From positions 117,354 through 181,353 of the forward strand of contig PKVW01000021.1 of NCBI GenBank assembly GCA_003131585.1: DNA of 64,000 nt, written 5' to 3'. The notes under the pieces are model-generated. The model saw only the letters and a program-made list of their open reading frames with translations. It did no database searches and was not told the DNA's origin. The position numbers and the translations under genes were made by a program. Source of the stretch: Acidobacteriaceae bacterium (GTDB lineage: Bacteria; Acidobacteriota; Terriglobia; Terriglobales; Acidobacteriaceae). Positions 1-64,000 of this stretch are shown piece by piece (the first letter of the stretch is position 1; every line of letters begins with the position of its first letter).

Positions 1-2
1 GC

Positions 3-2318
3 AAGGATTCGATCTTCGCGCGCTTCAGCTACGATCAGGCGACCAACTTCGTGCCGGGCGGTTCCCCGGGATTCGCCGAAGCCACCGCCTTTGGCAGCAC
101 GCAGTTGATTGACAACCACGGTCGCAATCTGGCGCTGTCGGAAACCCACATTCTGTCCCCGAATACGATCAACCAGTTCAATGCCGGCTTCAGCCGGATT
201 TTCAACCACATTCTTTCTTTTGGCACCGGTAGCTGTAAGGCGGCGAGGCTGGTCGATCCAGTAACCGGCCTGCCCGCACCGATTCCCGGCGCCGATTTAG
301 GGAGCGCGTGCGACAGTTTTACCGGCTATCCCGCGAGCCTGAACCAGGCCAGCAACGACTGCGAAGGGTGTGGTATGACTTCGTTCTCGATGTCCAGCTA
401 CTACTCCGTGGGGGACCGCGGATATGCCCCTTACCAGGGTGGAAGCAATGTCTACTCGGTGTCCGATACGCTCGAATTGATTCGGGGCAAACATGAGATC
501 CGGTTCGGCGGGGTATTTCGCGACAACCAAATGAATGTCAGGAATAACGCCTTCCAGGACGGCTTCGTCTCGGAGATTGGCAATCAAACGGGCGATGACA
601 TCGCCGATACCCTTCTCGGCGGGATGGGGAGTTTTGCCGCCCACGATCAAACGTTCCTGGGCGCGACCGTCGGCCGGCGTTGGAAGCTGATTCGCCCGTT
701 CGTCCAGGATAACTGGCGCGTGACGAGCAACCTGACCGTGAACATCGGACTGGCCTGGGCTGTGGTGACGCCTGAAACCGAAGTGGAGAATCGCCAGTCG
801 AACTTCGACTTGGTGACGAAACAGTTTTACGTTCCGAAGGGCAGCCCCGCCGTGAGTGGCTGCACGAACTGCATTGCTTCCGACGGGCGCGTGGGTATCC
901 AGCTTGACAAAAGCGCTTTGGAGCCGCGTATCGGGCTCGCTTGGAAGCCCATGGGAAGCCAGAGCACCGCAATCCGCCTCGGTTACGCGATCTTCCACGA
1001 CTCCTCGTGGAACCAGGGCGGACAGGGATTGTGGCAGAACCCGCCCTACTACGCGGAAGTGGATCCCAACGTCATTTTTGGTTTCACCTCTGGCGTGAAC
1101 TTATCCAGTGGCTTCCTCCTTCCGGTCGGCACCCCTTCTACCACGCCGGTCGCCGGCGGTGCAGTTTATAACGCACCTGTGAACCCAAGCTCCTACACCG
1201 GCACCATTCAATCCCAGAACCGCAATTTCAAGCAGGGTGTGGTGCAGCAATTCAACCTCAACATTGAGCATCAACTGCCCGGGAATGTTGTGCTGACCGC
1301 AGGTTATGCCGGCTCGCGCAGCGCACATATTCTGGTGAGCCAGGTGGATGAAAACATAGCCTCGCCTCTCGCGTGCCCTGGCAACGGCACCTCTACCGTG
1401 GCTGGCTACACGCTGGGCTGCGGCATTCCGGCCCCTCCCTACACACCGTTCCAGTTCATCGTCAGCAATAACAGCGTCGGCGCAGCCCGTTATGATTCTC
1501 TGCAAATAAAAGCTGAGACGAAGAGCGCGCGGCACGGGCTTTACGCCCTTGTAGGCTATACCTATGCCCGCAACTTCGACTCTGGCATGACCGATGGCCT
1601 GGGCACCAACGCCGGCGCCTTGTACTGGCCGCTGCCCGGAACGCAGAAGCTGGATTGGGGTTTGTCGCAACTGAACCTCAACAACGTCTTTACCGCCAGC
1701 ATTCTCTACGATCTGCCATTCGGCAAGGGCAAGCGCTACGGCAGCAACTGGAGCGGAGCCGCCAACACCCTCTTAGGACATTGGCAAGTGAATCTAATTG
1801 AGAGAGCCCAGTCGGGATTTCCGCTGTTTGTCGTCGATAGCGACAACGCGGACATCTTCCCCGGTGCGGCGGGGGACTCGGGAACTTTCTTCAATTACAA
1901 CGGCTTCAGTCTCAACCGTCCGGATGAGGTGGGGGACCCGAACAAGGGCGGCCCGGAGGGTGGCAGTACGAGCTGCCCGGCCCGGGTCCACACGCTGCAG
2001 AATTGGTTCAATCCTTGCGCATTCGTGAGAGCGCCTGCCGGAGAGCTTGGCACCGCCGCGCGTGCACCTCTCTACGGCCCTCGTTTTGTGAACACGGATT
2101 TCTCGGTCATCAAGGACTTCCCGTTGTCCTTCCGCGAGGCGATGAATCTGCAATTCCGGGCCGAGTTCTTCAATCTGTTGAACCACCCGCAGTACTTTCT
2201 GAGCGGCCTCGGCGACACTGGACAGCAGGACATAAACTCGCCCACTAGTTTCGGGGTGGTCAATCAGACGCTGAATAACTCGCGCGATATTCAGTTTGCT
2301 CTCAGACTGAATTTCTAG
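3..2318 (+). CDS. TonB-dependent receptor, Oar-like (5' truncated by window edge)
   Basis: The reading frame is open from base 3, so the true start lies outside the window. The visible ~770 residues are the outer-membrane beta-barrel of an Oar-like receptor: it opens with KDSIFARFSYDQATNF, a strand type typical of these barrels, and ends in alternating strands finishing in an aromatic residue (FALRLNF), the usual outer-membrane assembly signal. The segment FREAMNLQFRAEFFNLLNHP near the end is a hallmark of the acidobacterial family. Such receptors import or bind large ligands with TonB energy, but the substrate cannot be read from sequence. A strong terminator follows directly, so this gene ends its transcript. 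A related receptor begins at 63293. Confidence 0.9.
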   Translation, partial: KDSIFARFSYDQATNFVPGGSPGFAEATAFGSTQLIDNHGRNLALSETHILSPNTINQFNAGFSRIFNHILSFGTGSCKAARLVDPVTGLPAPIPGADLGSACDSFTGYPASLNQASNDCEGCGMTSFSMSSYYSVGDRGYAPYQGGSNVYSVSDTLELIRGKHEIRFGGVFRDNQMNVRNNAFQDGFVSEIGNQTGDDIADTLLGGMGSFAAHDQTFLGATVGRRWKLIRPFVQDNWRVTSNLTVNIGLAWAVVTPETEVENRQSNFDLVTKQFYVPKGSPAVSGCTNCIASDGRVGIQLDKSALEPRIGLAWKPMGSQSTAIRLGYAIFHDSSWNQGGQGLWQNPPYYAEVDPNVIFGFTSGVNLSSGFLLPVGTPSTTPVAGGAVYNAPVNPSSYTGTIQSQNRNFKQGVVQQFNLNIEHQLPGNVVLTAGYAGSRSAHILVSQVDENIASPLACPGNGTSTVAGYTLGCGIPAPPYTPFQFIVSNNSVGAARYDSLQIKAETKSARHGLYALVGYTYARNFDSGMTDGLGTNAGALYWPLPGTQKLDWGLSQLNLNNVFTASILYDLPFGKGKRYGSNWSGAANTLLGHWQVNLIERAQSGFPLFVVDSDNADIFPGAAGDSGTFFNYNGFSLNRPDEVGDPNKGGPEGGSTSCPARVHTLQNWFNPCAFVRAPAGELGTAARAPLYGPRFVNTDFSVIKDFPLSFREAMNLQFRAEFFNLLNHPQYFLSGLGDTGQQDINSPTSFGVVNQTLNNSRDIQFALRLNF

Positions 2319-2344
2319 GGATGAGTGGAGCGGGATTAACATAG

Positions 2345-2380
2345 GGCAGACTGAGGTCGACTCAGTCTGCCTTTAACTTT
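2345..2380 (+). terminator. Rho-independent terminator after the TonB receptor
   Basis: A perfect 11-bp stem (GGCAGACTGAG / CTCAGTCTGCC) with a 5-base loop is followed by CTTTAACTTT. It lies 27 bp after the receptor stop and before the nucleoside hydrolase start at 2427, so it separates the two transcripts. Confidence 0.85.
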
Positions 2381-2426
2381 GTAAATCGAAGAATCTGCCG
2401 GACCCTAAGGCAGCACGAGGCGATCG

Positions 2427-3509
2427 ATGAAATTGAGCGGGGCTTGTTTCTGGGCAGGGGCGGTACTGCTGGCGTTATGCCTCCCATGCTTGGGCCAGGA
2501 GAAGCGGAAGATCATTATCGATCAGGACGCCGCCGGACCTGCCGGAACGGACCAGCAGTCGATGCTGTTGCTGATCCAGTCGCCGCAAACGGAAGTCCTG
2601 GGCATCACCGTGGTGACGGGCGATCAGTGGCTCCATGAGGAAGTCGCGCACACCTTGCGCATGCTCGAACTCATCGGACGAACGGACATTCCAGTCGTGC
2701 CGGGAGCGGAGTATCCGCTAGTCAGGCGACAGGATGAGACGGAGATGTGGGAGCGACAATACGGCAGCGTACCGTGGCTGGGAGCCTGGACTCCAAAGTT
2801 CTATCACCCGTCCGAACAATTGGGAGAGATGCCGGAAGGCAAACCCACGACCAAGCCGGCCGACGAAGACGCGGCGCACTTTCTGTTGCGCATAGTCCAT
2901 CAATTTCCCAACCAAGTAACCGTTTACGAGGGCGGCCCCATGACAAACCTGGCGCTTGCCATTTCTATCGATCCCGAATTTCCGAGGCTGGCCAAGGAAC
3001 TGGTGTTCATGGGCGGCAGCTTCAATCCGCAGACGGACGATCCCGAGTTCGTCAACACTCCAACCCACGAATTCAACTTGTGGTTCGATCCGGAAGCGGC
3101 GCACATCGTGCTCCGGGCGCCGTGGAAGAGAATCGTCTGCACGACGGTGGATATTTCGGTAAAAACGAGACTGACGGCTGACCTGATTAACCGCATCAAA
3201 GCGGGAGACGCGCCGGCCGCGCGTTACATCGGCCAATATGCCCGCCTGCGTGGCAACTACAACTATCTGTGGGATGAACTGGCGGCGGCGGCGTGGCTCG
3301 ATCCGAGCGTGATTACGAAGAAGGAAACGCTCTTTATGGATGTGGACCTGGACCGCGGCGCCGGCTACGGCAACACCCTGAGTTGGACGGAGCAGGATAA
3401 ACCTAAAATCGAGGTCCAGCCGGTCGAGGTGCAGGTTGATCTGGATCTCGACAAGTTTTACAAGATGTTTGTGGATCTGCTGGCCGCGCCGACGCCGCGG
3501 AAGAACTGA
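2427..3509 (+). CDS. Secreted nucleoside-hydrolase-like protein
   Basis: 360 residues with a signal peptide (residues 1-23, hydrophobic GAVLLALCLPCLG then QEKRK). The body follows the inosine-uridine preferring nucleoside hydrolase family: a first strand KIIIDQDA, then ITVVTGDQW, a GGPMTNLALAI segment, FMGGSF, EFNLWFDPEAA and a C-terminal WDELAAAAWLDP. Family members hydrolyse N-glycosidic bonds of nucleosides with a calcium-bound Asp cluster. Here the usual DTDPGxDD loop is rewritten as D32-Q-D34 followed by AAGPAGTD42, so metal binding may be altered. Export to the periplasm suggests scavenging or a different glycoside substrate. GAGG 6 bases before the ATG supports the start. It is a single gene after a terminator. 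Confidence 0.8.
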   Translation: MKLSGACFWAGAVLLALCLPCLGQEKRKIIIDQDAAGPAGTDQQSMLLLIQSPQTEVLGITVVTGDQWLHEEVAHTLRMLELIGRTDIPVVPGAEYPLVRRQDETEMWERQYGSVPWLGAWTPKFYHPSEQLGEMPEGKPTTKPADEDAAHFLLRIVHQFPNQVTVYEGGPMTNLALAISIDPEFPRLAKELVFMGGSFNPQTDDPEFVNTPTHEFNLWFDPEAAHIVLRAPWKRIVCTTVDISVKTRLTADLINRIKAGDAPAARYIGQYARLRGNYNYLWDELAAAAWLDPSVITKKETLFMDVDLDRGAGYGNTLSWTEQDKPKIEVQPVEVQVDLDLDKFYKMFVDLLAAPTPRKN

Positions 3510-3819
3510 ATTAGGCAAGCGTGCAGAACGCCGCGGAGACTCCCTGGTTCTCCGTTGGAGACCATTTCGGGAATCCCGAGAAGACTTTCCCACCGCGGGA
3601 ATCACGGCTCACGAGGACGAGCTTTCCCCTTGACCTCATGTTTGTGAGGCAGCTAGCGTTTGAGAGTGGCCTGTGCAATGAAGTACGGCAACCAGCGCGA
3701 GAGTGGTTTTTCAGGTAGGCGGAGGATTTACTCTGAGCCCTGCCGTCCGGGCTGAATGAATGCTATGGCGGGATGGAACTGAAAGACAGCGGAGAGGACG
3801 AGGCTGGGTTGGTTATCAG
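3510..3819 (+). other. Intergenic region, 310 bp
   Basis: No convincing gene. It contains the putative promoter region of the LuxR-type regulator. A short hairpin AGCCC-8-GGGCT sits near 3736-3753, without a U-tract. The ATG at 3760 is in frame with the regulator but would add 20 unconserved residues. Confidence 0.4.
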
Positions 3820-4503
3820 ATGGGAACTGTAGTTTCAGGATTTTCGGGACCGGTCGCCGGAGTGTTCTTGCTGGCTGAGAATCGACTGCTGCGCGAAGCC
3901 TTGTTGCGCATCCTGTCAAAGAAGGACGACATCCATGTGGTCGGCGCGGGATCGTACGGCCCAGAAACGTTTGAGCAGATTGTCTCGACGCGAGCCAACG
4001 TGGTGGTGCTCGATTCGGTCTCTCCGGTTCTGGCGGAACACAGTGTGGTGCGTGAGCTGCATCAACTGAACCCCGCCATAAGAGTTGTAATGGTGGGCAT
4101 GGAGGCCGAAGAGGCCGTTTTTCTTCGCGTGGTACAAGCGGGCGCGGTCGGGTACGTACTCAAAGATGCTTCGGCTTTGGAGGTAGCACGGACCATTCGG
4201 GCGGTTGCAGGGGGCGAAGCGGTTTGCCCAGCCGCGCTCTCCGTCGCGCTATTTCAGTGGGTGGCGCGGCACCGGCCTGCCATCCCGAGCCTACATCTCA
4301 AGAACAGCCTGGGCCTCAGCCGCAGGGAGCAACAATTGGTGGGCCTGATCCAGCAGGGGCTCACCAACAAAGAAATGGCCAGCCGGCTGAACCTCTCCGA
4401 ACAAACCGTGAAGAACCATGTACATCGCATGCTGCGCAAGGTTGGAGCGCCGGATCGGCTCTCGATCGTGGAAGTTTGCCGCAACGAGGGCCTCAACGTT
4501 TAG
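3820..4503 (+). CDS. LuxR/NarL-type response regulator
   Basis: 227 residues from the ATG at 3820. An in-frame ATG at 3760 is possible, but the receiver fold begins only at GVFLLAENRLLREALL, so the shorter form fits the family. The receiver has the phospho-acceptor Asp in NVVVLDSV (residue 65 here) and the conserved Lys in YVLKDAS (115). The usual acidic pair is reduced to Ala-Glu (AEN). The C-terminal LuxR helix-turn-helix runs from LSRREQQLVGLIQQGL through TNKEMASRLNLSEQTVKNHV. It is a DNA-binding transcriptional regulator; no partner histidine kinase is adjacent. Its 3' end overlaps the convergent last gene of the polysaccharide operon by 4 bp, so it may regulate that cluster, which is inference. 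Confidence 0.85.
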   Translation: MGTVVSGFSGPVAGVFLLAENRLLREALLRILSKKDDIHVVGAGSYGPETFEQIVSTRANVVVLDSVSPVLAEHSVVRELHQLNPAIRVVMVGMEAEEAVFLRVVQAGAVGYVLKDASALEVARTIRAVAGGEAVCPAALSVALFQWVARHRPAIPSLHLKNSLGLSRREQQLVGLIQQGLTNKEMASRLNLSEQTVKNHVHRMLRKVGAPDRLSIVEVCRNEGLNV

Positions 4504-5210
4504 CCCCGGCCAGCTGCGGCAGCCTGGTGCGATATTGAACCGCAACGAAGCAAAATACTTTCCAGTCCAGGCACGGAAACAGATTCGAAGTCCCGCACTA
4601 CATGTACCGCGCCCGCGGCGGTAAGGTTTTCCGGCGTCTCATGCAACTTAACTCCGACGCAACGCAAGCCAGCACCCACCGCCGCCCGAATTCCTGAGAT
4701 GGCATCTTCGATCGCCAGCAGATGGCCGGCTTCGATTTCAACGCGGCTACAGGCCAGCCGGTAAATAGCGGCATCAGGTTTGCCCAAGAGCACATCTTCC
4801 CCGGTCACGATAACTCGGAAACAATTCAGCAATCCCAGCTCAAGCAGCGTCGAGCGCGCGCGGCTGCGGCTGGCTGAGGTAGCGAGAGCCAAAGCAATGC
4901 CGCTGCCATGAAGCTCCCGCACCATGCGGACCACGCCAGGAACCGGGGCAACCGTGAGCCGCATTTGCCGGAAGATGCAATCCTTGCGCCTCCCGAATTC
5001 CTCGAGTTCCGAATCCGGGCAATCCCCGAGAAAATGCCGCAGGATGTCGCCGCGCTTGCGGCCGTCCAGAATGAAATCTAGCTGAGCCTCGGGCACTTCG
5101 CGGCCGAGCGTTTGGAAAAACAGGCGCCAAGCCTTGCGATGCACCGCATGACTGTCGACGAGGACTCCATCCATGTCAAAGATGACACCGCGCAGTTGTC
5201 CGACGCTCAT
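4500..5210 (-). CDS. HAD-superfamily phosphatase (phosphoglycolate phosphatase/beta-PGM type)
   Basis: 236 residues. Motif I is FDMDGVLVDS (D12, D14), a helical cap follows, motif II is ALATSAS, motif III includes GKPD, and motif IV is AIEDAISGI. This is HAD subfamily IA (phosphoglycolate phosphatase/beta-phosphoglucomutase-like), not the class III fold of GmhB. It is the last gene of the polysaccharide operon and starts with a 4-bp overlap to the hddC-like gene. By context it could remove the 1- or 7-phosphate step in heptose activation, replacing GmhB, or act as a sugar-phosphate phosphatase. The heptose role is inferred from neighbours only. Confidence 0.8.
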   Translation of the reverse strand: MSVGQLRGVIFDMDGVLVDSHAVHRKAWRLFFQTLGREVPEAQLDFILDGRKRGDILRHFLGDCPDSELEEFGRRKDCIFRQMRLTVAPVPGVVRMVRELHGSGIALALATSASRSRARSTLLELGLLNCFRVIVTGEDVLLGKPDAAIYRLACSRVEIEAGHLLAIEDAISGIRAAVGAGLRCVGVKLHETPENLTAAGAVHVVRDFESVSVPGLESILLRCGSISHQAAAAGRG

Positions 5211-5998
5211 GAGATCTCTCCGGATGGGGAATTCTGTGCCCGGGGCCCACAGCTTGCTGATCGAGGCGAGTCAGAGGCGGAATCCTCACTTCGATCCGGG
5301 GAGACCGCGTTGCCGGGCCACGTGATCTGTGCTCTTTGGTAGTTGGGCAGAGTGCCGATGTCGAGTAGGTAATCTTGGATGGGATAGGCCCGCATTTTGC
5401 CGAGCAGACGCGGCAGGACGTGAAAAGCGATATCCGCCGGAATGCAGGATGGGATCAGATCGAAAAAACTTGGACTTGCCACCATCAGTCCGGAAAAGAC
5501 CCAACTACTGCGCGGGGTTTGAGGCTTTTCTTCGAAGTCGACGATGACTCCCGCATCGTCTGTAATGGCCACACCGCAGCGCGCAGGATCGGGCACCTGG
5601 TAGAGACCAAGCGTCGCGACGCCGCCGTGGCGGGAATGGAATTCACTCATGAGCCTCAAGTTCGTGTTGGTGAGAACGTCGGAATAGAGGATCCAGAACG
5701 CGGCATCGGAGCCGACCCAGGCTCGATTTGCCGCGAGGGTCCCCGCTGAACCCAGCAATCGATCTTCATGGACTAAACGAACGCTCACCGATGAGTCGCT
5801 CCGCTGGAGGTGCCGCTCGATGGTTTGCGAGTGGGCATGCAGGTTTATGAGGACTTCTGTAATGCCTGAACGAGCACAGAGATCGAGCCAGATATCGAGC
5901 AGAGGCCTGCCACGAATCGGCACGAGGCACTTGGGAATGGAGTCGGTTAGAGGACGCAAGCGCGTACCGTGCCCCCCGGCTAGCAAGAAAGCTTTCAA
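5207..5998 (-). CDS. hddC: Sugar-1-phosphate nucleotidyltransferase, HddC-like
   Basis: 263 residues, with the nucleotidyltransferase signature LAGGHGTRLRPLTDSIPKCLVPI at the N-terminus (written here as overlapping motifs LAGGHGTRLRPLT and PKCLVPI) and a metal-binding YSDVL motif. It lacks the C-terminal left-handed beta helix of longer family members, as HddC proteins do. HddC transfers GMP to D-glycero-alpha-D-manno-heptose 1-phosphate. The assignment as a heptose rather than mannose or glucose enzyme rests on its neighbours: a GHMP kinase of the HddA type upstream and a GmhA-type isomerase nearby. It overlaps the following phosphatase gene by 4 bp. Confidence 0.78.
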   Translation of the reverse strand: MKAFLLAGGHGTRLRPLTDSIPKCLVPIRGRPLLDIWLDLCARSGITEVLINLHAHSQTIERHLQRSDSSVSVRLVHEDRLLGSAGTLAANRAWVGSDAAFWILYSDVLTNTNLRLMSEFHSRHGGVATLGLYQVPDPARCGVAITDDAGVIVDFEEKPQTPRSSWVFSGLMVASPSFFDLIPSCIPADIAFHVLPRLLGKMRAYPIQDYLLDIGTLPNYQRAQITWPGNAVSPDRSEDSASDSPRSASCGPRAQNSPSGEIS

Positions 5999-6032
5999 TG
6001 TGGGGTCTCGCGATCAAAATGCCGGATGAACC

Positions 6033-7115
6033 TCAGACAAACGCCGCCGATGAAAGAGGCACGAAGGCCCATCGCGTGCCGGCGTGCTCGTCGTGATCGA
6101 TGAAAGGATCGTTCACGATGACTTGGGCACCCTGGCAGTCGAATGCAAAGGCCATCTCCTGCAGGCCCTCGCGCTGCATCGCGGAGCGCACGTCATCCTG
6201 GCACGTGGGTTCGGAGTAAAGGAGAAGAAATCCTCCGCCGCCGGCGCCGGTAAGCTTGCCGCCCAGTACGCCGTGCTCGCGCGCTACCTCATAGAGGCGG
6301 TCGATGCGCGGGTTGGAAATGCGATGGGACACGCGCTTCTTGGCTTGCCAGGCGTCGTCGAGCAGATGGCCGAAGTGTTCCAAGTCACCGCACAGGAGAG
6401 CCTCTTTCATCAGGGCTGCAGTCTCTTTCACCTGGTGCAGCGCTTCCACAGCGGATCCGGCTGGCAGACGGATGGATTCTTCCTGGTCCGCGAGAATGTC
6501 CCATGAATGGTGAGCGGCGCCGGTAAAGAACAGCATGAGGTTTGACTGCAAGGCGGAAAGGACACCCGGATCAAGCTGGACAGGTTCGACCTGGGTTACT
6601 CCATTCCGCTTGAAGCGGATGTAGTTGAGACCGCCAAAAGCGGCGGCATATTCATCCTGCTTGCCCACGTGCCGTCCCAGGCCGAAGCGGGTGATGCTGA
6701 AGGCGCGCTCGGCGAGATCGTACTTTGACAATGGGCAACGCAAGTAGGTTGTAAGCACCTTCAGAAGATTCACACAAACGCTGGCGGAAGAACCCAACCC
6801 GGTGCCGGGAGGAATTTCGGAAGCCAGGAACAGATCGGCGGCAAGGTCCGCGCCCAGGTCTTTGAGCACTGCGAGAGGAATCTCCAGGCCGCTGTCGTTG
6901 GTGGGCAGGGCGGCGAGATCGCTCCAGTTCCCGAACAGACGGAGGTCGGAAGAGATGACCTGGATGCGGCCATCCGCCCGGTTGCCCAGGATTGTGTAGA
7001 AGTACTTGTTGATGGCAGTGCTGAGAACGGCGCCCCCAAACTGCTCGTAGTACGAGGGAAGGTCGGTGCCGCCTCCGCCGAAGCTAATCCGAACCGGACT
7101 GCGTCCGATGAGCAT
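6033..7115 (-). CDS. hddA: GHMP kinase, D-glycero-D-manno-heptose 7-phosphate kinase-like (HddA)
   Basis: 360 residues from the ATG at 7115, preceded by GGAG 10 bases upstream; a longer in-frame extension to 7196 lies inside the preceding gene and is not conserved. The N-terminus RSPVRISFGGGGTDLP and the ATP loop PPGTGLGSSASV are typical of the HddA/fucokinase branch of GHMP kinases, and the C-terminal motif GKLTGAGGGGF closes the active site. HddA phosphorylates heptose 7-phosphate at C1 to give the 1,7-bisphosphate. The gene start overlaps the 3' end of the long sugar transferase gene by 32 bp, so translation is probably coupled. Confidence 0.82.
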   Translation of the reverse strand: MLIGRSPVRISFGGGGTDLPSYYEQFGGAVLSTAINKYFYTILGNRADGRIQVISSDLRLFGNWSDLAALPTNDSGLEIPLAVLKDLGADLAADLFLASEIPPGTGLGSSASVCVNLLKVLTTYLRCPLSKYDLAERAFSITRFGLGRHVGKQDEYAAAFGGLNYIRFKRNGVTQVEPVQLDPGVLSALQSNLMLFFTGAAHHSWDILADQEESIRLPAGSAVEALHQVKETAALMKEALLCGDLEHFGHLLDDAWQAKKRVSHRISNPRIDRLYEVAREHGVLGGKLTGAGGGGFLLLYSEPTCQDDVRSAMQREGLQEMAFAFDCQGAQVIVNDPFIDHDEHAGTRWAFVPLSSAAFV

Positions 7116-8550
7116 GCTGTAACATCTCCGGAAAAGGATGGGTGCTGGGAGGGCATGAAATTGACTGGGGTGTAGCGCCGACGCCTTCCGTAACACTTCC
7201 GCTCAGCGTGCGCTTGGGTACATGGATCAAACGAAGTGCCAGGGTCCATATCGTCTCAATCAGAAGCGAGAGATCCTTCAATAGCGAAGGACGCAGCATG
7301 TATTGCAGATCGTGCCGCGTTTTGTCTTCGGACAGGTGCTGCTCGCGAAGCCCGTGCACTTGGGCCAATCCGGTCATCCCCGGTTTCACGGAGAGCCGTT
7401 GTTGCTGCCAGGCCGAGTAGCCGTGGGCGCGTTCAGGACCTTCAGGGCGTGGTCCGACCAAGCTCATATCTCCGCGAGCAACATTCCAGAACTGGGGCAG
7501 TTCGGAGATGCTGAACTGCCACAGCATCCGCTCGAAACGTGAGCCGTTTTGCGGATTGCGATCCACGTTGAGCCGCAGCATCGAGAACTGAGCACCCCGC
7601 CAGCCGATACGTCTTTCCCACCGGAAGGCGCTGCCGGTGGAAAAGCGGAGGGCCACGCCGCAAACCAGAACAATCGGCAGAGTGGCTGCGGCCAGAGCAA
7701 GACCCAGCCCAAGATCCAGAAGACGTTTCCCGATTCGCGCCGACGCGGGCGGCGCCATCTCCCCAAGTTGCAGCAAGGGTAAGCCCCCCAGGTCCAACAG
7801 GCTGGGACGCGAAAGATAGAGTTCGTAGGGTTGCGGAACCAGGCTGACTCGGATGGCTTGCTGACGGCAAAGCGCAACCAGATTCAAGATTTCATTCGAG
7901 GCCGGAGTATGCGCCATTACCAGCTCGTCGACGTTGTGCTGGCGCAACAGGCCGACCACTTCCATCGTAGAAACGGTTGCTGGACCCGCAGCGGGGTCTC
8001 GGCTGAGTCGCGCCACCGGGATCTCCCCTCCAGGACACAGAAACCCGATCACTTTGCACAAGAGTTCGGGATGGTGGTTGAACTTCGCCGCTAATTCCGT
8101 AGCCAAACGGTCGGAACCAAGGATGACGACGCGATGGACTTCCCCATTCTTGTATCGCCGCAACACCCTGCGCAGCGCAAACCCACGAATGCAAAGGAAG
8201 CCAATTAGGAGAAATAGCGAAAACACGCTAAGCGTTAGTCTCCCCACGTACCTCTCCGACACATTCTCGACTGCGAGCAAGAGCACCATCAGGAGCGCGG
8301 CTGCGAGCAGAAGATGCGAAACCAGGGCCGACAGCCGCCATCCCCCCCGAAAACCGTCCAGATGCATGTTCTCCGAAAGCAACACCCATGCGAAGACAGT
8401 GCAGACCACATAGACAACAAAGTTGGACGGTCCCAGCGGGAGCTGGCTGCAGCGCAGGCCGGAGCACAGCGCTTGTTCCGCGGCCAGCGCCACGGGAATC
8501 CACGCCAAGTCGGCCGCCAAAATCCGGTTACGAAGCTGTTCGGGTTTCAT
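7084..8550 (-). CDS. Polyprenyl-phosphate sugar phosphotransferase, long (WbaP/WcaJ-like)
   Basis: 488 residues. The N-terminus has about four hydrophobic segments (roughly 10-125), then a Rossmann-like segment starting RVVILGSDRLATELA, and a C-terminal bacterial sugar transferase domain (from about 275) with its membrane hairpin KRLLDLGLGLALAAATLPIVL cut here as KRLLDLGLGLALAAATL. Core motifs are SELPQFWNV, GDMSLVGPRPE and VKPGMTGLAQV. Such enzymes transfer a sugar 1-phosphate to undecaprenyl phosphate and begin repeat-unit assembly. The cluster holds a second, short homologue at 10559. The expected FRSM-type catalytic segment reads MLRLNVDRNPQNG here, so the usual Asp-Glu dyad region is divergent. 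Confidence 0.85.
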   Translation of the reverse strand: MKPEQLRNRILAADLAWIPVALAAEQALCSGLRCSQLPLGPSNFVVYVVCTVFAWVLLSENMHLDGFRGGWRLSALVSHLLLAAALLMVLLLAVENVSERYVGRLTLSVFSLFLLIGFLCIRGFALRRVLRRYKNGEVHRVVILGSDRLATELAAKFNHHPELLCKVIGFLCPGGEIPVARLSRDPAAGPATVSTMEVVGLLRQHNVDELVMAHTPASNEILNLVALCRQQAIRVSLVPQPYELYLSRPSLLDLGGLPLLQLGEMAPPASARIGKRLLDLGLGLALAAATLPIVLVCGVALRFSTGSAFRWERRIGWRGAQFSMLRLNVDRNPQNGSRFERMLWQFSISELPQFWNVARGDMSLVGPRPEGPERAHGYSAWQQQRLSVKPGMTGLAQVHGLREQHLSEDKTRHDLQYMLRPSLLKDLSLLIETIWTLALRLIHVPKRTLSGSVTEGVGATPQSISCPPSTHPFPEMLQHAHRTQSGSD

Positions 8551-8622
8551 GCTTGGCTGTTATCTCTTTTCTCTTGTCTTTCATTTTCGTTCTCTCTGTT
8601 TTCTCTCTTTTATTCCTTCGTC
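8551..8622 (-). other. Purine-rich intergenic spacer before the long sugar transferase gene
   Basis: Seventy-two bases between the gmhA stop and the sugar transferase start. Read on the - strand it is almost purely A/G in tracts (for example GAGAGAAAACAGAGAGAAC). It looks like simple-sequence expansion and may supply a loose ribosome-binding leader. Confidence 0.4.
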
Positions 8623-9276
8623 TTACCCAGGAAGGCAAGCTGGCGAGTGGTCGGGCACAATGCCGGTTGAAGCCAGTGCGGCGCCGGTGTGGTTCGTCTT
8701 CTGGATCTCGTGCCGCACCACGCGAAATACGGAGTGGGCGATGGACAGATGAAGGTCCTCGATGATCTGCATGTTATCGGAGGGAACCACCACACAGACA
8801 TCGCACAGGGGCTTCATTTTCCCTCCCTGGAAACCCGCGATGCCAGCCGTGGTCGCCCCCGCCTGGCGTGCGAAACTCAGAGCGGCCACTATGTTGGGCG
8901 AGTTCCCGCTGGCGCTGATGGCCAAGGCGACGTCCCCGGGTTGAAGCAGGTTTTCGAGTTGCTCGCCGAAGATGTTTTCGTACCGCGTATCGTTGGCCCA
9001 TGCGGTGATCAGGGCGACATTGTCGGTAAGAGCAATCGCGCGCAGGCGTTTGCCGGCGGCTGGCGCGGTGCCCTTTCCCAAGTCGCAGGCCATGTGCGAG
9101 GCCAGAGCAGCGCTTCCTCCATTGCCAAAAAGGAAGATCGTCTGGCCGGTCTCGTACGCCTGAAGCAACACGCGGACCAGGCGGTCAATGGCCGGGAGGG
9201 GAAGTTTCTGGATGGTTCCGGACAACTCCTCAAGATAAGAGGGAACGTCAAATGCAGCCGTCATTGTCATTGTCAT
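8623..9276 (-). CDS. gmhA: SIS-domain phosphoheptose isomerase (GmhA-like)
   Basis: About 217 residues from the ATG at 9276. The SIS core has LFGNGGSAALASHMACDLG, then ALTDNVALITAWANDTRYEN and ISASGNSPNIVAAL. GmhA converts sedoheptulose 7-phosphate to D-glycero-D-manno-heptose 7-phosphate, the first step of nucleotide-heptose synthesis; the downstream genes supply the kinase and nucleotidyltransferase. The start is uncertain: three consecutive ATGACA units give alternative ATGs at 9276, 9270 and 9264, and an in-frame GTG lies at 9348. None has a good Shine-Dalgarno sequence at normal distance; AGGAAG is about 30 bases upstream. Confidence 0.8.
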   Translation of the reverse strand: MTMTMTAAFDVPSYLEELSGTIQKLPLPAIDRLVRVLLQAYETGQTIFLFGNGGSAALASHMACDLGKGTAPAAGKRLRAIALTDNVALITAWANDTRYENIFGEQLENLLQPGDVALAISASGNSPNIVAALSFARQAGATTAGIAGFQGGKMKPLCDVCVVVPSDNMQIIEDLHLSIAHSVFRVVRHEIQKTNHTGAALASTGIVPDHSPACLPG

Positions 9277-9279
9277 TGT
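9262..9279 (-). repeat. (ATGACA)3 hexamer repeat over the gmhA start codon
   Basis: Three in-frame ATGACA units encode Met-Thr-Met-Thr-Met-Thr at the start of the isomerase. Each unit offers a start codon. Gain or loss of a unit would keep the frame. Confidence 0.75.
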
Positions 9280-9353
9280 CGTTGGACTCGAGTGTTGTGG
9301 TCTGGCTCTTCCTGTTCTAACTGCTGCGATGGACATGTTGCGATGCACATGGA

Positions 9354-9381
9354 CGAGGAGAAACGAGGGAGAAACGAGAAA
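9354..9381. repeat. Short tandem repeat (GAGAAACGA-type) between epimerase and gmhA
   Basis: The + strand reads CGAGGAGAAACGAGGGAGAAACGAGAAA, that is about three imperfect GAGAAACGA units, in the 50-bp spacer between the epimerase stop and gmhA. Confidence 0.6.
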
Positions 9382-9402
9382 TGTTGGATATGGGCACGGG
9401 CG

Positions 9403-10515
9403 CTAATGCGTAGCGCTGAGCAGCACACCGGCAGCCCGCATGTCGGCGATCGCATCGGGCAGGCGCGCGGGGATGCCGCCGGAGCTCTCGATCCATTCAA
9501 GAAAGTCGTCGAGAATGGCGTCCAGGCCGCGTTTGGGTGTCCAGCCCAGATGCCCCAGCTTTTCGACGCTGGAGACGCTGTGCCGGTTGTCGCCGCGACG
9601 GTACTCGCCGGAGACATCGAGACCCGCAGGGCATGGAATACGGTTGAGCACGTGGTGGGCGTATTCGAGGATTGTGGTAGCGCGTCCGCTGCCGACGTTG
9701 AACGCCTCGCCGTTCGCTTCGTCCTTCTCCAGCACCAGCATGTTGGCCTCCACTACGTCTTCTACGTGAACGAAGTCGCGGGTCTGATGGCCATCTTCGT
9801 AAAGGGCCAGTGGCAGATGCTGCAAAGCGCGGGTACAGAAGATGCGGCATACCCCCGAGTAATGGTTGTAAAGCGATTGCCTCTTGCCTTGAGTAATCGA
9901 GTAGCGCAGCGCCACCGTGGGGATACCGTGCAGCCAGCCGAGTCCCAGAGCGGTCTTCTCTTGCGCAAGTTTCGAGACGGCGTACTGGTTATAGGGATTG
10001 TTCGATCGCTCCTCGAGCGGCTGCGGCTGTGCGGATCCCCCGCAGCAGGGACACAGGACTTCCCAGTCCCCACGCTGCAATTGGTGGGGCGAACGCGGCA
10101 CCGGCTGAAAACCCCCGTGATCTAAGCAGCGGTACTGGCCTTCGCCGTACACGGCTTGCGAAGAAGCTACGATGATTTTTTTTACCGGCAACCTCTGCCC
10201 GACGATGAGTTCGAACAGCAGCGCCGTACTCACGGCATTGACCTGCAGGAAGCGGGAAAAATCCGGCATATAGTCCTGATAAGCCGCATGGTGAGAAACA
10301 ATGTCGACACCCTGCAGCGCCGAAAGCAGAACGTTGCGGTCGGTAACGTCGCCGTGGATGAACTCCGCGCGAGCGGGCACATACTGCGGCAATCCATTGG
10401 GGTGAACCCTGTGCTCGAGGCTGTCGAGGATGCGCACTTGAAAACCCTCGCGCAGGAAACGGTCTGCCAGGTGGGAGCCGATGAAACCCGCACCACCGGT
10501 TACGAGAACGCGCAT
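9403..10515 (-). CDS. NAD-dependent nucleotide-sugar epimerase (extended SDR) with Cys-rich insertion
   Basis: 370 residues from the ATG at 10515 (GGAG 13 bases upstream). The Rossmann motif is MRVLVTGGAGFIGSHLADRF; the catalytic region has SSQAVYGEGQY and the YAVSK motif (NNPYNQYAVSK). Between them sits an insertion with a LCPCCGG cysteine cluster, also seen in dTDP-L-rhamnose 4-epimerase-like proteins, which suggests a zinc knuckle or disulfide. It probably epimerises or reduces a nucleotide-linked hexose or heptose for the polysaccharide; the substrate is unknown. It lies between the short sugar transferase and gmhA in the operon. An in-frame extension to 10695 is in the upstream gene and is not real. 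Confidence 0.82.
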   Translation of the reverse strand: MRVLVTGGAGFIGSHLADRFLREGFQVRILDSLEHRVHPNGLPQYVPARAEFIHGDVTDRNVLLSALQGVDIVSHHAAYQDYMPDFSRFLQVNAVSTALLFELIVGQRLPVKKIIVASSQAVYGEGQYRCLDHGGFQPVPRSPHQLQRGDWEVLCPCCGGSAQPQPLEERSNNPYNQYAVSKLAQEKTALGLGWLHGIPTVALRYSITQGKRQSLYNHYSGVCRIFCTRALQHLPLALYEDGHQTRDFVHVEDVVEANMLVLEKDEANGEAFNVGSGRATTILEYAHHVLNRIPCPAGLDVSGEYRRGDNRHSVSSVEKLGHLGWTPKRGLDAILDDFLEWIESSGGIPARLPDAIADMRAAGVLLSATH

Positions 10516-10558
10516 GATTTCAGAGAAGCTCCTTCGAGAAGAACCCGGCCCGCGGCTC

Positions 10559-11347
10559 TTATTTGCCGGAACCGGAGAACACGGCAGCCACCGTGCGAAG
10601 CAAAATCTTGGTGTCCAGCCATAGCGACCAGCGGCGGATGTACTCGAGATCGAGGCGCACCCACGCATCAAGATCGTTGACCTGGTTCCGGCCATTGACC
10701 TGCCACAACCCGGTCATTCCAGGTTTTACCGCCAGTTTCCGCTTTTGAAAGCCGGTGAAGCGCTGGTACTCGCTGACCAGCGGAGGGCGCGGACCCACCA
10801 AACTCATATCCCCTTTGAGAACGCTATAGAATTGCGGCAGCTCGTCCAAACTGTGGCGACGCATCCATTTTCCCGCTTTGGTCACGCGCGGGTCGTTGGT
10901 AATTTTGAAGACCGGCCCGGTCATCTCGTTGGACGCCTCCAGTTTGGCCTTGAGGTCATCGGCATGGCTGACCATCGACCTGAATTTGTAGCTAAGGAAT
11001 GGCTGGCCCCCCTGGCCCACGACTCTCCAACGGTAAAAAATGTTTCCCGGCGAACCGAGTTTGACGACGATCGCCAGAACGAGAAAGAACGGAGAAAGCA
11101 CGATCAGAAGCGAGCCGGCGCCCAAGACATCGGTCAGGCGTTTGACGACCTGACGGAATGCGCTTTTCCAATAAGGCGAAAAAATGACGCCGAAATCCTC
11201 AACTGCCGGGGTCGTCGCGACAATCGACAAGGCCGCCCTAACTTGAAATGGCATAAGGATTCGTTCCCGCTTGCCCTGCCGGGCGAGAGCCGGTTTACGG
11301 ATGAGATACTTTCTGCAAAGCCAGCGACCGCCTTCCGCTACTCTCAA
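10559..11347 (-). CDS. Exopolysaccharide phosphoglycosyl transferase, short form
   Basis: 262 residues, a monotopic-type sugar transferase without the multi-pass N-terminus of WbaP/WcaJ. It has the membrane re-entrant segment (VLGAGSLLIVLSPFFLVLAI), YKFRSMVSHAD (the catalytic region follows FRSM), DELPQFYSVLKGDMSLVGPRPP and VKPGMTGLWQVNGR. It would transfer a phospho-sugar to undecaprenyl phosphate. Two starts are possible: TTG at 11347, overlapping the upstream GT4 stop as TTGA, or ATG at 11254 (MPFQVRAALS). The coupled TTG is used here with caution. Having two initiating transferases in one operon is noteworthy. Confidence 0.85.
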   Translation of the reverse strand: MRVAEGGRWLCRKYLIRKPALARQGKRERILMPFQVRAALSIVATTPAVEDFGVIFSPYWKSAFRQVVKRLTDVLGAGSLLIVLSPFFLVLAIVVKLGSPGNIFYRWRVVGQGGQPFLSYKFRSMVSHADDLKAKLEASNEMTGPVFKITNDPRVTKAGKWMRRHSLDELPQFYSVLKGDMSLVGPRPPLVSEYQRFTGFQKRKLAVKPGMTGLWQVNGRNQVNDLDAWVRLDLEYIRRWSLWLDTKILLRTVAAVFSGSGK

Positions 11348-12570
11348 CTCGTAGCGGCGAAAGAGAGCAATTCCTGTCCAAAGCGGGACAAGACGCTCTC
11401 CTTTTCCAATTCAGAAAGCGCATAGTTCCGGCCATTTGTTCCTAGCTTCTCCCGCAAACCGGGATCCTCCGCAAGCTGTTCGACCGCCTTGGCGAATGCC
11501 AAAGCATTTCCCGGTTCGACGACAATTCCCCGGCCCTCGACCGTATGGGCGAGCTGAGTATCAGGCCGGGAGGTGGCCACAACCGGCCGCCCGCTGGACA
11601 GCATGCCTGTCAGCTTGGAAGGCATCACCAGATCGGCGGCATCCGCTTTCTGGGGTAAAAGATGAATATCGGCCAGATTGAGCAGGTCGTTGAGGCGTTC
11701 GAAAGGTTGGAGGGGAATCCATTGGACATTGGCCAGTTGGCCGGTGAGACTCGCGAGGCCCAGCTTGCCCGGTCCCTCGCCGCAAAATACGAAACGCAAA
11801 TCCTGGCGCGCAACCAAACGGCCAGCGGTTTCCGCCAGCACTTCCAAGCCTTGCTTGCGGGCCATGGTTCCCGCGTACAGCGCAACCACCTGTCCGGCGG
11901 AGATGCCCAACTCCGCGCGCAACGGACTCGGCTTCGGCAGCGGAAAGATGGCATCCGTATCCACCCAGTTGGGGAACAGACGGCACGCGGACGGCACAAC
12001 CCCTTTTTGCGCGAGCCTTGCCAGCATCTTCTCGGAAATCGTCGAAACCCGGTCAAAAGCGGCCGTGAATTTTTTCTCGACCCGTCCCACTGCGAGCCTT
12101 AGGCCGGCCGAGTTCAGCAGCCCCAGTCCGAAGCCTGCGTCCGCTTCAAAATCCTGAACATGCAACCATGTCTTGGCGCCGCAGAATCGTCCGGTAATCA
12201 ATGCCGCCGGCAGGCAAAACAGCGTGGGCTCGACCACCAGCACGACTTCGGGCTTCCAGGGAATTTGCCGCAGCATGACCAGAAAACTCGCGGTAGCGAA
12301 GCTCGCCAGATGCAATATGCGTTTTGTGGACGAAGGCCGCCGCGGCACCCACAGCGGGCAGCGCAGCACGGTCAAGCGGCCTGTCGCTTCGCGCGAATAG
12401 CGCCAGGGCGAGAATCCAGGAGCCACTTTCCACTGCGGGTTAAACGGCGGAGCGGTTACGGCCCGCACCTCGTGGCCTCGATCCGCCAGCCATTCCGCCA
12501 TCTCGCCGGTATACTTGCCAACCCCCACCAGTTCCGGCGCAAAATTGAGACCATGAATCAGGATGCGCAC
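11344..12570 (-). CDS. Glycosyltransferase family 4, WcaI-like
   Basis: 408 residues from the GTG at 12570 (VRILIHGLNFAPELVGVGKY). The longer in-frame ORF reads through the upstream fcl gene in another frame and is not real. The N-terminal domain has GKYTGEMAEWLADRGHEV and VTAPPFNP; the C-terminal domain has ALYAGTMARKQGLE and HLLPQKADAADLVMPSKLTG followed by SGRPVVAT, the pattern of colanic-acid WcaI transferases. WcaI-type enzymes commonly accompany gmd and fcl, as here, and use GDP-fucose or a related GDP-6-deoxy sugar. It overlaps the fcl stop by 13 bp. Confidence 0.85.
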   Translation of the reverse strand: MRILIHGLNFAPELVGVGKYTGEMAEWLADRGHEVRAVTAPPFNPQWKVAPGFSPWRYSREATGRLTVLRCPLWVPRRPSSTKRILHLASFATASFLVMLRQIPWKPEVVLVVEPTLFCLPAALITGRFCGAKTWLHVQDFEADAGFGLGLLNSAGLRLAVGRVEKKFTAAFDRVSTISEKMLARLAQKGVVPSACRLFPNWVDTDAIFPLPKPSPLRAELGISAGQVVALYAGTMARKQGLEVLAETAGRLVARQDLRFVFCGEGPGKLGLASLTGQLANVQWIPLQPFERLNDLLNLADIHLLPQKADAADLVMPSKLTGMLSSGRPVVATSRPDTQLAHTVEGRGIVVEPGNALAFAKAVEQLAEDPGLREKLGTNGRNYALSELEKESVLSRFGQELLSFAATS

Positions 12571-13574
12571 TGGGTCACTGGGTTCGCCGGCGCGGCGCCG
12601 GCGGAATCGAGCTCGTTCACCCGGGAACAAAAATCCGCATAGGTTTGCCGAAGACCCTCCCGCAGACCAATTCGCGGCTTCCAGCCCAGCGACCCCAGGC
12701 GGCCGATGTCCAGAAGCTTCCGCGGAGTGCCGTCCGGCTTGGAGGAATCGAAGACGAACGATGGCGTAACCCCAACCACCTCGGCCACCAGGGCCGCCAG
12801 TTCCCGAACCGTCATATCCTCCCCGCACCCGACGTTGACCAGGGGCGCGCCGTCGGCGCGGCCGGCAAGTTGCACGAACGCTTGCGGCGGCAGGTTCAGC
12901 AGAAAAATGCAGGCGTCGGCAGCGTCGTCGCTGTGCAGAAATTCCCGCCGGGGAGTGCCGCTGCCCCAAATTACCACTTGCTGGGAGCCCGTGATTTTCG
13001 CCTCATGCAGCTTTCGAATCAGGGCCGGAACTAAATGGGAGTGGGTGGGATGATAGCGATCGCCGGGGCCGTACAAGTTCGTGGGCATGGCCGCCAGGAA
13101 GCGGGTTCCGTACTGGCGGTTGTAGGCCCACCCCATTTCGATCCCCGCAATCTTGGCTACCGCGTAGGCGCGGTTGGTGGACTCCAAGGGGCCTGCCAGC
13201 CAGGATTTTTCTTGCAACGGCTGCGGCGCCAGCTTGGGATAGATGCAACTGGAACCAAGGAACAGGAGCCGCTCGACCCCGCTGCGCCAGGATTCGTGGA
13301 TCACGTTGGTCTGAATCCTCAAGTTCTCGAAGATAAAATCGGCGGGAAAGAGGTCATTCGCCAGGACGCCCCCGACTTTGGCCGCGGCCAGAAAGACATA
13401 CTGGGGGCGATTCGCGAAAAGAAAATGCCGCACGGCGTGCGCGTCCGCGAGGTCAAGTTCGCCGTGAGTCTTCAGCAGCAGGTTGTGGTAGCCCGCCTGC
13501 CGCAAACGCCGGACCAGCGCCGAACCCACCAGGCCGGCGTGCCCGGCCACGTAGATTTTGTCGGAAAGCTGCAT
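12558..13574 (-). CDS. fcl: GDP-L-fucose synthase-like epimerase/reductase (Fcl)
   Basis: 338 residues, an extended SDR. It begins DKIYVAGHAGLVGSALVRRL, with GSSCIYPK and the YAVAK catalytic motif (NRAYAVAKIAGIEM) and MPTNLYGPGDRYHPTHSHL. Fcl converts GDP-4-keto-6-deoxymannose to GDP-L-fucose by 3,5-epimerisation and 4-reduction. The neighbouring gmd gene supplies the substrate. Homologues of the DmhB type carry out the equivalent step on GDP-heptose, so the sugar could also be a 6-deoxyheptose. Only 3 bp separate it from gmd. Confidence 0.9.
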   Translation of the reverse strand: MQLSDKIYVAGHAGLVGSALVRRLRQAGYHNLLLKTHGELDLADAHAVRHFLFANRPQYVFLAAAKVGGVLANDLFPADFIFENLRIQTNVIHESWRSGVERLLFLGSSCIYPKLAPQPLQEKSWLAGPLESTNRAYAVAKIAGIEMGWAYNRQYGTRFLAAMPTNLYGPGDRYHPTHSHLVPALIRKLHEAKITGSQQVVIWGSGTPRREFLHSDDAADACIFLLNLPPQAFVQLAGRADGAPLVNVGCGEDMTVRELAALVAEVVGVTPSFVFDSSKPDGTPRKLLDIGRLGSLGWKPRIGLREGLRQTYADFCSRVNELDSAGAAPANPVTQCAS

Positions 13575-13577
13575 GGG

Positions 13578-14660
13578 CTATTCGTGGTAGGCGCAAACCT
13601 TGTAGCCGGAGGTCTTCACCAGCTTGTCGCGCCCGGCGGTCTGCAGGTCCGCGGTCACCATCTCCCGTACCAGCTCGCGAAACGTAACCCGAGGCCGCCA
13701 GCCCAGCTTGGCTCTGGCTTTGGCCGCGACGCCGATCAGTGAATCCACTTCCGCTGGCCGCAGATAGCGCGGATCGATCTGCACGATGCAGTTTCCCCGC
13801 GCGTCATAGCCTTTCTCGTCGGCGCCGGTCCCCCTCCAGCGCAGAGAAATGTCCAGTTCGTCCGCCGCAGCCTCCACAAAATCCCGGATGGAGTGCTGTT
13901 CCCCGGTGGCAATGACGAAATCCTCGGGCTCATCCTGTTGCAGCATCAGCCATTGCATTTCAACATAGTCCCGGGCGTGGCCCCAGTCCCGCCGGGCCTC
14001 GAGATTCCCCAGGTAGAGGCAATCCTGAAGTCCCAGCGTGATACGTGCGAGGGCGCGGGTTATCTTGCGGGTGACGAAAGTCTCGCCCCGCACCGGAGAC
14101 TCGTGGTTGAACAGGATTCCATTGCAGGCATACATGCCATAGGCCTCGCGATAGTTGACGGTAATCCAGTACGCGTACAGCTTGGCTACTCCATAGGGGG
14201 AACGCGGGTGGAACGGCGTGCGCTCCGTCTGCGGAGTCTCGGCCACCAAACCGTAGAGCTCAGAAGTGGAGGCCTGATAAAAGCGGACGCTTCTTTCCAG
14301 GCCCAGGACCCGAACCGCATCGAGCAGGCGCAAGGTGCCTAGAGCGTCCGCATTGGCGGTATATTCCGGCTGCTCAAAGGAGACGGCAACGTGGCTCTGC
14401 GCCGCCAGATTGTACACCTCGTCGGGCTGCACCTTCTCCACCACGCGGATGAGGCTGTTGGCATCCGTCATGTCGCCGTAGTGCAGGAAAAACCGGCGTT
14501 CGGCGACCTGCGGGTCTTCGTACAGGTGGTCGACCCGTTCGGTGTTCAGCAAAGAGCTGCGCCGCTTGATGCCGTGCACGTGGTATCCCTTGGCCAGCAG
14601 GAATTCGGCGAGGTAAGCGCCATCCTGGCCGGTAATGCCGGTGATTAAGGCCTTCTTCAT
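13578..14660 (-). CDS. gmd: GDP-mannose 4,6-dehydratase (Gmd)
   Basis: 360 residues, full length. It has [20 protein letters not shown], the conserved ASTSELYG and the catalytic [19 protein letters not shown], plus the family stretches [10 protein letters not shown] and RRGETF-like [10 protein letters not shown]. It dehydrates GDP-mannose to GDP-4-keto-6-deoxymannose. No mannose-1-phosphate guanylyltransferase or phosphomannomutase lies in the window, whereas the GDP-heptose enzymes do. A DmhA-type reaction on GDP-D-glycero-D-manno-heptose is therefore an open alternative. The MITE-like element sits just upstream. Confidence 0.93.
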
Positions 14661-14745
14661 GATCTTGGGTCCAATCGAATGGCTGCAGAAACGCGAGGTT
14701 TGTGACTCTGAGCCTGCCAGACAGTTGCGGACTTCCGTGCCTACA

Positions 14746-14906
14746 GAGCCTGTGTCATAGCTAGGATTTCGTTTTTACAGTGGAACAAATTGCATCCGAG
14801 TCGCGCAGCGGCGGCATTCATTAGCCCCGCCCGTAAGTGCGGGGAAAGCAGAAGTGGGAGAGCAAGAGTCCCGTCAGGGACGACACCCGAGCTATGACAT
14901 AGACTC
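14746..14906. mobile_element. MITE-like element with 17-bp terminal inverted repeats and a 5-bp target duplication
   Basis: The left end GAGCCTGTGTCATAGCT (14746-14762) and the right end, read inward, GAGTCTATGTCATAGCT (14890-14906) match at 15 of 17 bases. The element is flanked by the direct repeat CTACA (14741-14745 and 14907-14911), a probable target-site duplication. It is 161 bp with no ORF and holds inner hairpins: CCCCGC...GCGGGG near 14825-14843 and GTCCC-gtca-GGGAC near 14868-14881. It lies inside the polysaccharide operon between a methyltransferase and gmd. The right-hand duplication forms the methyltransferase stop codon. The structure is read directly from the sequence; the mobilising transposase is unknown. 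Confidence 0.75.
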
Positions 14907-15710
14907 CTACAGCACGGCAAACGCCAGCGACCCGCCAGGAACGGAGTAGATGGCCAGCTTCCGGGATAGCTCGAGGATATACTTGGAAACTTCGTTCAGC
15001 CCCACCCTGCCAAAGTCATGCCATGCAATCACCCCGCCGGGCCGGACGCAGTGGAGCGCGTTTTCCGTATCGGAGCGCACATAGTCGTAGGAGTGCGCTC
15101 CATCGATGAAGAACAAATCGATGTTTCCGCGATAAGGGGAAAAATCGAAGGCGGCGCTGTCTCCAAAAAGAAGCTGAATGTTGTGGGCGTGGGGAGTTCC
15201 GCAAAAGTAATATTCTCCCACTTCCATCTGGCTATGGAGGTCATCCATCAGGGTGGTGCGCAATCGGACCGCGGGCTGGGCGCTGCCCTTCGGCAGATCC
15301 AGGGTAAAAATCCTGCAATCGGGAGTGCTGTTCATCGCCATGTGCAGAGCGGTATAGCCGCGAAGCGTGCCTATTTCAAAGATCTTCCTGGGATTCAGCA
15401 CGTGACACAACTGGCACAAGCTGATCAGGTCGGTGGAATAGGAGCCGGTACGCCTCATCCACCCTTCTTCACACTGAAAATTGGCGATGGCGAGATCGTA
15501 CTGCCTGTCTCCGGGCAGAACTTCGAAGACAAATTTCTCGGGGATTCCCCGTTTCCCGGAAAGCGACTTATAAAGGAAAAGGGACTCGGTGGCATACTCG
15601 AACAGGGTGCGCGGTTTGCCCAGCAGCGAAAGCGACGCGACCGAGCCGCCCAGAGCCAGGTTGCGCGCGGAAACGCAAGCCGCGGAGACCCATTTGGAAG
15701 CGGAAGCCAT
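14907..15710 (-). CDS. Class I SAM-dependent methyltransferase (Methyltransf_24 type)
   Basis: 267 residues. The SAM-binding loop is IFEIGTLRGYTALHMAM, then IFTLDLPKG, LLFGDSAAFDF, and IDLFFIDGAHSYDYVRSDTE with GGVIAWHDFG, the usual order for this family. It probably O-methylates a sugar of the repeat unit or a lipid-linked intermediate. It is followed immediately by the MITE-like element, whose target duplication overlaps the TAG stop. No ribosome-binding site was singled out. Confidence 0.82.
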   Translation of the reverse strand: MASASKWVSAACVSARNLALGGSVASLSLLGKPRTLFEYATESLFLYKSLSGKRGIPEKFVFEVLPGDRQYDLAIANFQCEEGWMRRTGSYSTDLISLCQLCHVLNPRKIFEIGTLRGYTALHMAMNSTPDCRIFTLDLPKGSAQPAVRLRTTLMDDLHSQMEVGEYYFCGTPHAHNIQLLFGDSAAFDFSPYRGNIDLFFIDGAHSYDYVRSDTENALHCVRPGGVIAWHDFGRVGLNEVSKYILELSRKLAIYSVPGGSLAFAVL

Positions 15711-15750
15711 AATTTAGAACTCCGGTACTGCTGAAAAGGTCTTGCGAACG

Positions 15751-16770
15751 TCAACCGGCCCGGGCGGCGGTTGCGACCAGGCAATCTCCGCGCCCCGCCC
15801 GGTTGCCCCAGGAAAGCAGCGGAAACAATAGCGCCCGGCACAGCAGCACCAGTCCGAAAATCAGGAACGCATTCCTTAGCTGCCTCGTCGCCCTGCCCTC
15901 CCGGGCAAAGAGCCATGCAACGATTGAAGAAGCTACCCATAATGCCGGCGTGATCTGCCGGATTTCAATGTGCAGAAATCCGCTATCCTCCAGCAGATTG
16001 CGCAGAGCGTGGGGAGAAAAATGCGTGATGTGAAAGGGGATGTGCCAATTAATCCACCACTGCCCAAAGACGGAACGCAACCAGCTTTGGCTGTTGGGAC
16101 AGCTGATCCAAACCTGGCCTCCGGGTTTCAGCAACCGGTGAGCCGATAGCAACATGGCCTTCGGGTCCAGCGAGTGTTCGAGGACATTGGAAAGCACGGC
16201 AACGTCGTATGGCGTCGCGGGAGCGAAGTCCTCAAGCTGGCCGGTGAAAACGTGGAATCCGGCCGCGCGGGCAACCGCCGCCGCAGTTTCGTTTAATTCG
16301 GTGCCTTCCGCCTGGAACCCATTGCGCGCGTAGTTTTTCAGAGTTCTTCCTTCATTGCAGCCAATGTCCAGCAGCCGCCCGCTGCCCTTGCGGGTATGAA
16401 AGGAGATATCCCCGTCGAGACGAATCCACAGCCGGTAAAGAGGAGACGAAAAGAACCATTCCCTGAAGGTGGTATAGACGGTATCTCGCTCCCCGGAGAA
16501 ATTGTAGTAGTGCTCATAAAAATTCTTGAGCTGGGCCGGAGCCGGAACCGGAAAAAGCTGCTCCAAGCCGCACTGAAGACAGCGGCGGACTTCGTAGTTG
16601 CCGGCAATTCCGAAGCGGGTGTCAAACAGGCCGCCCACGGAGGTCGCGGTCAGCCCCGCACACACGACGCAATGGGCCGGGTTAACGATTGCGTCTCTGG
16701 TTTCCTCCGGCGAAACATCCGCCGCGGTTCGGTACTCCGCTATCGCGGCGGGAACTTGGGATCCGGTCAT
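15751..16770 (-). CDS. SAM-dependent methyltransferase with N-terminal zinc-ribbon cysteines
   Basis: 339 residues from the ATG at 16770, chosen because GAGGAG lies 6 bases upstream; the longer in-frame ORF to 16977 runs into the preceding gene. The N-terminus has HCVVCAG and RRCLQCGLEQLFP, two CxxC pairs forming a probable zinc ribbon. The methyltransferase fold follows with RLLDIGCNEGRTLKNY, VAVLSNVLEHSLDPKAML and KPGGQVWISCPN. A hydrophobic C-terminal stretch near residues 300-325 (FLIFGLVLLCRALLF) suggests membrane association. It likely methylates a glycan residue; the exact target is unknown. Confidence 0.82.
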   Translation of the reverse strand: MTGSQVPAAIAEYRTAADVSPEETRDAIVNPAHCVVCAGLTATSVGGLFDTRFGIAGNYEVRRCLQCGLEQLFPVPAPAQLKNFYEHYYNFSGERDTVYTTFREWFFSSPLYRLWIRLDGDISFHTRKGSGRLLDIGCNEGRTLKNYARNGFQAEGTELNETAAAVARAAGFHVFTGQLEDFAPATPYDVAVLSNVLEHSLDPKAMLLSAHRLLKPGGQVWISCPNSQSWLRSVFGQWWINWHIPFHITHFSPHALRNLLEDSGFLHIEIRQITPALWVASSIVAWLFAREGRATRQLRNAFLIFGLVLLCRALLFPLLSWGNRAGRGDCLVATAARAG

Positions 16771-16846
16771 GCTGGTCTCCTCACCACCAAAACCATGGTC
16801 TTCCCCAGAATGATCCCCCAGAACGGCCTTCCCCAGAAATGGCAGC

Positions 16847-17779
16847 TTACCAATAACATCCACCCTCAATGGCCTGCACATTTTGCGGCGTTTCACTGGC
16901 CGAGGGGCGTATCCATGCCTCATTCGAGAAAGCCATGATTCGCTCATTCCTCTCCCAACGGTGGCCCTTGATCCCAAAAAGGATTTGGGTTACACCGCCC
17001 AAGTGAATGGCCCATGCTCCCAGAGACTTGGCATGCGCCACGAGAGGAATCGACCACGCACCGGCGCCGACAATCGCCGCGTCGAAGGGCGCCGCCGCCA
17101 TTTGTTGGCGCATGGCATCGAGCGCGGCAAACCAATCGGGATATGGCGGGTTCGTTAAATAAGAACTGAGCGGGACACGGATGGTTCGCAGTTCAAAATC
17201 CGGAAGCACTTCCGGCTTCGCCCGCCAGATCTCCTGCCGGCGCCGATACTGCGCTTCGATGGTGGCCGCGAACGGACTCACCACCAGGACGCGTTTTCCC
17301 GCTAGCTGCTGGCTCCAAGGCCGGTTGTTGTAATAAGGTTCGAGCCCGTCTAGTTCCGTTAAAGCTGCCCTGGGGGCAAACCGCCGGCGAACCGCATGTT
17401 CTCCGAAATTGAACCACACCGCCAGCACATCCAGGCTGGCGAGCGCCTGGGCGTAGGTTTGGCAAAAACGCGAGAAAATCGCCGGGTCCGGGGGATAAAC
17501 CCCCGCGTTGCGGTGCAGGTTTCTGGCCACGTAACCCCGCCAGAATTCGCAATCGCCGTTGCCGTCCGCTCGCCGCAAATAGTGACGCAACGCGGCGATT
17601 TCCGCCGCCCCGATCTTTCCCACCGCGGCTGCGCGGTCGAGCGAACCCGCAAGCAAGTCATTCCCTTCCTGCGGCGACAGGATTCGCGCACCCAGGTACT
17701 TCGCCCTTTCGAACAGCCGGCGCCGGCTGGTTATCGGACGCATCAGAGCCTTCAGTTCGCGCTGGACAGCCTCAAGCAA
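16847..17779 (-). CDS. Uncharacterised polysaccharide-cluster protein, possibly GT-D-like glycosyltransferase
   Basis: 310 residues without signal peptide or membrane segment. The N-terminal region contains AAVGKIGAAEIAALRHYL, reminiscent of the RxGDGE-type motif of GT-D fold transferases but with the acidic residues changed. The C-terminal half has KRVLVVSPFAATIEAQYRRR, DAAIVGAGAWSIPLVAHAKS and WAIHLGGVTQILFGIKGHRW, a pattern I associate with uncharacterised proteins in surface-polysaccharide loci. The acyltransferase gene overlaps its start by 8 bp. The glycosyltransferase assignment is tentative; a nucleotide-sugar binding role is the main alternative. Confidence 0.55.
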   Translation of the reverse strand: MLEAVQRELKALMRPITSRRRLFERAKYLGARILSPQEGNDLLAGSLDRAAAVGKIGAAEIAALRHYLRRADGNGDCEFWRGYVARNLHRNAGVYPPDPAIFSRFCQTYAQALASLDVLAVWFNFGEHAVRRRFAPRAALTELDGLEPYYNNRPWSQQLAGKRVLVVSPFAATIEAQYRRRQEIWRAKPEVLPDFELRTIRVPLSSYLTNPPYPDWFAALDAMRQQMAAAPFDAAIVGAGAWSIPLVAHAKSLGAWAIHLGGVTQILFGIKGHRWERNERIMAFSNEAWIRPSASETPQNVQAIEGGCYW

Positions 17780-18947
17780 GCTGGCTCCCAGACGAAGGGG
17801 AAGATAGCCGGCCCGCCGCCCAGCGCCCGCTGGGTGTGAATCGCTCCTTCAAGCGCAAAAATCTCTCCTCGAAAAACCTTCTGGAGAGGTATGCCAATCC
17901 GATACAGAGGCCGCTTACGCATACAAACCTCAGCACGATCAGCCCAAAGCGGCCATCGCGCGGTTGCAATTGCGGCCAGAAAAGCTCAGACAGCTTGTCA
18001 TAGATTCGGAAGATCAATAAATGGAGAAGATAAAGCCCATAGCTGATGTAACCGAGAAAACCCAACACGGGGTTATTCACATATCCACTCCACCTACCTG
18101 TCCCCAACAGCAGGGCTAGCAGGACCACTCCCGCGAACGCCAAATCGATGAGCGTATGCTGCAGGGCCGCGCCCAGCAGGTTGTCGCGGGTCAACAGGCC
18201 GAACGGACTGCCCAGAACCGCGGCCCCGGCCGCGAGCCCGAGCAGCAGCGCGCAAATCGCCGTGAGTTGCCGTCGGCTGACCGAGGTGCGGAGAACCACT
18301 GCCAACCCGCCGCCCATCGCCAGACCGTCGGCCACGAACCAGGTGTAGGCCGCGATCCCGCTGGCGTGTCCCGTCTTGAATGCAGCGGCCCGGAGCAAAG
18401 GTTCCGCCAGGCAGATACCTGCGGCCAGCATAGCCACGCTCCGCAAGCCGCAACGCCGCACCAGCGCCGGCCAGACAATGTAGTAGTGCTCCTCCACCGC
18501 CAGCGACCATAGGGGGCCATAGTCGTTGGCCACGCCAAACAATACCGTGACGTTTGCCAGATAAACCGAACTCAGCCCCAGGTAGGCCGCCGATGCTTGC
18601 CGCAAGACAGCCAGCAGGATCAGCAGCGAATAGTATGCCGGCAAAATGCGCAGGGCGCGCCGGGTATAAAAACGGCGATAGTAGCCGGGCCGACCTCTCG
18701 AATCGAGCAAAATCCCGGTAATCAGAAACCCCGACAATACAAAGAACAGATTCACGCCGAGCCAGCCCGGCTTGGTGGCCATAAGCGCGAGTCGCTGCGG
18801 ACGTGAAAAGTGAAACCCGGAATACTGCCAGTAAAAGCCGTGGAGAAACATCACTCCCAGGATCGCGATGCCGCGCAGGGTATCGAGCTCCGGCATGCGG
18901 GCGCGAATCAGCTTAGCCGGCGTCTTATTCACGGAGCGGCTACGCAT
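17772..18947 (-). CDS. Acyltransferase family 3 (OafA/YrhL-like) membrane protein
   Basis: 391 residues with about ten hydrophobic segments. The N-terminus has PELDTLRGIAILGVMFLHGF and LGVNLFFVLSGFLITGILL, and RRFYTRRALRILPAYY follows, all signatures of the acyltransferase-3 family; the His in MFLHGF is the usual catalytic candidate. Such proteins O-acetylate or otherwise acylate surface polysaccharides from the membrane. There is no fused SGNH domain. It overlaps the Wzy-like gene at its start (8 bp) and the following gene at its end (8 bp), consistent with one transcript. Confidence 0.9.
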   Translation of the reverse strand: MRSRSVNKTPAKLIRARMPELDTLRGIAILGVMFLHGFYWQYSGFHFSRPQRLALMATKPGWLGVNLFFVLSGFLITGILLDSRGRPGYYRRFYTRRALRILPAYYSLLILLAVLRQASAAYLGLSSVYLANVTVLFGVANDYGPLWSLAVEEHYYIVWPALVRRCGLRSVAMLAAGICLAEPLLRAAAFKTGHASGIAAYTWFVADGLAMGGGLAVVLRTSVSRRQLTAICALLLGLAAGAAVLGSPFGLLTRDNLLGAALQHTLIDLAFAGVVLLALLLGTGRWSGYVNNPVLGFLGYISYGLYLLHLLIFRIYDKLSELFWPQLQPRDGRFGLIVLRFVCVSGLCIGLAYLSRRFFEERFLRLKERFTPSGRWAAGRLSSPSSGSQLA

Positions 18948-20349
18948 CTGCGGGCAATGGGGGGCGCGACGCGGCCGCGCTGTTGCCGGGCCTGGGCGGA
19001 CGGCGAAAGCCGTCCTCCGGAAGGCTAAGACCGTTTTCCAGTTTAAGCGCCCAGATCGCCAGCAGCGCCGCGATCCAGGTCATGGTGTTCTCAGCGAACG
19101 GGAATCTCACGAATGCAACGAACATCACGAAGGAAACGGCCGCCATCAGGGTGTGCTTCGCGCCCGCCCGGGCGATTCGCTCGCCGCAAGCGACGGCCAG
19201 CCAGGTCAGCAGCGGCATTGCCAGAATGCCGGCAACCCCAAAATTGCCGTAAGCTTCTCCCAGAGCCGTCGAACCGAGGCTGGTCGTTGCAGTGTGTTCG
19301 TAGAGCTGCGCCGCAAGAGTCGTGAAGTCCGGAGGCCGGCCCGGATCGAGGCTCGCCGGCAGCACGAAGGTGAAGAGCCGCGCGTATGTGCCTCCGTACA
19401 GGTAGTTGAACTTAGTGCCGAAGTCGTTAATCATGTGCATGAGCATCATCACACCCGAACCTTCGGTCACTCCCATCAGGTGGGTCACGGCCCGGTCCCC
19501 CACTTCGACTTCGAGCGCCTGCACGCCGGCGGAATCAGGAATCGTACTGAGATTCCCCCGGACCGAGCCCCACAGGCTGAATACCAGGACGAGAACCGGG
19601 GAGGCCACGAGCAGCGCCGCCAGAATTCTCTTGCGCCGGTACAGCCAGCAAGAAGTCAGGAAGGCCAGCAGATAGAGTGCGAAGAAGATCCGGTTCCCGC
19701 TGATGACGATGTCGACCAAGAAGAAAAACAAGATGAGCAAAGTGAATCCCGCGCGTGTATCTTGTTGTTTCAACCCCACACTGGTGTAAAGCGCCGCCGC
19801 TCCGGTGAAGATCATTTGATTGGTCACCGACAAGTGCGCGCCGAGAACGAAGACGCGGCCCCAGTGATCGGCCAAATCCGCGTTGCGGGTGTACCAGTTC
19901 GACACCAGGAACTGCGAGACGCCGCCTTGCAGCCAGATGGTTGCCAGCCAACCGGCCGCCGTCAGCGCCATGGCCGTCAGAATGACGCGCTCCAGCCGGC
20001 GGCGCACGATGACGCCAGCCCCGGCTCCTTCCGGCAACCGGCTCGAACTCCCGAGCCAGGCAACGAAACAGGTGAGCATGAGCGAAAGCCAGATAATCAA
20101 GTAAGGGCGAAAGAAGATCCAACTGGCCAGGTTGACCTCGTCCCACGACCCGTTCACGTCATAGACCGCGGGCTGCTGGAATCCCCCGTTGAGCGTCAAA
20201 ATCGTGAGCGGAGCGATCATAAAGAATCCCAGGCCAACCAGCCACCCCAGCAGAGGCGTCAAGGCGGTCGAGTTTCTCTTGGTCCGGCCGAGGACCAGCC
20301 CATAGGTGCCAAGCAGGATCGCCAAGAGGAGGAAGCAAAAGATTCTCAT
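18940..20349 (-). CDS. wzy: Wzy-like polysaccharide polymerase (multi-pass membrane protein)
   Basis: 469 residues with about eleven to twelve hydrophobic segments and a large loop near 300-375 (starting SVRGNLSTIPDS and ending around LGSTALGEAYGNFG). The topology and the GEAYGNFGVAG motif fit O-antigen/oligosaccharide repeat polymerases, whose sequences are otherwise poorly conserved. No other protein in the cluster can fill the polymerase role. Flippase, chain-length and export genes are in the same operon, so a Wzx/Wzy-dependent pathway is implied. A tandem repeat precedes the start. Confidence 0.75.
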   Translation of the reverse strand: MRIFCFLLLAILLGTYGLVLGRTKRNSTALTPLLGWLVGLGFFMIAPLTILTLNGGFQQPAVYDVNGSWDEVNLASWIFFRPYLIIWLSLMLTCFVAWLGSSSRLPEGAGAGVIVRRRLERVILTAMALTAAGWLATIWLQGGVSQFLVSNWYTRNADLADHWGRVFVLGAHLSVTNQMIFTGAAALYTSVGLKQQDTRAGFTLLILFFFLVDIVISGNRIFFALYLLAFLTSCWLYRRKRILAALLVASPVLVLVFSLWGSVRGNLSTIPDSAGVQALEVEVGDRAVTHLMGVTEGSGVMMLMHMINDFGTKFNYLYGGTYARLFTFVLPASLDPGRPPDFTTLAAQLYEHTATTSLGSTALGEAYGNFGVAGILAMPLLTWLAVACGERIARAGAKHTLMAAVSFVMFVAFVRFPFAENTMTWIAALLAIWALKLENGLSLPEDGFRRPPRPGNSAAASRPPLPADA

Positions 20350-20353
20350 CCTA

Positions 20354-20397
20354 ATTCTTATTCTTATTCTTGGATTGTTCTTGAGGATTGTTCCTGG
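20354..20397. repeat. Tandem repeats upstream of the wzy-like gene
   Basis: ATTCTT occurs three times in a row (20354-20371), followed by two GGATTGTTCYTG units (20372-20397). This is the spacer between the GT4 gene and the wzy-like gene, directly in front of the latter's start codon. Confidence 0.7.
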
Positions 20398-20422
20398 ACA
20401 GCGCCAGAGGCTCGGCAGCTAA

Positions 20423-21598
20423 CTATGGATGCTCGGCTCCGGTGCGCGCTCGCGCAGAAAGTTCCGCGGCCGGGAATGCTTCACCGGCGATTCTCCCGCG
20501 CCGCTGGTTTTCGCTTTCGCGAATAATCGTCCAAAGCCTCGCCGCCAGACTCGGATTCGCCAGGGCGCGGTAGTCCGCGAAAGCGTGTTGCCGCAGCTGC
20601 GCCACTTTTGCCGGGTCGGAGGCCAGCGAGCGGACCGCTTGGTAGAGTGACTGCTCGGCATCTGCATGGTCATACAACAAGCCGCTCACGCCGTCCCGGA
20701 TAAAGCTCGGCTCCGGGCCGTGGGCCCGCATATTGTTGTGGGTGATTACGGGCAAGCTCAGAGACATCATATGCAGAACACTCAAGCCGGCATTGCCCGG
20801 ATAACATCCGGCAAAACATTCGAGCGAGACCTGGCGGATTCGCTCCGCATCGTACAATCCGCCGTGGAAGACGATCCAGGGACAATCCCGCGCCCGTGCC
20901 CGCAGCGCGCTGGCCTCTTCGCCATCCCCAACCACATGCAACCGCACCGGCAGGCCATCGTCTTGCCGGATTCGTTCGACCACCCGCATTAGCAAATCCA
21001 GATGGCTCTCCCGCCGAAGCCTGCCGATGAACAATACTCCCGACTCGGTTCCCGTCTTCTCTTGCGGCGGAACGGGAAAGCGGTTGATGAGCGAGTTGTG
21101 CGCTACCGCCAGTTTGCGCCCCGAAAGCCCGTTATCGAGGAATGCCTGGCGAACGATGGGGGCATAGCAGATATAGGAAGCGACCAGCCTCAGCATGGTC
21201 CTCATCATCAGCTTGTAGGGGGCGCCGATCCGGCCGCGGCGGTAGAAACCATGTCCGTGAACATAGGCCGGGATGCCAAGGACCTTCGCCCACAGCAGGG
21301 TAATCCAGAAGGTCAGGTAACGGGGATTCGCGTTGAGGAAAATGGCCTCCGGCCTTTCGCGAAGGATGTAGGTCACCACGCCCCACTGTATCCACCCAAA
21401 CCGCTTGCCCAAGGGCATAAGTGTGGGAACGGAGAAACAGCGTACCCGCGGCCCGTCTGCTATCGGAGCGACTTTGAAGCCCATGCCAGCCGGCTCCGGA
21501 GACGCCACCAGATCGAGCGGACAGTACTGGGCCAGATCGAGAAACATCTCCCGGCTCGTGTTTGTCAGATGAGGTTGGATGACCCCTAACCTTTTCAC
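20423..21598 (-). CDS. Glycosyltransferase family 4
   Basis: 391 residues with the GT-B two-domain pattern. The N-terminal domain has YVHGHGFYRRGRIG; the C-terminal domain has GVLFIGRLRRESHLDLL, RLHVVGDGEEASAL, and CYPGNAGLSVLHMMSLSLPVI, where the normal EX7E motif is replaced by a GLSVLHMM form found in some GT4 enzymes. It probably adds one sugar of the repeat unit on the cytoplasmic face. The donor and acceptor are not determinable here. It lies between the other GT4 gene and the wzy-like gene. Confidence 0.82.
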   Translation of the reverse strand: MKRLGVIQPHLTNTSREMFLDLAQYCPLDLVASPEPAGMGFKVAPIADGPRVRCFSVPTLMPLGKRFGWIQWGVVTYILRERPEAIFLNANPRYLTFWITLLWAKVLGIPAYVHGHGFYRRGRIGAPYKLMMRTMLRLVASYICYAPIVRQAFLDNGLSGRKLAVAHNSLINRFPVPPQEKTGTESGVLFIGRLRRESHLDLLMRVVERIRQDDGLPVRLHVVGDGEEASALRARARDCPWIVFHGGLYDAERIRQVSLECFAGCYPGNAGLSVLHMMSLSLPVITHNNMRAHGPEPSFIRDGVSGLLYDHADAEQSLYQAVRSLASDPAKVAQLRQHAFADYRALANPSLAARLWTIIRESENQRRGRIAGEAFPAAELSARARTGAEHP

Positions 21599-21660
21599 TT
21601 AATTCCTACCGGAGTAAGCTGCGCGCGGTCATTGTGGAAAACAGCATTGTGGAAATCAGA

Positions 21661-22875
21661 CTACTGAAGGCGGGAACCGGCGCGCGCAAAGTTTGGATCC
21701 CCGATCCGCTCCATCACGCTCAAGTATTGCCGAGCCGCATTTTCCCAGCTAAAGTGCGCCACCTGATCGCGGTTGTGGGCCTCCTGCCGCCTGCAAGTCG
21801 TTTCGTCCCGCCACAGCCGGAAAATGAGCTGGGCCAATTCTTTGTCATCGAGCGGATCGAACAGATTCAGCCGCAGCGTGCGCGCCACCTCTTCGATGGG
21901 CGGGATTTTGGAGGCGATTACCGCCGTGCCCGCCGCCGCCGCCTCCAATACCGGCAGACTGCTGGCCTCATAAAGGCCGGGCGAGATCACCAACGCGGCC
22001 CGCTGATACAGCGCAACTAGATCTTCGAATGGCAGTTTGCCCAGGTGGCGGACATAGTCCATCTGCTGTTCCGCCAGGAACCGGAAAATAGCGGGAGCGG
22101 CGGAATACCGGGCGCCGGTCATCACCAAAGGGATCCTGACCCCATGATCCCGTTCGAGGCGGCGCAGAGCCTGCAACACGGTCAGATGGTTCTTGTGCGG
22201 CCAGAGCTGTGCGGGAAGGAACAGGAAACGCTCCGCCAGCTGGTACCGCTCCAGAACTGCGGCGCCGCGCGAAGTGGAAAAATCCCTGGCGTTGACGCCT
22301 TCGGGGATCACCGCGATCCGCTCCGGAGAAATACCGGGAAAATGAGTCAGCATGTCCTGCTTGATGAATTCGCTGCTGGCTTGAAAATAGCTGGCGCAGG
22401 AGGCGCTCAGGCCGTAGGCGATCGTCCGGCTAAGCCGCCGCGGCCAGCTGAAAAACTCCGGATAGTGCAGGTGTTGAATGTCGTGCATGGAAAGCAGGGA
22501 TGGTTTCCGGTTGTCGAAGCAAAGCAGGCTGACGGTCGGCGTGTAGATCACGTCGGAACCGGCTTCCATGATCTCGCGCACGGCTTTGAACAACCGCCCG
22601 CTGGTTTGGCGGTACAATTCCTGGCTGCGGGAAAGCAAAGCCGCGCGGCATATTCTTTGGCGCATTCGAAAAGACCCGCCGTCGACCGCAACCACTTCAA
22701 AATTCGCCAACGCTTCATACTTGGCAAATAGCTTCCGATTGCCGTCGGTCAGGTAGAGTTGGAAACAGTGGCGGCGGCCGGCCGCTGCGAACCCATCCAA
22801 CAGACCCAGAATGTACGTATTCAAACCGCCGACATAGTCCGGATCAACCCGCAGACAGTCAATTCCGATCCGCAT
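21661..22875 (-). CDS. Glycosyltransferase family 4 (GT-B, EX7E type)
   Basis: 404 residues. The N-terminus is MRIGIDCLRVDPDYVGGLNTYI with the glycine-rich acceptor loop; the C-terminal domain has FLFLPAQLWPHKNHLTVLQAL, GKLPFEDLVALYQRAALVI and SPGLYEASSLPVLEAAAAG, an intact EX7E retaining-transferase motif (E-ASSLPVL-E). It is a cytoplasmic transferase of the repeat unit. Its start overlaps the end of the DegT gene by 17 bp. The close resemblance to mannosyl/rhamnosyl transferases is general and does not define the sugar. Confidence 0.87.
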   Translation of the reverse strand: MRIGIDCLRVDPDYVGGLNTYILGLLDGFAAAGRRHCFQLYLTDGNRKLFAKYEALANFEVVAVDGGSFRMRQRICRAALLSRSQELYRQTSGRLFKAVREIMEAGSDVIYTPTVSLLCFDNRKPSLLSMHDIQHLHYPEFFSWPRRLSRTIAYGLSASCASYFQASSEFIKQDMLTHFPGISPERIAVIPEGVNARDFSTSRGAAVLERYQLAERFLFLPAQLWPHKNHLTVLQALRRLERDHGVRIPLVMTGARYSAAPAIFRFLAEQQMDYVRHLGKLPFEDLVALYQRAALVISPGLYEASSLPVLEAAAAGTAVIASKIPPIEEVARTLRLNLFDPLDDKELAQLIFRLWRDETTCRRQEAHNRDQVAHFSWENAARQYLSVMERIGDPNFARAGSRLQ

Positions 22876-23995
22876 GAAAGCGCCGTATCTTCTCGATCAC
22901 GAAAGCCTGATCATCCGGGGTCAGGGTGCAGGCGGACGGCAGGGAAATTCCCTGGCGGTAGATCCGTTCGCTGACGCGAAAATCTTCGTCAATCACGCGC
23001 GCATGCCTGCCATCCGCATAGCAGGGTTGCAGGTGCAGGGGATAGAAGAACCGGCGCGTCTGGATATTGTAGCGGCGCAAGAAAACGGAGAGCGCCTCGG
23101 GATCCTCGCACAGAAACGAAGTAAACCAGAACACCGGCTGGCAGCGCGGATCGATGAACCCAGGCCGCAAGCCCGCGAGGCCGCGCAACTCCTCGACATA
23201 GCGGTCGTGGATCTCGCGCTTTCGGCGGACGATCGCGGGCAGTTTTTTCATTTGCGCGATGCCAATCGCGGCCTGTAGGTCGGTGAAAGAAAAATTGAAG
23301 CCGATGGATTCGTGGACAAAGGTTCCCTTCTGGTCGCGGCCGTAATTCTTGAGCCGGTAGGCTGCCTTGGCCAGGCCGTCATTGTCCGTAAGAACCATTC
23401 CGCCCTCGCCGCAGGTGATCGTTTTGTTGCCGTAGTAAGAGAGAATGCCCATGTCCCCAAAGGTGCCGACGTGCCGCCCTTCAAAGGTCACCCCGACTCC
23501 TTCGGCGGCGTCTTCGATCACTTTGAGGTTGTGGCGGCGGGCCAAGGCCGTCACTTGCGGCATGTCCGCGCTTTGCCCGTAAAGATGAACCGGCATGATG
23601 GCGCGGGTCTTGCGGGTCAGCAGCTTTTCCGCGCGTTCCACGTCCAGGCAAAACGTGTCTTCCTGAACCTCGCAGAGAACCGGAGTAGCCCCCGCCAGAA
23701 TCACCGCGTTGGCGGTGGCGACAAAAGTCAGGTTAGGCACGATCACTTCATCGCCTGGCCCGATCCCCAGAGCCTTCAGGCACACGAACAAGGCCATGCT
23801 CCCGTTGCACACCGCGATGGCATGCTTGCAGCTGGCCAGGCGCGCGGTCAGGCTCTCGAACTCCCGGGTCAAATCGTGCTCGACGAGAAATGTGGAGTCA
23901 ATCACCCGCTTCAGTTCGCGGAGTTCGTCATCGTCAATCCAGGGCTCGATCTGGACAATCGACGAACTTTGCGTTACTGGTGCGGCGTTAGGCAT
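22859..23995 (-). CDS. DegT/DnrJ/EryC1 aminotransferase (perosamine synthase-like)
   Basis: 378 residues from the ATG at 23995; the ORF extends upstream but only into the previous gene. It is a PLP-dependent sugar aminotransferase: cofactor Asp in VIEDAAEGVG (D162) and internal-aldimine Lys in YYGNKTITCGEGGM (K191). The IPEWID-like start (IEPWIDDDEL) and the YGNKTITxGEGGM form are typical of GDP-perosamine synthases. It would aminate a 4-keto-6-deoxy nucleotide sugar, and Gmd in the same operon makes that type of substrate. The start overlaps the FkbM-like gene by 8 bp. Confidence 0.87.
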   Translation of the reverse strand: MPNAAPVTQSSSIVQIEPWIDDDELRELKRVIDSTFLVEHDLTREFESLTARLASCKHAIAVCNGSMALFVCLKALGIGPGDEVIVPNLTFVATANAVILAGATPVLCEVQEDTFCLDVERAEKLLTRKTRAIMPVHLYGQSADMPQVTALARRHNLKVIEDAAEGVGVTFEGRHVGTFGDMGILSYYGNKTITCGEGGMVLTDNDGLAKAAYRLKNYGRDQKGTFVHESIGFNFSFTDLQAAIGIAQMKKLPAIVRRKREIHDRYVEELRGLAGLRPGFIDPRCQPVFWFTSFLCEDPEALSVFLRRYNIQTRRFFYPLHLQPCYADGRHARVIDEDFRVSERIYRQGISLPSACTLTPDDQAFVIEKIRRFHADRN

Positions 23996-24938
23996 GGGCT
24001 CTTGCCGCGACGGATGCGAAATCCCGGCGGGCCGCGAGGTCTCGCAGCGGACCCCGCTCTCCGGTGGCAACGTTGATCACGGGCAAATGTTCGATGAGCC
24101 GGAAGCGGTCTTCTCCGCGGGCATAGGTCAGGGTTCCGGATTCATCCCGGGCTTCCCTGAACTTGCTCGCGACGTAAGCCTGCTCGGGTTCCAATCCCTG
24201 AAATTCTCCGGCCACATCCGCCCTTACGAAGAAAGCGTTGTGGCCCCAAATATTGGAGCCCAGAAGAATGTAGCCTTTGCTTTGGGCGAGCCGATGAAGC
24301 GCCGCAAGCGAACTGCCGTAATACAGATTCGAATGATGCGCCGCGGTGCGGTCGAAGTCTTCTTTGTAAGGCACGCAAATCGGCTGCAGTCCCAGCAAGC
24401 TGTTGTACTCGACGATCGCAATTCTGGGCCGCACGCTCTGAATGGCCTCCCAAATCCAGTAATCGTTTCCATTCAGATCGACCGAAAGCAGCCCCAAATC
24501 CTCCCCGAACCCCGCCTGTGCCAGCAGCGAGTCGATGTTCTCCCGCGTGATCCACGCTTCCTTGACCTGAAGGTCGTACTGCCAGTGGATGCGGTCGGAT
24601 CTTATGTATTCGATGTCCGCCGGGCAGGCGTCGAGGACCATGCCTTGCCAGTGGTTGTTGAGCAGGAGGAAGCGGGTATTGCTTTCCTCGTAGTTCTCCA
24701 CCCCGAATTCGATGAAGGTCTGGTTCGCGATGCTCACTTTGTTGATCAGATACTGAATGATGCCGTCCTCATCCCATTGCGAAGAGACTTTGAATCCGAC
24801 TCTGCGGAAATCGGTATTAGGAGGCAAACCGGCCACCTGCCAGGCCATCTGCTTGCCCAGCAGCAGCGCGGCCTCCCCGTCATGGCCGGCTGTTCTGCGC
24901 AGCTTCTGGTATGCGGATTTTATTCTTTTCTTGATCAA
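23988..24938 (-). CDS. FkbM-like methyltransferase-family protein
   Basis: 316 residues. Recognisable features are FKVSSQWDEDGIIQYLI, FIEFGVENYEESNTRFLLL (the position of the SAM loop), GLLSVDLNGNDYWIWEAI and RIAIVEYNSLLG. These match a group of FkbM-related proteins common in surface-glycan loci. The glycine-rich loop is weaker than in classical methyltransferases, so catalytic activity is likely but not certain. It lies between the flippase and the aminotransferase genes, 34 bp after the former. Confidence 0.7.
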   Translation of the reverse strand: MIKKRIKSAYQKLRRTAGHDGEAALLLGKQMAWQVAGLPPNTDFRRVGFKVSSQWDEDGIIQYLINKVSIANQTFIEFGVENYEESNTRFLLLNNHWQGMVLDACPADIEYIRSDRIHWQYDLQVKEAWITRENIDSLLAQAGFGEDLGLLSVDLNGNDYWIWEAIQSVRPRIAIVEYNSLLGLQPICVPYKEDFDRTAAHHSNLYYGSSLAALHRLAQSKGYILLGSNIWGHNAFFVRADVAGEFQGLEPEQAYVASKFREARDESGTLTYARGEDRFRLIEHLPVINVATGERGPLRDLAARRDFASVAARAHA

Positions 24939-24972
24939 CGAATCTCCCGAGAGAAGCCCGCGGGCGACAACT

Positions 24973-26346
24973 CTAGCCAGCGGCCGCCGCTTCTTGCTGA
25001 CGCAGCTCCCGCCGGAAAGTTATGCCAAATCCCACCGCCATGGCGGCCGTAAAGCTCACACCGCTGAAAAGCATGCCATAGACAGCGCCCCGCAAACCGA
25101 ACCTGGCCACGAGGGGAACGCCGACGAGGAAGGTGACGACCCCGCTGCCCACGTAAGCCCAGAAGACCAGTTTGGGAGACTCGGCGGCTTTCAGCGCCGC
25201 GTTCATGGTGTGCCCAACTCCCATCACCACCGGCACCAGCACAAGGATTGTCAGCAGCGGAGCCACGTCGTCATACCGGCCGCCATACAGGAGGTGCGTG
25301 AGCGGCTTCCCAAAAGCGCGGATGAACAAAAAGAAGGACAAGGTAACCGCGGCGATAGCGATCGCATACCATTTCCACGCCGATAGCAGGGGCCCGATCC
25401 TTTTGGCGGCATAGTGGGCGGAAAGCAGCGGCAGAACCAGGTAGTTCAAAGCGATAAGAATCTGATCCGCGGGGGCGACCACTAGGGTTATGGCTTTCAG
25501 TTCCGCCACATCCCTCACCGATAGAAAGCCCGCCACCAGCCAGTAATAGCCCTGCCCGGTCAATTGAAAGACGAACGCCGTCACCAGCACCCAGCGCGCA
25601 TACTTCCAGTGTTCGCGCCAGTGGTCCGGCTCGCCGTCGAGAAAGCTTTGCCGCGTTTTGCCGAAGGGCAGCTTCCCCGCAACGCTGAGGCCGGCGGCGA
25701 GCCACCCGGCCGCGAGAACAAGAAAGACCGAAAAGCCGTTTAGCACCTGCGCCTTCGCCGCCAGCCCGAGTCCACAACCCACGGTGACGAAGAAAACCAG
25801 CGACGCTGCGGCTGCCAGATCTGCCCGCCGCTGCAGATAGAAGGTGCGGCGCAGAAATGCCCCCGACAGCAGAATCCCGACGGTGAGCCCCATACCGACA
25901 ATCGCCCGGGGCAGGAGAGGAGGCGCAATCCAGCGGCCTGCCGCGTACACACCTAGAACCAGCGCAGTCAGCAGCAGGCCCAACACGGCGTTGCTCCAAA
26001 ACATCAGCTGAAAATATTCCGCAAAACGGCTGCGGTATCTTCCCGAACCGTAGACCGTGAACGGCTCCAGAATCGCGGCGTTGTGCAGGCCGATGAGGAA
26101 GGTAAGCGCCGAATAGGACAGGACAAACATTCCGTACTCTTCCTTGGTCTGTGTGCGGGCCAATACCAAGTTGACGAGAAACATGCCGCCCACCGAAAGC
26201 GCCTGGTCGGCCATGCTGAAGGCGACTTGGCGGAGTTGATGGAGGCGGGGCCGGGTGAATGCGGCGACTCTCGGAGAAGCAAGCCATGTGCCGATTTGAC
26301 CCATACTTTGGGACTGAGCCGAAGAGCCGTGCCTGCCTGATTTCAT
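24973..26346 (-). CDS. wzx: Wzx-like polysaccharide flippase
   Basis: 457 residues with about twelve to fourteen hydrophobic segments. The N-terminal LRQVAFSMADQALSVGGMFLVNLVLARTQTKEEYGMFVLSY is the classic oligosaccharide flippase opening (shown here only as the motifs QVAFSMADQALSVGGMFLVN and EEYGMFVLSY). It belongs to the MOP superfamily and would move the lipid-linked repeat unit across the inner membrane for polymerisation by the wzy-like protein. The start may be the internal ATG 14 codons later (MGQIGTWL). Confidence 0.88.
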   Translation of the reverse strand: MKSGRHGSSAQSQSMGQIGTWLASPRVAAFTRPRLHQLRQVAFSMADQALSVGGMFLVNLVLARTQTKEEYGMFVLSYSALTFLIGLHNAAILEPFTVYGSGRYRSRFAEYFQLMFWSNAVLGLLLTALVLGVYAAGRWIAPPLLPRAIVGMGLTVGILLSGAFLRRTFYLQRRADLAAAASLVFFVTVGCGLGLAAKAQVLNGFSVFLVLAAGWLAAGLSVAGKLPFGKTRQSFLDGEPDHWREHWKYARWVLVTAFVFQLTGQGYYWLVAGFLSVRDVAELKAITLVVAPADQILIALNYLVLPLLSAHYAAKRIGPLLSAWKWYAIAIAAVTLSFFLFIRAFGKPLTHLLYGGRYDDVAPLLTILVLVPVVMGVGHTMNAALKAAESPKLVFWAYVGSGVVTFLVGVPLVARFGLRGAVYGMLFSGVSFTAAMAVGFGITFRRELRQQEAAAAG

Positions 26347-26427
26347 GCCAAGCGATCATGGGCTGAGGCCAATGAAACTGACGTTGCGGGAAAACATCAT
26401 GACGGGAACTCAGCCGAGCGCCCCGGG

Positions 26428-27813
26428 CTACTTCTGGATTTCCGGCGGACCGTGCCGCTTCGTAAGGCACGTCCACATCCGGTGGGTCATGGCATGTGCT
26501 CGCGACCCATTGGGCGTCGCCCAGGGCATCACTCCGTTTACCGTCTGAAAGACTTCGCGGGCCAGCAACTTCCCGGGATCGCGGGAATCCATTTGCCGCC
26601 AGCGCGCTCCACCCACCACCCACAGGACGGCGGCGGCGAATCCCAGCAGAGCGCCCCAAAACATGATCAGAAGACGCGGAGGAAACACTTTGCTCTCGGG
26701 CAGGCTCGCCGCGTCCAGGACTTTTACGCTGGGCGTTTCCTTGGCCTCCTGCACTTTGGCCAGCTCATACTGTTGGGTCAGAGTCTCGTACACAGCTTCC
26801 TGGATCTTGGTCCGGCGCAGCAGGTCGGCGTAGGTGACTCCGAGAAGCGGCAACTCGCGGATTGTAGGGTAAGCCGAATGCTCCACCTGGGAGGTTCCAT
26901 TCTTGGCCGGATCGGAGTCTCCGCCGAGTCTTTCCAGTTGGCGGCGCAACTCGGACACGCGAGCCTGCACCGAGCGCACGCGCACATTGTTGGCGGTATA
27001 GATTTCCGCCAATCCCTTCAACTCGGATTCGGCGGCGATGAGCTGGCCTTGCAGAGCCGCCGCCGCTTCCACCATCGCTTTCCCCTGCTCGGGAATGTTG
27101 ATCGCGGTGTTCTTGCTGGCAAATTGACTGAATTCTTCGGCGGCCTGGTCCAACTCCTGCTTGACCACCTTCAGTCGGTCTTCGAGAAACACCTTTTCCC
27201 GATGAGCCGCCGAGGTGGAGAGCTCGGAGACCAGGCGGTCCAATTCCTCCACGTAGGCCTGAGCGAGGGCTGCGGCGCGCCCCGGATCATGGTCGACCAC
27301 GCTCAGGGAAATGATGCCGCTCTTGTGGTCTTCGGAGACTCCCGTGTTGTTGGACAGCTTGATCTGGGCGTCTTCTTCGAGCTTTGCGCCATATACTCTT
27401 TTCAAGTCGAAGCGATCGACTAGCCGGTCCTCCAGCGTGCGGCTGCGCAGGATACCGGCAAAAAGAGCTCCAGTGGAATTGCCACCCAGGAAATCCCCGG
27501 CCATCGAGCCGATCCCGCTGCCCGCCTTGGCGCTCAGAGCTGCCAACATCGCCCCCGAACTGGACTGGATGTCGGGAGGCATCAACTGCACCGTGGACTG
27601 GTACTGTTTGGGCAGCACGAATGCCAACAACGTTCCCAGCACCAGACCCCCGGCCGTCATCCGGCCGACCGCGCGGCCTTCGCCCCAGAGCAGACGCAAA
27701 TACCCAATCAGCGTAGCCGATGGGGAGCCTTCTCTCCGCTCGGGCGCTGCCAGCCCCCGGAAGGCCTGCTCCGCCACGAAATCCTGGCGCGTCTTGGTCG
27801 CTTGCTGGGACAC
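26428..27813 (-). CDS. Wzz/GumC-type chain-length determinant (no kinase domain)
   Basis: 461 residues. There is a first membrane helix near 52-72 (GLVLGTLLAFVLPKQY), a periplasmic coiled-coil-rich region with the Wzz domain (YQSTVQLMPPD), and a second membrane helix near 390-410 (PPRLLIMFWGALLGFAAAV). A cytoplasmic tail of about 50 residues follows. No Walker-type tyrosine kinase is fused or adjacent. It controls chain length and co-polymerises with the export channel. Its place after the export-protein and PAP2-Wzi genes fits a Wza-Wzc-like complex without the BY-kinase part. Confidence 0.87.
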   Translation of the reverse strand: MSQQATKTRQDFVAEQAFRGLAAPERREGSPSATLIGYLRLLWGEGRAVGRMTAGGLVLGTLLAFVLPKQYQSTVQLMPPDIQSSSGAMLAALSAKAGSGIGSMAGDFLGGNSTGALFAGILRSRTLEDRLVDRFDLKRVYGAKLEEDAQIKLSNNTGVSEDHKSGIISLSVVDHDPGRAAALAQAYVEELDRLVSELSTSAAHREKVFLEDRLKVVKQELDQAAEEFSQFASKNTAINIPEQGKAMVEAAAALQGQLIAAESELKGLAEIYTANNVRVRSVQARVSELRRQLERLGGDSDPAKNGTSQVEHSAYPTIRELPLLGVTYADLLRRTKIQEAVYETLTQQYELAKVQEAKETPSVKVLDAASLPESKVFPPRLLIMFWGALLGFAAAVLWVVGGARWRQMDSRDPGKLLAREVFQTVNGVMPWATPNGSRAHAMTHRMWTCLTKRHGPPEIQK

Positions 27814-27877
27814 TTAGTTGCTCTCTCCGAAATCATGAATCGATTTCCCCAGGCCAGCTTGCTTTCGCGAAGCGAAT

Positions 27878-30508
27878 CTAATTCTTTCGCAAGCGCAGTC
27901 CCGGATAGAACGTTAGCTGTAGAGAAGTCGAAAAATCCGATTCTCGGCCCGGCCAGAGCGCGGGAAAATGCCACTCCTCATATTGCGCCTGCCCGGAAAG
28001 AGCGGCTCGCGGGCTCAGCCTGCACTCGCCGGCCGCCGAGAAGTCGTTCAGATGTCCGCCGCCGGCGAGAAACCTGTCCACTTCCTGGTGCCGGTATCCG
28101 AGTTGAAGGCTGGTCCGCGCCGTAAGCGAATATTTGGCCCACCCTTGTCCGCCGAGTGCCTGGCGCCCAATCCAGCTTCCAATCAGATTTCCCTGGTTGG
28201 TGTAGCCGGAGTGATAGCGCCGGTCAAAATACATAGTCCCAAGGCGGGGCTCGGCCTTGAAGCCCTCCAGACGCAGCTCCAGCTTGGGCAATTTGGGCAG
28301 TTGTGGAAGGTATATTCCGGGATTCAACATGGGGCGGGTCGAACCCAGGGGTGAAATCTCATCCCCTACCAGCGAGTCGGTGTAGAAAGTCAGCCACCTT
28401 CTCAGGCCGGGAACTCGATAGGTAAAATCGAAGTTCGAAAATCGCTTGGCGGGATTTGTTGCCGTGTTCAAGTTGTGGGCGTAATAGCTTCTGAAAAACT
28501 CATGCCACGTGAAGGGGAGTCCGGGTCCGCCGAAAATCGCCGTTACGCCCATGCCAAACTCTAAGTTCGCGGTTGGCCGGAAGCTGATCTTATCGCCATG
28601 AATAAAAGGCTGCGGACTGAAATTCGGCCCTACAAGAAAACGCGGGTCGACATTGGGATTAAGTCCGACCGCGAGCGGCGGGTTGTACACCCAGTTTTGC
28701 CCCGAAAGCTGCCCTAAGAACGAATTCATGCGGGCGGGCCCCAAAAAGTGGGAGAGCAACGGAAACTCGAAAGGCGACACATTGTCCACCTGCAGCATCG
28801 TGATGGGCTCGGCGTTATCGCTCAGAAGCAAGGGGCCGCTCTCGCCGGGGCCGAGCCACAGATTCTGCCTGCCAAATGAAACCTTGACGTCCCCGAATGT
28901 GAGTCCGATGGAACCTTCGATCAGACGAAACCGGTTGATCGTTGGGGAGCCGTCGGGAAGTGGTTTTACGACACCGTCCTCCAATGCCGTGGCTTGCAAG
29001 ACACGGAGCGGATCCGAGGCCACGCTCGGGGCATGCTGATACTCGCCGCGCAGGGAAAACGAGAACGGACCGGCCACGGCGCTGCCGCTAAGCCCGGTTA
29101 CGTTGTTGAAGCCTTCTCCATAAGGCCGTCCGTAATCGTTAACGATGGTTTGTCCGAAGTGGAAGCCATCCCGCAGGGGCGTGCCCGAAATTGCGGTAAC
29201 GCGCGTGTAAATCGAATCCAGGCGCAGGCCCACATTGGCGGCGCCGTTGCGGCTGCCGGTCTCGTCGTTGAACTCCGCCTGCAAGGCCGCATCTATCTTC
29301 TCCGCTTCACCCTCCTCCTGGCCCACCGCTCGACCCGCCGCGCCGTCGCCCCTGTAGCGCATCCCTTCATCGAACTCTTCGAGCAGGCGCGCGCACTCCA
29401 TGCGCGTCCAGGGACGAATTCCGAGATAGGCCGTTTGCAGGTAGCCCAGTGCCGCCAAGCGCTCCAACGACGGATACACCCAGCTATCGAGCGGGACATA
29501 GGGTGAGCCCATGTTTCGCGGGCTCCGCACTTTGTCCCGGTCCGGCGGACTCTTCTCGACCAGGCTGCCCCAAGGGCCTGCGCTGACCTCCGGATCGCGG
29601 CGGCGCCGATAAATCTGCTGGGCGATGAAATAACCGAGCGCGCCACCGACTACCACGTCGGACGGGAAGTGCTCTTTGCCGGTGACCCGCGCCACCGTCA
29701 CGGCGGACGCCAGCCCATAGGAAACCAGCTTTGTGACCGGGCCGGGATATTCGTGCGCGATTACACCCGCGATGGCCCAGGACACGGCGGCGTGCTCGGA
29801 GGGAAACGACGAGCCTCCGGCAAAAAAGTGTCCCGACCCGGTTCCGTCGTACGGCCGTTGCCGCTGAAACATGGATTTCAGGGCGAAGTCCACGGCTGCC
29901 GCATTCACCGCGGCTTCGCCCGCCAGGAATCCAGTCTCGGCGGCGTGATCGTTGTGCGTGATCTTTCCCAAGAGGAACATCCCGCCCGCGGCGCCCACCA
30001 AAGAATAGGCGCCGTAGTTTGAGAGACTGCGGCTGCGTGTGATCTCGCCCGCCGGAACCTGCTTCGAGAACCACGAATCGCTCGCCAGGAACGCTCCCGT
30101 GCCGGCGAGCGCCGGGAGCGCCCAGATCGCGTCGTCGCGCCGCAGGCGCAATGGGCTCGTCCAGATGGCGCTCTGGTCACCGGCAAATCTTTCAAGTAAA
30201 GCGGCTCCCCCCGACGGGGTTCCTGAGGCACTCCGGTTGGGCGCGTTCCATGTGCCCATGCCGGCGGCGGGCCGCTCTGCGCCAGAAGTGGCTTCGGGTG
30301 AACCCAAGACCGTCGCGTCGATTTGCGCCGAAGCCCGGGTTCCGACCGGCGAAGCCTGCGGCGGATTTTCCCGGCCATCCGGTATGGATAACTGGGCCAG
30401 GGATTTCGCCGGGAGAATCAGCGCCAAGACGATCAGCGCCAAGACAATCAGCATCAAGGAAACACCCGCAACTTGCACGAAGCGCCACTCCATAAGACGC
30501 TGGATCAA
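27878..30508 (-). CDS. PAP2 phosphatase-Wzi capsule-assembly fusion protein
   Basis: 876 residues if read from the TTG at 30508 (ATG at 30493 is the alternative). An N-terminal hydrophobic segment (14-38) looks like a signal peptide or anchor. Residues 120-305 form a PAP2 domain with KSMFQRQRP (K211-P219), PSEH (236-239) and RVTGKEHFPSD (R274, H280, D284), i.e. complete phosphatase motifs. Residues ~340-876 resemble Wzi-type capsule assembly beta-barrels, with many amphipathic strands ending in FYPGLRLRKN. PAP2 enzymes dephosphorylate undecaprenyl pyrophosphate; Wzi helps anchor capsule at the outer membrane. The fusion joins both roles and is unusual. The start codon lies in a tandem repeat. 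Confidence 0.82.
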   Translation of the reverse strand: MIQRLMEWRFVQVAGVSLMLIVLALIVLALILPAKSLAQLSIPDGRENPPQASPVGTRASAQIDATVLGSPEATSGAERPAAGMGTWNAPNRSASGTPSGGAALLERFAGDQSAIWTSPLRLRRDDAIWALPALAGTGAFLASDSWFSKQVPAGEITRSRSLSNYGAYSLVGAAGGMFLLGKITHNDHAAETGFLAGEAAVNAAAVDFALKSMFQRQRPYDGTGSGHFFAGGSSFPSEHAAVSWAIAGVIAHEYPGPVTKLVSYGLASAVTVARVTGKEHFPSDVVVGGALGYFIAQQIYRRRRDPEVSAGPWGSLVEKSPPDRDKVRSPRNMGSPYVPLDSWVYPSLERLAALGYLQTAYLGIRPWTRMECARLLEEFDEGMRYRGDGAAGRAVGQEEGEAEKIDAALQAEFNDETGSRNGAANVGLRLDSIYTRVTAISGTPLRDGFHFGQTIVNDYGRPYGEGFNNVTGLSGSAVAGPFSFSLRGEYQHAPSVASDPLRVLQATALEDGVVKPLPDGSPTINRFRLIEGSIGLTFGDVKVSFGRQNLWLGPGESGPLLLSDNAEPITMLQVDNVSPFEFPLLSHFLGPARMNSFLGQLSGQNWVYNPPLAVGLNPNVDPRFLVGPNFSPQPFIHGDKISFRPTANLEFGMGVTAIFGGPGLPFTWHEFFRSYYAHNLNTATNPAKRFSNFDFTYRVPGLRRWLTFYTDSLVGDEISPLGSTRPMLNPGIYLPQLPKLPKLELRLEGFKAEPRLGTMYFDRRYHSGYTNQGNLIGSWIGRQALGGQGWAKYSLTARTSLQLGYRHQEVDRFLAGGGHLNDFSAAGECRLSPRAALSGQAQYEEWHFPALWPGRESDFSTSLQLTFYPGLRLRKN

Positions 30509-30540
30509 GAAGACGCTAGATCAAGAAGACGCTAGATCAG
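30494..30540. repeat. 16-bp tandem repeat at the start of the PAP2-Wzi gene
   Basis: About three units of AAGACGCTAGATCAAG (first unit with one change) span 30494-30540, covering the gap between the export-protein stop (30537) and the PAP2-Wzi start (TTG 30508 or ATG 30493). No Shine-Dalgarno sequence is visible, so translation may depend on coupling. Confidence 0.75.
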
Positions 30541-33500
30541 AACTGGCGGCCTACGCTGATGGCGATGGCAATGGATGACATCAGTTGGGCCGCTTGAATG
30601 GTGCTCTTCCATGCTGGGGTGCCGCCCAAAGCCTTCTCCGGGACAAACACCATGTCCCCGGGCCGCAGCTCGGCGCTGAGGACATCGCCCGTGAACCACT
30701 CTCCACTGCCCTTTCCACCCACCACCGAACCATCGCCGCGCACCACGAAGACGGCTTTCTTGTTCGCCATGTTGGTGGGACCGCCGGCCTGGCGCAGATA
30801 CCAGCCCGCATTTTTCCCCGGCCGGTAGCCGATCGCGGTTGGGTTATACACCTGGCCGTTGACCATCACATAGGTGGGAGTCTTGGGGATCAGCAGCGTA
30901 TCGCCGGCGCGGACCTCGATGTCCGCCGGGGTATTGGCCCACTTGCCCACATTCTTCGAAATGTGAATCACGAGCCGCCCTTCGGGCGGCGCACTCTCCA
31001 ATTGATCGAGGGTGGCATGCCATTGCTGCAGGCTGCCGTCCTTGGCCAGCTTCTCGTCGGCATCGCCGGGGTCGGGAATCAGCTTGAGCGAAGACTGCTG
31101 CGCCTCGACCTGCCGGATCAAGTCGGCGCGGTTCTTTTCTTCCAGTTCGCGCACCTGCCGGCGTTCGAGAATGGCGCCATAAGGATAAGCGTCGCCCCGA
31201 AGTCCCCCCGCCCTCTTAAGAACGGAACTGAGGCGCTCGCCTTCCTGAATGCCGTAGTCGCCGGGGTGCATGACTTCGCCTTTGACGGCGATCATAGACC
31301 CAATGTCGTTCCAGCCTGCCAGTTGCCGAATGGTCAGCACATCGCCGTCGTGGAGGCGCACGTCGGTGTCGGCCTCCCCTGCCATGGCGCGGGCCAGCGG
31401 GACCGCGACATGTTCTCCCATCACTTGCGCACCGTTTTCCACCGTGTAGCGGGTAAGGTCGGCGGCCTCGGTGAAGGCTCCGCGCTTCAGTCCTCCCGCC
31501 AGCCGCACCAACTGCGCGGCGGACATGTCCTCGCCCAGCGGGTACTTTCCCGGCCGGGCCACTTCGCCTTCGATCTTCACCGTGGGGGGATCGGCTTTCG
31601 AAAGATTGCGGTGAATGAACACCCGATCCTTGGGTTCGAGCGGGACATTGTCCGCGGCGTCCCCGGCCAGCGCCCGCTCCAGATTCACGCTGAGTACCCT
31701 GAGCTTCCCGGCGGCGGTGCGGCGAAAGACCTGCGCATCGCTCAACAGCGCATCCCGGGTAACCCCGCCCGACAGGTAGACGGCATCGCGCAGGCGCGTC
31801 TCTCCGTTCGTCACATGTTCGCCGGGATGGCGCACTTCGCCGCTCACGGTTATCGTCGGAGGATCTTCGAAGTCGTACCGGCTGAAGATGCGCACGGTGT
31901 CGAAGGCCTTGAGCGTCACATTCTGTTCATTGGGTTCGGCACTCTGTCCCGGGCCCGCCAGGGCATCGGCAAGATTGAAGGCAATCACCTGGGGCGCGTA
32001 GTCCGGCGGAGCCAGCCGGATGATTTCGGCGTGGCGCGGCGCGGGCTCGGGCAAGAGATCGGTATAGGAATGGACGAGGTCCGTCACGCGCATGCCTTCC
32101 CGGTAGGCGTGCTTGCCGGGATGGACAACATGGCCGTCGAGATAGACGGTTTGCTCGCTGTAGGGCAGGATGGGCGAGATGCGGATCTTATCCCCGTCCT
32201 GAATCTTGAAGTCTTCGAGCGCGCCGGTCACTGCCTCCTGATTGTTGTTTTCGGGAAGATCGAGCCGCAGCATGGAGCGGCTTTCGTGGGCGATGACGCG
32301 CTCCACTTCGATGTGGCGGAGGGTGCCGGTGCTGAGCACGCCGCCGGCGAGTTGCAACGCTTCGGCGAGATCGCTTTCGTGATTCAGCTCGTAGATCGCG
32401 GGCCGGCGCACCATGCCTTCGACCGTCAGCTCCGCGCCCAGGGGCGGGACCATGATCGTGTCGCCGGCCTGCAGACGTTCCAGGTTCGAGCGAACCCCGT
32501 GCAAGAGCAGATCGTAGAGATCGATTTCTCCCACGAGCTGCTGGCCGCGGTAGTGCCGTAGAATCCGAAGCGAGCCGCGAGAGGTCGGGCCGCCCGCCTG
32601 GTAGAGCGCGTTGAGAGGGGTCGACAGCGAACTGACGTCATAGGCGCCGGGACGCAGCACGTCCCCGACAACGTAGACGCGCACGGTGCGCAGGCGGGCC
32701 AGAGAAACGTCGGCATGCACGTCGCGAAACTCGCTGCGCAATACGCTCTGCACCAGTTGCTGCACGTCCCCAAGACTGCGTCCCGTCACCTCGACCGCGC
32801 CCGCTTCCGGCAAAGCCACGCGGCCTTCGCGATCCACCACGCGCTGCAGGTGTTGCGAAATGCCGCCCCACAATTCGATACTCAAACCGTCTCCGGGGCC
32901 CAGCACGTAGTCTGGCCCCACCGGCAGATCCATGGGAAGCTCGTCGAAATTGCCCGTACCGTTGCGGAACACGTCTTCGCCAAAACGAGCCAGCACCGGC
33001 AAACGCCGCGAGACTTGCGTATAAAGATCGTAGAGCGAAGGCACTTCGGCGTAGGGGTTGGCACGGCGGCGAATCAGCGGATGGTCGGCGTCCGCTTGAG
33101 CCCCGGGCTGCTGCGCTCGGGTGTTGTCGGGCCGAGCGGTCCAAACGCCGAGTCCCGGATCGGCAGCCGACAGAGACGAAGAGAAGGGCTGCCCGGGCGA
33201 GTTCGTCCGGAAACGCGAAGCGGAAGAAAAGGAAGAGGAAGAGGAAGAGGACGGGTACGCCGGAAGAGAAAGCGCATCCATCGAATCCAACCTCATCGAA
33301 CCCAGTCTCTGTCCTGACGCGCCCGATTCGTCCATCCCGGCACTCAGCAGTCCGGGCATACCTTCCGGGTTGATGCGCGCGAGCGAGCCGGCTTCCGACG
33401 GCGGCGCTCCCTCGTAGGAGTCCCGATTGGGCGGTTCGAGGCCGGCCAGGCTTTGCCGCCGGCGATAGTCAGTCGAGGGCGGGACCGCAGGTTGCGCTGG

Positions 33501-34103
33501 GGAGGCGCTTGGCGGCATGGCCGGCTCGGCCTCGGAGAATCCGTCTTTCGAGGAGCTGCCTTCTACGGGAGAATCCGGGGACGCCATCGCCTTTTGCTGC
33601 ACCCCGGTTTGCTCGTGCTGGGCCCAATATTTTTCTTCTTCGCTCTGCCCGAACGGAACCATCCCATTGGCAGAAGCCTTCGAAGACTCCGGGACGGGCA
33701 GCCGCTCGATCCGGTCTTTTTCCATCTCCCGCCGCGTGGGCTTGGGGCGGACGTATTCGCGCTTTTCGATCTCCTCGGTCGCCAGCACGCGGACGTTGTC
33801 GTCTTCCCTCAGCAGTTGGAACAAAGCGTCATCGGTAAGATCGGCGGGATCGAGCAGCCGTCCCTGCTCGTAGGCCTTGCGTACCAGCAGTCGCTTCACT
33901 TCGAGCAACAGGCCCGGCTCCCGGCGCAGGATTTCGGTGATGGTGGTGGCGGAGAGCGAGATCGTGGGCTCTGGCTCCCGCTCATGGGAATCGACCTGGG
34001 CCAAAACCTTTTCCTGCCCCACACTCGCCAACAGCAGCAGGCCGAAGGTAAGGGTGGCGGCTAGCTTCCGCCGGCGCGGCGAATCGCATATTGTTTGTCG
34101 CAT
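30537..34103 (-). CDS. Polysaccharide export protein with seven SLBB domains
   Basis: 1188 residues from the ATG at 34103; the longer ORF runs in another frame of the antiterminator gene. There is a signal peptide (about 1-36, with LAATLTFGLLLLASVG). Residues ~37-370 are low-complexity and Ser/Pro-rich with a poly-Ser stretch. A Poly_export domain lies at ~390-470 (VGPDYVLGPGDGLSIELWGG). SLBB units begin near 478, 560, 651, 751, 841, 938 and 1078, each with a G-x-V-x-x-P-G-type strand such as GEVARPGKY. It is the outer-membrane export channel or a periplasmic sleeve of a Wza system. It is far longer than Wza (about 380 residues). Confidence 0.88.
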   Translation of the reverse strand: MRQTICDSPRRRKLAATLTFGLLLLASVGQEKVLAQVDSHEREPEPTISLSATTITEILRREPGLLLEVKRLLVRKAYEQGRLLDPADLTDDALFQLLREDDNVRVLATEEIEKREYVRPKPTRREMEKDRIERLPVPESSKASANGMVPFGQSEEEKYWAQHEQTGVQQKAMASPDSPVEGSSSKDGFSEAEPAMPPSASPAQPAVPPSTDYRRRQSLAGLEPPNRDSYEGAPPSEAGSLARINPEGMPGLLSAGMDESGASGQRLGSMRLDSMDALSLPAYPSSSSSSSFSSASRFRTNSPGQPFSSSLSAADPGLGVWTARPDNTRAQQPGAQADADHPLIRRRANPYAEVPSLYDLYTQVSRRLPVLARFGEDVFRNGTGNFDELPMDLPVGPDYVLGPGDGLSIELWGGISQHLQRVVDREGRVALPEAGAVEVTGRSLGDVQQLVQSVLRSEFRDVHADVSLARLRTVRVYVVGDVLRPGAYDVSSLSTPLNALYQAGGPTSRGSLRILRHYRGQQLVGEIDLYDLLLHGVRSNLERLQAGDTIMVPPLGAELTVEGMVRRPAIYELNHESDLAEALQLAGGVLSTGTLRHIEVERVIAHESRSMLRLDLPENNNQEAVTGALEDFKIQDGDKIRISPILPYSEQTVYLDGHVVHPGKHAYREGMRVTDLVHSYTDLLPEPAPRHAEIIRLAPPDYAPQVIAFNLADALAGPGQSAEPNEQNVTLKAFDTVRIFSRYDFEDPPTITVSGEVRHPGEHVTNGETRLRDAVYLSGGVTRDALLSDAQVFRRTAAGKLRVLSVNLERALAGDAADNVPLEPKDRVFIHRNLSKADPPTVKIEGEVARPGKYPLGEDMSAAQLVRLAGGLKRGAFTEAADLTRYTVENGAQVMGEHVAVPLARAMAGEADTDVRLHDGDVLTIRQLAGWNDIGSMIAVKGEVMHPGDYGIQEGERLSSVLKRAGGLRGDAYPYGAILERRQVRELEEKNRADLIRQVEAQQSSLKLIPDPGDADEKLAKDGSLQQWHATLDQLESAPPEGRLVIHISKNVGKWANTPADIEVRAGDTLLIPKTPTYVMVNGQVYNPTAIGYRPGKNAGWYLRQAGGPTNMANKKAVFVVRGDGSVVGGKGSGEWFTGDVLSAELRPGDMVFVPEKALGGTPAWKSTIQAAQLMSSIAIAISVGRQF
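33226..33252. repeat. Simple GAGGAA-type repeat encoding a poly-Ser linker
   Basis: The + strand reads a run of AAGGAAGAGGAAGAGGAAGA; on the coding (-) strand it gives a Ser-rich stretch (YPSSSSSSSFSS) in the disordered N-terminal part of the SLBB export protein. Such tracts can slip, but changes of 3 or 6 bases keep the frame. Confidence 0.65.
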
Positions 34104-34158
34104 CGGGAATTTGATCCAGTCTGGCCAGAGTTGGGGCGCTGAGGGCTTGCGAAAGACT

Positions 34159-34752
34159 TCAGTTGCGAGGTTTCGATTCGGCCACCGGCTCCACATCGCT
34201 CTCATCCACTTCCACCGCAACCGAGCGCATGATGAGGTCCAGGGAAAAAACCACGCGGCAGCGGTCTTTCCGGCGCACCATGATGCCTTCGAGCCCTTGC
34301 ATCGGCCCGCCGCATACGCGCACACGGCGGCCCACGCGCAGATAAGGATGCGGTTCCACGCAGCCGCCGCGAGAAAGCCGCTGCCGCAACCCTTCGATCT
34401 CGGCTTCCGGCAAGACGGCGGGCTGGCCATTGAAACTCACCAGGCGCACGGCGCTGGGCAGTTGCAGAATTCGAAACCTGTCCTGAAGCGCGAGGCGGAC
34501 AAAAACGTAGCCTGGAAATAGAGCGAGATCCAGTTCTTTGCGGCGATCTTTCCAGCGGCGCACGGAACGGTAGAGCGGCAGAAAACAGGAAATCGAGCGC
34601 TGCTCGATCTGCTGCGCCACGCATTTCTCGTGGCGCGGGCAGGTATAGAGCGCGTACCAGTTCATCCCAGCTCCGTCCTGCGACAAGCGCGCAGGAGCAT
34701 CGGTCGGCGGGGTTTGTTGCGGGTTCACCATGAGATCCCTATCTACGACCAT
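34159..34752 (-). CDS. NusG/RfaH-like transcription antiterminator (UpxY family)
   Basis: 197 residues from the ATG at 34752. ATG at 34731 and ATG at 34665 (MNWYALYTCPRHEK) are alternatives; the last has GGAG 5 bases upstream and starts exactly at the NusG fold. The N-terminal NusG domain has WYALYTCPRHEKCVAQQIE and LFPGYVFVRL; the C-terminal KOW part has LRVGRRVRVCGGPMQGLEGI. Paralogues of this kind ride RNA polymerase and prevent early termination in their own surface-polysaccharide operon. Being the first gene of a 24-gene transcript fits that job. No clear ops element was found. Confidence 0.88.
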   Translation of the reverse strand: MVVDRDLMVNPQQTPPTDAPARLSQDGAGMNWYALYTCPRHEKCVAQQIEQRSISCFLPLYRSVRRWKDRRKELDLALFPGYVFVRLALQDRFRILQLPSAVRLVSFNGQPAVLPEAEIEGLRQRLSRGGCVEPHPYLRVGRRVRVCGGPMQGLEGIMVRRKDRCRVVFSLDLIMRSVAVEVDESDVEPVAESKPRN

Positions 34753-34851
34753 TAGTTGCAGCTTCGCCCCCTCAGCTACGGAAGCTTAATGAGTTAAACC
34801 CTTTTGTTTCTGTCCTTGACCGCGGTTCGTGCGGCCGCCGCATGCGTTCTT

Positions 34852-34882
34852 CAATTCTTCAGTTCTGCAATCTTCAGTTCTG
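34852..34882. repeat. Tandem CAATTCTTCAGTTCTG repeat over the stop of the receiver gene
   Basis: Two units, CAATTCTTCAGTTCTG (34852-34867) and CAATCTTCAGTTCTG (34868-34882), cover the last codons and stop of the receiver-like gene. Confidence 0.65.
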
Positions 34883-35254
34883 CGCAGCGCCCACCAAGAC
34901 CGGACGCTCCCGCACGGCATTCAAAATTCCCGCTTCGGAACTTTCCAGCGCTTTGGTTCGAATGTCGACCACGGCCCAATAGAAAATTCCCCGGTTCTGC
35001 TCCGGCGCCAAAGCCAGAATCCTCATCTCAGGATGCCGCCCCAGCAGAAATCCACATTGGCCAAGCCGTTTCTCGGGTTCGTCCATGGCGAGGATCAGAA
35101 CATCCGGCTGCACCTGTTCGACGATGTCCGCCAGGTCGCTCTCGTTCTGGACCTCGCCCACGACCTCAATGTCGGGCTGGTCTGCAATCGTTGCCATCAC
35201 CAGTTCCCGCATCAGGCGCGGATGATTTGCAACCAATACACGGACTCGTTTCAC
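34874..35254 (-). CDS. Stand-alone degenerate receiver-domain protein
   Basis: 126 residues from the GTG at 35254, chosen because GGAGAG sits 6 bases upstream; the in-frame ATGs at 35302 and 35278 lack such a site. The fold follows response-regulator receivers: VRVLVANHPRLMRELVMATI, then QPDVLILAMDEPEKR and MRILALAPEQN. The acidic pair is replaced by Ala-Asn and the phospho-acceptor Asp by Ala (LILAMDE), so it cannot be phosphorylated in the usual way. There is no output domain. It may act as a protein-interaction partner in control of the polysaccharide operon, which starts 121 bp downstream on the same strand. Confidence 0.7.
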   Translation of the reverse strand: MKRVRVLVANHPRLMRELVMATIADQPDIEVVGEVQNESDLADIVEQVQPDVLILAMDEPEKRLGQCGFLLGRHPEMRILALAPEQNRGIFYWAVVDIRTKALESSEAGILNAVRERPVLVGAAQN

Positions 35255-35394
35255 GGAGCGCTCTCCAGCGCAGAGCATAGGTCGCCCACCCGGCAAGCAC
35301 AAGGTTCAAAAACGATCTACGCAAGATTCGACGTAGGTGGAAGACAGGAGTACCGGAGCGAACAATTGACGAATCTCTAATGGGGGTTCAATAG

Positions 35395-35422
35395 GTACCA
35401 AGGCCGGTACCAATCGGTACTA
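35395..35422. promoter_or_regulatory. Triple GGTAC(C/T) direct repeat, candidate operator
   Basis: GGTACC at 35395 and 35407 and GGTACT at 35417 are spaced 12 and 10 bp, about one helical turn, upstream of the receiver-like gene and the polysaccharide operon. Tandem sites at such spacing often bind regulators cooperatively; the binding protein is unknown. Confidence 0.4.
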
Positions 35423-35654
35423 CCTCGAGGCCGCATCAAAGCGTGCCGGCACTGCAGTGAAATATCTGCGGTTCGCCAAAACGCCGCGCGCTACATTGCA
35501 ACGACTTCTTCACTTCGCATAACGTCTTCGGCCTGGGATGGCAGACTAATCAGGGATCGGCGGGATGCTCCCCAGAGAACGTGGACCGGACAAAGGCGTG
35601 TCTCGGCTCCGATAAAAGAGAAACAGCTTGGTCGTCAGCATAATAGCTCTTGAG

Positions 35655-35672
35655 GCTACGCCACTGCGTAGC
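35655..35672. repeat. Perfect 7-bp hairpin GCTACGC-CACT-GCGTAGC
   Basis: Inverted repeat with a 4-base loop in the intergenic region, without a U-tract on either strand. It could be an operator or an RNA hairpin; no gene ends next to it, so a terminator role is unlikely. Confidence 0.5.
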
Positions 35673-35861
35673 GCAAGAATCCTATCGGAACACGCCAATT
35701 TGAGCTTGTCGCCAAGTGATTGATTCTGCGAGCGTGCGATGTTTTGGCGAGCGACAACCGGCTCAAAGGGCGTATCTGGACCCTTTGCGGCGTTTTGCAT
35801 GGCATTGTGGGACGCACTTTCGGACGAAAATCTGCTACCATAACCGTTCGGTGAGGTAGCC

Positions 35862-36134
35862 ATGCCCCAATACGTGATCGAGCGGGAAATCCCAGGCGCA
35901 GGCAATTTATCGGATGAGGAACTGCAGGCAGTCGCCAGAAAGTCGGTAGGCGTGCTGAAGGATATGGGACCGGAGATCAAATGGCTCCACTCCTACGTCA
36001 CCGGCGATAAAGTCTATTGTGTGTACCTGGCGCCAGACGAGGAAACGGTTCGCGAACACGCACGCCGCGGAGGTTTTCCGGCGAATCGCGTCTCGGCAGT
36101 GCGGCGCCTGATCGATCCCAGCACCGCAAATTGA
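35862..36134 (+). CDS. DUF4242 family protein
   Basis: 90 residues, MPQYVIEREIPGAGNLSDEEL at the N-terminus and VYCVYLAPDEETVREHARRGGFPANRVSAV at the C-terminus (shown here as MPQYVIEREIPGAGNL and EHARRGGFPA motifs). This matches the small DUF4242 family, ferredoxin-like proteins, one of which (SCO4226) binds nickel. No known enzymatic role can be assigned. GGTGAGG 5 bases before the ATG supports the start. It converges with the STAND kinase gene, ending one base before its last base pair position. Confidence 0.88.
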   Translation: MPQYVIEREIPGAGNLSDEELQAVARKSVGVLKDMGPEIKWLHSYVTGDKVYCVYLAPDEETVREHARRGGFPANRVSAVRRLIDPSTAN

Positions 36135-36135
36135 C

Positions 36136-39100
36136 TTAAGCAGAGTTTCGAGTCCGAAGACCTGATTCCGCGTCGCAGTTAAGCGCCTCATGGACGGCTT
36201 GCTCGACCGGCATCGCCCAACCTTCCATCCACACCGTCAGACCTGCAGCATTGCCGAGCGTTCGGCGCGCAAATTCCAGGGCCTTTTCAAGCCTGGGTTG
36301 CTCGGCGGGCGTGAGCGGAGCGCCCAATCTTTGGCGAAGCGCGGCGGCGGCTCCTGCCAAGTGCAGCGACTGCTCGGCGTTCGATTGCGCTGCGGCACTT
36401 ACGGCGAGACATTCGAGCGCCCTCGCGATGCCGCGTTTGTGACCCAACTCTTGGAATACCTTGATGCTTTCGCCGTACAGACGACGCGCCTCGGCGTTGT
36501 TACCCTGATCGCAGCTTAGACTTGCCAAATCGGATAGGGTGCTCGCAATTCCCCAGCTATCGCGCAGTTGCCGAAACTCCGACAGACTCTGTTCGCAAAA
36601 TGAACGCGCGGCAACGAAGTCCGCTTTTTCCCGAGCGACGTCGCCCTGGTAGTTCAACGTCCAGGCGACACCGGCGCTATCTCCGACCTTACGGAACATC
36701 GTCAGACATTCGTCGTAAAGCGAGGATGCGCGCTCATATTCGCCCTGCAACTTCATCACGCTGGCGAGATTGCTGAGGGCTCGGGCGATGTCAGCGGGAT
36801 CGCCAAGGTCCTTCCATATGGCGACACATCGCTCGAAGAGTAAGGATGCGGCGGCGATTTCGCCACGATCGCGAGTGATGACGGCCAACGCGTTCAGAGC
36901 AACGGCGACGCCGCGATTATCGTTTAGCTCGAGACAAGTCGCGAGACTGTCTTCGAACATCTTCTGCGCAGAGCCGTAATCGCCCTGCTCGCCCGCCAGA
37001 ACTGCGGCAGCGAACAGCAGGCGCGCGCGAAGCTTCGGACGCGCCGCGGCTCCTTCCAACGCCAGAACCCTGACGATGGCGTCACGGCCCTCCGTAAGAT
37101 GCTCCCGTGTTTCCCAGAAGCGGAACAGGGCGGCGCCGATCCGGAGGCCCCAGTCGGCATCCCCAGTTTTGACCAGATAATCAATCGCCAAGCGGAAGTT
37201 GTCGTGCTCGACCTCAAAACGGTCGAGCCATTCGGGGTGAGCGGCCATGTCCTCGGCACCTTCTTCGGCAAGCACGAGGTAATAAGCGGCATGAGCTCGG
37301 CGAGTCGCAAATTCGTCTTCGCTGTCAACGAGGCGTTCGAGAGCGTACTCCCGGATGGCGGAGAGCATAAAGAAGCGCGTTTCGTTATCGACCTGCTCCA
37401 CTTGCTGCGCCAAGCTTTTGTCCAGCATGGAAGCCATGCCGTCGAGCACGTCGAGGCCCAGATCGCCTTTGGTGTCGCACACGGCTTCCACGCCTTCCAG
37501 CGTGCAGCCGCCGGTAAACACGGAAAGCCTCCGAAAGAGAGTTTGTTCGGTGCCATTGAGAAGGCCGTAACTCCAGTCCACAGTGTTGCGAAGAGTTTGT
37601 TGCCGAGTTGGCAGATCGCGGGCGCCGCCGGTCAACATGTTCAAACGGCTTTCGAGGCGTGTCAGCATGGCGGACGGCGAAAGCAGCTTGATGCGCGCCG
37701 CAGCAAGTTCGATGGCGAGAGGCAGGCCGTCAAGGCGGGAGCAGATGGCCGCCACCGCGGGTGCGTTTTCCTTCGTCAGTGCGAATTCGTGCTTCACAGC
37801 CTGCGCGCGTGCCACAAAGAGCGCGATCGCTGGAAGACGGGAAAGCACTTCCAGAGGCGGAATGGACTTGGGGTCGGGCAGCGCCAGCGGTGGCACGGGA
37901 AATTCATGTTCGCCGTACACATGAAGCGGCGCTTGGCTCGTGACCACGACCTTGAGTTTCGGGCCGGTGGTCAGCAGTTGCGCCACGAACGGCGCTGCGG
38001 AGATGAGGTGCTCGAAGTTGTCGAGCAAGAGGAGCATCGGCTGGCTCAGGCCGCCCACGTACTCTATCAAGCTTTCCTGCGGCGATGTATTTCCGGTTTC
38101 GCGCACGCCCACGGCTTGCGCGATCGTGGAAGCGATCAAGCCACGTTCAATCGCTGACAGAGCGACAAAGCAAACACCGCCTGGAAACTGGTCGGCGATT
38201 TCGCCCGCCACCTGCAAGGCGAGCCGGGTCTTCCCGATGCCGCCCGGACCGGTGAGGGTCACAAGCTGTACGTCCACGCGGCTCAAGAGCTGACGAAGAC
38301 CAGCCGCTTCGTGTTCCCGTCCAATGAATGCGGTGCGTTGCACCGGCAGGTTGTTAGGGCGAGGCTCGGACTCCCGGGCAGGCGCATCGGCGAGGCGGTC
38401 GCGCACCGCGGCGAGGTCGCGAGCCAAATCCCGGGTGGAGTCGTAGCGCCGCTTCGGGTCCTTGGCGAGGCAGCGCTCCACGATCCAAATGAAAGGAGCG
38501 GGCGCCTGAAGCATTCTGGCACCGAGGTGCTCGGGCTCATCGCGAAGGATTGCGGCCATCGTTTCCGCATGGGTCTTTTTCTGGAACGCGGGCAACCCGG
38601 TAACCATTTCGTAGAGCACCGATCCGAAGGAAAACTGGTCAGAACGAAAATCGACTTCGCCGCCGTTCGCTTGCTCCGGCGACATGTAGCCGGCGGTGCC
38701 CATCACCGTTCCATGCTCGGTGATGGTGGTAGTCGCATCCGAACTCGGGGCGTGGTCGAGCTTACGAAGTTTCGCCAGACCGAAATCCAGCACCTTGGCC
38801 GTACCGTCGCCAGAAACCATCAGGTTCTCCGGCTTTAGATCGCGATGAATGATGCCAATCTCGTGCGCTTTCGCGAGACCGTCGGCAATCTGCGCCGCGA
38901 TTGCGACAGACTTGCGAAATGGAATAGGGCCAGAGGCGAGCAGCGCACGCACCGTTTCTCCATCCACCAGTTCCATCGCGATATAGTGCGTGCCGTTCAC
39001 GTGCCCGAGTTCATAAATCGTCACGATGTTCGGGTGATTAAGCGCGCAGGCGGAACGGGCTTCCTGCTCGAAGCGCGATAAGGCTTCCGGTTGAGAACAG

Positions 39101-39273
39101 TGGTCCAGCAAAAGGGTCTTGATTGCGACCTCTCGGCCGAGGCGGGTGTGCTTAGCGCGATAGACCTCACCCATGCCGCCGGCGCCCAGTCGCTGAAGAA
39201 TCTCGTAACTGCCGAAGCGCGTACCCGGCGACAGGGTGGATGGCACCGAACCTGACTTGGGAGGTGGGTTCAT
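36136..39273 (-). CDS. Ser/Thr protein kinase-STAND ATPase-TPR regulator
   Basis: 1045 residues. The kinase domain is at about 22-285: GAGGMGEVYRA loop, catalytic Lys K52 in VAIKTL, IIHRDLKPENL and DFGLAKL. A STAND/NB-ARC-type ATPase follows, beginning near 340 with the P-loop GPGGIGKTRLAL and the motif LLLLDNFEHLI. After that comes an effector region and at least six TPR-like repeats (for example SLLFERCVAIWKDLGDPADI). The C-terminus is rich in helical repeats. It is a large sensor/switch protein; the signal and targets are unknown. It is divergent from the OsmC gene, with a shared ~150-bp promoter region. Confidence 0.9.
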   Translation of the reverse strand: MNPPPKSGSVPSTLSPGTRFGSYEILQRLGAGGMGEVYRAKHTRLGREVAIKTLLLDHCSQPEALSRFEQEARSACALNHPNIVTIYELGHVNGTHYIAMELVDGETVRALLASGPIPFRKSVAIAAQIADGLAKAHEIGIIHRDLKPENLMVSGDGTAKVLDFGLAKLRKLDHAPSSDATTTITEHGTVMGTAGYMSPEQANGGEVDFRSDQFSFGSVLYEMVTGLPAFQKKTHAETMAAILRDEPEHLGARMLQAPAPFIWIVERCLAKDPKRRYDSTRDLARDLAAVRDRLADAPARESEPRPNNLPVQRTAFIGREHEAAGLRQLLSRVDVQLVTLTGPGGIGKTRLALQVAGEIADQFPGGVCFVALSAIERGLIASTIAQAVGVRETGNTSPQESLIEYVGGLSQPMLLLLDNFEHLISAAPFVAQLLTTGPKLKVVVTSQAPLHVYGEHEFPVPPLALPDPKSIPPLEVLSRLPAIALFVARAQAVKHEFALTKENAPAVAAICSRLDGLPLAIELAAARIKLLSPSAMLTRLESRLNMLTGGARDLPTRQQTLRNTVDWSYGLLNGTEQTLFRRLSVFTGGCTLEGVEAVCDTKGDLGLDVLDGMASMLDKSLAQQVEQVDNETRFFMLSAIREYALERLVDSEDEFATRRAHAAYYLVLAEEGAEDMAAHPEWLDRFEVEHDNFRLAIDYLVKTGDADWGLRIGAALFRFWETREHLTEGRDAIVRVLALEGAAARPKLRARLLFAAAVLAGEQGDYGSAQKMFEDSLATCLELNDNRGVAVALNALAVITRDRGEIAAASLLFERCVAIWKDLGDPADIARALSNLASVMKLQGEYERASSLYDECLTMFRKVGDSAGVAWTLNYQGDVAREKADFVAARSFCEQSLSEFRQLRDSWGIASTLSDLASLSCDQGNNAEARRLYGESIKVFQELGHKRGIARALECLAVSAAAQSNAEQSLHLAGAAAALRQRLGAPLTPAEQPRLEKALEFARRTLGNAAGLTVWMEGWAMPVEQAVHEALNCDAESGLRTRNSA

Positions 39274-39392
39274 GGAGATTGCTGGCGCAGCTCTCCGCCT
39301 GCCAAAGAGGACTGCTCGCCGCTGCGCAATTACAGTTGAATTTTAAGTCGCTGCCACGGCAGATCCCGAGGCAGTCTGCCCCTGGATGCGTT

Positions 39393-39417
39393 TATAATAT
39401 CCTAGATTTCGGAGGGG
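39393..39417 (+). promoter_or_regulatory. Candidate -10 box and Shine-Dalgarno of the OsmC gene
   Basis: TATAAT at 39393-39398 is followed by GGAGGGG at 39411-39417, 4 bases before the ATG. No good -35 box at 17 bp was seen, and the TATAAT lies only 24 bases before the start codon, so the transcript leader would be short. Confidence 0.45.
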
Positions 39418-39421
39418 ATTC

Positions 39422-39919
39422 ATGGATATTCGATCGTTGCAGCGGCCACTGAAGGATCTGTACAGGCAAGACCCGGCCAGTTCCCGAATCACGCTGACCG
39501 CGCACGGCACTCAGACCGACGCTCCGATCACTTGTTCTGTGGACCTGGGGCGGGAGATCTACAAGGCGCAAGCGCACAAAGGAGTCGGTGGCGCGGGTAC
39601 CGGAGCCTGCTCCGGAGACCTGCTGTTGGGCGCGTTAGCCGCCTGCGCGCAGATCACTTGCCAAATGGTAGCCGCTGCCATGGGAATACCTACAGAAGGC
39701 ATCGATGTCGCGGTCGAAGGCGATCTGGATCTGCAAGGAACGCTCGGAATATCCAAAGAGGCGCCCGTCGGATTTCAGAGCATCAGAGTCATTTTCGACG
39801 TCCGCGCGCCGCATGCAACCGTGGAGCAGTTAAGCGCGTTGCAGGCGAAAACGGAACAGTATTGCGTCGTGATGCAAACGTTGCAGCATCCGCCGAGGAT
39901 TGAGAACAAATGGAAGTAG
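39422..39919 (+). CDS. OsmC-family peroxide-detoxifying protein
   Basis: 165 residues with the OsmC/Ohr fold. The N-terminal strand region is ITLTAHGTQTDAPI; the central helix carries GACSGDLLLGALAACAQITC (C63, C75, C80) and the C-terminal helix carries TEQYCVVMQTL (C148). OsmC proteins reduce organic hydroperoxides with a pair of cysteines, here most likely C75 and C148. It is a single gene, divergent from the STAND kinase. The start has a strong GGAGGGG. Confidence 0.9.
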   Translation: MDIRSLQRPLKDLYRQDPASSRITLTAHGTQTDAPITCSVDLGREIYKAQAHKGVGGAGTGACSGDLLLGALAACAQITCQMVAAAMGIPTEGIDVAVEGDLDLQGTLGISKEAPVGFQSIRVIFDVRAPHATVEQLSALQAKTEQYCVVMQTLQHPPRIENKWK

Positions 39920-40103
39920 TAGGGAAGTAGGGATGGTCAAAAGGTTCGGAGTGGATGCCAGGCTTGATCGGTGTTCTCCGGCGGCCCTTAAGATCACAAA
40001 TTCTAGCGGATGCGCCAAAATTCCGCGACGAGAACATTCCTGAGGAACCAGGTCACTTGTACGTGGAGTCGGCGTATTAGGAGTTTGATCTCGGGTCCCT
40101 CCT

Positions 40104-41480
40104 TCACGTCGGCTTGATGTTCTGATTTACGCGGAACAGGTTCGCCGGATCGTAACGCTTCTTGATCTTCGTCAGACGGTCGTAATTCTTGCCGTACGTC
40201 GCCCGGATGCGATCTTCGCCCTCTTCCATCATGAAGTTGATGTACGCGCCGCCGGCGGAGTATGGATGAAGCGCGCTCCAATACTCCTTCGCCCATGTGG
40301 AGATTTTTCCCTTGTTCGCGGCGTCCGGATCGACCCCGACCATCACGGCGGCCCACATTGCGTCGCGGTAACACCACGGCGTTGCGCTGTTCTTGATGCG
40401 GCTCGCCGCGCCGTTGACCGGGTATAGGTGCATGGTCGACTGCATCGACGGCAAGTTCGCCGCGTATTTCACATGGAGCGCGATGGCTTCGTCAGGGAGA
40501 GTGCGCACGAAATCAGCCTTCCAGTACCATTGCAGGCCCGGCGGATAGAGACCATCGAACAGACTTTGGAGTACCGGATGCGGAATTGGGCCCACCATGT
40601 CGAGCGCCGGAGCCTTGAAGTTCCGGATCGGCTTGAACACCTTCTCCGCCTTCTTGATCGGTCCGGTGTAGCACCACACGATGCCGCACATCTTCTTGTT
40701 GTGCAGATGCTCGGGGAACGGAGGGCCCGGCGGCACGGTGAGGAAAGCAAAGAATCCATAGACGTCATCCGGCGCCTTCGCGATGAAGTTGCGGTACCAG
40801 CGCATCATCTCCGCCGCGTCTTCCATCGGCCACAGCATCGGCCCGCCGTAGTCGTTGTGCACGGGTTGCGCCTTGAACAGAAACGATGTCACGACGCCGA
40901 AGTTGCCACCCCCACCGCGCACCGCCCAGAACAGGTCGGCGTTTTCCCTGGCGCTGGCGGTAACGAACCGTCCGTCGGCCAACACCATTTCGACGGCCAG
41001 CAGATTGTCGATAGTCAGGCCATACCGCCGCGTCAAGTAACCGATCCCGCCGCCCAAGGTCAATCCGGCCACGCCGGTAGTCGAAATGATGCCCGCAGGA
41101 ACCGCGAAACCGAACGCGTGCGTCGCATGGTCCACGTCGCGCCAGAGCGCGCCGCCGCCGGCCAGCACGGTCTTCTTCTTCGGGTCCACGCGAACATAGT
41201 TCATCGGCGAAACATCGATCACCAATCCGTCATCGCATACTCCCAACCCGCCCGCGTTGTGCCCGCCGCCGCGGATGGCCACCAGCAGCTTCTGCTCGCG
41301 GCCGAACTTCACCGCCGCCATGACGTCGGCCACGTCGGCGCAGCGCGCAATCAGTCGTGGGCGCCGGTCGATCATCCCGTTGTATACCTTGCGAGCCGCG
41401 TCGTAACTCGGATCGCCGGGCTCGATCAGCCCTCCATGCAAGCTGGCTCTGAAATCTGCAATCGTTGCTTCGTTCAGCAT
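40104..41480 (-). CDS. FAD-linked oxidoreductase (berberine-bridge/PCMH type)
   Basis: 458 residues from the ATG at 41480 with GAGG 5 bases upstream; the ORF extends to 41552 without support. The PCMH FAD-binding domain has VAIRGGGHNAGG, where H74 is the usual site of covalent flavin attachment, then GLTLGGGIGYLTRRYGL and AVRGGGGNFGVVTSF. The C-terminal BBE domain ends KKRYDPANLFRVNQNI. No second (6-S-cysteinyl) attachment Cys is evident, so the flavin is probably bound by one link or non-covalently. It oxidises an alcohol or carbohydrate substrate. No signal peptide. It stands alone. Confidence 0.9.
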   Translation of the reverse strand: MLNEATIADFRASLHGGLIEPGDPSYDAARKVYNGMIDRRPRLIARCADVADVMAAVKFGREQKLLVAIRGGGHNAGGLGVCDDGLVIDVSPMNYVRVDPKKKTVLAGGGALWRDVDHATHAFGFAVPAGIISTTGVAGLTLGGGIGYLTRRYGLTIDNLLAVEMVLADGRFVTASARENADLFWAVRGGGGNFGVVTSFLFKAQPVHNDYGGPMLWPMEDAAEMMRWYRNFIAKAPDDVYGFFAFLTVPPGPPFPEHLHNKKMCGIVWCYTGPIKKAEKVFKPIRNFKAPALDMVGPIPHPVLQSLFDGLYPPGLQWYWKADFVRTLPDEAIALHVKYAANLPSMQSTMHLYPVNGAASRIKNSATPWCYRDAMWAAVMVGVDPDAANKGKISTWAKEYWSALHPYSAGGAYINFMMEEGEDRIRATYGKNYDRLTKIKKRYDPANLFRVNQNIKPT

Positions 41481-42072
41481 CGTTACCTCGATCTCCGAAA
41501 ATTTGACCTGTTCTGCCGCCGCAGTGGGCGCATAGCGGCGGTACGGCGTCACCGGGCAAACCCTGAGTCATCCGCTAAACTTAGCCCGAATTTTCGATTT
41601 GGACCCCGAGCTCGCACATAGTACGCCGCTCCTTCCATGGACACTACGAATTGGCCGCAAGAGACCCCAGCGAGATCGGACCCCAATGCCTGATTAATGC
41701 GCAAACCGTAGAAGTGACTGTACTCGGTATTTCAATTCGAGCCACCACGCGACAATTCCCGGATTGTCGGCAAACAGGAAACTATACGGTCGTTATCGCA
41801 AAATCACCTTCACGCTACACCCCCGTCGCCTGGGTCTATGAATGCCGGGTGACCCACGTAGCGGGCGTAAGGTCTGGGAGGCGCTGGATCGGGAGATCGG
41901 CAAACCCGGGAAGAATCGCGGCCAAATTGTCGCGCACTGGGAGTTTCAACCTGCGGCCTCTTTCCACGACCCAAAGGATCGCTGCGACCTTAGGTCCCGC
42001 CTGTGAACTGAGCACAGTTCGCAGAAGGAACAAACTGAACTCACGACGGGCCTGTACTCCGATATTGTCACC
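41481..42072. other. Intergenic region, 592 bp
   Basis: No gene supported. An open frame at 41651-42094 (+) has no recognisable motif and overlaps the kinase end. The 5' side must hold the FAD-oxidase promoter. I see no repeat or RNA gene. Confidence 0.4.
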
Positions 42073-44733
<2,661 letters not shown>

Positions 44734-45170
44734 TGAAACGCAATCTTAGGCTGGGTTACAGGTGCAGTCAATCGGCAGCCCGGACTTCGCCGCCGGCGCG
44801 CGGAGCAGGTCGTAACTATGGGCGGGTGGTCGGCAATGCGGAAGTAGTCCGGTCCCGTGCCCGCGTTTTTCTCAACCATCCGTCCCAGCGCCTGGTAGGT
44901 GGCTGCCCCTGTCGTTGATTCGTTGCTGACCGTTAGGCCCTGTCGTTGGTGCATGATCACACGCTCTCGTTGGTTTCTTGGCTCGGGGACTCTGGCTGCG
45001 AAGATCGTTGTGGTAAGGAGGCGTTCTGGCTCGAGGTCCTCGAATGTTGACCTAGTGCTCAGACAGGCAATAAGATGACCGCTCTGAAGACATGCGTCCC
45101 GCGGAAAGCAGTATCTCCCCTATAATGCGGCGCATTAGAGTACGAAATCTGTAAAACCAGGAAGCCGAAC
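44734..45170. other. Intergenic region, 437 bp, between divergent kinase and export operon
   Basis: No gene supported; a short open frame at 44730-44960 (-) has no family signal. It holds the promoters for the kinase (-) and the GAF-HlyD operon (+). TATAAT at 45121-45126 is a candidate -10 for the latter, but no matching -35 box was seen. Confidence 0.45.
45121..45126 (+). promoter_or_regulatory. Candidate -10 box (TATAAT) of the GAF-HlyD operon
   Basis: TATAAT lies 45 bp before the start at 45171. The region at -35 spacing (CCCGCG) does not match the consensus, so this would be a weak or activator-dependent promoter. A Shine-Dalgarno AGGAAG is 6 bases before the ATG. Confidence 0.4.
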
Positions 45171-47570
45171 ATGTCGCCTCGAAGATCCGCTTCCGCGGTT
45201 CCAGTGGCCGAAATTGCCGCAGCCCTGCTGGCTCAGCCAGAAGTGGCCCCGCGGGCGCGAGTGATCGTCGGCCATGTTGCCGAACTTTTTCCCGGAGCAG
45301 CAGCTGTGGTGTACGTCATTCAGGACCAGGAGAATCCCGCTTGGACAGCAAAAGCCACGGCAGGCGAGATCACAGTCGCTCAGGTCATGGATTTTAATGC
45401 CGGCACGCTGGGAACGGTCGCTGAGAGCAGAACACTCCAGGTATTCGAAAGCGCCAGCCTGCAGCGCGAAGATTTCTCTCACTTGGACATTCGCCGCACG
45501 GCCGTGTCTCTCGCTTATGCCCCGCTCCTCGTGGATGAAACTCTGGTCGGCGCCATCGAACTGGTCGGCTCTGAGCAGCCTTTTCCAGATACGGTGTTGC
45601 AGTCGCTGAAGGAGATAGCGGAACTCGCCTCGCCGGCGATCTCTGCCGCTCTGAATTACGAGAACGAGCGCAATGTCAGCTTACAGTCCATCAGCCGTGT
45701 GACCCAGATGTATGACCTGGAAAAGGTCTTCAACTCGACACTCGAAATGAACGAGTTGCTCGAGATGATTGCCAAGAAATTTGCGGAAATGATGAACGTT
45801 CAGGGCATCAACCTGTGGATGGTCAACGGCGAGGCTCTGGAGTTGGTGAGCCAGGCAGGATTCGACGCAACCGCTTCATCCGGCACTATCCAGAAGGCGG
45901 GAGAAGGCGTTGCAGGAGATATCTCGGACAGCGGCGAATCCGTGCTGATTGACGATCCAGATGACGAACGCCTGCGGAAGCGCAATTCGGGCTTCGAAGA
46001 TAGTGCGGTGTTCTCCCTGCTGGCAGCGTCGCTGATGGAGCGCGAGCATCTGGTGGGTGTGGTGGAAGCCGTAAACCGTCTGGACGGCCTGCCGTTTGAC
46101 GAAGACGATCAGTTCCTGCTCGCCAGTATGTGTGAAACCGCCAGCAATGCCTTGCACAATGCCGACTTGCTGCAAGCGGAGCGGAAGGTGGAAGTCTTAG
46201 AGGCGCTTGTTAAGATCAGCGGCGAAATCACCTCAACGCTCGATCTGGACCGTGTGCTGCAGGCCATCGTGAACGAACCGGCCACCGTAATTCCCTATGA
46301 TAGGGCGGCGATCGCGCTGGAACAACGCGGAAGGCTGCAGATTAAGGCAGTAACCGGCGCTGTCAAAATCAATCCCCAAGACCCCGACATCGTGCGTCTT
46401 CAGAGCCTGCTGGAATGGGCGTCTCTTTCGAGCGATCCCATTCTCGTAACCCAGCGCGGAGACGAGGTCGACGACGAACGCGAAGAGACGCGGGCCAAGT
46501 TCCAAGCCTATTTTGCTCAAAGCGGGATGCGCGGGTTTCATTCTCTTCCGCTGGACGATGACGATGGGCGGGTCGGCATTCTTTCCTTCGAGAGCAGCAA
46601 TCCGCATTTCCTGAACCCCGCGCACCTGGAAATGATCAAGGTGCTGGCGGGGCAGGCCACGGTCGCGTTGCGCAACGCGTCGCTTTATCGCGAGGTGCCT
46701 TTCATCGATCTGCTCGAGCCCATTCTGGCAAGAAAGCGCAAATTCCTGGCCCTGAAGAAGGGGCGGCGGATGGTCCTCGTCGGCGCAGCAGCCCTCGTCT
46801 TGATTTTTCTTGCGGCTTTTCCGCTGCCTTTGCGTGTGGATGGTCCGGCCACAGTCGCGCCCGCCCACAGCGCGCGGGTGCAGCCCGAGGTTGCCGGGGT
46901 AGTCCAGCGCGTCCAGGTGCGTGAAGGCGACGCCGTCCACCAGGGGACCGTCTTGGCGAAGTTGGATGACTGGCAATATCGTGTCGCGCTCGCGGCCGCT
47001 CAGGCCAAGTATGAAACTGCGATTTCACAAATGAATCGGGCCCTTGCTTCTAACGAAGGGACGGAGGCGGGAATCCAGCGGGTACAGGCAGATTATTGGG
47101 GTGCGGAGGTCGGTCGCACCCGTGAAAGTCTGGAGAAAACTTTGTTGCGCACCCCCATCGATGGCCGGGTTGCCACCGCTCATATAGAAGATTTGGTGGG
47201 ACGGAACCTGAATCCCGGAGATACATTTGCCGAAGTGGTGGACACCTCGTACGCCAGCGTAGACGTGGCGGTTGATGAGCTGGACGTCGGCCTTTTAAAT
47301 CCTGGCCAGCAGGCCGCGGTGAAACTGGAAGGGCTTCCTACTCGTACCTTCCGCGCCGCAGTCACGGTTGTGAGCCCAAAGGCAGAATTGCAAGGCGACC
47401 AGCGCTTCTTCTACGCAAGGGTCCTCGTACCCAACGACGATGGCGTAATCCGCTCGGGAATGCAAGGTCGCAGCAAGATCTCGACGGGATGGGCTCCCGC
47501 GGGATGGGTCATTTTCCGGCGACCGGGCATATGGCTGTGGTCAAAGATCTGGTGGTGGCTTGGCTGGTGA
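45171..47570 (+). CDS. Triple GAF-domain protein fused to a HlyD-type membrane adaptor
   Basis: 799 residues. There are three GAF-like sensory domains at about 13-165, 188-335 and 355-505, joined by helices. A single membrane helix is at 534-552 (MVLVGAAALVLIFLAAF). The periplasmic adaptor follows from ~558 with the biotinyl-lipoyl strand GPATVAPAHSARVQPEVAGVV and GDAVHQGTVLAKLDD, plus a HlyD barrel with IDGRVATAHIEDLVG. The GAF domains lie in the cytoplasm and the adaptor in the periplasm. This fusion of ligand sensing to an export adaptor is unusual. It leads an operon with a second adaptor and the M50 fusion, 15 bp upstream of the next gene. Confidence 0.88.
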   Translation: MSPRRSASAVPVAEIAAALLAQPEVAPRARVIVGHVAELFPGAAAVVYVIQDQENPAWTAKATAGEITVAQVMDFNAGTLGTVAESRTLQVFESASLQREDFSHLDIRRTAVSLAYAPLLVDETLVGAIELVGSEQPFPDTVLQSLKEIAELASPAISAALNYENERNVSLQSISRVTQMYDLEKVFNSTLEMNELLEMIAKKFAEMMNVQGINLWMVNGEALELVSQAGFDATASSGTIQKAGEGVAGDISDSGESVLIDDPDDERLRKRNSGFEDSAVFSLLAASLMEREHLVGVVEAVNRLDGLPFDEDDQFLLASMCETASNALHNADLLQAERKVEVLEALVKISGEITSTLDLDRVLQAIVNEPATVIPYDRAAIALEQRGRLQIKAVTGAVKINPQDPDIVRLQSLLEWASLSSDPILVTQRGDEVDDEREETRAKFQAYFAQSGMRGFHSLPLDDDDGRVGILSFESSNPHFLNPAHLEMIKVLAGQATVALRNASLYREVPFIDLLEPILARKRKFLALKKGRRMVLVGAAALVLIFLAAFPLPLRVDGPATVAPAHSARVQPEVAGVVQRVQVREGDAVHQGTVLAKLDDWQYRVALAAAQAKYETAISQMNRALASNEGTEAGIQRVQADYWGAEVGRTRESLEKTLLRTPIDGRVATAHIEDLVGRNLNPGDTFAEVVDTSYASVDVAVDELDVGLLNPGQQAAVKLEGLPTRTFRAAVTVVSPKAELQGDQRFFYARVLVPNDDGVIRSGMQGRSKISTGWAPAGWVIFRRPGIWLWSKIWWWLGW

Positions 47571-47585
47571 AGCAGAGAGGAAGCT

Positions 47586-48479
47586 ATGAAGCAAGGCATA
47601 ATGGCGCTAATGGTTCTGACTCTAACTTGCGGCGCATGCAACCGCTCGAAACAGACGTCAGTGGTGGCAGCCGCCCCGGTGCCGGCGGCGCCGGCAGCTT
47701 CGGCTGTGGGCAGCGGAACTGCCGACAGCTTTGTTGCCTCCGGCCCCGTAGTGGTGGAGAATCAGGTCGATGTCGCCGCCTTACGAGAGGGCGTTGTAGT
47801 TTCGATCCTTGCCCAGCCCGGTATCCCGGTTCATCAGGGGCAAGTCCTGGCAAAACTGGATGACCGCCAGATTTCCGCCGACCTGGACGCTGCCGCCGCC
47901 CGTGTACGGGCCCTCGAAGCGAACCTCCAGAACTGGCAAGCCGAGACCAGAGTGCTGCAAGCGGACCGCAGCCGTGCCGAAAAACTGTACCAAGCGCAGG
48001 TGATCGCCAAGGAACAGCTCGAACACGTGCAGTATAAGGAAGAGGCTGACGAGTTCGAGATACGGCGCGAAACCGAAAGCCTGAACAATGCCAAGGATGT
48101 CCAGAGGTCCCTGGAACTGGAAAGAGAAAAGACCAGCATCACCGCGCCTTTCGATGGGATCGTGGCGCGTCGTTACGTGCGCGTCGGTCAAAGGGTCTCG
48201 GTGGGCGATCGCCTCTTCTGGGTAACCGCTTTGACTCCGCTGCTGGTGAAGTTCACGCTCCCGGAACACTTTTTCGGCAAGGTCCACGAGGGCGAGCAGG
48301 TAACAGTGAGCTCGGCCGACATCTCTCGGGAAGCCAAGTACACCGCCAGAATAGTTCAGGTCAGCCCGGTCGTTGATCCATCCAGCGGCAGCATGGAAAT
48401 CCTGGCCCAGGTTATGGGCTCTGCTCCAGAACTTCGGCCTGGAATGCTGGTAAATATCAGCCTCCACGAGCACCCATGA
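47586..48479 (+). CDS. HlyD/RND-type periplasmic adaptor, probable lipoprotein
   Basis: 297 residues with an N-terminal signal segment (MKQGIMALMVLTLTCGAC). A lipobox-like C18 follows but is imperfect (C-G-A-C). The adaptor body has the lipoyl halves EGVVVSILAQPGIPVHQGQVL and SITAPFDGIVARRYVRVG, a coiled-coil hairpin between them (LQNWQAETRVLQADRSRAEK) and a barrel with SPVVDPSSGSMEILAQV. It resembles membrane-fusion proteins of efflux pumps. It sits between the GAF-HlyD and M50-HlyD genes and overlaps the latter by 4 bp (ATGA). No inner-membrane pump is encoded nearby. GAGGAAG precedes the start. Confidence 0.88.
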   Translation: MKQGIMALMVLTLTCGACNRSKQTSVVAAAPVPAAPAASAVGSGTADSFVASGPVVVENQVDVAALREGVVVSILAQPGIPVHQGQVLAKLDDRQISADLDAAAARVRALEANLQNWQAETRVLQADRSRAEKLYQAQVIAKEQLEHVQYKEEADEFEIRRETESLNNAKDVQRSLELEREKTSITAPFDGIVARRYVRVGQRVSVGDRLFWVTALTPLLVKFTLPEHFFGKVHEGEQVTVSSADISREAKYTARIVQVSPVVDPSSGSMEILAQVMGSAPELRPGMLVNISLHEHP

Positions 48480-50626
48480 ACATTCTCGAAGCTCTCGACG
48501 CAGCGCTTCCGGAAATGCCGGCGAAGAGTGCCCGGCGAAGCTATCCCAAACTGGATCCCCAGGTAATTTCCAAGGAGCACATCGAGCACGGAGTGCCGAC
48601 GGTCCTCGCCAAAATGCCGGGCAGCGACAGCTTTGTTCGGCTGACGCCGGAGCAATGGATGTTACTTGAATTGTTCGATGGCGAGCGGTCATACAAGGAC
48701 GTTGCGGGCCTGACCGAAGAAATGACTGGTGTCGCATTTACGGAAGAGGATGTAAAAGAATTCGCGGCCTTCCTCCAAGACCAGACGGACCTCTTCTATC
48801 GCACGCCGCTGGAAAAGAACATCACTCTAAAGCAGAAACTGGGTGCTCATCGCCACAAACGCAAACGCTTCGCGTTTTCCGATATCACGGACATTACACT
48901 CCACCGCTGGCCGCACGCTGACGATTATCTGACCAAAATCCAGCCGTATGTTCAGTTCGTTTATACGACCTACTTCACCCTGCTCACACTCCTGTGTTTT
49001 GGTGTCATGGTCTGGATGTGGGCCGGCAAGCTGGGCGAGATTTGGTACGACAGCTTTCGCTTCTACAACTTCACGGAGAAGGGTCTCTGGGACCTGATTG
49101 AATTCTGGTTCCTATTCGGAGCAATGGCGTTTTTCCACGAGTCCGCCCACGGTATGACGTGCAAACAGTTCGGCGGGAAGGTGGAAAAGATGGAATTTCT
49201 GTTGATGTATTTCGCACCCACATTCGTCTGTGATGTAACCCAGATCTGGGTGATGGGCGACCGCAAGGCCCGTTTGTACACCATCATTGCCGGCATCTGG
49301 GCCGACCTGATCATCTGTTTTCTTGCTACGACTATCTGGTGGACCACGGCCCCCGGGATGTGGATCCATGATTTTGCCTACAAAGTCATCATGGTTTCTG
49401 GGATCGGAGTCACCCTGCTAAACCTGAATCCCCTCATAAAACTGGACGGTTACTACATGTTTTCCGAGCTCATCGGGGAACCGGATCTGAAGGAACGCTC
49501 CACGCTGTACGTTTCGGAGTGGGTGAAAAAGAACCTTCTTTCCTTGCCTGTCGAAGTCGAATATGTCCCCAGACGACGCCGCTTTCTTTACATCATGTAC
49601 GCCCTGTCCTCGGGTATCTACAGCTACTTACTGATCGTGCTGGTCGTCCTCTTCCTCTATCACGTGCTACGGTCCTACACTCCGGAGTTTGCCTGGATGC
49701 CGGGGCTGCTGGTCGCTTATCTTATGTTCAAATCGCGCATCTGGAAGCTGGTGAGATTCATGAACGATGTTTACCTGGATAAGAAAGATCGTTTGAAAGA
49801 GTGGTTCACGACTACGCGAATTGCCGTCGTCTCCGCCGTTGCGCTGCTGCTGTTCCTCACGCCGCTGTGGCCGGACTTCGTCCAGGGCCGCTTCGTGCTG
49901 GAGCCCGCACGGTGGGCTGTGATCCGCGCCGAGGTTCCCGGAGTTGTGGCGCAAGTGTTGGCCGCGGAGAACCAGCCGGTCACACCCGGTACGGCGCTCG
50001 TACGATTACAAAACCTGCAACTCGAGTCAGCGGCAGCTCAGGCAGAGGCCGTCTTTCGTGAGGCATCTGCCCGCGCCACAAACGCCAGCCTGCATTACTC
50101 CGATTTCGGACGTGCGGAGCGCGAGCGCGAGGAAACGGCGGAGCGGAGCGGCGTCCTCGCCGATCAGCTCGCGCATTTGCAACTGACAAGTCCGATCGCG
50201 GGCATCGTGGTTACACCACGGTTGCAGGACCTGCTGGGAGACTATGTGGGGGCGGGAACGCAAATCGCCGAGATTGCGGACCTCAGCACTATGATTGCGC
50301 GAATCTACATCCCGGAATTCGGAATACGCGACGTGCGAATCGGCACCAGAGCCCGGCTGCAGATGCCATCTCGGCTCGTGCCCCTTTCGGGTACGCTGGC
50401 TTCGATCGCGCCGCTCTCCTCAGAAATCGACCCCGGCCTCTCGGAGAACGCACAACTGAGCGGCATTGTGCCGCCACCCTTCTATGTTGGGTCAGTGAAC
50501 CTTGCAAACGACGGAACCCTTCGTGAAGGCATGACTGGTAGGGCCAAACTGTTCGTTCGCCGTCGCAGCCCGGCAGAAATGATGTGGAGATTCGCTCGCG
50601 ACCTGGTCCAGCGCCGCTTCTGGTAA
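48476..50626 (+). CDS. PqqD-like / M50 metalloprotease / HlyD fusion protein
   Basis: 716 residues. Residues ~22-107 resemble a PqqD-like winged-helix domain (FVRLTPEQWMLLELFDGERS and TEEDVKEFAAFL), the fold used as RiPP recognition element. Residues ~155-465 form a site-2-protease-type M50 domain with about six membrane helices, HESAH (221-225) and NPLIKLDGYY (N318-Y327; D324 the third metal ligand). Residues ~480-700 form a HlyD-like adaptor with EVPGVVAQVLAAENQPVTPG and TSPIAGIVVTPRLQ. Such 'peptide zinc metalloprotease' proteins occur near peptide-natural-product genes. Its 3' end faces the small repeat-peptide gene across a bidirectional terminator. Confidence 0.9.
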   Translation: MNILEALDAALPEMPAKSARRSYPKLDPQVISKEHIEHGVPTVLAKMPGSDSFVRLTPEQWMLLELFDGERSYKDVAGLTEEMTGVAFTEEDVKEFAAFLQDQTDLFYRTPLEKNITLKQKLGAHRHKRKRFAFSDITDITLHRWPHADDYLTKIQPYVQFVYTTYFTLLTLLCFGVMVWMWAGKLGEIWYDSFRFYNFTEKGLWDLIEFWFLFGAMAFFHESAHGMTCKQFGGKVEKMEFLLMYFAPTFVCDVTQIWVMGDRKARLYTIIAGIWADLIICFLATTIWWTTAPGMWIHDFAYKVIMVSGIGVTLLNLNPLIKLDGYYMFSELIGEPDLKERSTLYVSEWVKKNLLSLPVEVEYVPRRRRFLYIMYALSSGIYSYLLIVLVVLFLYHVLRSYTPEFAWMPGLLVAYLMFKSRIWKLVRFMNDVYLDKKDRLKEWFTTTRIAVVSAVALLLFLTPLWPDFVQGRFVLEPARWAVIRAEVPGVVAQVLAAENQPVTPGTALVRLQNLQLESAAAQAEAVFREASARATNASLHYSDFGRAEREREETAERSGVLADQLAHLQLTSPIAGIVVTPRLQDLLGDYVGAGTQIAEIADLSTMIARIYIPEFGIRDVRIGTRARLQMPSRLVPLSGTLASIAPLSSEIDPGLSENAQLSGIVPPPFYVGSVNLANDGTLREGMTGRAKLFVRRRSPAEMMWRFARDLVQRRFW

Positions 50627-50658
50627 AGAATCCGCAGCCCGCGGGACCAAATACAAAA

Positions 50659-50690
50659 GGGCCTGACTCGCAGGCCCTATTGTTATTGGA
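50659..50690. terminator. Bidirectional hairpin terminator between the M50 fusion and the small peptide gene
   Basis: GGGCCTG-ACTCG-CAGGCCC is a perfect 7-bp stem with a 5-base loop. On the - strand it is followed by TTTTGTATTT, a good U-tract for ending the small peptide transcript; on the + strand TATTGTTATT follows, weaker. It serves both converging genes. Confidence 0.75.
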
Positions 50691-50727
50691 CTTCCCGAAA
50701 AAGGAGCGCCCATCTAGGCTGATCGCC

Positions 50728-50910
50728 TTAGGCTGGGCGTACGGCCGGGCGCACTGCCGGTCGTACCGCTGGAAGCACGGCGGGCCTGACGGCTGGACGT
50801 ATGGCCGGGCGTACGGCCGGGGTAATACTCGGGGACTGGGTCGGAGTGGCAAGGATAGCCTTCTTTACCGCGGTCCGCTGACTGATGAGAGACTTCTTTT
50901 GCATTGACAT
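50728..50910 (-). CDS. Small PAVR-repeat peptide, putative exported peptide precursor
   Basis: 60 residues from the ATG at 50910, preceded by AAAGGAG at 6-base spacing, a strong ribosome-binding site; a second ATG is two codons later. The N-terminal half (MSMQKKSLISQRTAVKK then AILATPTQSPSIT) is basic and Ser/Thr/Gln-containing. The C-terminal half is seven tetrapeptides (PAVR, PAIR, PAVR, PAVL, PAVR, PAVR, PAVR) and PA. Synonymous codons differ between units (Arg CGC/CGT/AGG/CGA; Pro CCG/CCA/CCC), so the peptide rather than the DNA repeat is conserved. It has no signal peptide or Cys. It has a sigma-54-type promoter, and lies next to the M50-HlyD export genes. The precursor role is inferred. 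Confidence 0.75.
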   Translation of the reverse strand: MSMQKKSLISQRTAVKKAILATPTQSPSITPAVRPAIRPAVRPAVLPAVRPAVRPAVRPA

Positions 50911-50958
50911 CGTGATCTCCTTTATCGGTTTGCCTTCAGCGCTTACAGCTTTCTGTAG

Positions 50959-50975
50959 AGCAACGCACGTGCCAA
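50959..50975 (-). promoter_or_regulatory. Sigma-54 promoter of the PAVR-repeat peptide gene
   Basis: On the - strand the sequence reads TTGGCACGTGCGTTGCT, matching the -24/-12 consensus YTGGCACGRNNNTTGCW at every fixed base except R. GG (-24) and GC (-12) are correctly spaced. The expected start site is near 50948, giving a ~38-base leader to the AAAGGAG and ATG at 50910. Confidence 0.85.
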
Positions 50976-51080
50976 ACCGGATCCCGGCCTGGGCAGCGGA
51001 GGATAACTCAGTGTTTTGATATATTTGCGATTTTGCCAAGAATTACCGCGAGTCCAAATCCACAATGGAAGACGGCGATT

Positions 51081-51117
51081 GATTAAAACTTAAACTAGCT
51101 GAGATTAATATTTAATC
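51081..51117 (-). promoter_or_regulatory. Paired palindromes, candidate enhancer (UAS) for the sigma-54 activator
   Basis: GATTAAAACTTAAAC (51081-51095) and GATTAATATTTAATC (51103-51117) share the form GATTAA-N3-TTAAWC; the second is palindromic with 6-bp arms. Their centres are 22 bp apart, two helical turns. They lie about 135-170 bp upstream of the predicted start, the normal range for sigma-54 enhancer sites, directly after the stop of the activator gene. Confidence 0.65.
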
Positions 51118-51118
51118 C

Positions 51119-52552
51119 TTACTTGCCAGAGACGTTAATTTTGGGTCCTTTCGCGATCTGGTATTTGCGGCACAGGTAGTGCATCTTCTGCTTGTCGATG
51201 TGCAGCAGCCGCGCGGCACCCATCTTGCTGCCTCCGGTCCGCCGCAAAGCGGCTTCCAGATACGCCACCTCGATCCTGGAGATCTCCTCATCGAACTTGA
51301 CTCCTTCCTCCGGTATGAGCAGCGACTCCTGCGAGGTCGCGCTGTTGTAGAGCATGCGTTGGGGCAGGTGCTGCACCTTGATGGTAGGCCCGTCCACCAT
51401 CAGGACCAGCCGTTGGATCAGGTTTTCGAGCTCTCGTACGTTCCCCGGCCAAGGGTCCTCCTCCAGGACTTGCACGACCTCGGGATCGAGGCGTTTGAGG
51501 GGGGCGCCATTCTGAGCACAGTAGATGCGCAGGAAATGGTCCATTAGCAGAGGAATGTCGCCTGCCCGTTCCCGCAGCGGCGGCAGCGCGATCGGCACCA
51601 CATTGATGCGGTAATAGAGGTCTTCGCGAAAACGGCCGGTGTGGACCATGTCTTCCAAGTCTTCGTTGGAGGCGGTGATGAGCCGGAAGTCGATTTTCTT
51701 GGCGGTATGCCCGCCGATCCGCATAACCGCCCGGTCCTCCAGAACTCGCAACAGTTTGGACTGCAGGGCCAAGCCCAGAGTGGCAATTTCATCCAGGAAA
51801 AGTGTGCCGGTGTGCGCCAGTTCGATGTGGCCGGCCCGGGCCGTCTTAGCGTCTGTGAATGCACCCTTTTCGTGCCCGAATAGCTCGCTCTCAATCAGGT
51901 TCTCGGGCAAGGCAGCACAGTTGATACTGACAAACGGCTTTTCGGCACGGGCGCCCAGCGACACGATCGCCCGCGCGACCAGCTCCTTCCCGGTCCCGCT
52001 CTCTCCGCGGATCACCACCGTACTGCTGCTGTCGGCGACCCGGGTAATCGCTTCATATACCCGGCGCATGGGTTCGCTGGCCCCAATCAGTTCCGCGAAG
52101 GATTGCTGCTCCGCCTTGGCGCTCAACCGGTTGCGGTACTCAACCTCCGCCCACCTCTTTTCCAACGCCCGGCCCAGGACGATGCGGACTTCCTCGAAAT
52201 TGATGGGAGCCACAAAATACTCGTCGACGGTGGCGTCCATAGCCTTGTAGCGAAGGCCCCTCCGGTTGGAGCGGGTCAAAGCCACAAGCAGCAAATCGGG
52301 CACCAAGGACCGCAACTCACTCAGGGCGGAAACCCCCTCGTCGGGGCGTTGACCGATGACATCGATGTCGAGAAGCACGGCGTCTGGCGGATGCTTCTTG
52401 ACCAGTGTGATCAGTTCATCCCAGGCGGGCAGCACGCGAAGATCATAGTCGGCGGCAAGATAGACCTCAGCCTCGGGCCGCACCAACTCGTCGGTGGTCA
52501 CGATGACAATGCTGAAACGGGAAGACAGAAACTGGGTGGTTGTGCCTGGCAT
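51119..52552 (-). CDS. Sigma-54-dependent transcriptional activator (NtrC family)
   Basis: 477 residues. The N-terminal receiver has the acceptor Asp in AVLLDIDVIG (D62), but the conserved Lys is replaced (EYFVAPIN) and the acidic pair is weak. The AAA+ domain has Walker A GESGTGKE (183-190), ELFGHEKGAFTDAKT (the sigma-54 contact loop reads GAFTDA instead of GAFTGA, 230-235) and Walker B LFLDE. The C-terminal Fis-type helix-turn-helix is GSKMGAARLLHIDKQKMHYL. It should open the promoter of the small peptide gene, which follows it on the same strand with palindromes between. GGAGG 6-7 bases before the ATG supports the start. Confidence 0.9.
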   Translation of the reverse strand: MPGTTTQFLSSRFSIVIVTTDELVRPEAEVYLAADYDLRVLPAWDELITLVKKHPPDAVLLDIDVIGQRPDEGVSALSELRSLVPDLLLVALTRSNRRGLRYKAMDATVDEYFVAPINFEEVRIVLGRALEKRWAEVEYRNRLSAKAEQQSFAELIGASEPMRRVYEAITRVADSSSTVVIRGESGTGKELVARAIVSLGARAEKPFVSINCAALPENLIESELFGHEKGAFTDAKTARAGHIELAHTGTLFLDEIATLGLALQSKLLRVLEDRAVMRIGGHTAKKIDFRLITASNEDLEDMVHTGRFREDLYYRINVVPIALPPLRERAGDIPLLMDHFLRIYCAQNGAPLKRLDPEVVQVLEEDPWPGNVRELENLIQRLVLMVDGPTIKVQHLPQRMLYNSATSQESLLIPEEGVKFDEEISRIEVAYLEAALRRTGGSKMGAARLLHIDKQKMHYLCRKYQIAKGPKINVSGK

Positions 52553-52738
52553 GCATGCCTCCTCCCGGAGCCGCAGGAATTATGCCAGTTTTCTCGACTC
52601 TTGGGGATGAATTTTTAATCACCTCCTGGTCTTGCGCCCCGAGGATGGGTAGAGCAGAGTGCCCCTTGCAAAACTTGCGCCTTTCTCGTAGCTTTAGCGG
52701 CGCCGACCAAGACAGTCCTTGGTAGGAAGTCGGCACGA

Positions 52739-53095
52739 TTGTCGCAGGGAGGCCGGTTGGACATTAGCGTCCGCAAGCGATCGCAAGTACAGTTGATCCA
52801 GCTCCGGGGACAACTCCGCTTGGGCCAAGCGGTTGACGAGTTACGCCGAACAATCGATGAGGCGCTGGGGGAGAAAGATACACGTTTCGTGATCAACCTT
52901 GCTGAAGTGTCCATGATCGATTCCAGCGGCATCGGGCTGCTGGTGCGTTGCTTGGCCTCCACCAAGCAGCGCGGCGGAAGCCTCAAACTGGTTAAGCCCT
53001 CCAGTTTCGCGGTAAAGACCTTGCGGCTGGTGGGCGTTCTCAACCTGTTCGAGGTTTTCGATGACGACGACGCGGCGGTGGAGTCTTTCGCTTGA
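52739..53095 (+). CDS. STAS-domain anti-anti-sigma factor (SpoIIAA/RsbV-like)
   Basis: 118 residues from a TTG at 52739 (a second TTG at 52757, with GGGAGG 4 bases upstream, is possible). The STAS fold ends its phosphorylation loop in AEVSMIDSSGIGLLVRCL, with S62 or S63 as the phospho-site. Such proteins bind an anti-sigma kinase and release a sigma factor, or act in other partner switches. The next gene encodes the matching kinase-type ATPase, 44 bp downstream. No sigma factor gene is adjacent. Confidence 0.88.
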   Translation: MSQGGRLDISVRKRSQVQLIQLRGQLRLGQAVDELRRTIDEALGEKDTRFVINLAEVSMIDSSGIGLLVRCLASTKQRGGSLKLVKPSSFAVKTLRLVGVLNLFEVFDDDDAAVESFA

Positions 53096-53139
53096 ATTGC
53101 CGATTTTGATCGTTGTAGTCGAGAACAAAATGAGCCTCT

Positions 53140-53580
53140 ATGCCGGATGAGTTTGGCGGTGGCCCAGAAAACAGCGCATTATCGGAATTGCTCGACCTCA
53201 GCATGCCCGCCGATACCGAGGCGATGGCTGCTGTTGTGGACGCCATATCGGAAGCCTTGGCGCGGCGGGAGGTCCCCGAGCAGAAACGCCTTGAGGTTGC
53301 GTTGGCAGTTCAGGAGGCCTTGGCCAATGCAGTGGTACACGGATGTGATAACGACCCGTCAAAACAGGTCCGGTGCCGGGTAAGGTCTGATGCCCACGGC
53401 CGAATCCTAATTATCGTGACCGATCCCGGACCAGGTTTCAGTCCGGATCTTCTGTCCGACCCAAAGCGGCGTGAAAACCTGTATGCCGACCACGGACGCG
53501 GCGTTTACCTAATCCGCCAACTAATGGACGAAGTTCATTTCGAGCATAGTGGAAACGAAGTCAGGATGTGGAAGTACTGA
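53140..53580 (+). CDS. Anti-sigma-type Ser/Thr kinase (HATPase_c_2, RsbW/SpoIIAB-like)
   Basis: 146 residues with a GHKL ATPase fold: N-box [11 protein letters not shown] (E59, N63), G1 box DPGPGF (D95), and G2 [16 protein letters not shown]. RsbW-like proteins phosphorylate their STAS partner (the preceding gene) and hold or release a target. The target here is unknown; possibilities are an unlinked sigma factor or the neighbouring signalling proteins. It shares the + strand with the STAS gene and probably its transcript. The 3' end overlaps a - strand kinase fragment by about 20 bp. Confidence 0.88.
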
Positions 53581-53716
53581 TTAGGGGTCCGTCAGGGAGG
53601 AACTTCAAGGCGACAAAGCGGTGCAGCTTTACGTCTTCAGCTTTGTAGACAACACCCATCCCGCCGCCGCCGAGCTTCTCCATAATGCGATAGTGCGAGA
53701 TGGTTTGGTCGATCAT
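53561..53716 (-). pseudogene. N-terminal fragment of a Ser/Thr kinase
   Basis: The - strand encodes [20 protein letters not shown], continuing [21 protein letters not shown], and then diverges to PLISTSTS and a stop (51 residues). This is the first ~42 residues of a PD40 kinase like the one at 56584, including the ATP loop and catalytic Lys, without the rest. It looks like the remnant of a duplicated kinase gene; the tail overlaps the anti-sigma gene on the other strand. Confidence 0.8.
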
Positions 53717-53856
53717 TTGCAGGAATGCTATGGCGTGCGGTCAGGCATGTCAATGCACGGGCTTCACTGCAGCTTTGCATATTCGGCTTTGGCTTCCCTA
53801 AGGATGGGATGTCGGGGTCGGCGTCTTTCCAGAGCGTCAGAAATCCTTGATACAGC

Positions 53857-55800
53857 CTACGGTTTGGACTCTTCCATGAGTACAACGTCGGAGTCAGTGT
53901 GGCCGCGGATCATGCCTACCTTGCTGCCGTCGAAAGACCAGTGAAAGTCGGTGATCTGTTCCGACTTGAAGTTGGTGATCTGCTTTCCCGGCGAGCCGTC
54001 GAGTGGCTGGAGCCAGAGGTTGTCAGCGTCCCGGTCGAGGAAGGGATAAACAACAGCTTTGCCATCGTGGGTGAAGCGGACACTCGCCTGGGCGGAGGGT
54101 CGTTGTTCGTCTAGGGATTTTGCATTCTGTGGAGAGTTGACTGGGAGCAATGCCACCTTCGCCTCGGTGCTGCCGTAGGATGCAATGGTTTGAAAAGCTG
54201 CCAGCTTACCGTCAGGAGAAATGTCGAATACGCTGAATACCGGGAGCTCGGAAACTCTTTCCGTCTTTCCTGCCTCCAAGGGCACCTTCACTAGTTTTCC
54301 GCCGTTGGATTCATCCCAGTAAAACACCCATTGCCCGTCGGGGGAGCACACAGCACTCTCATCATTTTTGCCATCGCTCAGCTGTTTCAGATTGCCCCCG
54401 CCCGAATCCATTCGCCAGATAGTGATGGTTTGCGTACCGCCATGTCCTCCAAGAGTGAACACGATGAAACGGCCATTCGGGCAGGAAGAAGGCTGCCCTG
54501 CCGCGCCTTCCTGGGCCGAAGTGAGCGGCGTCTGGCTGCGGGATTCAAGATTGAAAAGCTGCAAAGTGAAATTCTGCATGAAGATTATCTGCCCGTCTGG
54601 CGTCCAGGAAAAGTCAGAGACGGAAAGACCGTGAGTGAGCTGCTCAGCCTGACCGCTGCCCAAGGCCGATGCGGGAACGACGAAGAGGTTATATTGGCCT
54701 TGTGCGACGATGGCGGCCAACGTGTGTCCATCTGCGGCAAGACTGAGATCGGAATAGTCGCTTACGTCGTGAGTTACGTCTCTGGCAACGCCGTCCGGAT
54801 ACGAGATCGCTACTATTCTATTGCGGGTGTAGTTGGTTGCTTTGTCGAGAGACAGGACAAGCAAACCCTTGCCATCGGGCAGCCACGCGAGTTTATCTAG
54901 AAATCCCGATTTGGACTTAGCGAAAAGCTTTTGTTTGCCGATGAGCGGGTCGACGGCCACCAGGCCGCTAAGGGCGTCTCCGGGTTGGTGGATTGCGCAC
55001 ACGATCGTCTTGCCGTCGGGCGACCAGGCCGGGGCGCCGAAGAATTGACCCACATCCCCGATGACCAAGGTCTTCCCCTCGCCGGTTGAAAGGGAATAAA
55101 CCACCAGGCGGAACTTGCCGAATTCGGGTTCTTGATACACGACATATGCCAGACTCTGGCCGTCGGGAGAAAACGTGATGTTCGTGTCCACATTGGCGAC
55201 CAGTTTCTGCGGCGTGCCACCCAGGACTGGCGCCCGATAAAGGCTGTGGAATCCCTGGCCAACCTCCCCGCGGACAAAATAAAGATAGTTTCCATCGGGA
55301 GAGAACTGCAAACCGATGTACTGTACCGGCGCGGGAGGCATGACCTGGGTGTTGCTGTTGGTAGCGACATTGCGCAACCAAAGACCCTGCTGGCCATTCT
55401 CCTCCAACACGTTCAGGATGTATTTGCCATCGGGAGACATGGCTACCAGCTTTGCCTTGCCGGTCTCCGTGACCTTGTTGACGGAATAATTTTGAAACGG
55501 AACCGGCCGGCTGCGGGACAGGAGAGCGTAAATGCCATACGCGGCAGCCGCCACCAGCAAAATGACGATCCCGCTGGTGATGCCAAAACCCAGCTTGTGT
55601 TGGCGTGCCGCGGCCACCACCGCCGAACTGCTGGAGCTGCGCGCGGGCTGGACAACTGCCGGCGCGGAGGCAGCCGGTTCCGCGCTGCCCGCCGAAACAT
55701 GGCGGCTGGAGTCGGTGTCCCGCTTTAGCCGTTGCAGGTCGGCTCGCATCTCCGCCGCACCCTGATAGCGCAGATTGCGATCCTTCTCGAGAGCTTTGTT
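53857..55800 (-). pseudogene. 3' part of a frameshifted PD40 kinase gene (membrane helix and beta-propeller)
   Basis: About 648 residues in a frame that continues the kinase gene after a single-base shift at 55801. The segment starts [20 protein letters not shown], has a membrane helix near [20 protein letters not shown], and then PD40/TolB-like blades (for example [23 protein letters not shown]). It is the counterpart of the C-terminal half of the intact kinase at 42073-44733. It could be translated only from the internal ATG at 55749 ([12 protein letters not shown]). A single-base assembly error cannot be excluded. Confidence 0.8.
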
Positions 55801-56584
55801 GAATGATGTCTTCCAGCTTGAGTGGCACCTCGTGATTCAGGCGCACGACTGGAACGGGTATCGCGTCCAGAATGGCTTTGAAGATGACTCCCGTGCTTTC
55901 TCCGCGGAACGGCGGCGTTCCCGTCGCCACCTCGTACAACACCGCCCCGAAGGAAAACAGGTCGGTTCTGCCGTCCAGTTCCTTGGCGCGGACTTGTTCC
56001 GGCGACATGTAGCCGATCGTGCCCAGCGTCGCGCCAGGACTGGTCAAGTGTTGTTCATCCATCACGAGTGTCTGAGTGACTGCCGCAGCCATTTGGCTGG
56101 CAGAACCTCCCGGTGTAGAGACTTTCGCCAAACCGAAATCCAGAATCTTGGCGCTTCCGCGCTTGGTCACAAAAAGGTTGGCCGGCTTGATGTCACGGTG
56201 GACGATGCCCTTGGCGTGCGCCGCATCCAGAGCATCGGCAATTTCGATGGCGAGCGATAGAATCAACTCGGTTTCCAGCGGACGCCCCGCGATGCGGTGG
56301 TTCAGACTCAGCCCGTCTAGAAACTCCATGGCGATAAAAGTTTGTCCGTGTTGGTCGTCAATCTCGTAGATCGTACAAATGTTGGGATGGTTCAGTGCGG
56401 ACGCAGCCTGCGCTTCGCGCTGGAAGCGGGCGAGAGCTTGTGCATCCTTGGCAATGTCGTCCGGGAGAAACTTCAATGCGACAAAACGGTGCAGCTTAAC
56501 GTCCTCGGCCTTGTAAACCACACCCATCCCGCCTCCGCCGAGTTTCTCGAGGATGCGGTAATGCGAAATGGTTTGGCCGAACAT
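55801..56584 (-). pseudogene. 5' part of a frameshifted PD40 Ser/Thr kinase gene (kinase domain)
   Basis: The kinase domain is complete: [15 protein letters not shown]38 in [26 protein letters not shown] and [15 protein letters not shown]. At [13 protein letters not shown] the frame departs from the family (which reads [14 protein letters not shown]); removing one C from the coding-strand ATTCAACAAAG restores it. The open frame runs on out of frame to 54968, giving a nonsense tail rich in Gly/Arg. If real, the product is a soluble kinase domain without the sensor. The frameshift may instead be a sequencing error. Confidence 0.82.
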
Positions 56585-56658
56585 GGACTGCGATGGCCGT
56601 CATGTTAGAAGTGCAGGCGGGGTTAGTCAATGAAAAGCGAGTTCGGCGATCGCGGAGC

Positions 56659-56915
56659 TTAGAAGTCGAGGCGAAGACCAAATTCGGTTTCGCGTGGGGC
56701 GCCGACCGCGAACACGCCGCTGCCACGGCCGATTCTCACCGTGTTGGAGCCGGCGTTAGTGCCCGCGACCGTGCCGTTGATGGTCCCGCCGGCTGCGGTC
56801 AGGCCGCTGAGGGCCCCGAAGTTCGCGAAATTGAAAATGTTGAAGAAGCCAACGCTCGGCGAAATGGTCACGCGTTCGCGGTATTTGAAGGGCCAACTCA
56901 GGATGGTGCCGACGT
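56659..56915 (-). pseudogene. C-terminal remnant of an Oar-like TonB-dependent receptor
   Basis: The - strand frame gives WPFKYRERVTISPSVGFFNI, FNFANFGALSG and, at the end, RIGRGSGVFAVGAPRETEFGL followed by RLDF and stop (shown as motifs). This is the last ~85 residues of an Oar-type receptor barrel. Upstream the frame loses similarity and no barrel follows, so the gene is a relic. Confidence 0.8.
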
Positions 56916-57494
56916 CTTTTGGCCGTCGACAAAAGCGGTCAGGCCTTCCAAGTGCGCGCGCCGCTGGAAGTGCCAACACAAAAAGCTGCCTAAGAAGGAA
57001 AAACTTTGAACCAAGCGGCGATCCACCGGCCGTTCCTCGCCACCTCGGGGACTGGGCAGAGGAGTTCTTGCTCCCGATGCTCCTTACCGTCTGTATCGAG
57101 GCCGGCCGGTCAACCCTAACTCATACTTCGTGGACCGGACCCGCGCCCGGTTCCCGCAAATGGATGTCTGGCCAAGCTGCTGCTTGGCCGCTCGCAACGA
57201 TCGCTGGCCGTTCGCTAACTTAACCGCCGCATCTCCGCTTCCAGAGCCGTCTCTTCTAAGTGCAAGGAGACCTCCGTCTCCTCTTGACTTTTACTTATCA
57301 TGGATGTCTCCGGTTTGTCCCTACAAGATCCAGGACGGCGTTGCGAGAATTCTTGTTCTTCAGATTGGTCACCGCCGCGAAGTCTATCGGTGACAACGGC
57401 CAATGCCGTTCCAATGCCCAGCAGCCGAGCTGCCTCCTGGTGTTGTCGTTCAACACGATCAAACTCCATCAATCATCGTCTCGCTCGGTCGCTT

Positions 57495-57574
57495 ACTTAT
57501 TGATTCTTCGTGCGACCGACTGTAAGTGATTGATTCTCCATGGGAGGCTCGTAAGTTGTTGATTCCTCGTGCGA
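57495..57574. repeat. Three imperfect 29-30-bp direct repeats
   Basis: Units beginning near 57495, 57524 and 57553 share (A)GT-N-ATTGATTC-YYC-RTG-SGA. The middle unit carries AAGTGATTGATTCT, which also occurs at 35714-35727. The function is unknown. Confidence 0.55.
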
Positions 57575-57588
57575 ACTTCAATCTTACA

Positions 57589-57603
57589 TTAGCTTAAAGC
57601 TAA
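57589..57603. repeat. Palindrome TTAGCTT-A-AAGCTAA
   Basis: Seven-base perfect arms around one base, just after the direct repeats. It could be an operator or a hairpin; no gene starts next to it. Confidence 0.5.
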
Positions 57604-57870
57604 TTATCGCATTAGGGGCGATTCTAGTCCCGTAAAATATCCGGATGGACTTTCCCTCGTCCCGGGTGCAAACCGCGTTCTCCGCGCTCTAAATGCAAAT
57701 GCGGGGCATTCTACGCGAGGTTTCTGAAGGCGAAAGTTGTTGCCGCGAGGCACCCAACGAAGAATCGATGACTTGCATGACTCAACAACTTAGCAAGAAG
57801 CGATATGCAGCCCGCATGCCTGGCTCGCAGGGTCCGAGGACCTTGCGACTGGCAACTGAGAACTGTTCCC

Positions 57871-58494
57871 CTACTCTTTCATCATGGCATCGATCAGCGC
57901 GTAGAGCTGGCTGCTGTCTTTCATCTCCACGTAGGGCTTTTCCGGATGCCGGCTGCTCACCACGTACACCGTGGGCGTGTGTTCGAGCTTGATGGCCTTG
58001 CCCAAGTCGCGATCCGCGTTCACCTGGGCCGCGAGCTTGCCTTGTGGATCGACTACGAAGGGGAATTCTACTTTGTGCTCGCTGGCGAACTTTTCGGCAT
58101 AGCCGCGCAGGTTCTGCGGATTGATCTCGAGCTGGTTCGAGAAAACATAATCTCGGAACTCGTTGCCCAGTGCTTTTGAAGTCGTGTCGAAGTAGCGCGC
58201 CATCACGGCCGCATCGTAGGACCAGTTGTGCATGGGCAGCGGAAAGTCATGACGCACCAGGGGAATCTTGTAAGTCTTCGAGGCCTGCTCGAGAATGGGC
58301 GCCACCCGGCGGCATTGCGGGCACTGCAGATCCTCGAAGACTACCAAGGCCACCTGCGCGCCCTTAGGCGGACGCAGCACCGGATTCACCGCGTCATTCG
58401 CGGCCGCGCACAAACCGGCAGCGAACACCAATGGCAGGAGGAACACAAGAGCAAATTGATTCTTGAATATGCTTTTCATCACTTTTTCAATCAT
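57871..58494 (-). CDS. Periplasmic DsbA-like thiol:disulfide oxidoreductase
   Basis: 207 residues. A signal peptide (about 1-31: QFALVFLLPLVFAAGLCA) is followed by a thioredoxin-fold core with FEDLQCPQCRRV (C58-C61), a helical insertion and a cis-Pro segment KLEHTPTVYVV. The CPQC motif and insertion match the DsbA-like/Thioredoxin_4 group, which oxidise or isomerise thiols of secreted proteins. The internal ATG at residue 6 (MKSIFKN) is an alternative start. It is a single gene at the end of a long gap. Confidence 0.88.
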   Translation of the reverse strand: MIEKVMKSIFKNQFALVFLLPLVFAAGLCAAANDAVNPVLRPPKGAQVALVVFEDLQCPQCRRVAPILEQASKTYKIPLVRHDFPLPMHNWSYDAAVMARYFDTTSKALGNEFRDYVFSNQLEINPQNLRGYAEKFASEHKVEFPFVVDPQGKLAAQVNADRDLGKAIKLEHTPTVYVVSSRHPEKPYVEMKDSSQLYALIDAMMKE

Positions 58495-58804
58495 GGCTTC
58501 TTGAGGTAAGTAAATTTTGATCTAGCCGGCATCCCAACTACGTTAGACGCGAGCTACGCCATCCGTGGAAGCCGGACGCCCGACGATTTCTCAATTCAGC
58601 CCGACGATTTCTCAATTGCAACGGTCCGCCATCATGGTAACCGAAGCGCCTTCGCCATGTCAGGTTACGGGTGGAGACTCTGCCACCGAGAGGCAGTTGG
58701 CGGGCGGACCTTCGTGCCCGCAAACCCTCGCCCCAACGCGCTATAGTAGAAAGTTAACCTCGCTGAAGTTAGCTCACTGAGGGTAACTCGTTCACTTTAA
58801 CCTC
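58495..58804. other. Intergenic region, 310 bp, repeat-rich
   Basis: It lies between divergent genes (DsbA-like - strand, SH3 lipoprotein + strand) and so holds both promoters. TATAGT at 58742-58747 is a possible -10. Two tandem-repeat blocks (58578-58618 and from 58751) are listed separately. No gene is seen. Confidence 0.45.
58578..58618. repeat. 21-bp tandem repeat, two units
   Basis: GCCCGACGATTTCTCAATTCA (one unit, given in part as GCCCGACGATTTCTCAATT) occurs at 58578-58598 and again at 58599-58618. Confidence 0.75.
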
Positions 58805-58868
58805 GTGGAAGTTAAGCTCGGTGAAGTTAAGCTCGGTGAAGTTAATCTCGGTGAAGTTAATCTCGGTA
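58751..58868. repeat. 15-bp tandem repeats at the 5' end of the SH3 lipoprotein gene
   Basis: Four near-identical units of AAGTTAAGCTCGGTG fill 58809-58868; degenerate units extend upstream to 58751. If translated from the GTG at 58805 they encode repeating EVKLG/EVNLG pentapeptides. Confidence 0.8.
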
Positions 58869-59932
58869 AGATCGTGAAGCTGTCCTATCCGTCGCATCTT
58901 TGTCGGCGTGCGCTGGCGTTCGCGCTGGCCGCCGTCTTCTTGCTTGGACTTTCCGCCTGCAATCGCAAAGGCCGCCGCGTGCTGGAGGTGAATTATGTGT
59001 CGGCGGGGCAGGCCACGCTGCGCGATCAGGTGGTCACCATCTACAACCGCGTTGGCACGGTGAAGAATGGGGAGCGCGTGGAGGTGCTGGAGCGCGAGAA
59101 ACGTTTTTCCCGCGTGCGCACCGCCGGCGGCATCGAGGGCTGGATCGAGCAACGTTATCTGGTGGATCAGACAACCTACGACGGCCTGCAGAAGCTCACG
59201 CAAGAGAACTTGAGCGACCCGGTGCAGTCCCCCGGCGTGCTGCGCAACGATACGAACCTGCGCCTCACCCCCGGCCGTGAGACCGAGCATCTGTACCAGC
59301 TTTCGGCGGGAGCAAGGGTTTCCGTGCTGAAGCGCGCGACCGCGGAGAAACAGCCTGGTGCGTCGGCGCTGGCGAAGTCCGGCGGGAAAACTTCCGGAGG
59401 CAAAGCGTCCTCGGGCCCGGCGCTGGAAGACTGGTGGCTGGTGCGCGACGCGCAGAACCGCGTCGGCTGGGTGCTGTCGCGCATGGTGGACATCGACGTC
59501 CCGCTCGAGGTCGCGCAGTATGCCGAAGGCCAGCGCTTTGTCGCCTTCTTCGTTCTGAATCAGGTGCAGGACGCGGGCAAGGAGGGTGGAGACAAAAAAA
59601 TCTCGCAGTATCTGTGCGCCATTACCGAACCGCACGACGGACTGCCCTACGACTACGATCAGATCCGCGTCTTCACCTGGAACGTCAGAAAGCATCGCTA
59701 CGAAACCGCCTATCGCGAACATGGCCTCAACGGCGCGCTGCCGGTGACGGTGACCAGCGAGAATTTCGACAAGGAAGGAACACTGCCGGTCTTCATCCTG
59801 CATGTGAAAGACGATAGCGGCAACACCAGCGAACGCAAGTACAAGCTGAACACGCCGATGGTGCGGCGGGTGCTGGCCACTGGGGAGCAGAAGCAAACGC
59901 CCAAGCCGGCGACAAACCGTCGGCGACGCTAA
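58805..59932 (+). CDS. SH3-domain lipoprotein
   Basis: 375 residues if read from the GTG at 58805, 352 from the GTG at 58874. The second start is more natural: it gives MKLSYPSHLCRRALAFALAA and a lipobox LGLSAC (Cys at about 29), whereas the longer form places a KLGEV repeat before the signal peptide. Two bacterial SH3-like domains follow: LRDQVVTIYNRVGTVKNGER with GWIEQRYL, and VLRNDTNLRLTPGRETEHLY with GWVLSRMVDID. The C-terminal domain (VAFFVLNQVQDAG onward) is uncharacterised. It probably sits on the outer or inner membrane and binds cell wall or a protein. The convergent M48 gene ends 26 bp downstream. Confidence 0.78.
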   Translation: MEVKLGEVKLGEVNLGEVNLGKIVKLSYPSHLCRRALAFALAAVFLLGLSACNRKGRRVLEVNYVSAGQATLRDQVVTIYNRVGTVKNGERVEVLEREKRFSRVRTAGGIEGWIEQRYLVDQTTYDGLQKLTQENLSDPVQSPGVLRNDTNLRLTPGRETEHLYQLSAGARVSVLKRATAEKQPGASALAKSGGKTSGGKASSGPALEDWWLVRDAQNRVGWVLSRMVDIDVPLEVAQYAEGQRFVAFFVLNQVQDAGKEGGDKKISQYLCAITEPHDGLPYDYDQIRVFTWNVRKHRYETAYREHGLNGALPVTVTSENFDKEGTLPVFILHVKDDSGNTSERKYKLNTPMVRRVLATGEQKQTPKPATNRRRR

Positions 59933-59958
59933 GTGGCGGGTCGCTGCCCGCAATGTCT

Positions 59959-60693
59959 TCACGGCAGATCGAGTGGCTTTTCGGTCTTCGATGCGTCCCA
60001 GCCCTCGCTCTTGATCTGGTTCCGAACCTGCTGGATGCGTTCCTCAAGGGACGGGGAGTCCGTGCGCGGCGGGGCGGGCTTCGCGTTGCGGGAGAGAAAC
60101 TGGAAAACCTCCATAAGTTCGACGGCAGCCTGCGGTGAATAGCCTGCGGCCACGGCCAGCTTCACGCCTTCGCGGTCAGCCGCGAGTTCCCCGGCTTTGC
60201 CGTAAGGGTTTCCGAAGTCGTCGAGCGATAGCTTGTCGAACTGTTCGGCAGTGAGATGATCCTTTTGCATCGCGTCGATCACGCGCTGCGCGCATTGCAT
60301 GAGGTCGATATGCTCGATCTCATGTCCGAGCACCACGGCGAGTTCGTCTTCGTGCCGCATCAGCGCAAGAATGCCCCCTCCCACTACGATCTGGCCGCCC
60401 GGGTACCCTACTGCGCTGTGGTAACCGGGATGCGGGTCGAGATGAAACTTGTAAGGCAGCTTGCGCTTCGCGTTGTGCGCGACCTTGTCGCCAACCTTTT
60501 GCAGGTAGGCTTCAATCGCCTTCGATTCCGGCGTGTCGGCAAATCCCTGCGACTTCTGGAAAGCCGCGAAGAGGGCGTCGCCGGCGCGAATTTCGTCGGC
60601 GGTTGAGAGTTGCGGGGAGGATTGAGCGAAAACCAGAGCCGGCAGGAAAAGCCAAGACAGGACGCGCGCGATTCTGAAAGCAGACTTCAACAT
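59959..60693 (-). CDS. M48-family zinc metalloprotease, secreted
   Basis: 244 residues from the ATG at 60693 (AGGTG 7 bases upstream); the open frame extends to 60804 but adds no conserved residues. A signal peptide MLKSAFRIARVLSWLFLPAL is followed by the catalytic motif AVVLGHEIEHIDL (HEIEH, 124-128) and the third ligand region GELAADREG. This is the BepA/LoiP-like periplasmic M48 arrangement, active in outer-membrane protein quality control; the TPR tail of BepA is absent. It follows the DUF1223 gene on the same strand 120 bp away. Confidence 0.88.
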   Translation of the reverse strand: MLKSAFRIARVLSWLFLPALVFAQSSPQLSTADEIRAGDALFAAFQKSQGFADTPESKAIEAYLQKVGDKVAHNAKRKLPYKFHLDPHPGYHSAVGYPGGQIVVGGGILALMRHEDELAVVLGHEIEHIDLMQCAQRVIDAMQKDHLTAEQFDKLSLDDFGNPYGKAGELAADREGVKLAVAAGYSPQAAVELMEVFQFLSRNAKPAPPRTDSPSLEERIQQVRNQIKSEGWDASKTEKPLDLP

Positions 60694-60813
60694 TGAGCGG
60701 CACCTTGCACCCGGAAAGTTGGACGGCAGTTTCCGCAGGCGGTTAGCAGGGAATCTGCGGCCTGGCAGTCCTTTCGCGGCGCGCTCGGCTTCGGTGATCG
60801 TCAAACTCCTCGC

Positions 60814-61632
60814 CTAACCCTTGATTCTAGTCGAGGCCGCGCCCAGAATCTCCCGGCTCTTTTTCTCCTGGACGAAAACCGTCACGTGCAGATTTTCAGG
60901 AGCCCAGTGGGAATTGAATTTCACCAGAGTGTCTCCCGTGAAGGATGCCGATGCTCCGTTCGCGTCCGCGGCTCCAATCTTGCGCAACGACCGCAGCGTG
61001 GCTACATGATTCAGGACGTGTCCCGCATTCTCTCCGCGACTCACTGGCGAGTGCAGGCCATCCTCGGTCACTGCCAGCCAGATCTCCGCCACATCGCCGG
61101 CCTTATTTCCCGCAAGCTTTCCTACCGACACGGTGAAGTGCTGCGAGCCTTTCGCTGCCGGCTTTCCCGAAGTGATCGCGACCTCGGTCTTCACGCCGGC
61201 TGCCGCCTTTTCGATTTCGAATTCGGCCTCTCGCGCGTCGTTGCCCACGAACTGGCTGTGCCCGTTCACCACGAGCTCTGGCGTATACGGATCCTTCTTG
61301 AACAGAGCCACATAGGCCTGTTGCCGCTGCGTCCAGTCCGGTGAAGAAAAGGGATCGATCCAGCCGTCGTGATTCCAATAATCCACGTGCTCTTCCAACG
61401 CGATGATCTGTGCCTCAGCCACAGGTTGTTGCGCTTCCAGCTTCTGGAGTAACGCATCCGCCGGCGGACAAGAGGAGCAGCCTTCCGAAGTGAACAGCTC
61501 AACCACCACGGGCTTGCGGCCCGCTTCTGGGGCGGAGGTTTGCGCTTTTGCCCTGGACGCGAAGGCTGAGCCGACGACAAAGAGCGCAAGAGATAGCCTT
61601 AACGCTTTTGGAAAGTTTCTCATCGCCTTCAT
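60814..61632 (-). CDS. DUF1223 thioredoxin-like secreted protein
   Basis: 272 residues with a signal peptide (1-30; LRLSLALFVVGSAFASRAKA). The DUF1223 core is VVVELFTSEGCSSCPPADALL (given in part as ELFTSEGCSSCPPADALL), with C52 and C55 in a CxxC arrangement, then EHVDYWNHDGWIDPFSS and TPELVVNGHSQFVG. The family is uncharacterised but has a thioredoxin-like CxxC and a strict WNHDGW-type motif; it probably acts in the periplasm. It sits upstream of the M48 gene with only ~120 bp between, possibly one transcript. Confidence 0.9.
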   Translation of the reverse strand: MKAMRNFPKALRLSLALFVVGSAFASRAKAQTSAPEAGRKPVVVELFTSEGCSSCPPADALLQKLEAQQPVAEAQIIALEEHVDYWNHDGWIDPFSSPDWTQRQQAYVALFKKDPYTPELVVNGHSQFVGNDAREAEFEIEKAAAGVKTEVAITSGKPAAKGSQHFTVSVGKLAGNKAGDVAEIWLAVTEDGLHSPVSRGENAGHVLNHVATLRSLRKIGAADANGASASFTGDTLVKFNSHWAPENLHVTVFVQEKKSREILGAASTRIKG

Positions 61633-61712
61633 CTCCTCGATGCGGAATCTGATGCCTGTTGCGGCGGAAAGTTACTATGCCATCTCGTTAGACGAGGCTG
61701 AACGCACGTTCG

Positions 61713-62981
61713 TTAGCAGTAGAAGTCCGCAATGCTTTCGACCACCCAGCGCTGCTCGCCTTCGGTCAATTCGGGGAACATGGGCAGGGCCAGCACTTCT
61801 TTCGCGGCGCACTCGGCTTCGGGGAAGTCGCCTTCGCGGTAGCCCAGATATACGAAACAAGACTGAAGATGCAGCGGGATGGGATAGTAGATCTCTGTCC
61901 CAATCTTGCGCGCGGTGAGGAACTCGCGCAGTTCCTCGCGGCGATGGGCGCGAACGACGTACTGGTGGAAAACATGGTGAGCCTGCGCGGAAGTTTGCGG
62001 AAGCTGAATGGGGGCGGCGTCCCTAGGGTGATCGCGCTCCACTTGCTCGGCCTCAGGTTGGCCGCCGACCGATGTTAGGCCGGCTGCGGCAAACAGTTGA
62101 TCGTATCGCGTGGCGCGCTGGCGGCGGGCTTCGTTCCATCGGTCTACATACTTCAACTTCACGCGCAGAATGGCGGCCTGGATGGCATCGAGGCGGCTGT
62201 TCCATCCCAACTCTTCGTGAACGTAGCGGCGCGGGCTGCCGTGATTGCGCAGGCGGCGCATGTGCGCGGCCATCTCAGGGCTGTCGGTGGTGACCAAGCC
62301 AGCGTCGCCGTAGGCGCTGAGATTCTTTGTGGGATAGAAGCTGAACGCTGCGGAGACGCCCATGGATCCAGCGTTGCGGGTTTTACTGCGCTCACTTCCC
62401 CAGCGCGCGCCAATAGCCTGCGCGGCATCTTCGATCAGGGACAGATGGAATTCGTCAGCCAGCCGCTGCAACAAGTCCATGTCGGCGCACTGGCCGTAGA
62501 GGTGAACCGGGAGCAGCGCGCGGAGTTTGTCGCTCTGGCTGTCGCGCAGGGAAGATTCGACCTGAGCGGGATCGAGGTTAAATGTGCGCGGATCGATATC
62601 GGCGAACACCGGACGCGCGCCGGCGCGCACGATGGCGCTGGCGGAGGCGAAAAAACTGAAAGGAGTGGTGAGAACCTGATCGCCGGGCTGCACTCCGGCG
62701 GCAGCGAGGGCGAGCCACAGCGCGTCGGTGCCGGAAGCGCAGCCGACCGCGTCGCGCGCGCCGCAAAAGTCCGCCAGCTCGCGCTCGAGCGCCTCGACTT
62801 CAGGTCCCAGAATGTAGTGCTGCGACGCACACACCCGGCCGACAGCGGCCAGCACCTCAGCGCGTACCTGCTCATACTGCCGCTGCAAGTCGAGCATGGG
62901 GACAGAGTCGAGCGGCGCTGCGGCGAGAGGGGTCGCCGGACCCGGCTGGGCCGATTTTGGCTGCGTAGAAGGCGTGGTCAC
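61713..62981 (-). CDS. DegT/DnrJ/EryC1 PLP-dependent sugar aminotransferase
   Basis: 422 residues. The N-terminal tail (1-27) is Pro/Ala-rich and probably disordered; the fold begins at VPMLDLQRQYEQVRAEV. The cofactor Asp is in LIEDAAQAIGA (D185) and the aldimine Lys in SFYPTKNLSAYGDAG (K219). It resembles transaminases that act on 3-keto or 4-keto nucleotide sugars (WecE/DesV-type group). It lies apart from the main polysaccharide operon, so its sugar is unknown; it may serve another glycan. Confidence 0.88.
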   Translation of the reverse strand: MTTPSTQPKSAQPGPATPLAAAPLDSVPMLDLQRQYEQVRAEVLAAVGRVCASQHYILGPEVEALERELADFCGARDAVGCASGTDALWLALAAAGVQPGDQVLTTPFSFFASASAIVRAGARPVFADIDPRTFNLDPAQVESSLRDSQSDKLRALLPVHLYGQCADMDLLQRLADEFHLSLIEDAAQAIGARWGSERSKTRNAGSMGVSAAFSFYPTKNLSAYGDAGLVTTDSPEMAAHMRRLRNHGSPRRYVHEELGWNSRLDAIQAAILRVKLKYVDRWNEARRQRATRYDQLFAAAGLTSVGGQPEAEQVERDHPRDAAPIQLPQTSAQAHHVFHQYVVRAHRREELREFLTARKIGTEIYYPIPLHLQSCFVYLGYREGDFPEAECAAKEVLALPMFPELTEGEQRWVVESIADFYC

Positions 62982-63292
62982 GGAAAGGCAATTGTATCAG
63001 GGCGGAGATGGCCTCCCTTGCGATTTGGCGGCAGCTTTTTTATCGAAGCTGCGATGAGAGACCCAATGAAATATACCGAATTCTATATCCCAGGCCCCGG
63101 CGGCTTACGAATTCTAGGATTTAGTCTTGATAACTCATTGAAAACATTGAAACGTTGCTCAGCGCTGTTTTGGAATGTTAGTTGCTCTACAACAAACTTA
63201 CCGCAGAGTGTCTTGTGCGCAGACCTTCGGTTCAAGTGTTCGGGATCTCGAGCAGTTGTGATTCATTCGATTGGCTAGAGGAGGCAGTAAAT
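62982..63292. other. Intergenic region, 311 bp
   Basis: Promoter region for the TonB receptor (+) and, on the other side, the DegT gene (-). No gene, repeat or terminator recognised. Confidence 0.4.
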
Positions 63293-64000
63293 ATGGAGCG
63301 TGCCTTTCGTGGTTCGGTGATTCGGATTGTGATGATTCTGGCCGCGCTTTTGGCCCTTGTGGTGTCGACGTGGGCGCAAGTTTCTAAGGGATCCATATCC
63401 GGTTCAGTGGTGGATCCGGCGGGCGCGGCAGTCGTGGGCGCCAACGTGCAGGCTGTGAGTGTGGATACGAACCAGTCCGCCACCACGATGAGCGACGGTG
63501 TGGGCCTGTTTAAGCTGCCTCTGCTGGCAGTCGGCTCATACCGCGTGGAAGTCTCGAAATCAGGCTTCCGCAAGGCTTTCTTGGCCGGGGTTGGGGTGAC
63601 GTCTGGCGTCGATACCGGACTGGGGAACGTTAAGCTGGAGATTGGGTCGGCCTCCGAAACGGTCGAGGTCTCGGCCGCTACTCCGCTGATCGAGACGACG
63701 CAGGCCCAGATCACGACCACGTTCGATACGGCTTATTTGGCCAATATCCCTGGCATCCAAGAGAACGAGGGTTTGGACGTTCTTGCCGTGCTGCTGCCGG
63801 GCGTGAGCGCCAGCCGCGACTTGACCTTTTCGAACAGCAACGGCATGGCCTTTTCAGTTAATGGCTTGCGCGGACGCAACAATGACCAGCAGATTGACGG
63901 GCAGAACAACAACGACAATTCGGTGGCGGGCCCGGGGATATTTGTGGGTGACACCGAGTTTGTGAACCAATACCAGATCACGACCAACAATTTTGGCGCG
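63293..64000 (+). CDS. TonB-dependent receptor, Oar-like (3' truncated by window edge)
   Basis: The first 236 residues are visible. The start ATG has GAGGAGG 8 bases upstream. A signal peptide (MILAALLALVVSTWAQ) is followed by a carboxypeptidase-regulatory-like domain at ~33-115 (KGSISGSVVDPAGAAVVGAN and YRVEVSKSGFRKAF) and then the plug domain (LLPGVSASRDL, FSVNGLRGRNNDQQIDGQNN). The C-terminal barrel lies beyond the window. It is the same family as the gene at 3-2318. Confidence 0.9.
   Translation, partial: MERAFRGSVIRIVMILAALLALVVSTWAQVSKGSISGSVVDPAGAAVVGANVQAVSVDTNQSATTMSDGVGLFKLPLLAVGSYRVEVSKSGFRKAFLAGVGVTSGVDTGLGNVKLEIGSASETVEVSAATPLIETTQAQITTTFDTAYLANIPGIQENEGLDVLAVLLPGVSASRDLTFSNSNGMAFSVNGLRGRNNDQQIDGQNNNDNSVAGPGIFVGDTEFVNQYQITTNNFGA

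Follow-up and report, generated by a model that had tools for sequence, protein, structure and literature searches.

What is the role of a small gene whose product repeats one tetrapeptide seven times, and whose units have stayed alike in protein while their codons drifted? The gene lies in a stretch of 64,000 nucleotides from an Acidobacteriaceae bacterium (contig PKVW01000021.1, positions 117,354 to 181,353; referred to here as the window), where an earlier sequence-only reading had likened its product loosely to proline-rich antimicrobial peptides. The gene probably encodes a sigma-54-switched precursor, in which an RRE domain would read the leader, an M50 protease would cut it and the tail would exit via HlyD adaptors as a lineage-specific product. 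Its most likely place is among the leader-guided peptide systems, as a variant of them, and not among the proline-rich antimicrobial peptides.

The peptide gene and its promoter

The peptide consists of the leader MSMQKKSLISQRTAVKKAILAT, a short linker and seven PA[VI][RL] units in the order PAVR PAIR PAVR PAVL PAVR PAVR PAVR, followed by a closing PA, with alanine as its last residue. Its -24/-12 element (Table 1), TGGCAC-N5-TTGCT, is perfect and starts 64 nt upstream of the ATG; the host genome has a sigma-54 gene (match at 4.1e-59), and a terminator hairpin stands downstream of the peptide stop (terminator-like sites on both strands between 50200 and 51400 number 5, against 1.1 expected). 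The earlier view that this is a real gene was borne out by the ribosome-binding site, the sigma-54 element, the terminator and the homologues found in related genomes; a chance ORF is rejected on the homologues, their conserved frame and the promoter.

Table 1. Features of the peptide locus and of its surroundings in the window.
Feature	Position	Strand	Basis
GAF-HlyD fusion adaptor	45171..47570	+	Pfam/NCBIfam-type domain matches
Lone RND-type periplasmic adaptor (MFP) with no conserved pump next to it	47586..48479	+	TIGR01730, 149.7 bits (cut-off 94.9)
Predicted RRE (PqqD-like)-M50 intramembrane metalloprotease-HlyD fusion, 716 aa	48476..50626	+	Pfam/NCBIfam; fold of residues 1-115; motifs
Terminator hairpin between the two convergent genes	50658..50678	-	Detected on both strands
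Precursor-like repeat peptide, 60 aa (ATG at 50910, stop at 50728)	50728..50910	-	ORF; ribosome-binding site; homologues with conserved frame
Repeat tail, seven PA[VI][RL] units + PA	50731..50820	-	Repeat analysis; codon-position mismatches
Conserved leader, residues 1-22 (MSMQKKSLISQRTAVKKAILAT)	50845..50910	-	KKSL block and later KKA..A block
Ribosome-binding site AAAGGAG	50917..50923	-	Six bases 5' of the ATG
Sigma-54 -24/-12 promoter element TGGCACGTGCGTTGCT	50959..50974	-	10/10 consensus positions
Sigma-54 enhancer-binding response regulator	51119..52552	-	Domain match; conserved beside the peptide
STAS anti-sigma-factor antagonist, often nearby	52739..53095	+	Domain match; 15/23 long-flank loci

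The sigma-54 promoter had also been proposed from the window, and the element does recur before the homologous peptide genes. At least 7 of the 10 consensus positions are present before 57 of 57 of them, where about 6.6 would be expected, and at least 8 of 10 before 49 of the 57 (about 1.6 expected), the expectations coming from shuffled upstream regions in which base content only, and not dinucleotides, is preserved. These elements have a fixed spacing and lie 59-107 nt upstream of the start.

A shared leader with changing tails

In Acidobacteriota, 57 distinct homologues have a common N-terminal leader, KKSLI...KKA..A. They were collected as matches to a leader profile at E below 1 in the loci examined, which by itself accounts for part of the leader's conservation. 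Near relatives are among them (L057, L059 and L130; L075 and L090), so their counts are not independent. Within the genus, the M50 protein encoded beside the peptide is strongly matched in 8 of 24 relatives, and a QKKSLI ORF has been found in all seven of those with readable sequence past the M50 gene (five from an unfiltered ORF list and two through a motif search); the eighth (G018, locus L009) ends at a contig edge. When the 57 leaders are aligned on the motif, KK and L are present in 57, S in 56 and I in 53, frequencies that are again partly by construction, and the later block keeps its two lysines (K-K) in 52 and 49 peptides, respectively, and its closing A in 45. Median identity over 1596 pairs is 0.73 in the first part of the leader, a likeness owed in part to the way the set was gathered, versus 0.18 in the tail.

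Tail motifs differ by lineage (PAIK, KRLDSA, QVRGHVKT, VAKAG, NTRA, VGHSPK, LSKGGA, LAPNK and others, as well as NSPLS, NQPLLK, KMH, LGK, FQGPGG, LSGGKG and AADAGSM), and close relatives have the same tail type. Searches of Pfam and NCBIfam with eight aligned peptides gave no convincing match (best values 0.0099 for Pfam DUF826 and 0.09 in NCBIfam, one member each). Models of pentapeptide repeats and of wall-binding proteins matched two other relatives weakly, far under their cut-offs, and were rejected as what looks like low complexity. The family was not seen among the matches listed for titles and abstract openings of the open-licence literature, which is weak evidence of absence; the terms M50, HlyD and Acidobacteria are all absent from the main texts of PMC12710340 and PMC7470986, and Acidobacteria, HlyD and short peptide from PMC3162934 in a term search.

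Two arrangements stand apart from the single gene of the window. In locus L124, three leader ORFs occur in a row between 521 and 1725 (starts at 521, 997 and 1501), each with its own sigma-54 element and all with short tails and little repeat. Another genome carries two modules, L047 and L068, which share a MAG accession series (G416, by matching peptides) and have tails of different types, VGHSPKV and RVQS.

Selection on the repeat units

The sequence-only reading had noted seven near-identical units with differing synonymous codons and had ascribed them to selection on the peptide. The codons are as it listed them (Arg CGC, CGT, AGG and CGA; Val GTA, GTC and GTG), and Tandem Repeats Finder detected in the window array a 12-base period with a DNA match of only 69%. 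Mismatches at codon positions 1, 2 and 3 number 4, 2 and 18, and adjacent units differ with a pS of 0.71 and a pN of 0.128, non-synonymous changes thus being far from as frequent as synonymous ones.

The same pattern extends to the family. In arrays picked by protein likeness (46 of the 57 peptides, the rest having an array below score or N/X in the sequence), adjacent units gave a pooled pS of 0.57 and pN of 0.052 (pN/pS 0.09), values on which recent tandem DNA duplication is rejected family-wide as the whole cause of the likeness of units; pN was below pS in 45 of these 46 arrays, the sole exception being one without any differences. Because choosing arrays by protein likeness lowers pN, the test was repeated with arrays picked by DNA alone, which took 49 of the 57 peptides (the others left aside for the same two reasons). 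The period was a multiple of three in 49 of 49, and neighbouring units mismatched at 205, 100 and 794 of about 1,990 sites at codon positions 1, 2 and 3, respectively. Selection on the peptide is in this way upheld across the family, codons drifting at third positions while the units are kept. Some arrays nevertheless look recent, with DNA identities between neighbouring units of 1.00 (L049), 0.98 (L067) and 0.96 (L132).

Comparisons between species, in which the alignment of repeat arrays is uncertain, add a further aspect. Between the window and locus L008, the leader has a pN of 0.03 and a pS of 0.61, and the tail a pN of 0.40 and a pS of 0.76. In the pair L136 and L139 the motif differs in most units (LQGGGG versus FQGPGG), and pS is 0.80 within each array, versus 0.62 for the neighbouring M50 gene between both species. 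In both pairs, most unit motifs differ between the species, and synonymous differences inside an array about equal those between species. Because the L136 and L139 motifs differ while pS within their arrays is 0.80, the units seem, as far as their sequences can tell, to switch motif in a concerted manner at the protein level, with no homogenisation of their DNA. The high pS between units could also come from codons being chosen so as to avoid long repeats in the DNA.

The neighbouring module

The peptide gene is convergent to the gene for the RRE-M50-HlyD protein, and the gene for the sigma-54 activator lies behind it. Conservation of this arrangement was followed in 23 loci with at least 8 kb on both sides of the module (long-flank loci), gene rows being assigned by position and antisense frames set aside. 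The GAF-HlyD fusion was present in 23 of them, the lone adaptor in 22, the M50 protein in 23, the activator in 23 and the STAS protein in 15; no modifying enzyme, ABC transporter or RND pump is conserved, and nothing else recurs in at least 4 of the 23.

A wider view comes from 80 named M50 loci, the best 80 of 400 matching. A leader ORF was found in 42, without exception convergent to the M50 gene and 50-429 nt beyond it, and 10 loci end within 500 nt of that gene. Among the remaining 28, the 1,500 nt that follow contain one or more short sigma-54-driven ORFs rich in Lys/Arg in 22 cases, 34.5 times the rate found in other parts of these 28 loci. The scan behind this figure demands Lys/Arg richness, is biased in consequence and recovers 25 of the 42 known leader-ORF loci. 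In a further 29 M50 loci from genomes of the class (L147-L175), many of them from the same organisms as the earlier loci, a leader ORF with the promoter element is present in 26, 5 of which had not been in the set before; the three loci lacking one (L148, L150 and L153) end about 150 nt or less from the M50 gene.

The link between peptide and protease can also be seen at the level of whole genomes. Out of 399 genomes of the class, 84 have the M50 protein (E <= 1e-40) and 26 a match to the peptide profile, and all 23 genomes in which this match starts at profile position 1-3 have the M50 protein. The three peptide-profile genomes without it, G339, G380 and G396, have matches starting at positions 27, 8 and 22. 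The converse fails, since 61 of the 84 M50 genomes have no peptide-profile match at E <= 0.01, many of their M50 proteins being more distant relatives.

The predicted RRE domain and the protease

The N-terminus of the M50 protein is supported as an RRE domain by profile matches in relatives and by its modelled fold. The Pfam PqqD model matches 33 of 69 N-terminal domains (69 of the 81 available were used) at E <= 1, the best at 3.6e-7, and has no match at that threshold to the window protein's own domain. Because the full-length model was poor (pLDDT 64.5), fold comparison was confined to residues 1-115; the model of this part, built with 69 sequences, has a pLDDT of 83 and three main strands with three helices. 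In a Foldseek search, TbiB1 with its leader peptide took ranks 1-5 (best E 0.02, probability 1.00, TM 0.51/0.64), a modest result with no match at E <= 0.001. VIA-align 2 gave Z 9.1 to a lasso B1-leader complex (3.2 A over 83 residues) and, among other leader-binding domains, Z 7.3 to PqqD, and it also gave Z 7-8 to winged-helix parts of methyltransferases.

The zinc-site motifs HExxH and NPLxKLDG are invariant in eight aligned M50 proteins. In further M50 loci, HExxH is found in 77 of 77 and NPLxKxDG in 75 of 77, counts that are partly by construction because the fetching patterns included NPL[IM]KLDG and the residues after HExxH. In the window protein, Pfam Peptidase_M50 falls under its cut-off (23 versus 27.2 bits, E 5.5e-5). 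A test on 40 of the 42 loci (L065 and L080, incomplete or oddly bounded, were left out) shows no co-variation between leader and RRE when divergence of the HlyD part is taken into account (partial correlation -0.005, reached by 1034 of 2000 permutations), and it is the HlyD part that the leader tracks most closely (0.615). This negative result gives the model no help, and the power of the test is low because the leader is short and nearly fixed.

A predicted route from leader to exported tail

The conserved leader and the RRE-M50-HlyD neighbour say more about the role of the gene than does the composition of its repeats. The sigma-54 RNA polymerase, driven by the neighbouring activator, would switch the peptide gene on, and the RRE at the N-terminus of the RRE-M50-HlyD protein would recognise the conserved leader. 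The M50 metalloprotease may then cut near the leader end, at the KKA-x-x-A-[ST] block and about residue 21, and the HlyD parts, together with the two partner adaptors, would take the tail through the envelope. Against this route, neither an ABC nor an RND pump is conserved next to the adaptors in the 23 long-flank loci, so that the module itself offers no account of what would drive export, and a conserved modifying enzyme is likewise absent there. Outside the cell the tail would be a lineage-specific product in which one short motif is repeated many times, and its most likely function would be that of a signal or an antagonist.

Three other roles have to be weighed for the tail. The best of them keeps processing and export as above and makes the exported tail a structural or adhesive repeat of a surface coat or biofilm matrix, a role that is unlikely but deserves consideration. 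It would suit the tails that are long, low-complexity arrays rich in Ala, Ser, Lys and Gly, which are frequent in the family, and the FQGPGG, LQGGGG and LSGGKG types look similar to the repeats of elastic or silk-like proteins. In addition, sigma-54 is linked in general with exterior functions (PMC3162934). Members with little or no repeat speak against it, both within the family (L124, L079 and L066, of 43-74 residues) and among the short KKGKKL..KPL peptides of a distant clade.

The antimicrobial comparison of the sequence-only reading agrees with the composition of the window peptide's tail, which is indeed rich in Pro and Arg, and does not extend to the family, in which many tails, judged by eye, have no Pro or Arg and only some homologues are rich in both (Pro makes up just 6.6% and Arg 5.7% of tail residues over the 57 peptides). 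A proline-rich or other cationic antimicrobial peptide is on these grounds improbable. Tails are net positive in 55 of the 57 peptides, so that a cationic role is possible for most members, but the other two, of the AADAGSM type, are strongly negative (-18 and -20), and in the 23 long-flank loci the module has no further conserved gene as a candidate for immunity. Arrays of the KPA/PAVR kind are reminiscent of histone-like proteins, for example of the KPAA arrays of AlgP, and the peptide gene stands between the M50 and activator genes in the window and in most loci examined, but a cytosolic role for the peptide, whether it binds nucleic acids, resembles histone H1 or serves as a small regulator that acts on the neighbouring activator, with the M50 protease merely degrading it, is very improbable given the neutral and acidic arrays of the same family (FQGPGG, NSPLS, AADAGSM) and a constant neighbourhood with three adaptor proteins.

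The preferred reading, a leader-guided precursor with an exported tail, would have wider consequences. Lineage-varying tails on a kept leader and kept processing genes suggest an unrecognised way of making lineage-specific secreted peptides. If this is true, a soil-common phylum has a widespread precursor family, unnamed in the sources searched, which freely changes its short repeat units and goes with a fixed machine whose predicted leader-reader, protease and export adaptor form a single chain. Such a family would offer, ready-made in nature, a test of how a leader-guided machine copes with tails that are unrelated to each other, and of the reason why units keep their protein sequence although their synonymous sites have moved far apart. 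As a tentative extension, which we regard as doubtful, it might form a separate peptide-secretion class of Acidobacteriota, in which a protease-adaptor fusion would read the leader, cut it and release a tail of multiple motif copies without an adjacent pump or modifying enzyme, each lineage keeping its own motif by protein selection despite DNA drift, as expected of identity signals read by kin.

Comparison with known peptide systems

The family is made of short precursors with a conserved leader and a variable core, and its associated enzyme has a predicted RRE domain, features that are RiPP-like. A modification enzyme in the cluster is lacking in the 23 long-flank loci, and membership in the RiPPs proper is not claimed because no such enzyme recurs (one encoded elsewhere is possible). 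Cysteine, which is found in the core of lanthipeptides, sactipeptides and other Cys-crosslinked peptides, occurs anywhere in 1 of the 57 peptides.

Among the closest systems are the daptides. Their MpaP protein has, as predicted for the window protein, an RRE N-terminal to an intramembrane site-2 protease near short ORFs with a conserved N-terminal motif, and this RRE-dependent intramembrane peptidase is stated to remove the leader (PMC10036551). The NCBIfam daptide protease model NF041824 matches residues 24-417 of the window protein at 1.5e-40 and 139.6 bits, below its cut-off of 300, and two relatives at 183.1 and 177.7 bits. In contrast with daptides, a C-terminal HlyD fusion, tandem-repeat tails and a sigma-54 element are found here, the invariant C-terminal Thr of daptides ends 1 of the 57 peptides (Ala in the window), and no further conserved gene in the 23 long-flank loci could encode daptide modifying enzymes. 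Another example is the TVGG-repeat RiPP precursor TvgA of Halomonas, also a short precursor with a repeating motif, for which the authors consider several small products likely and expect TvgD and TvgE to hydrolyse and export (PMC9062424). TvgA has one motif, modified by a radical SAM enzyme, whereas motifs here differ among lineages and no such enzyme is conserved.

The YydH/LiaK system of epipeptides (YydF) likewise has a metalloprotease beside a precursor peptide, but its model NF058609 matches weakly (22.5 bits, far below the cut-off of 225), no radical SAM gene is conserved in the 23 long-flank loci, and an HlyD fusion and a predicted RRE are present here. The linear-peptide pathway of Staphylococcus aureus reportedly consists of an intramembrane protease and an ABC exporter. 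It is like the system proposed here in that small linear peptides are released by a dedicated pathway (PMC7157817), and differs in being Gram-positive.

Distant relatives and other observations

More distant relatives have short peptides of the type MAKAKTVKKGKKLGSVKPL, and a few have arrays of their own, namely LQRAS (L097), LQRGAGV (L114) and LAKSTN (L082). M50 relatives at E <= 1e-80 occur in 22 of 396 genomes of the phylum, 9 of them outside the class. Ten loci with short flanks (L178-L187) include two with a convincing short sigma-54-driven ORF, in which the leader is different. Leaders of a different type, LTxxQrxQ[IL][KR]KxTG-like, follow sigma-54 elements in L115 (near 9062), L181 (near 1221) and L185 (near 4071), and leaders of the LTxxQrxQ type adjoin distant M50 relatives, including genomes outside the class. 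Among plasmid records, 72 match the M50 protein, none over 80% of its length, and some are named PqqD family or mpaP. Finally, on the minus strand of the window between 53857 and 56584, a Ser/Thr-kinase-like ORF (54968-56584) and a second ORF (53857-55749) resemble one gene split by a frameshift, and the ORF list holds a short second copy of the kinase N-terminus at 53561-53716.
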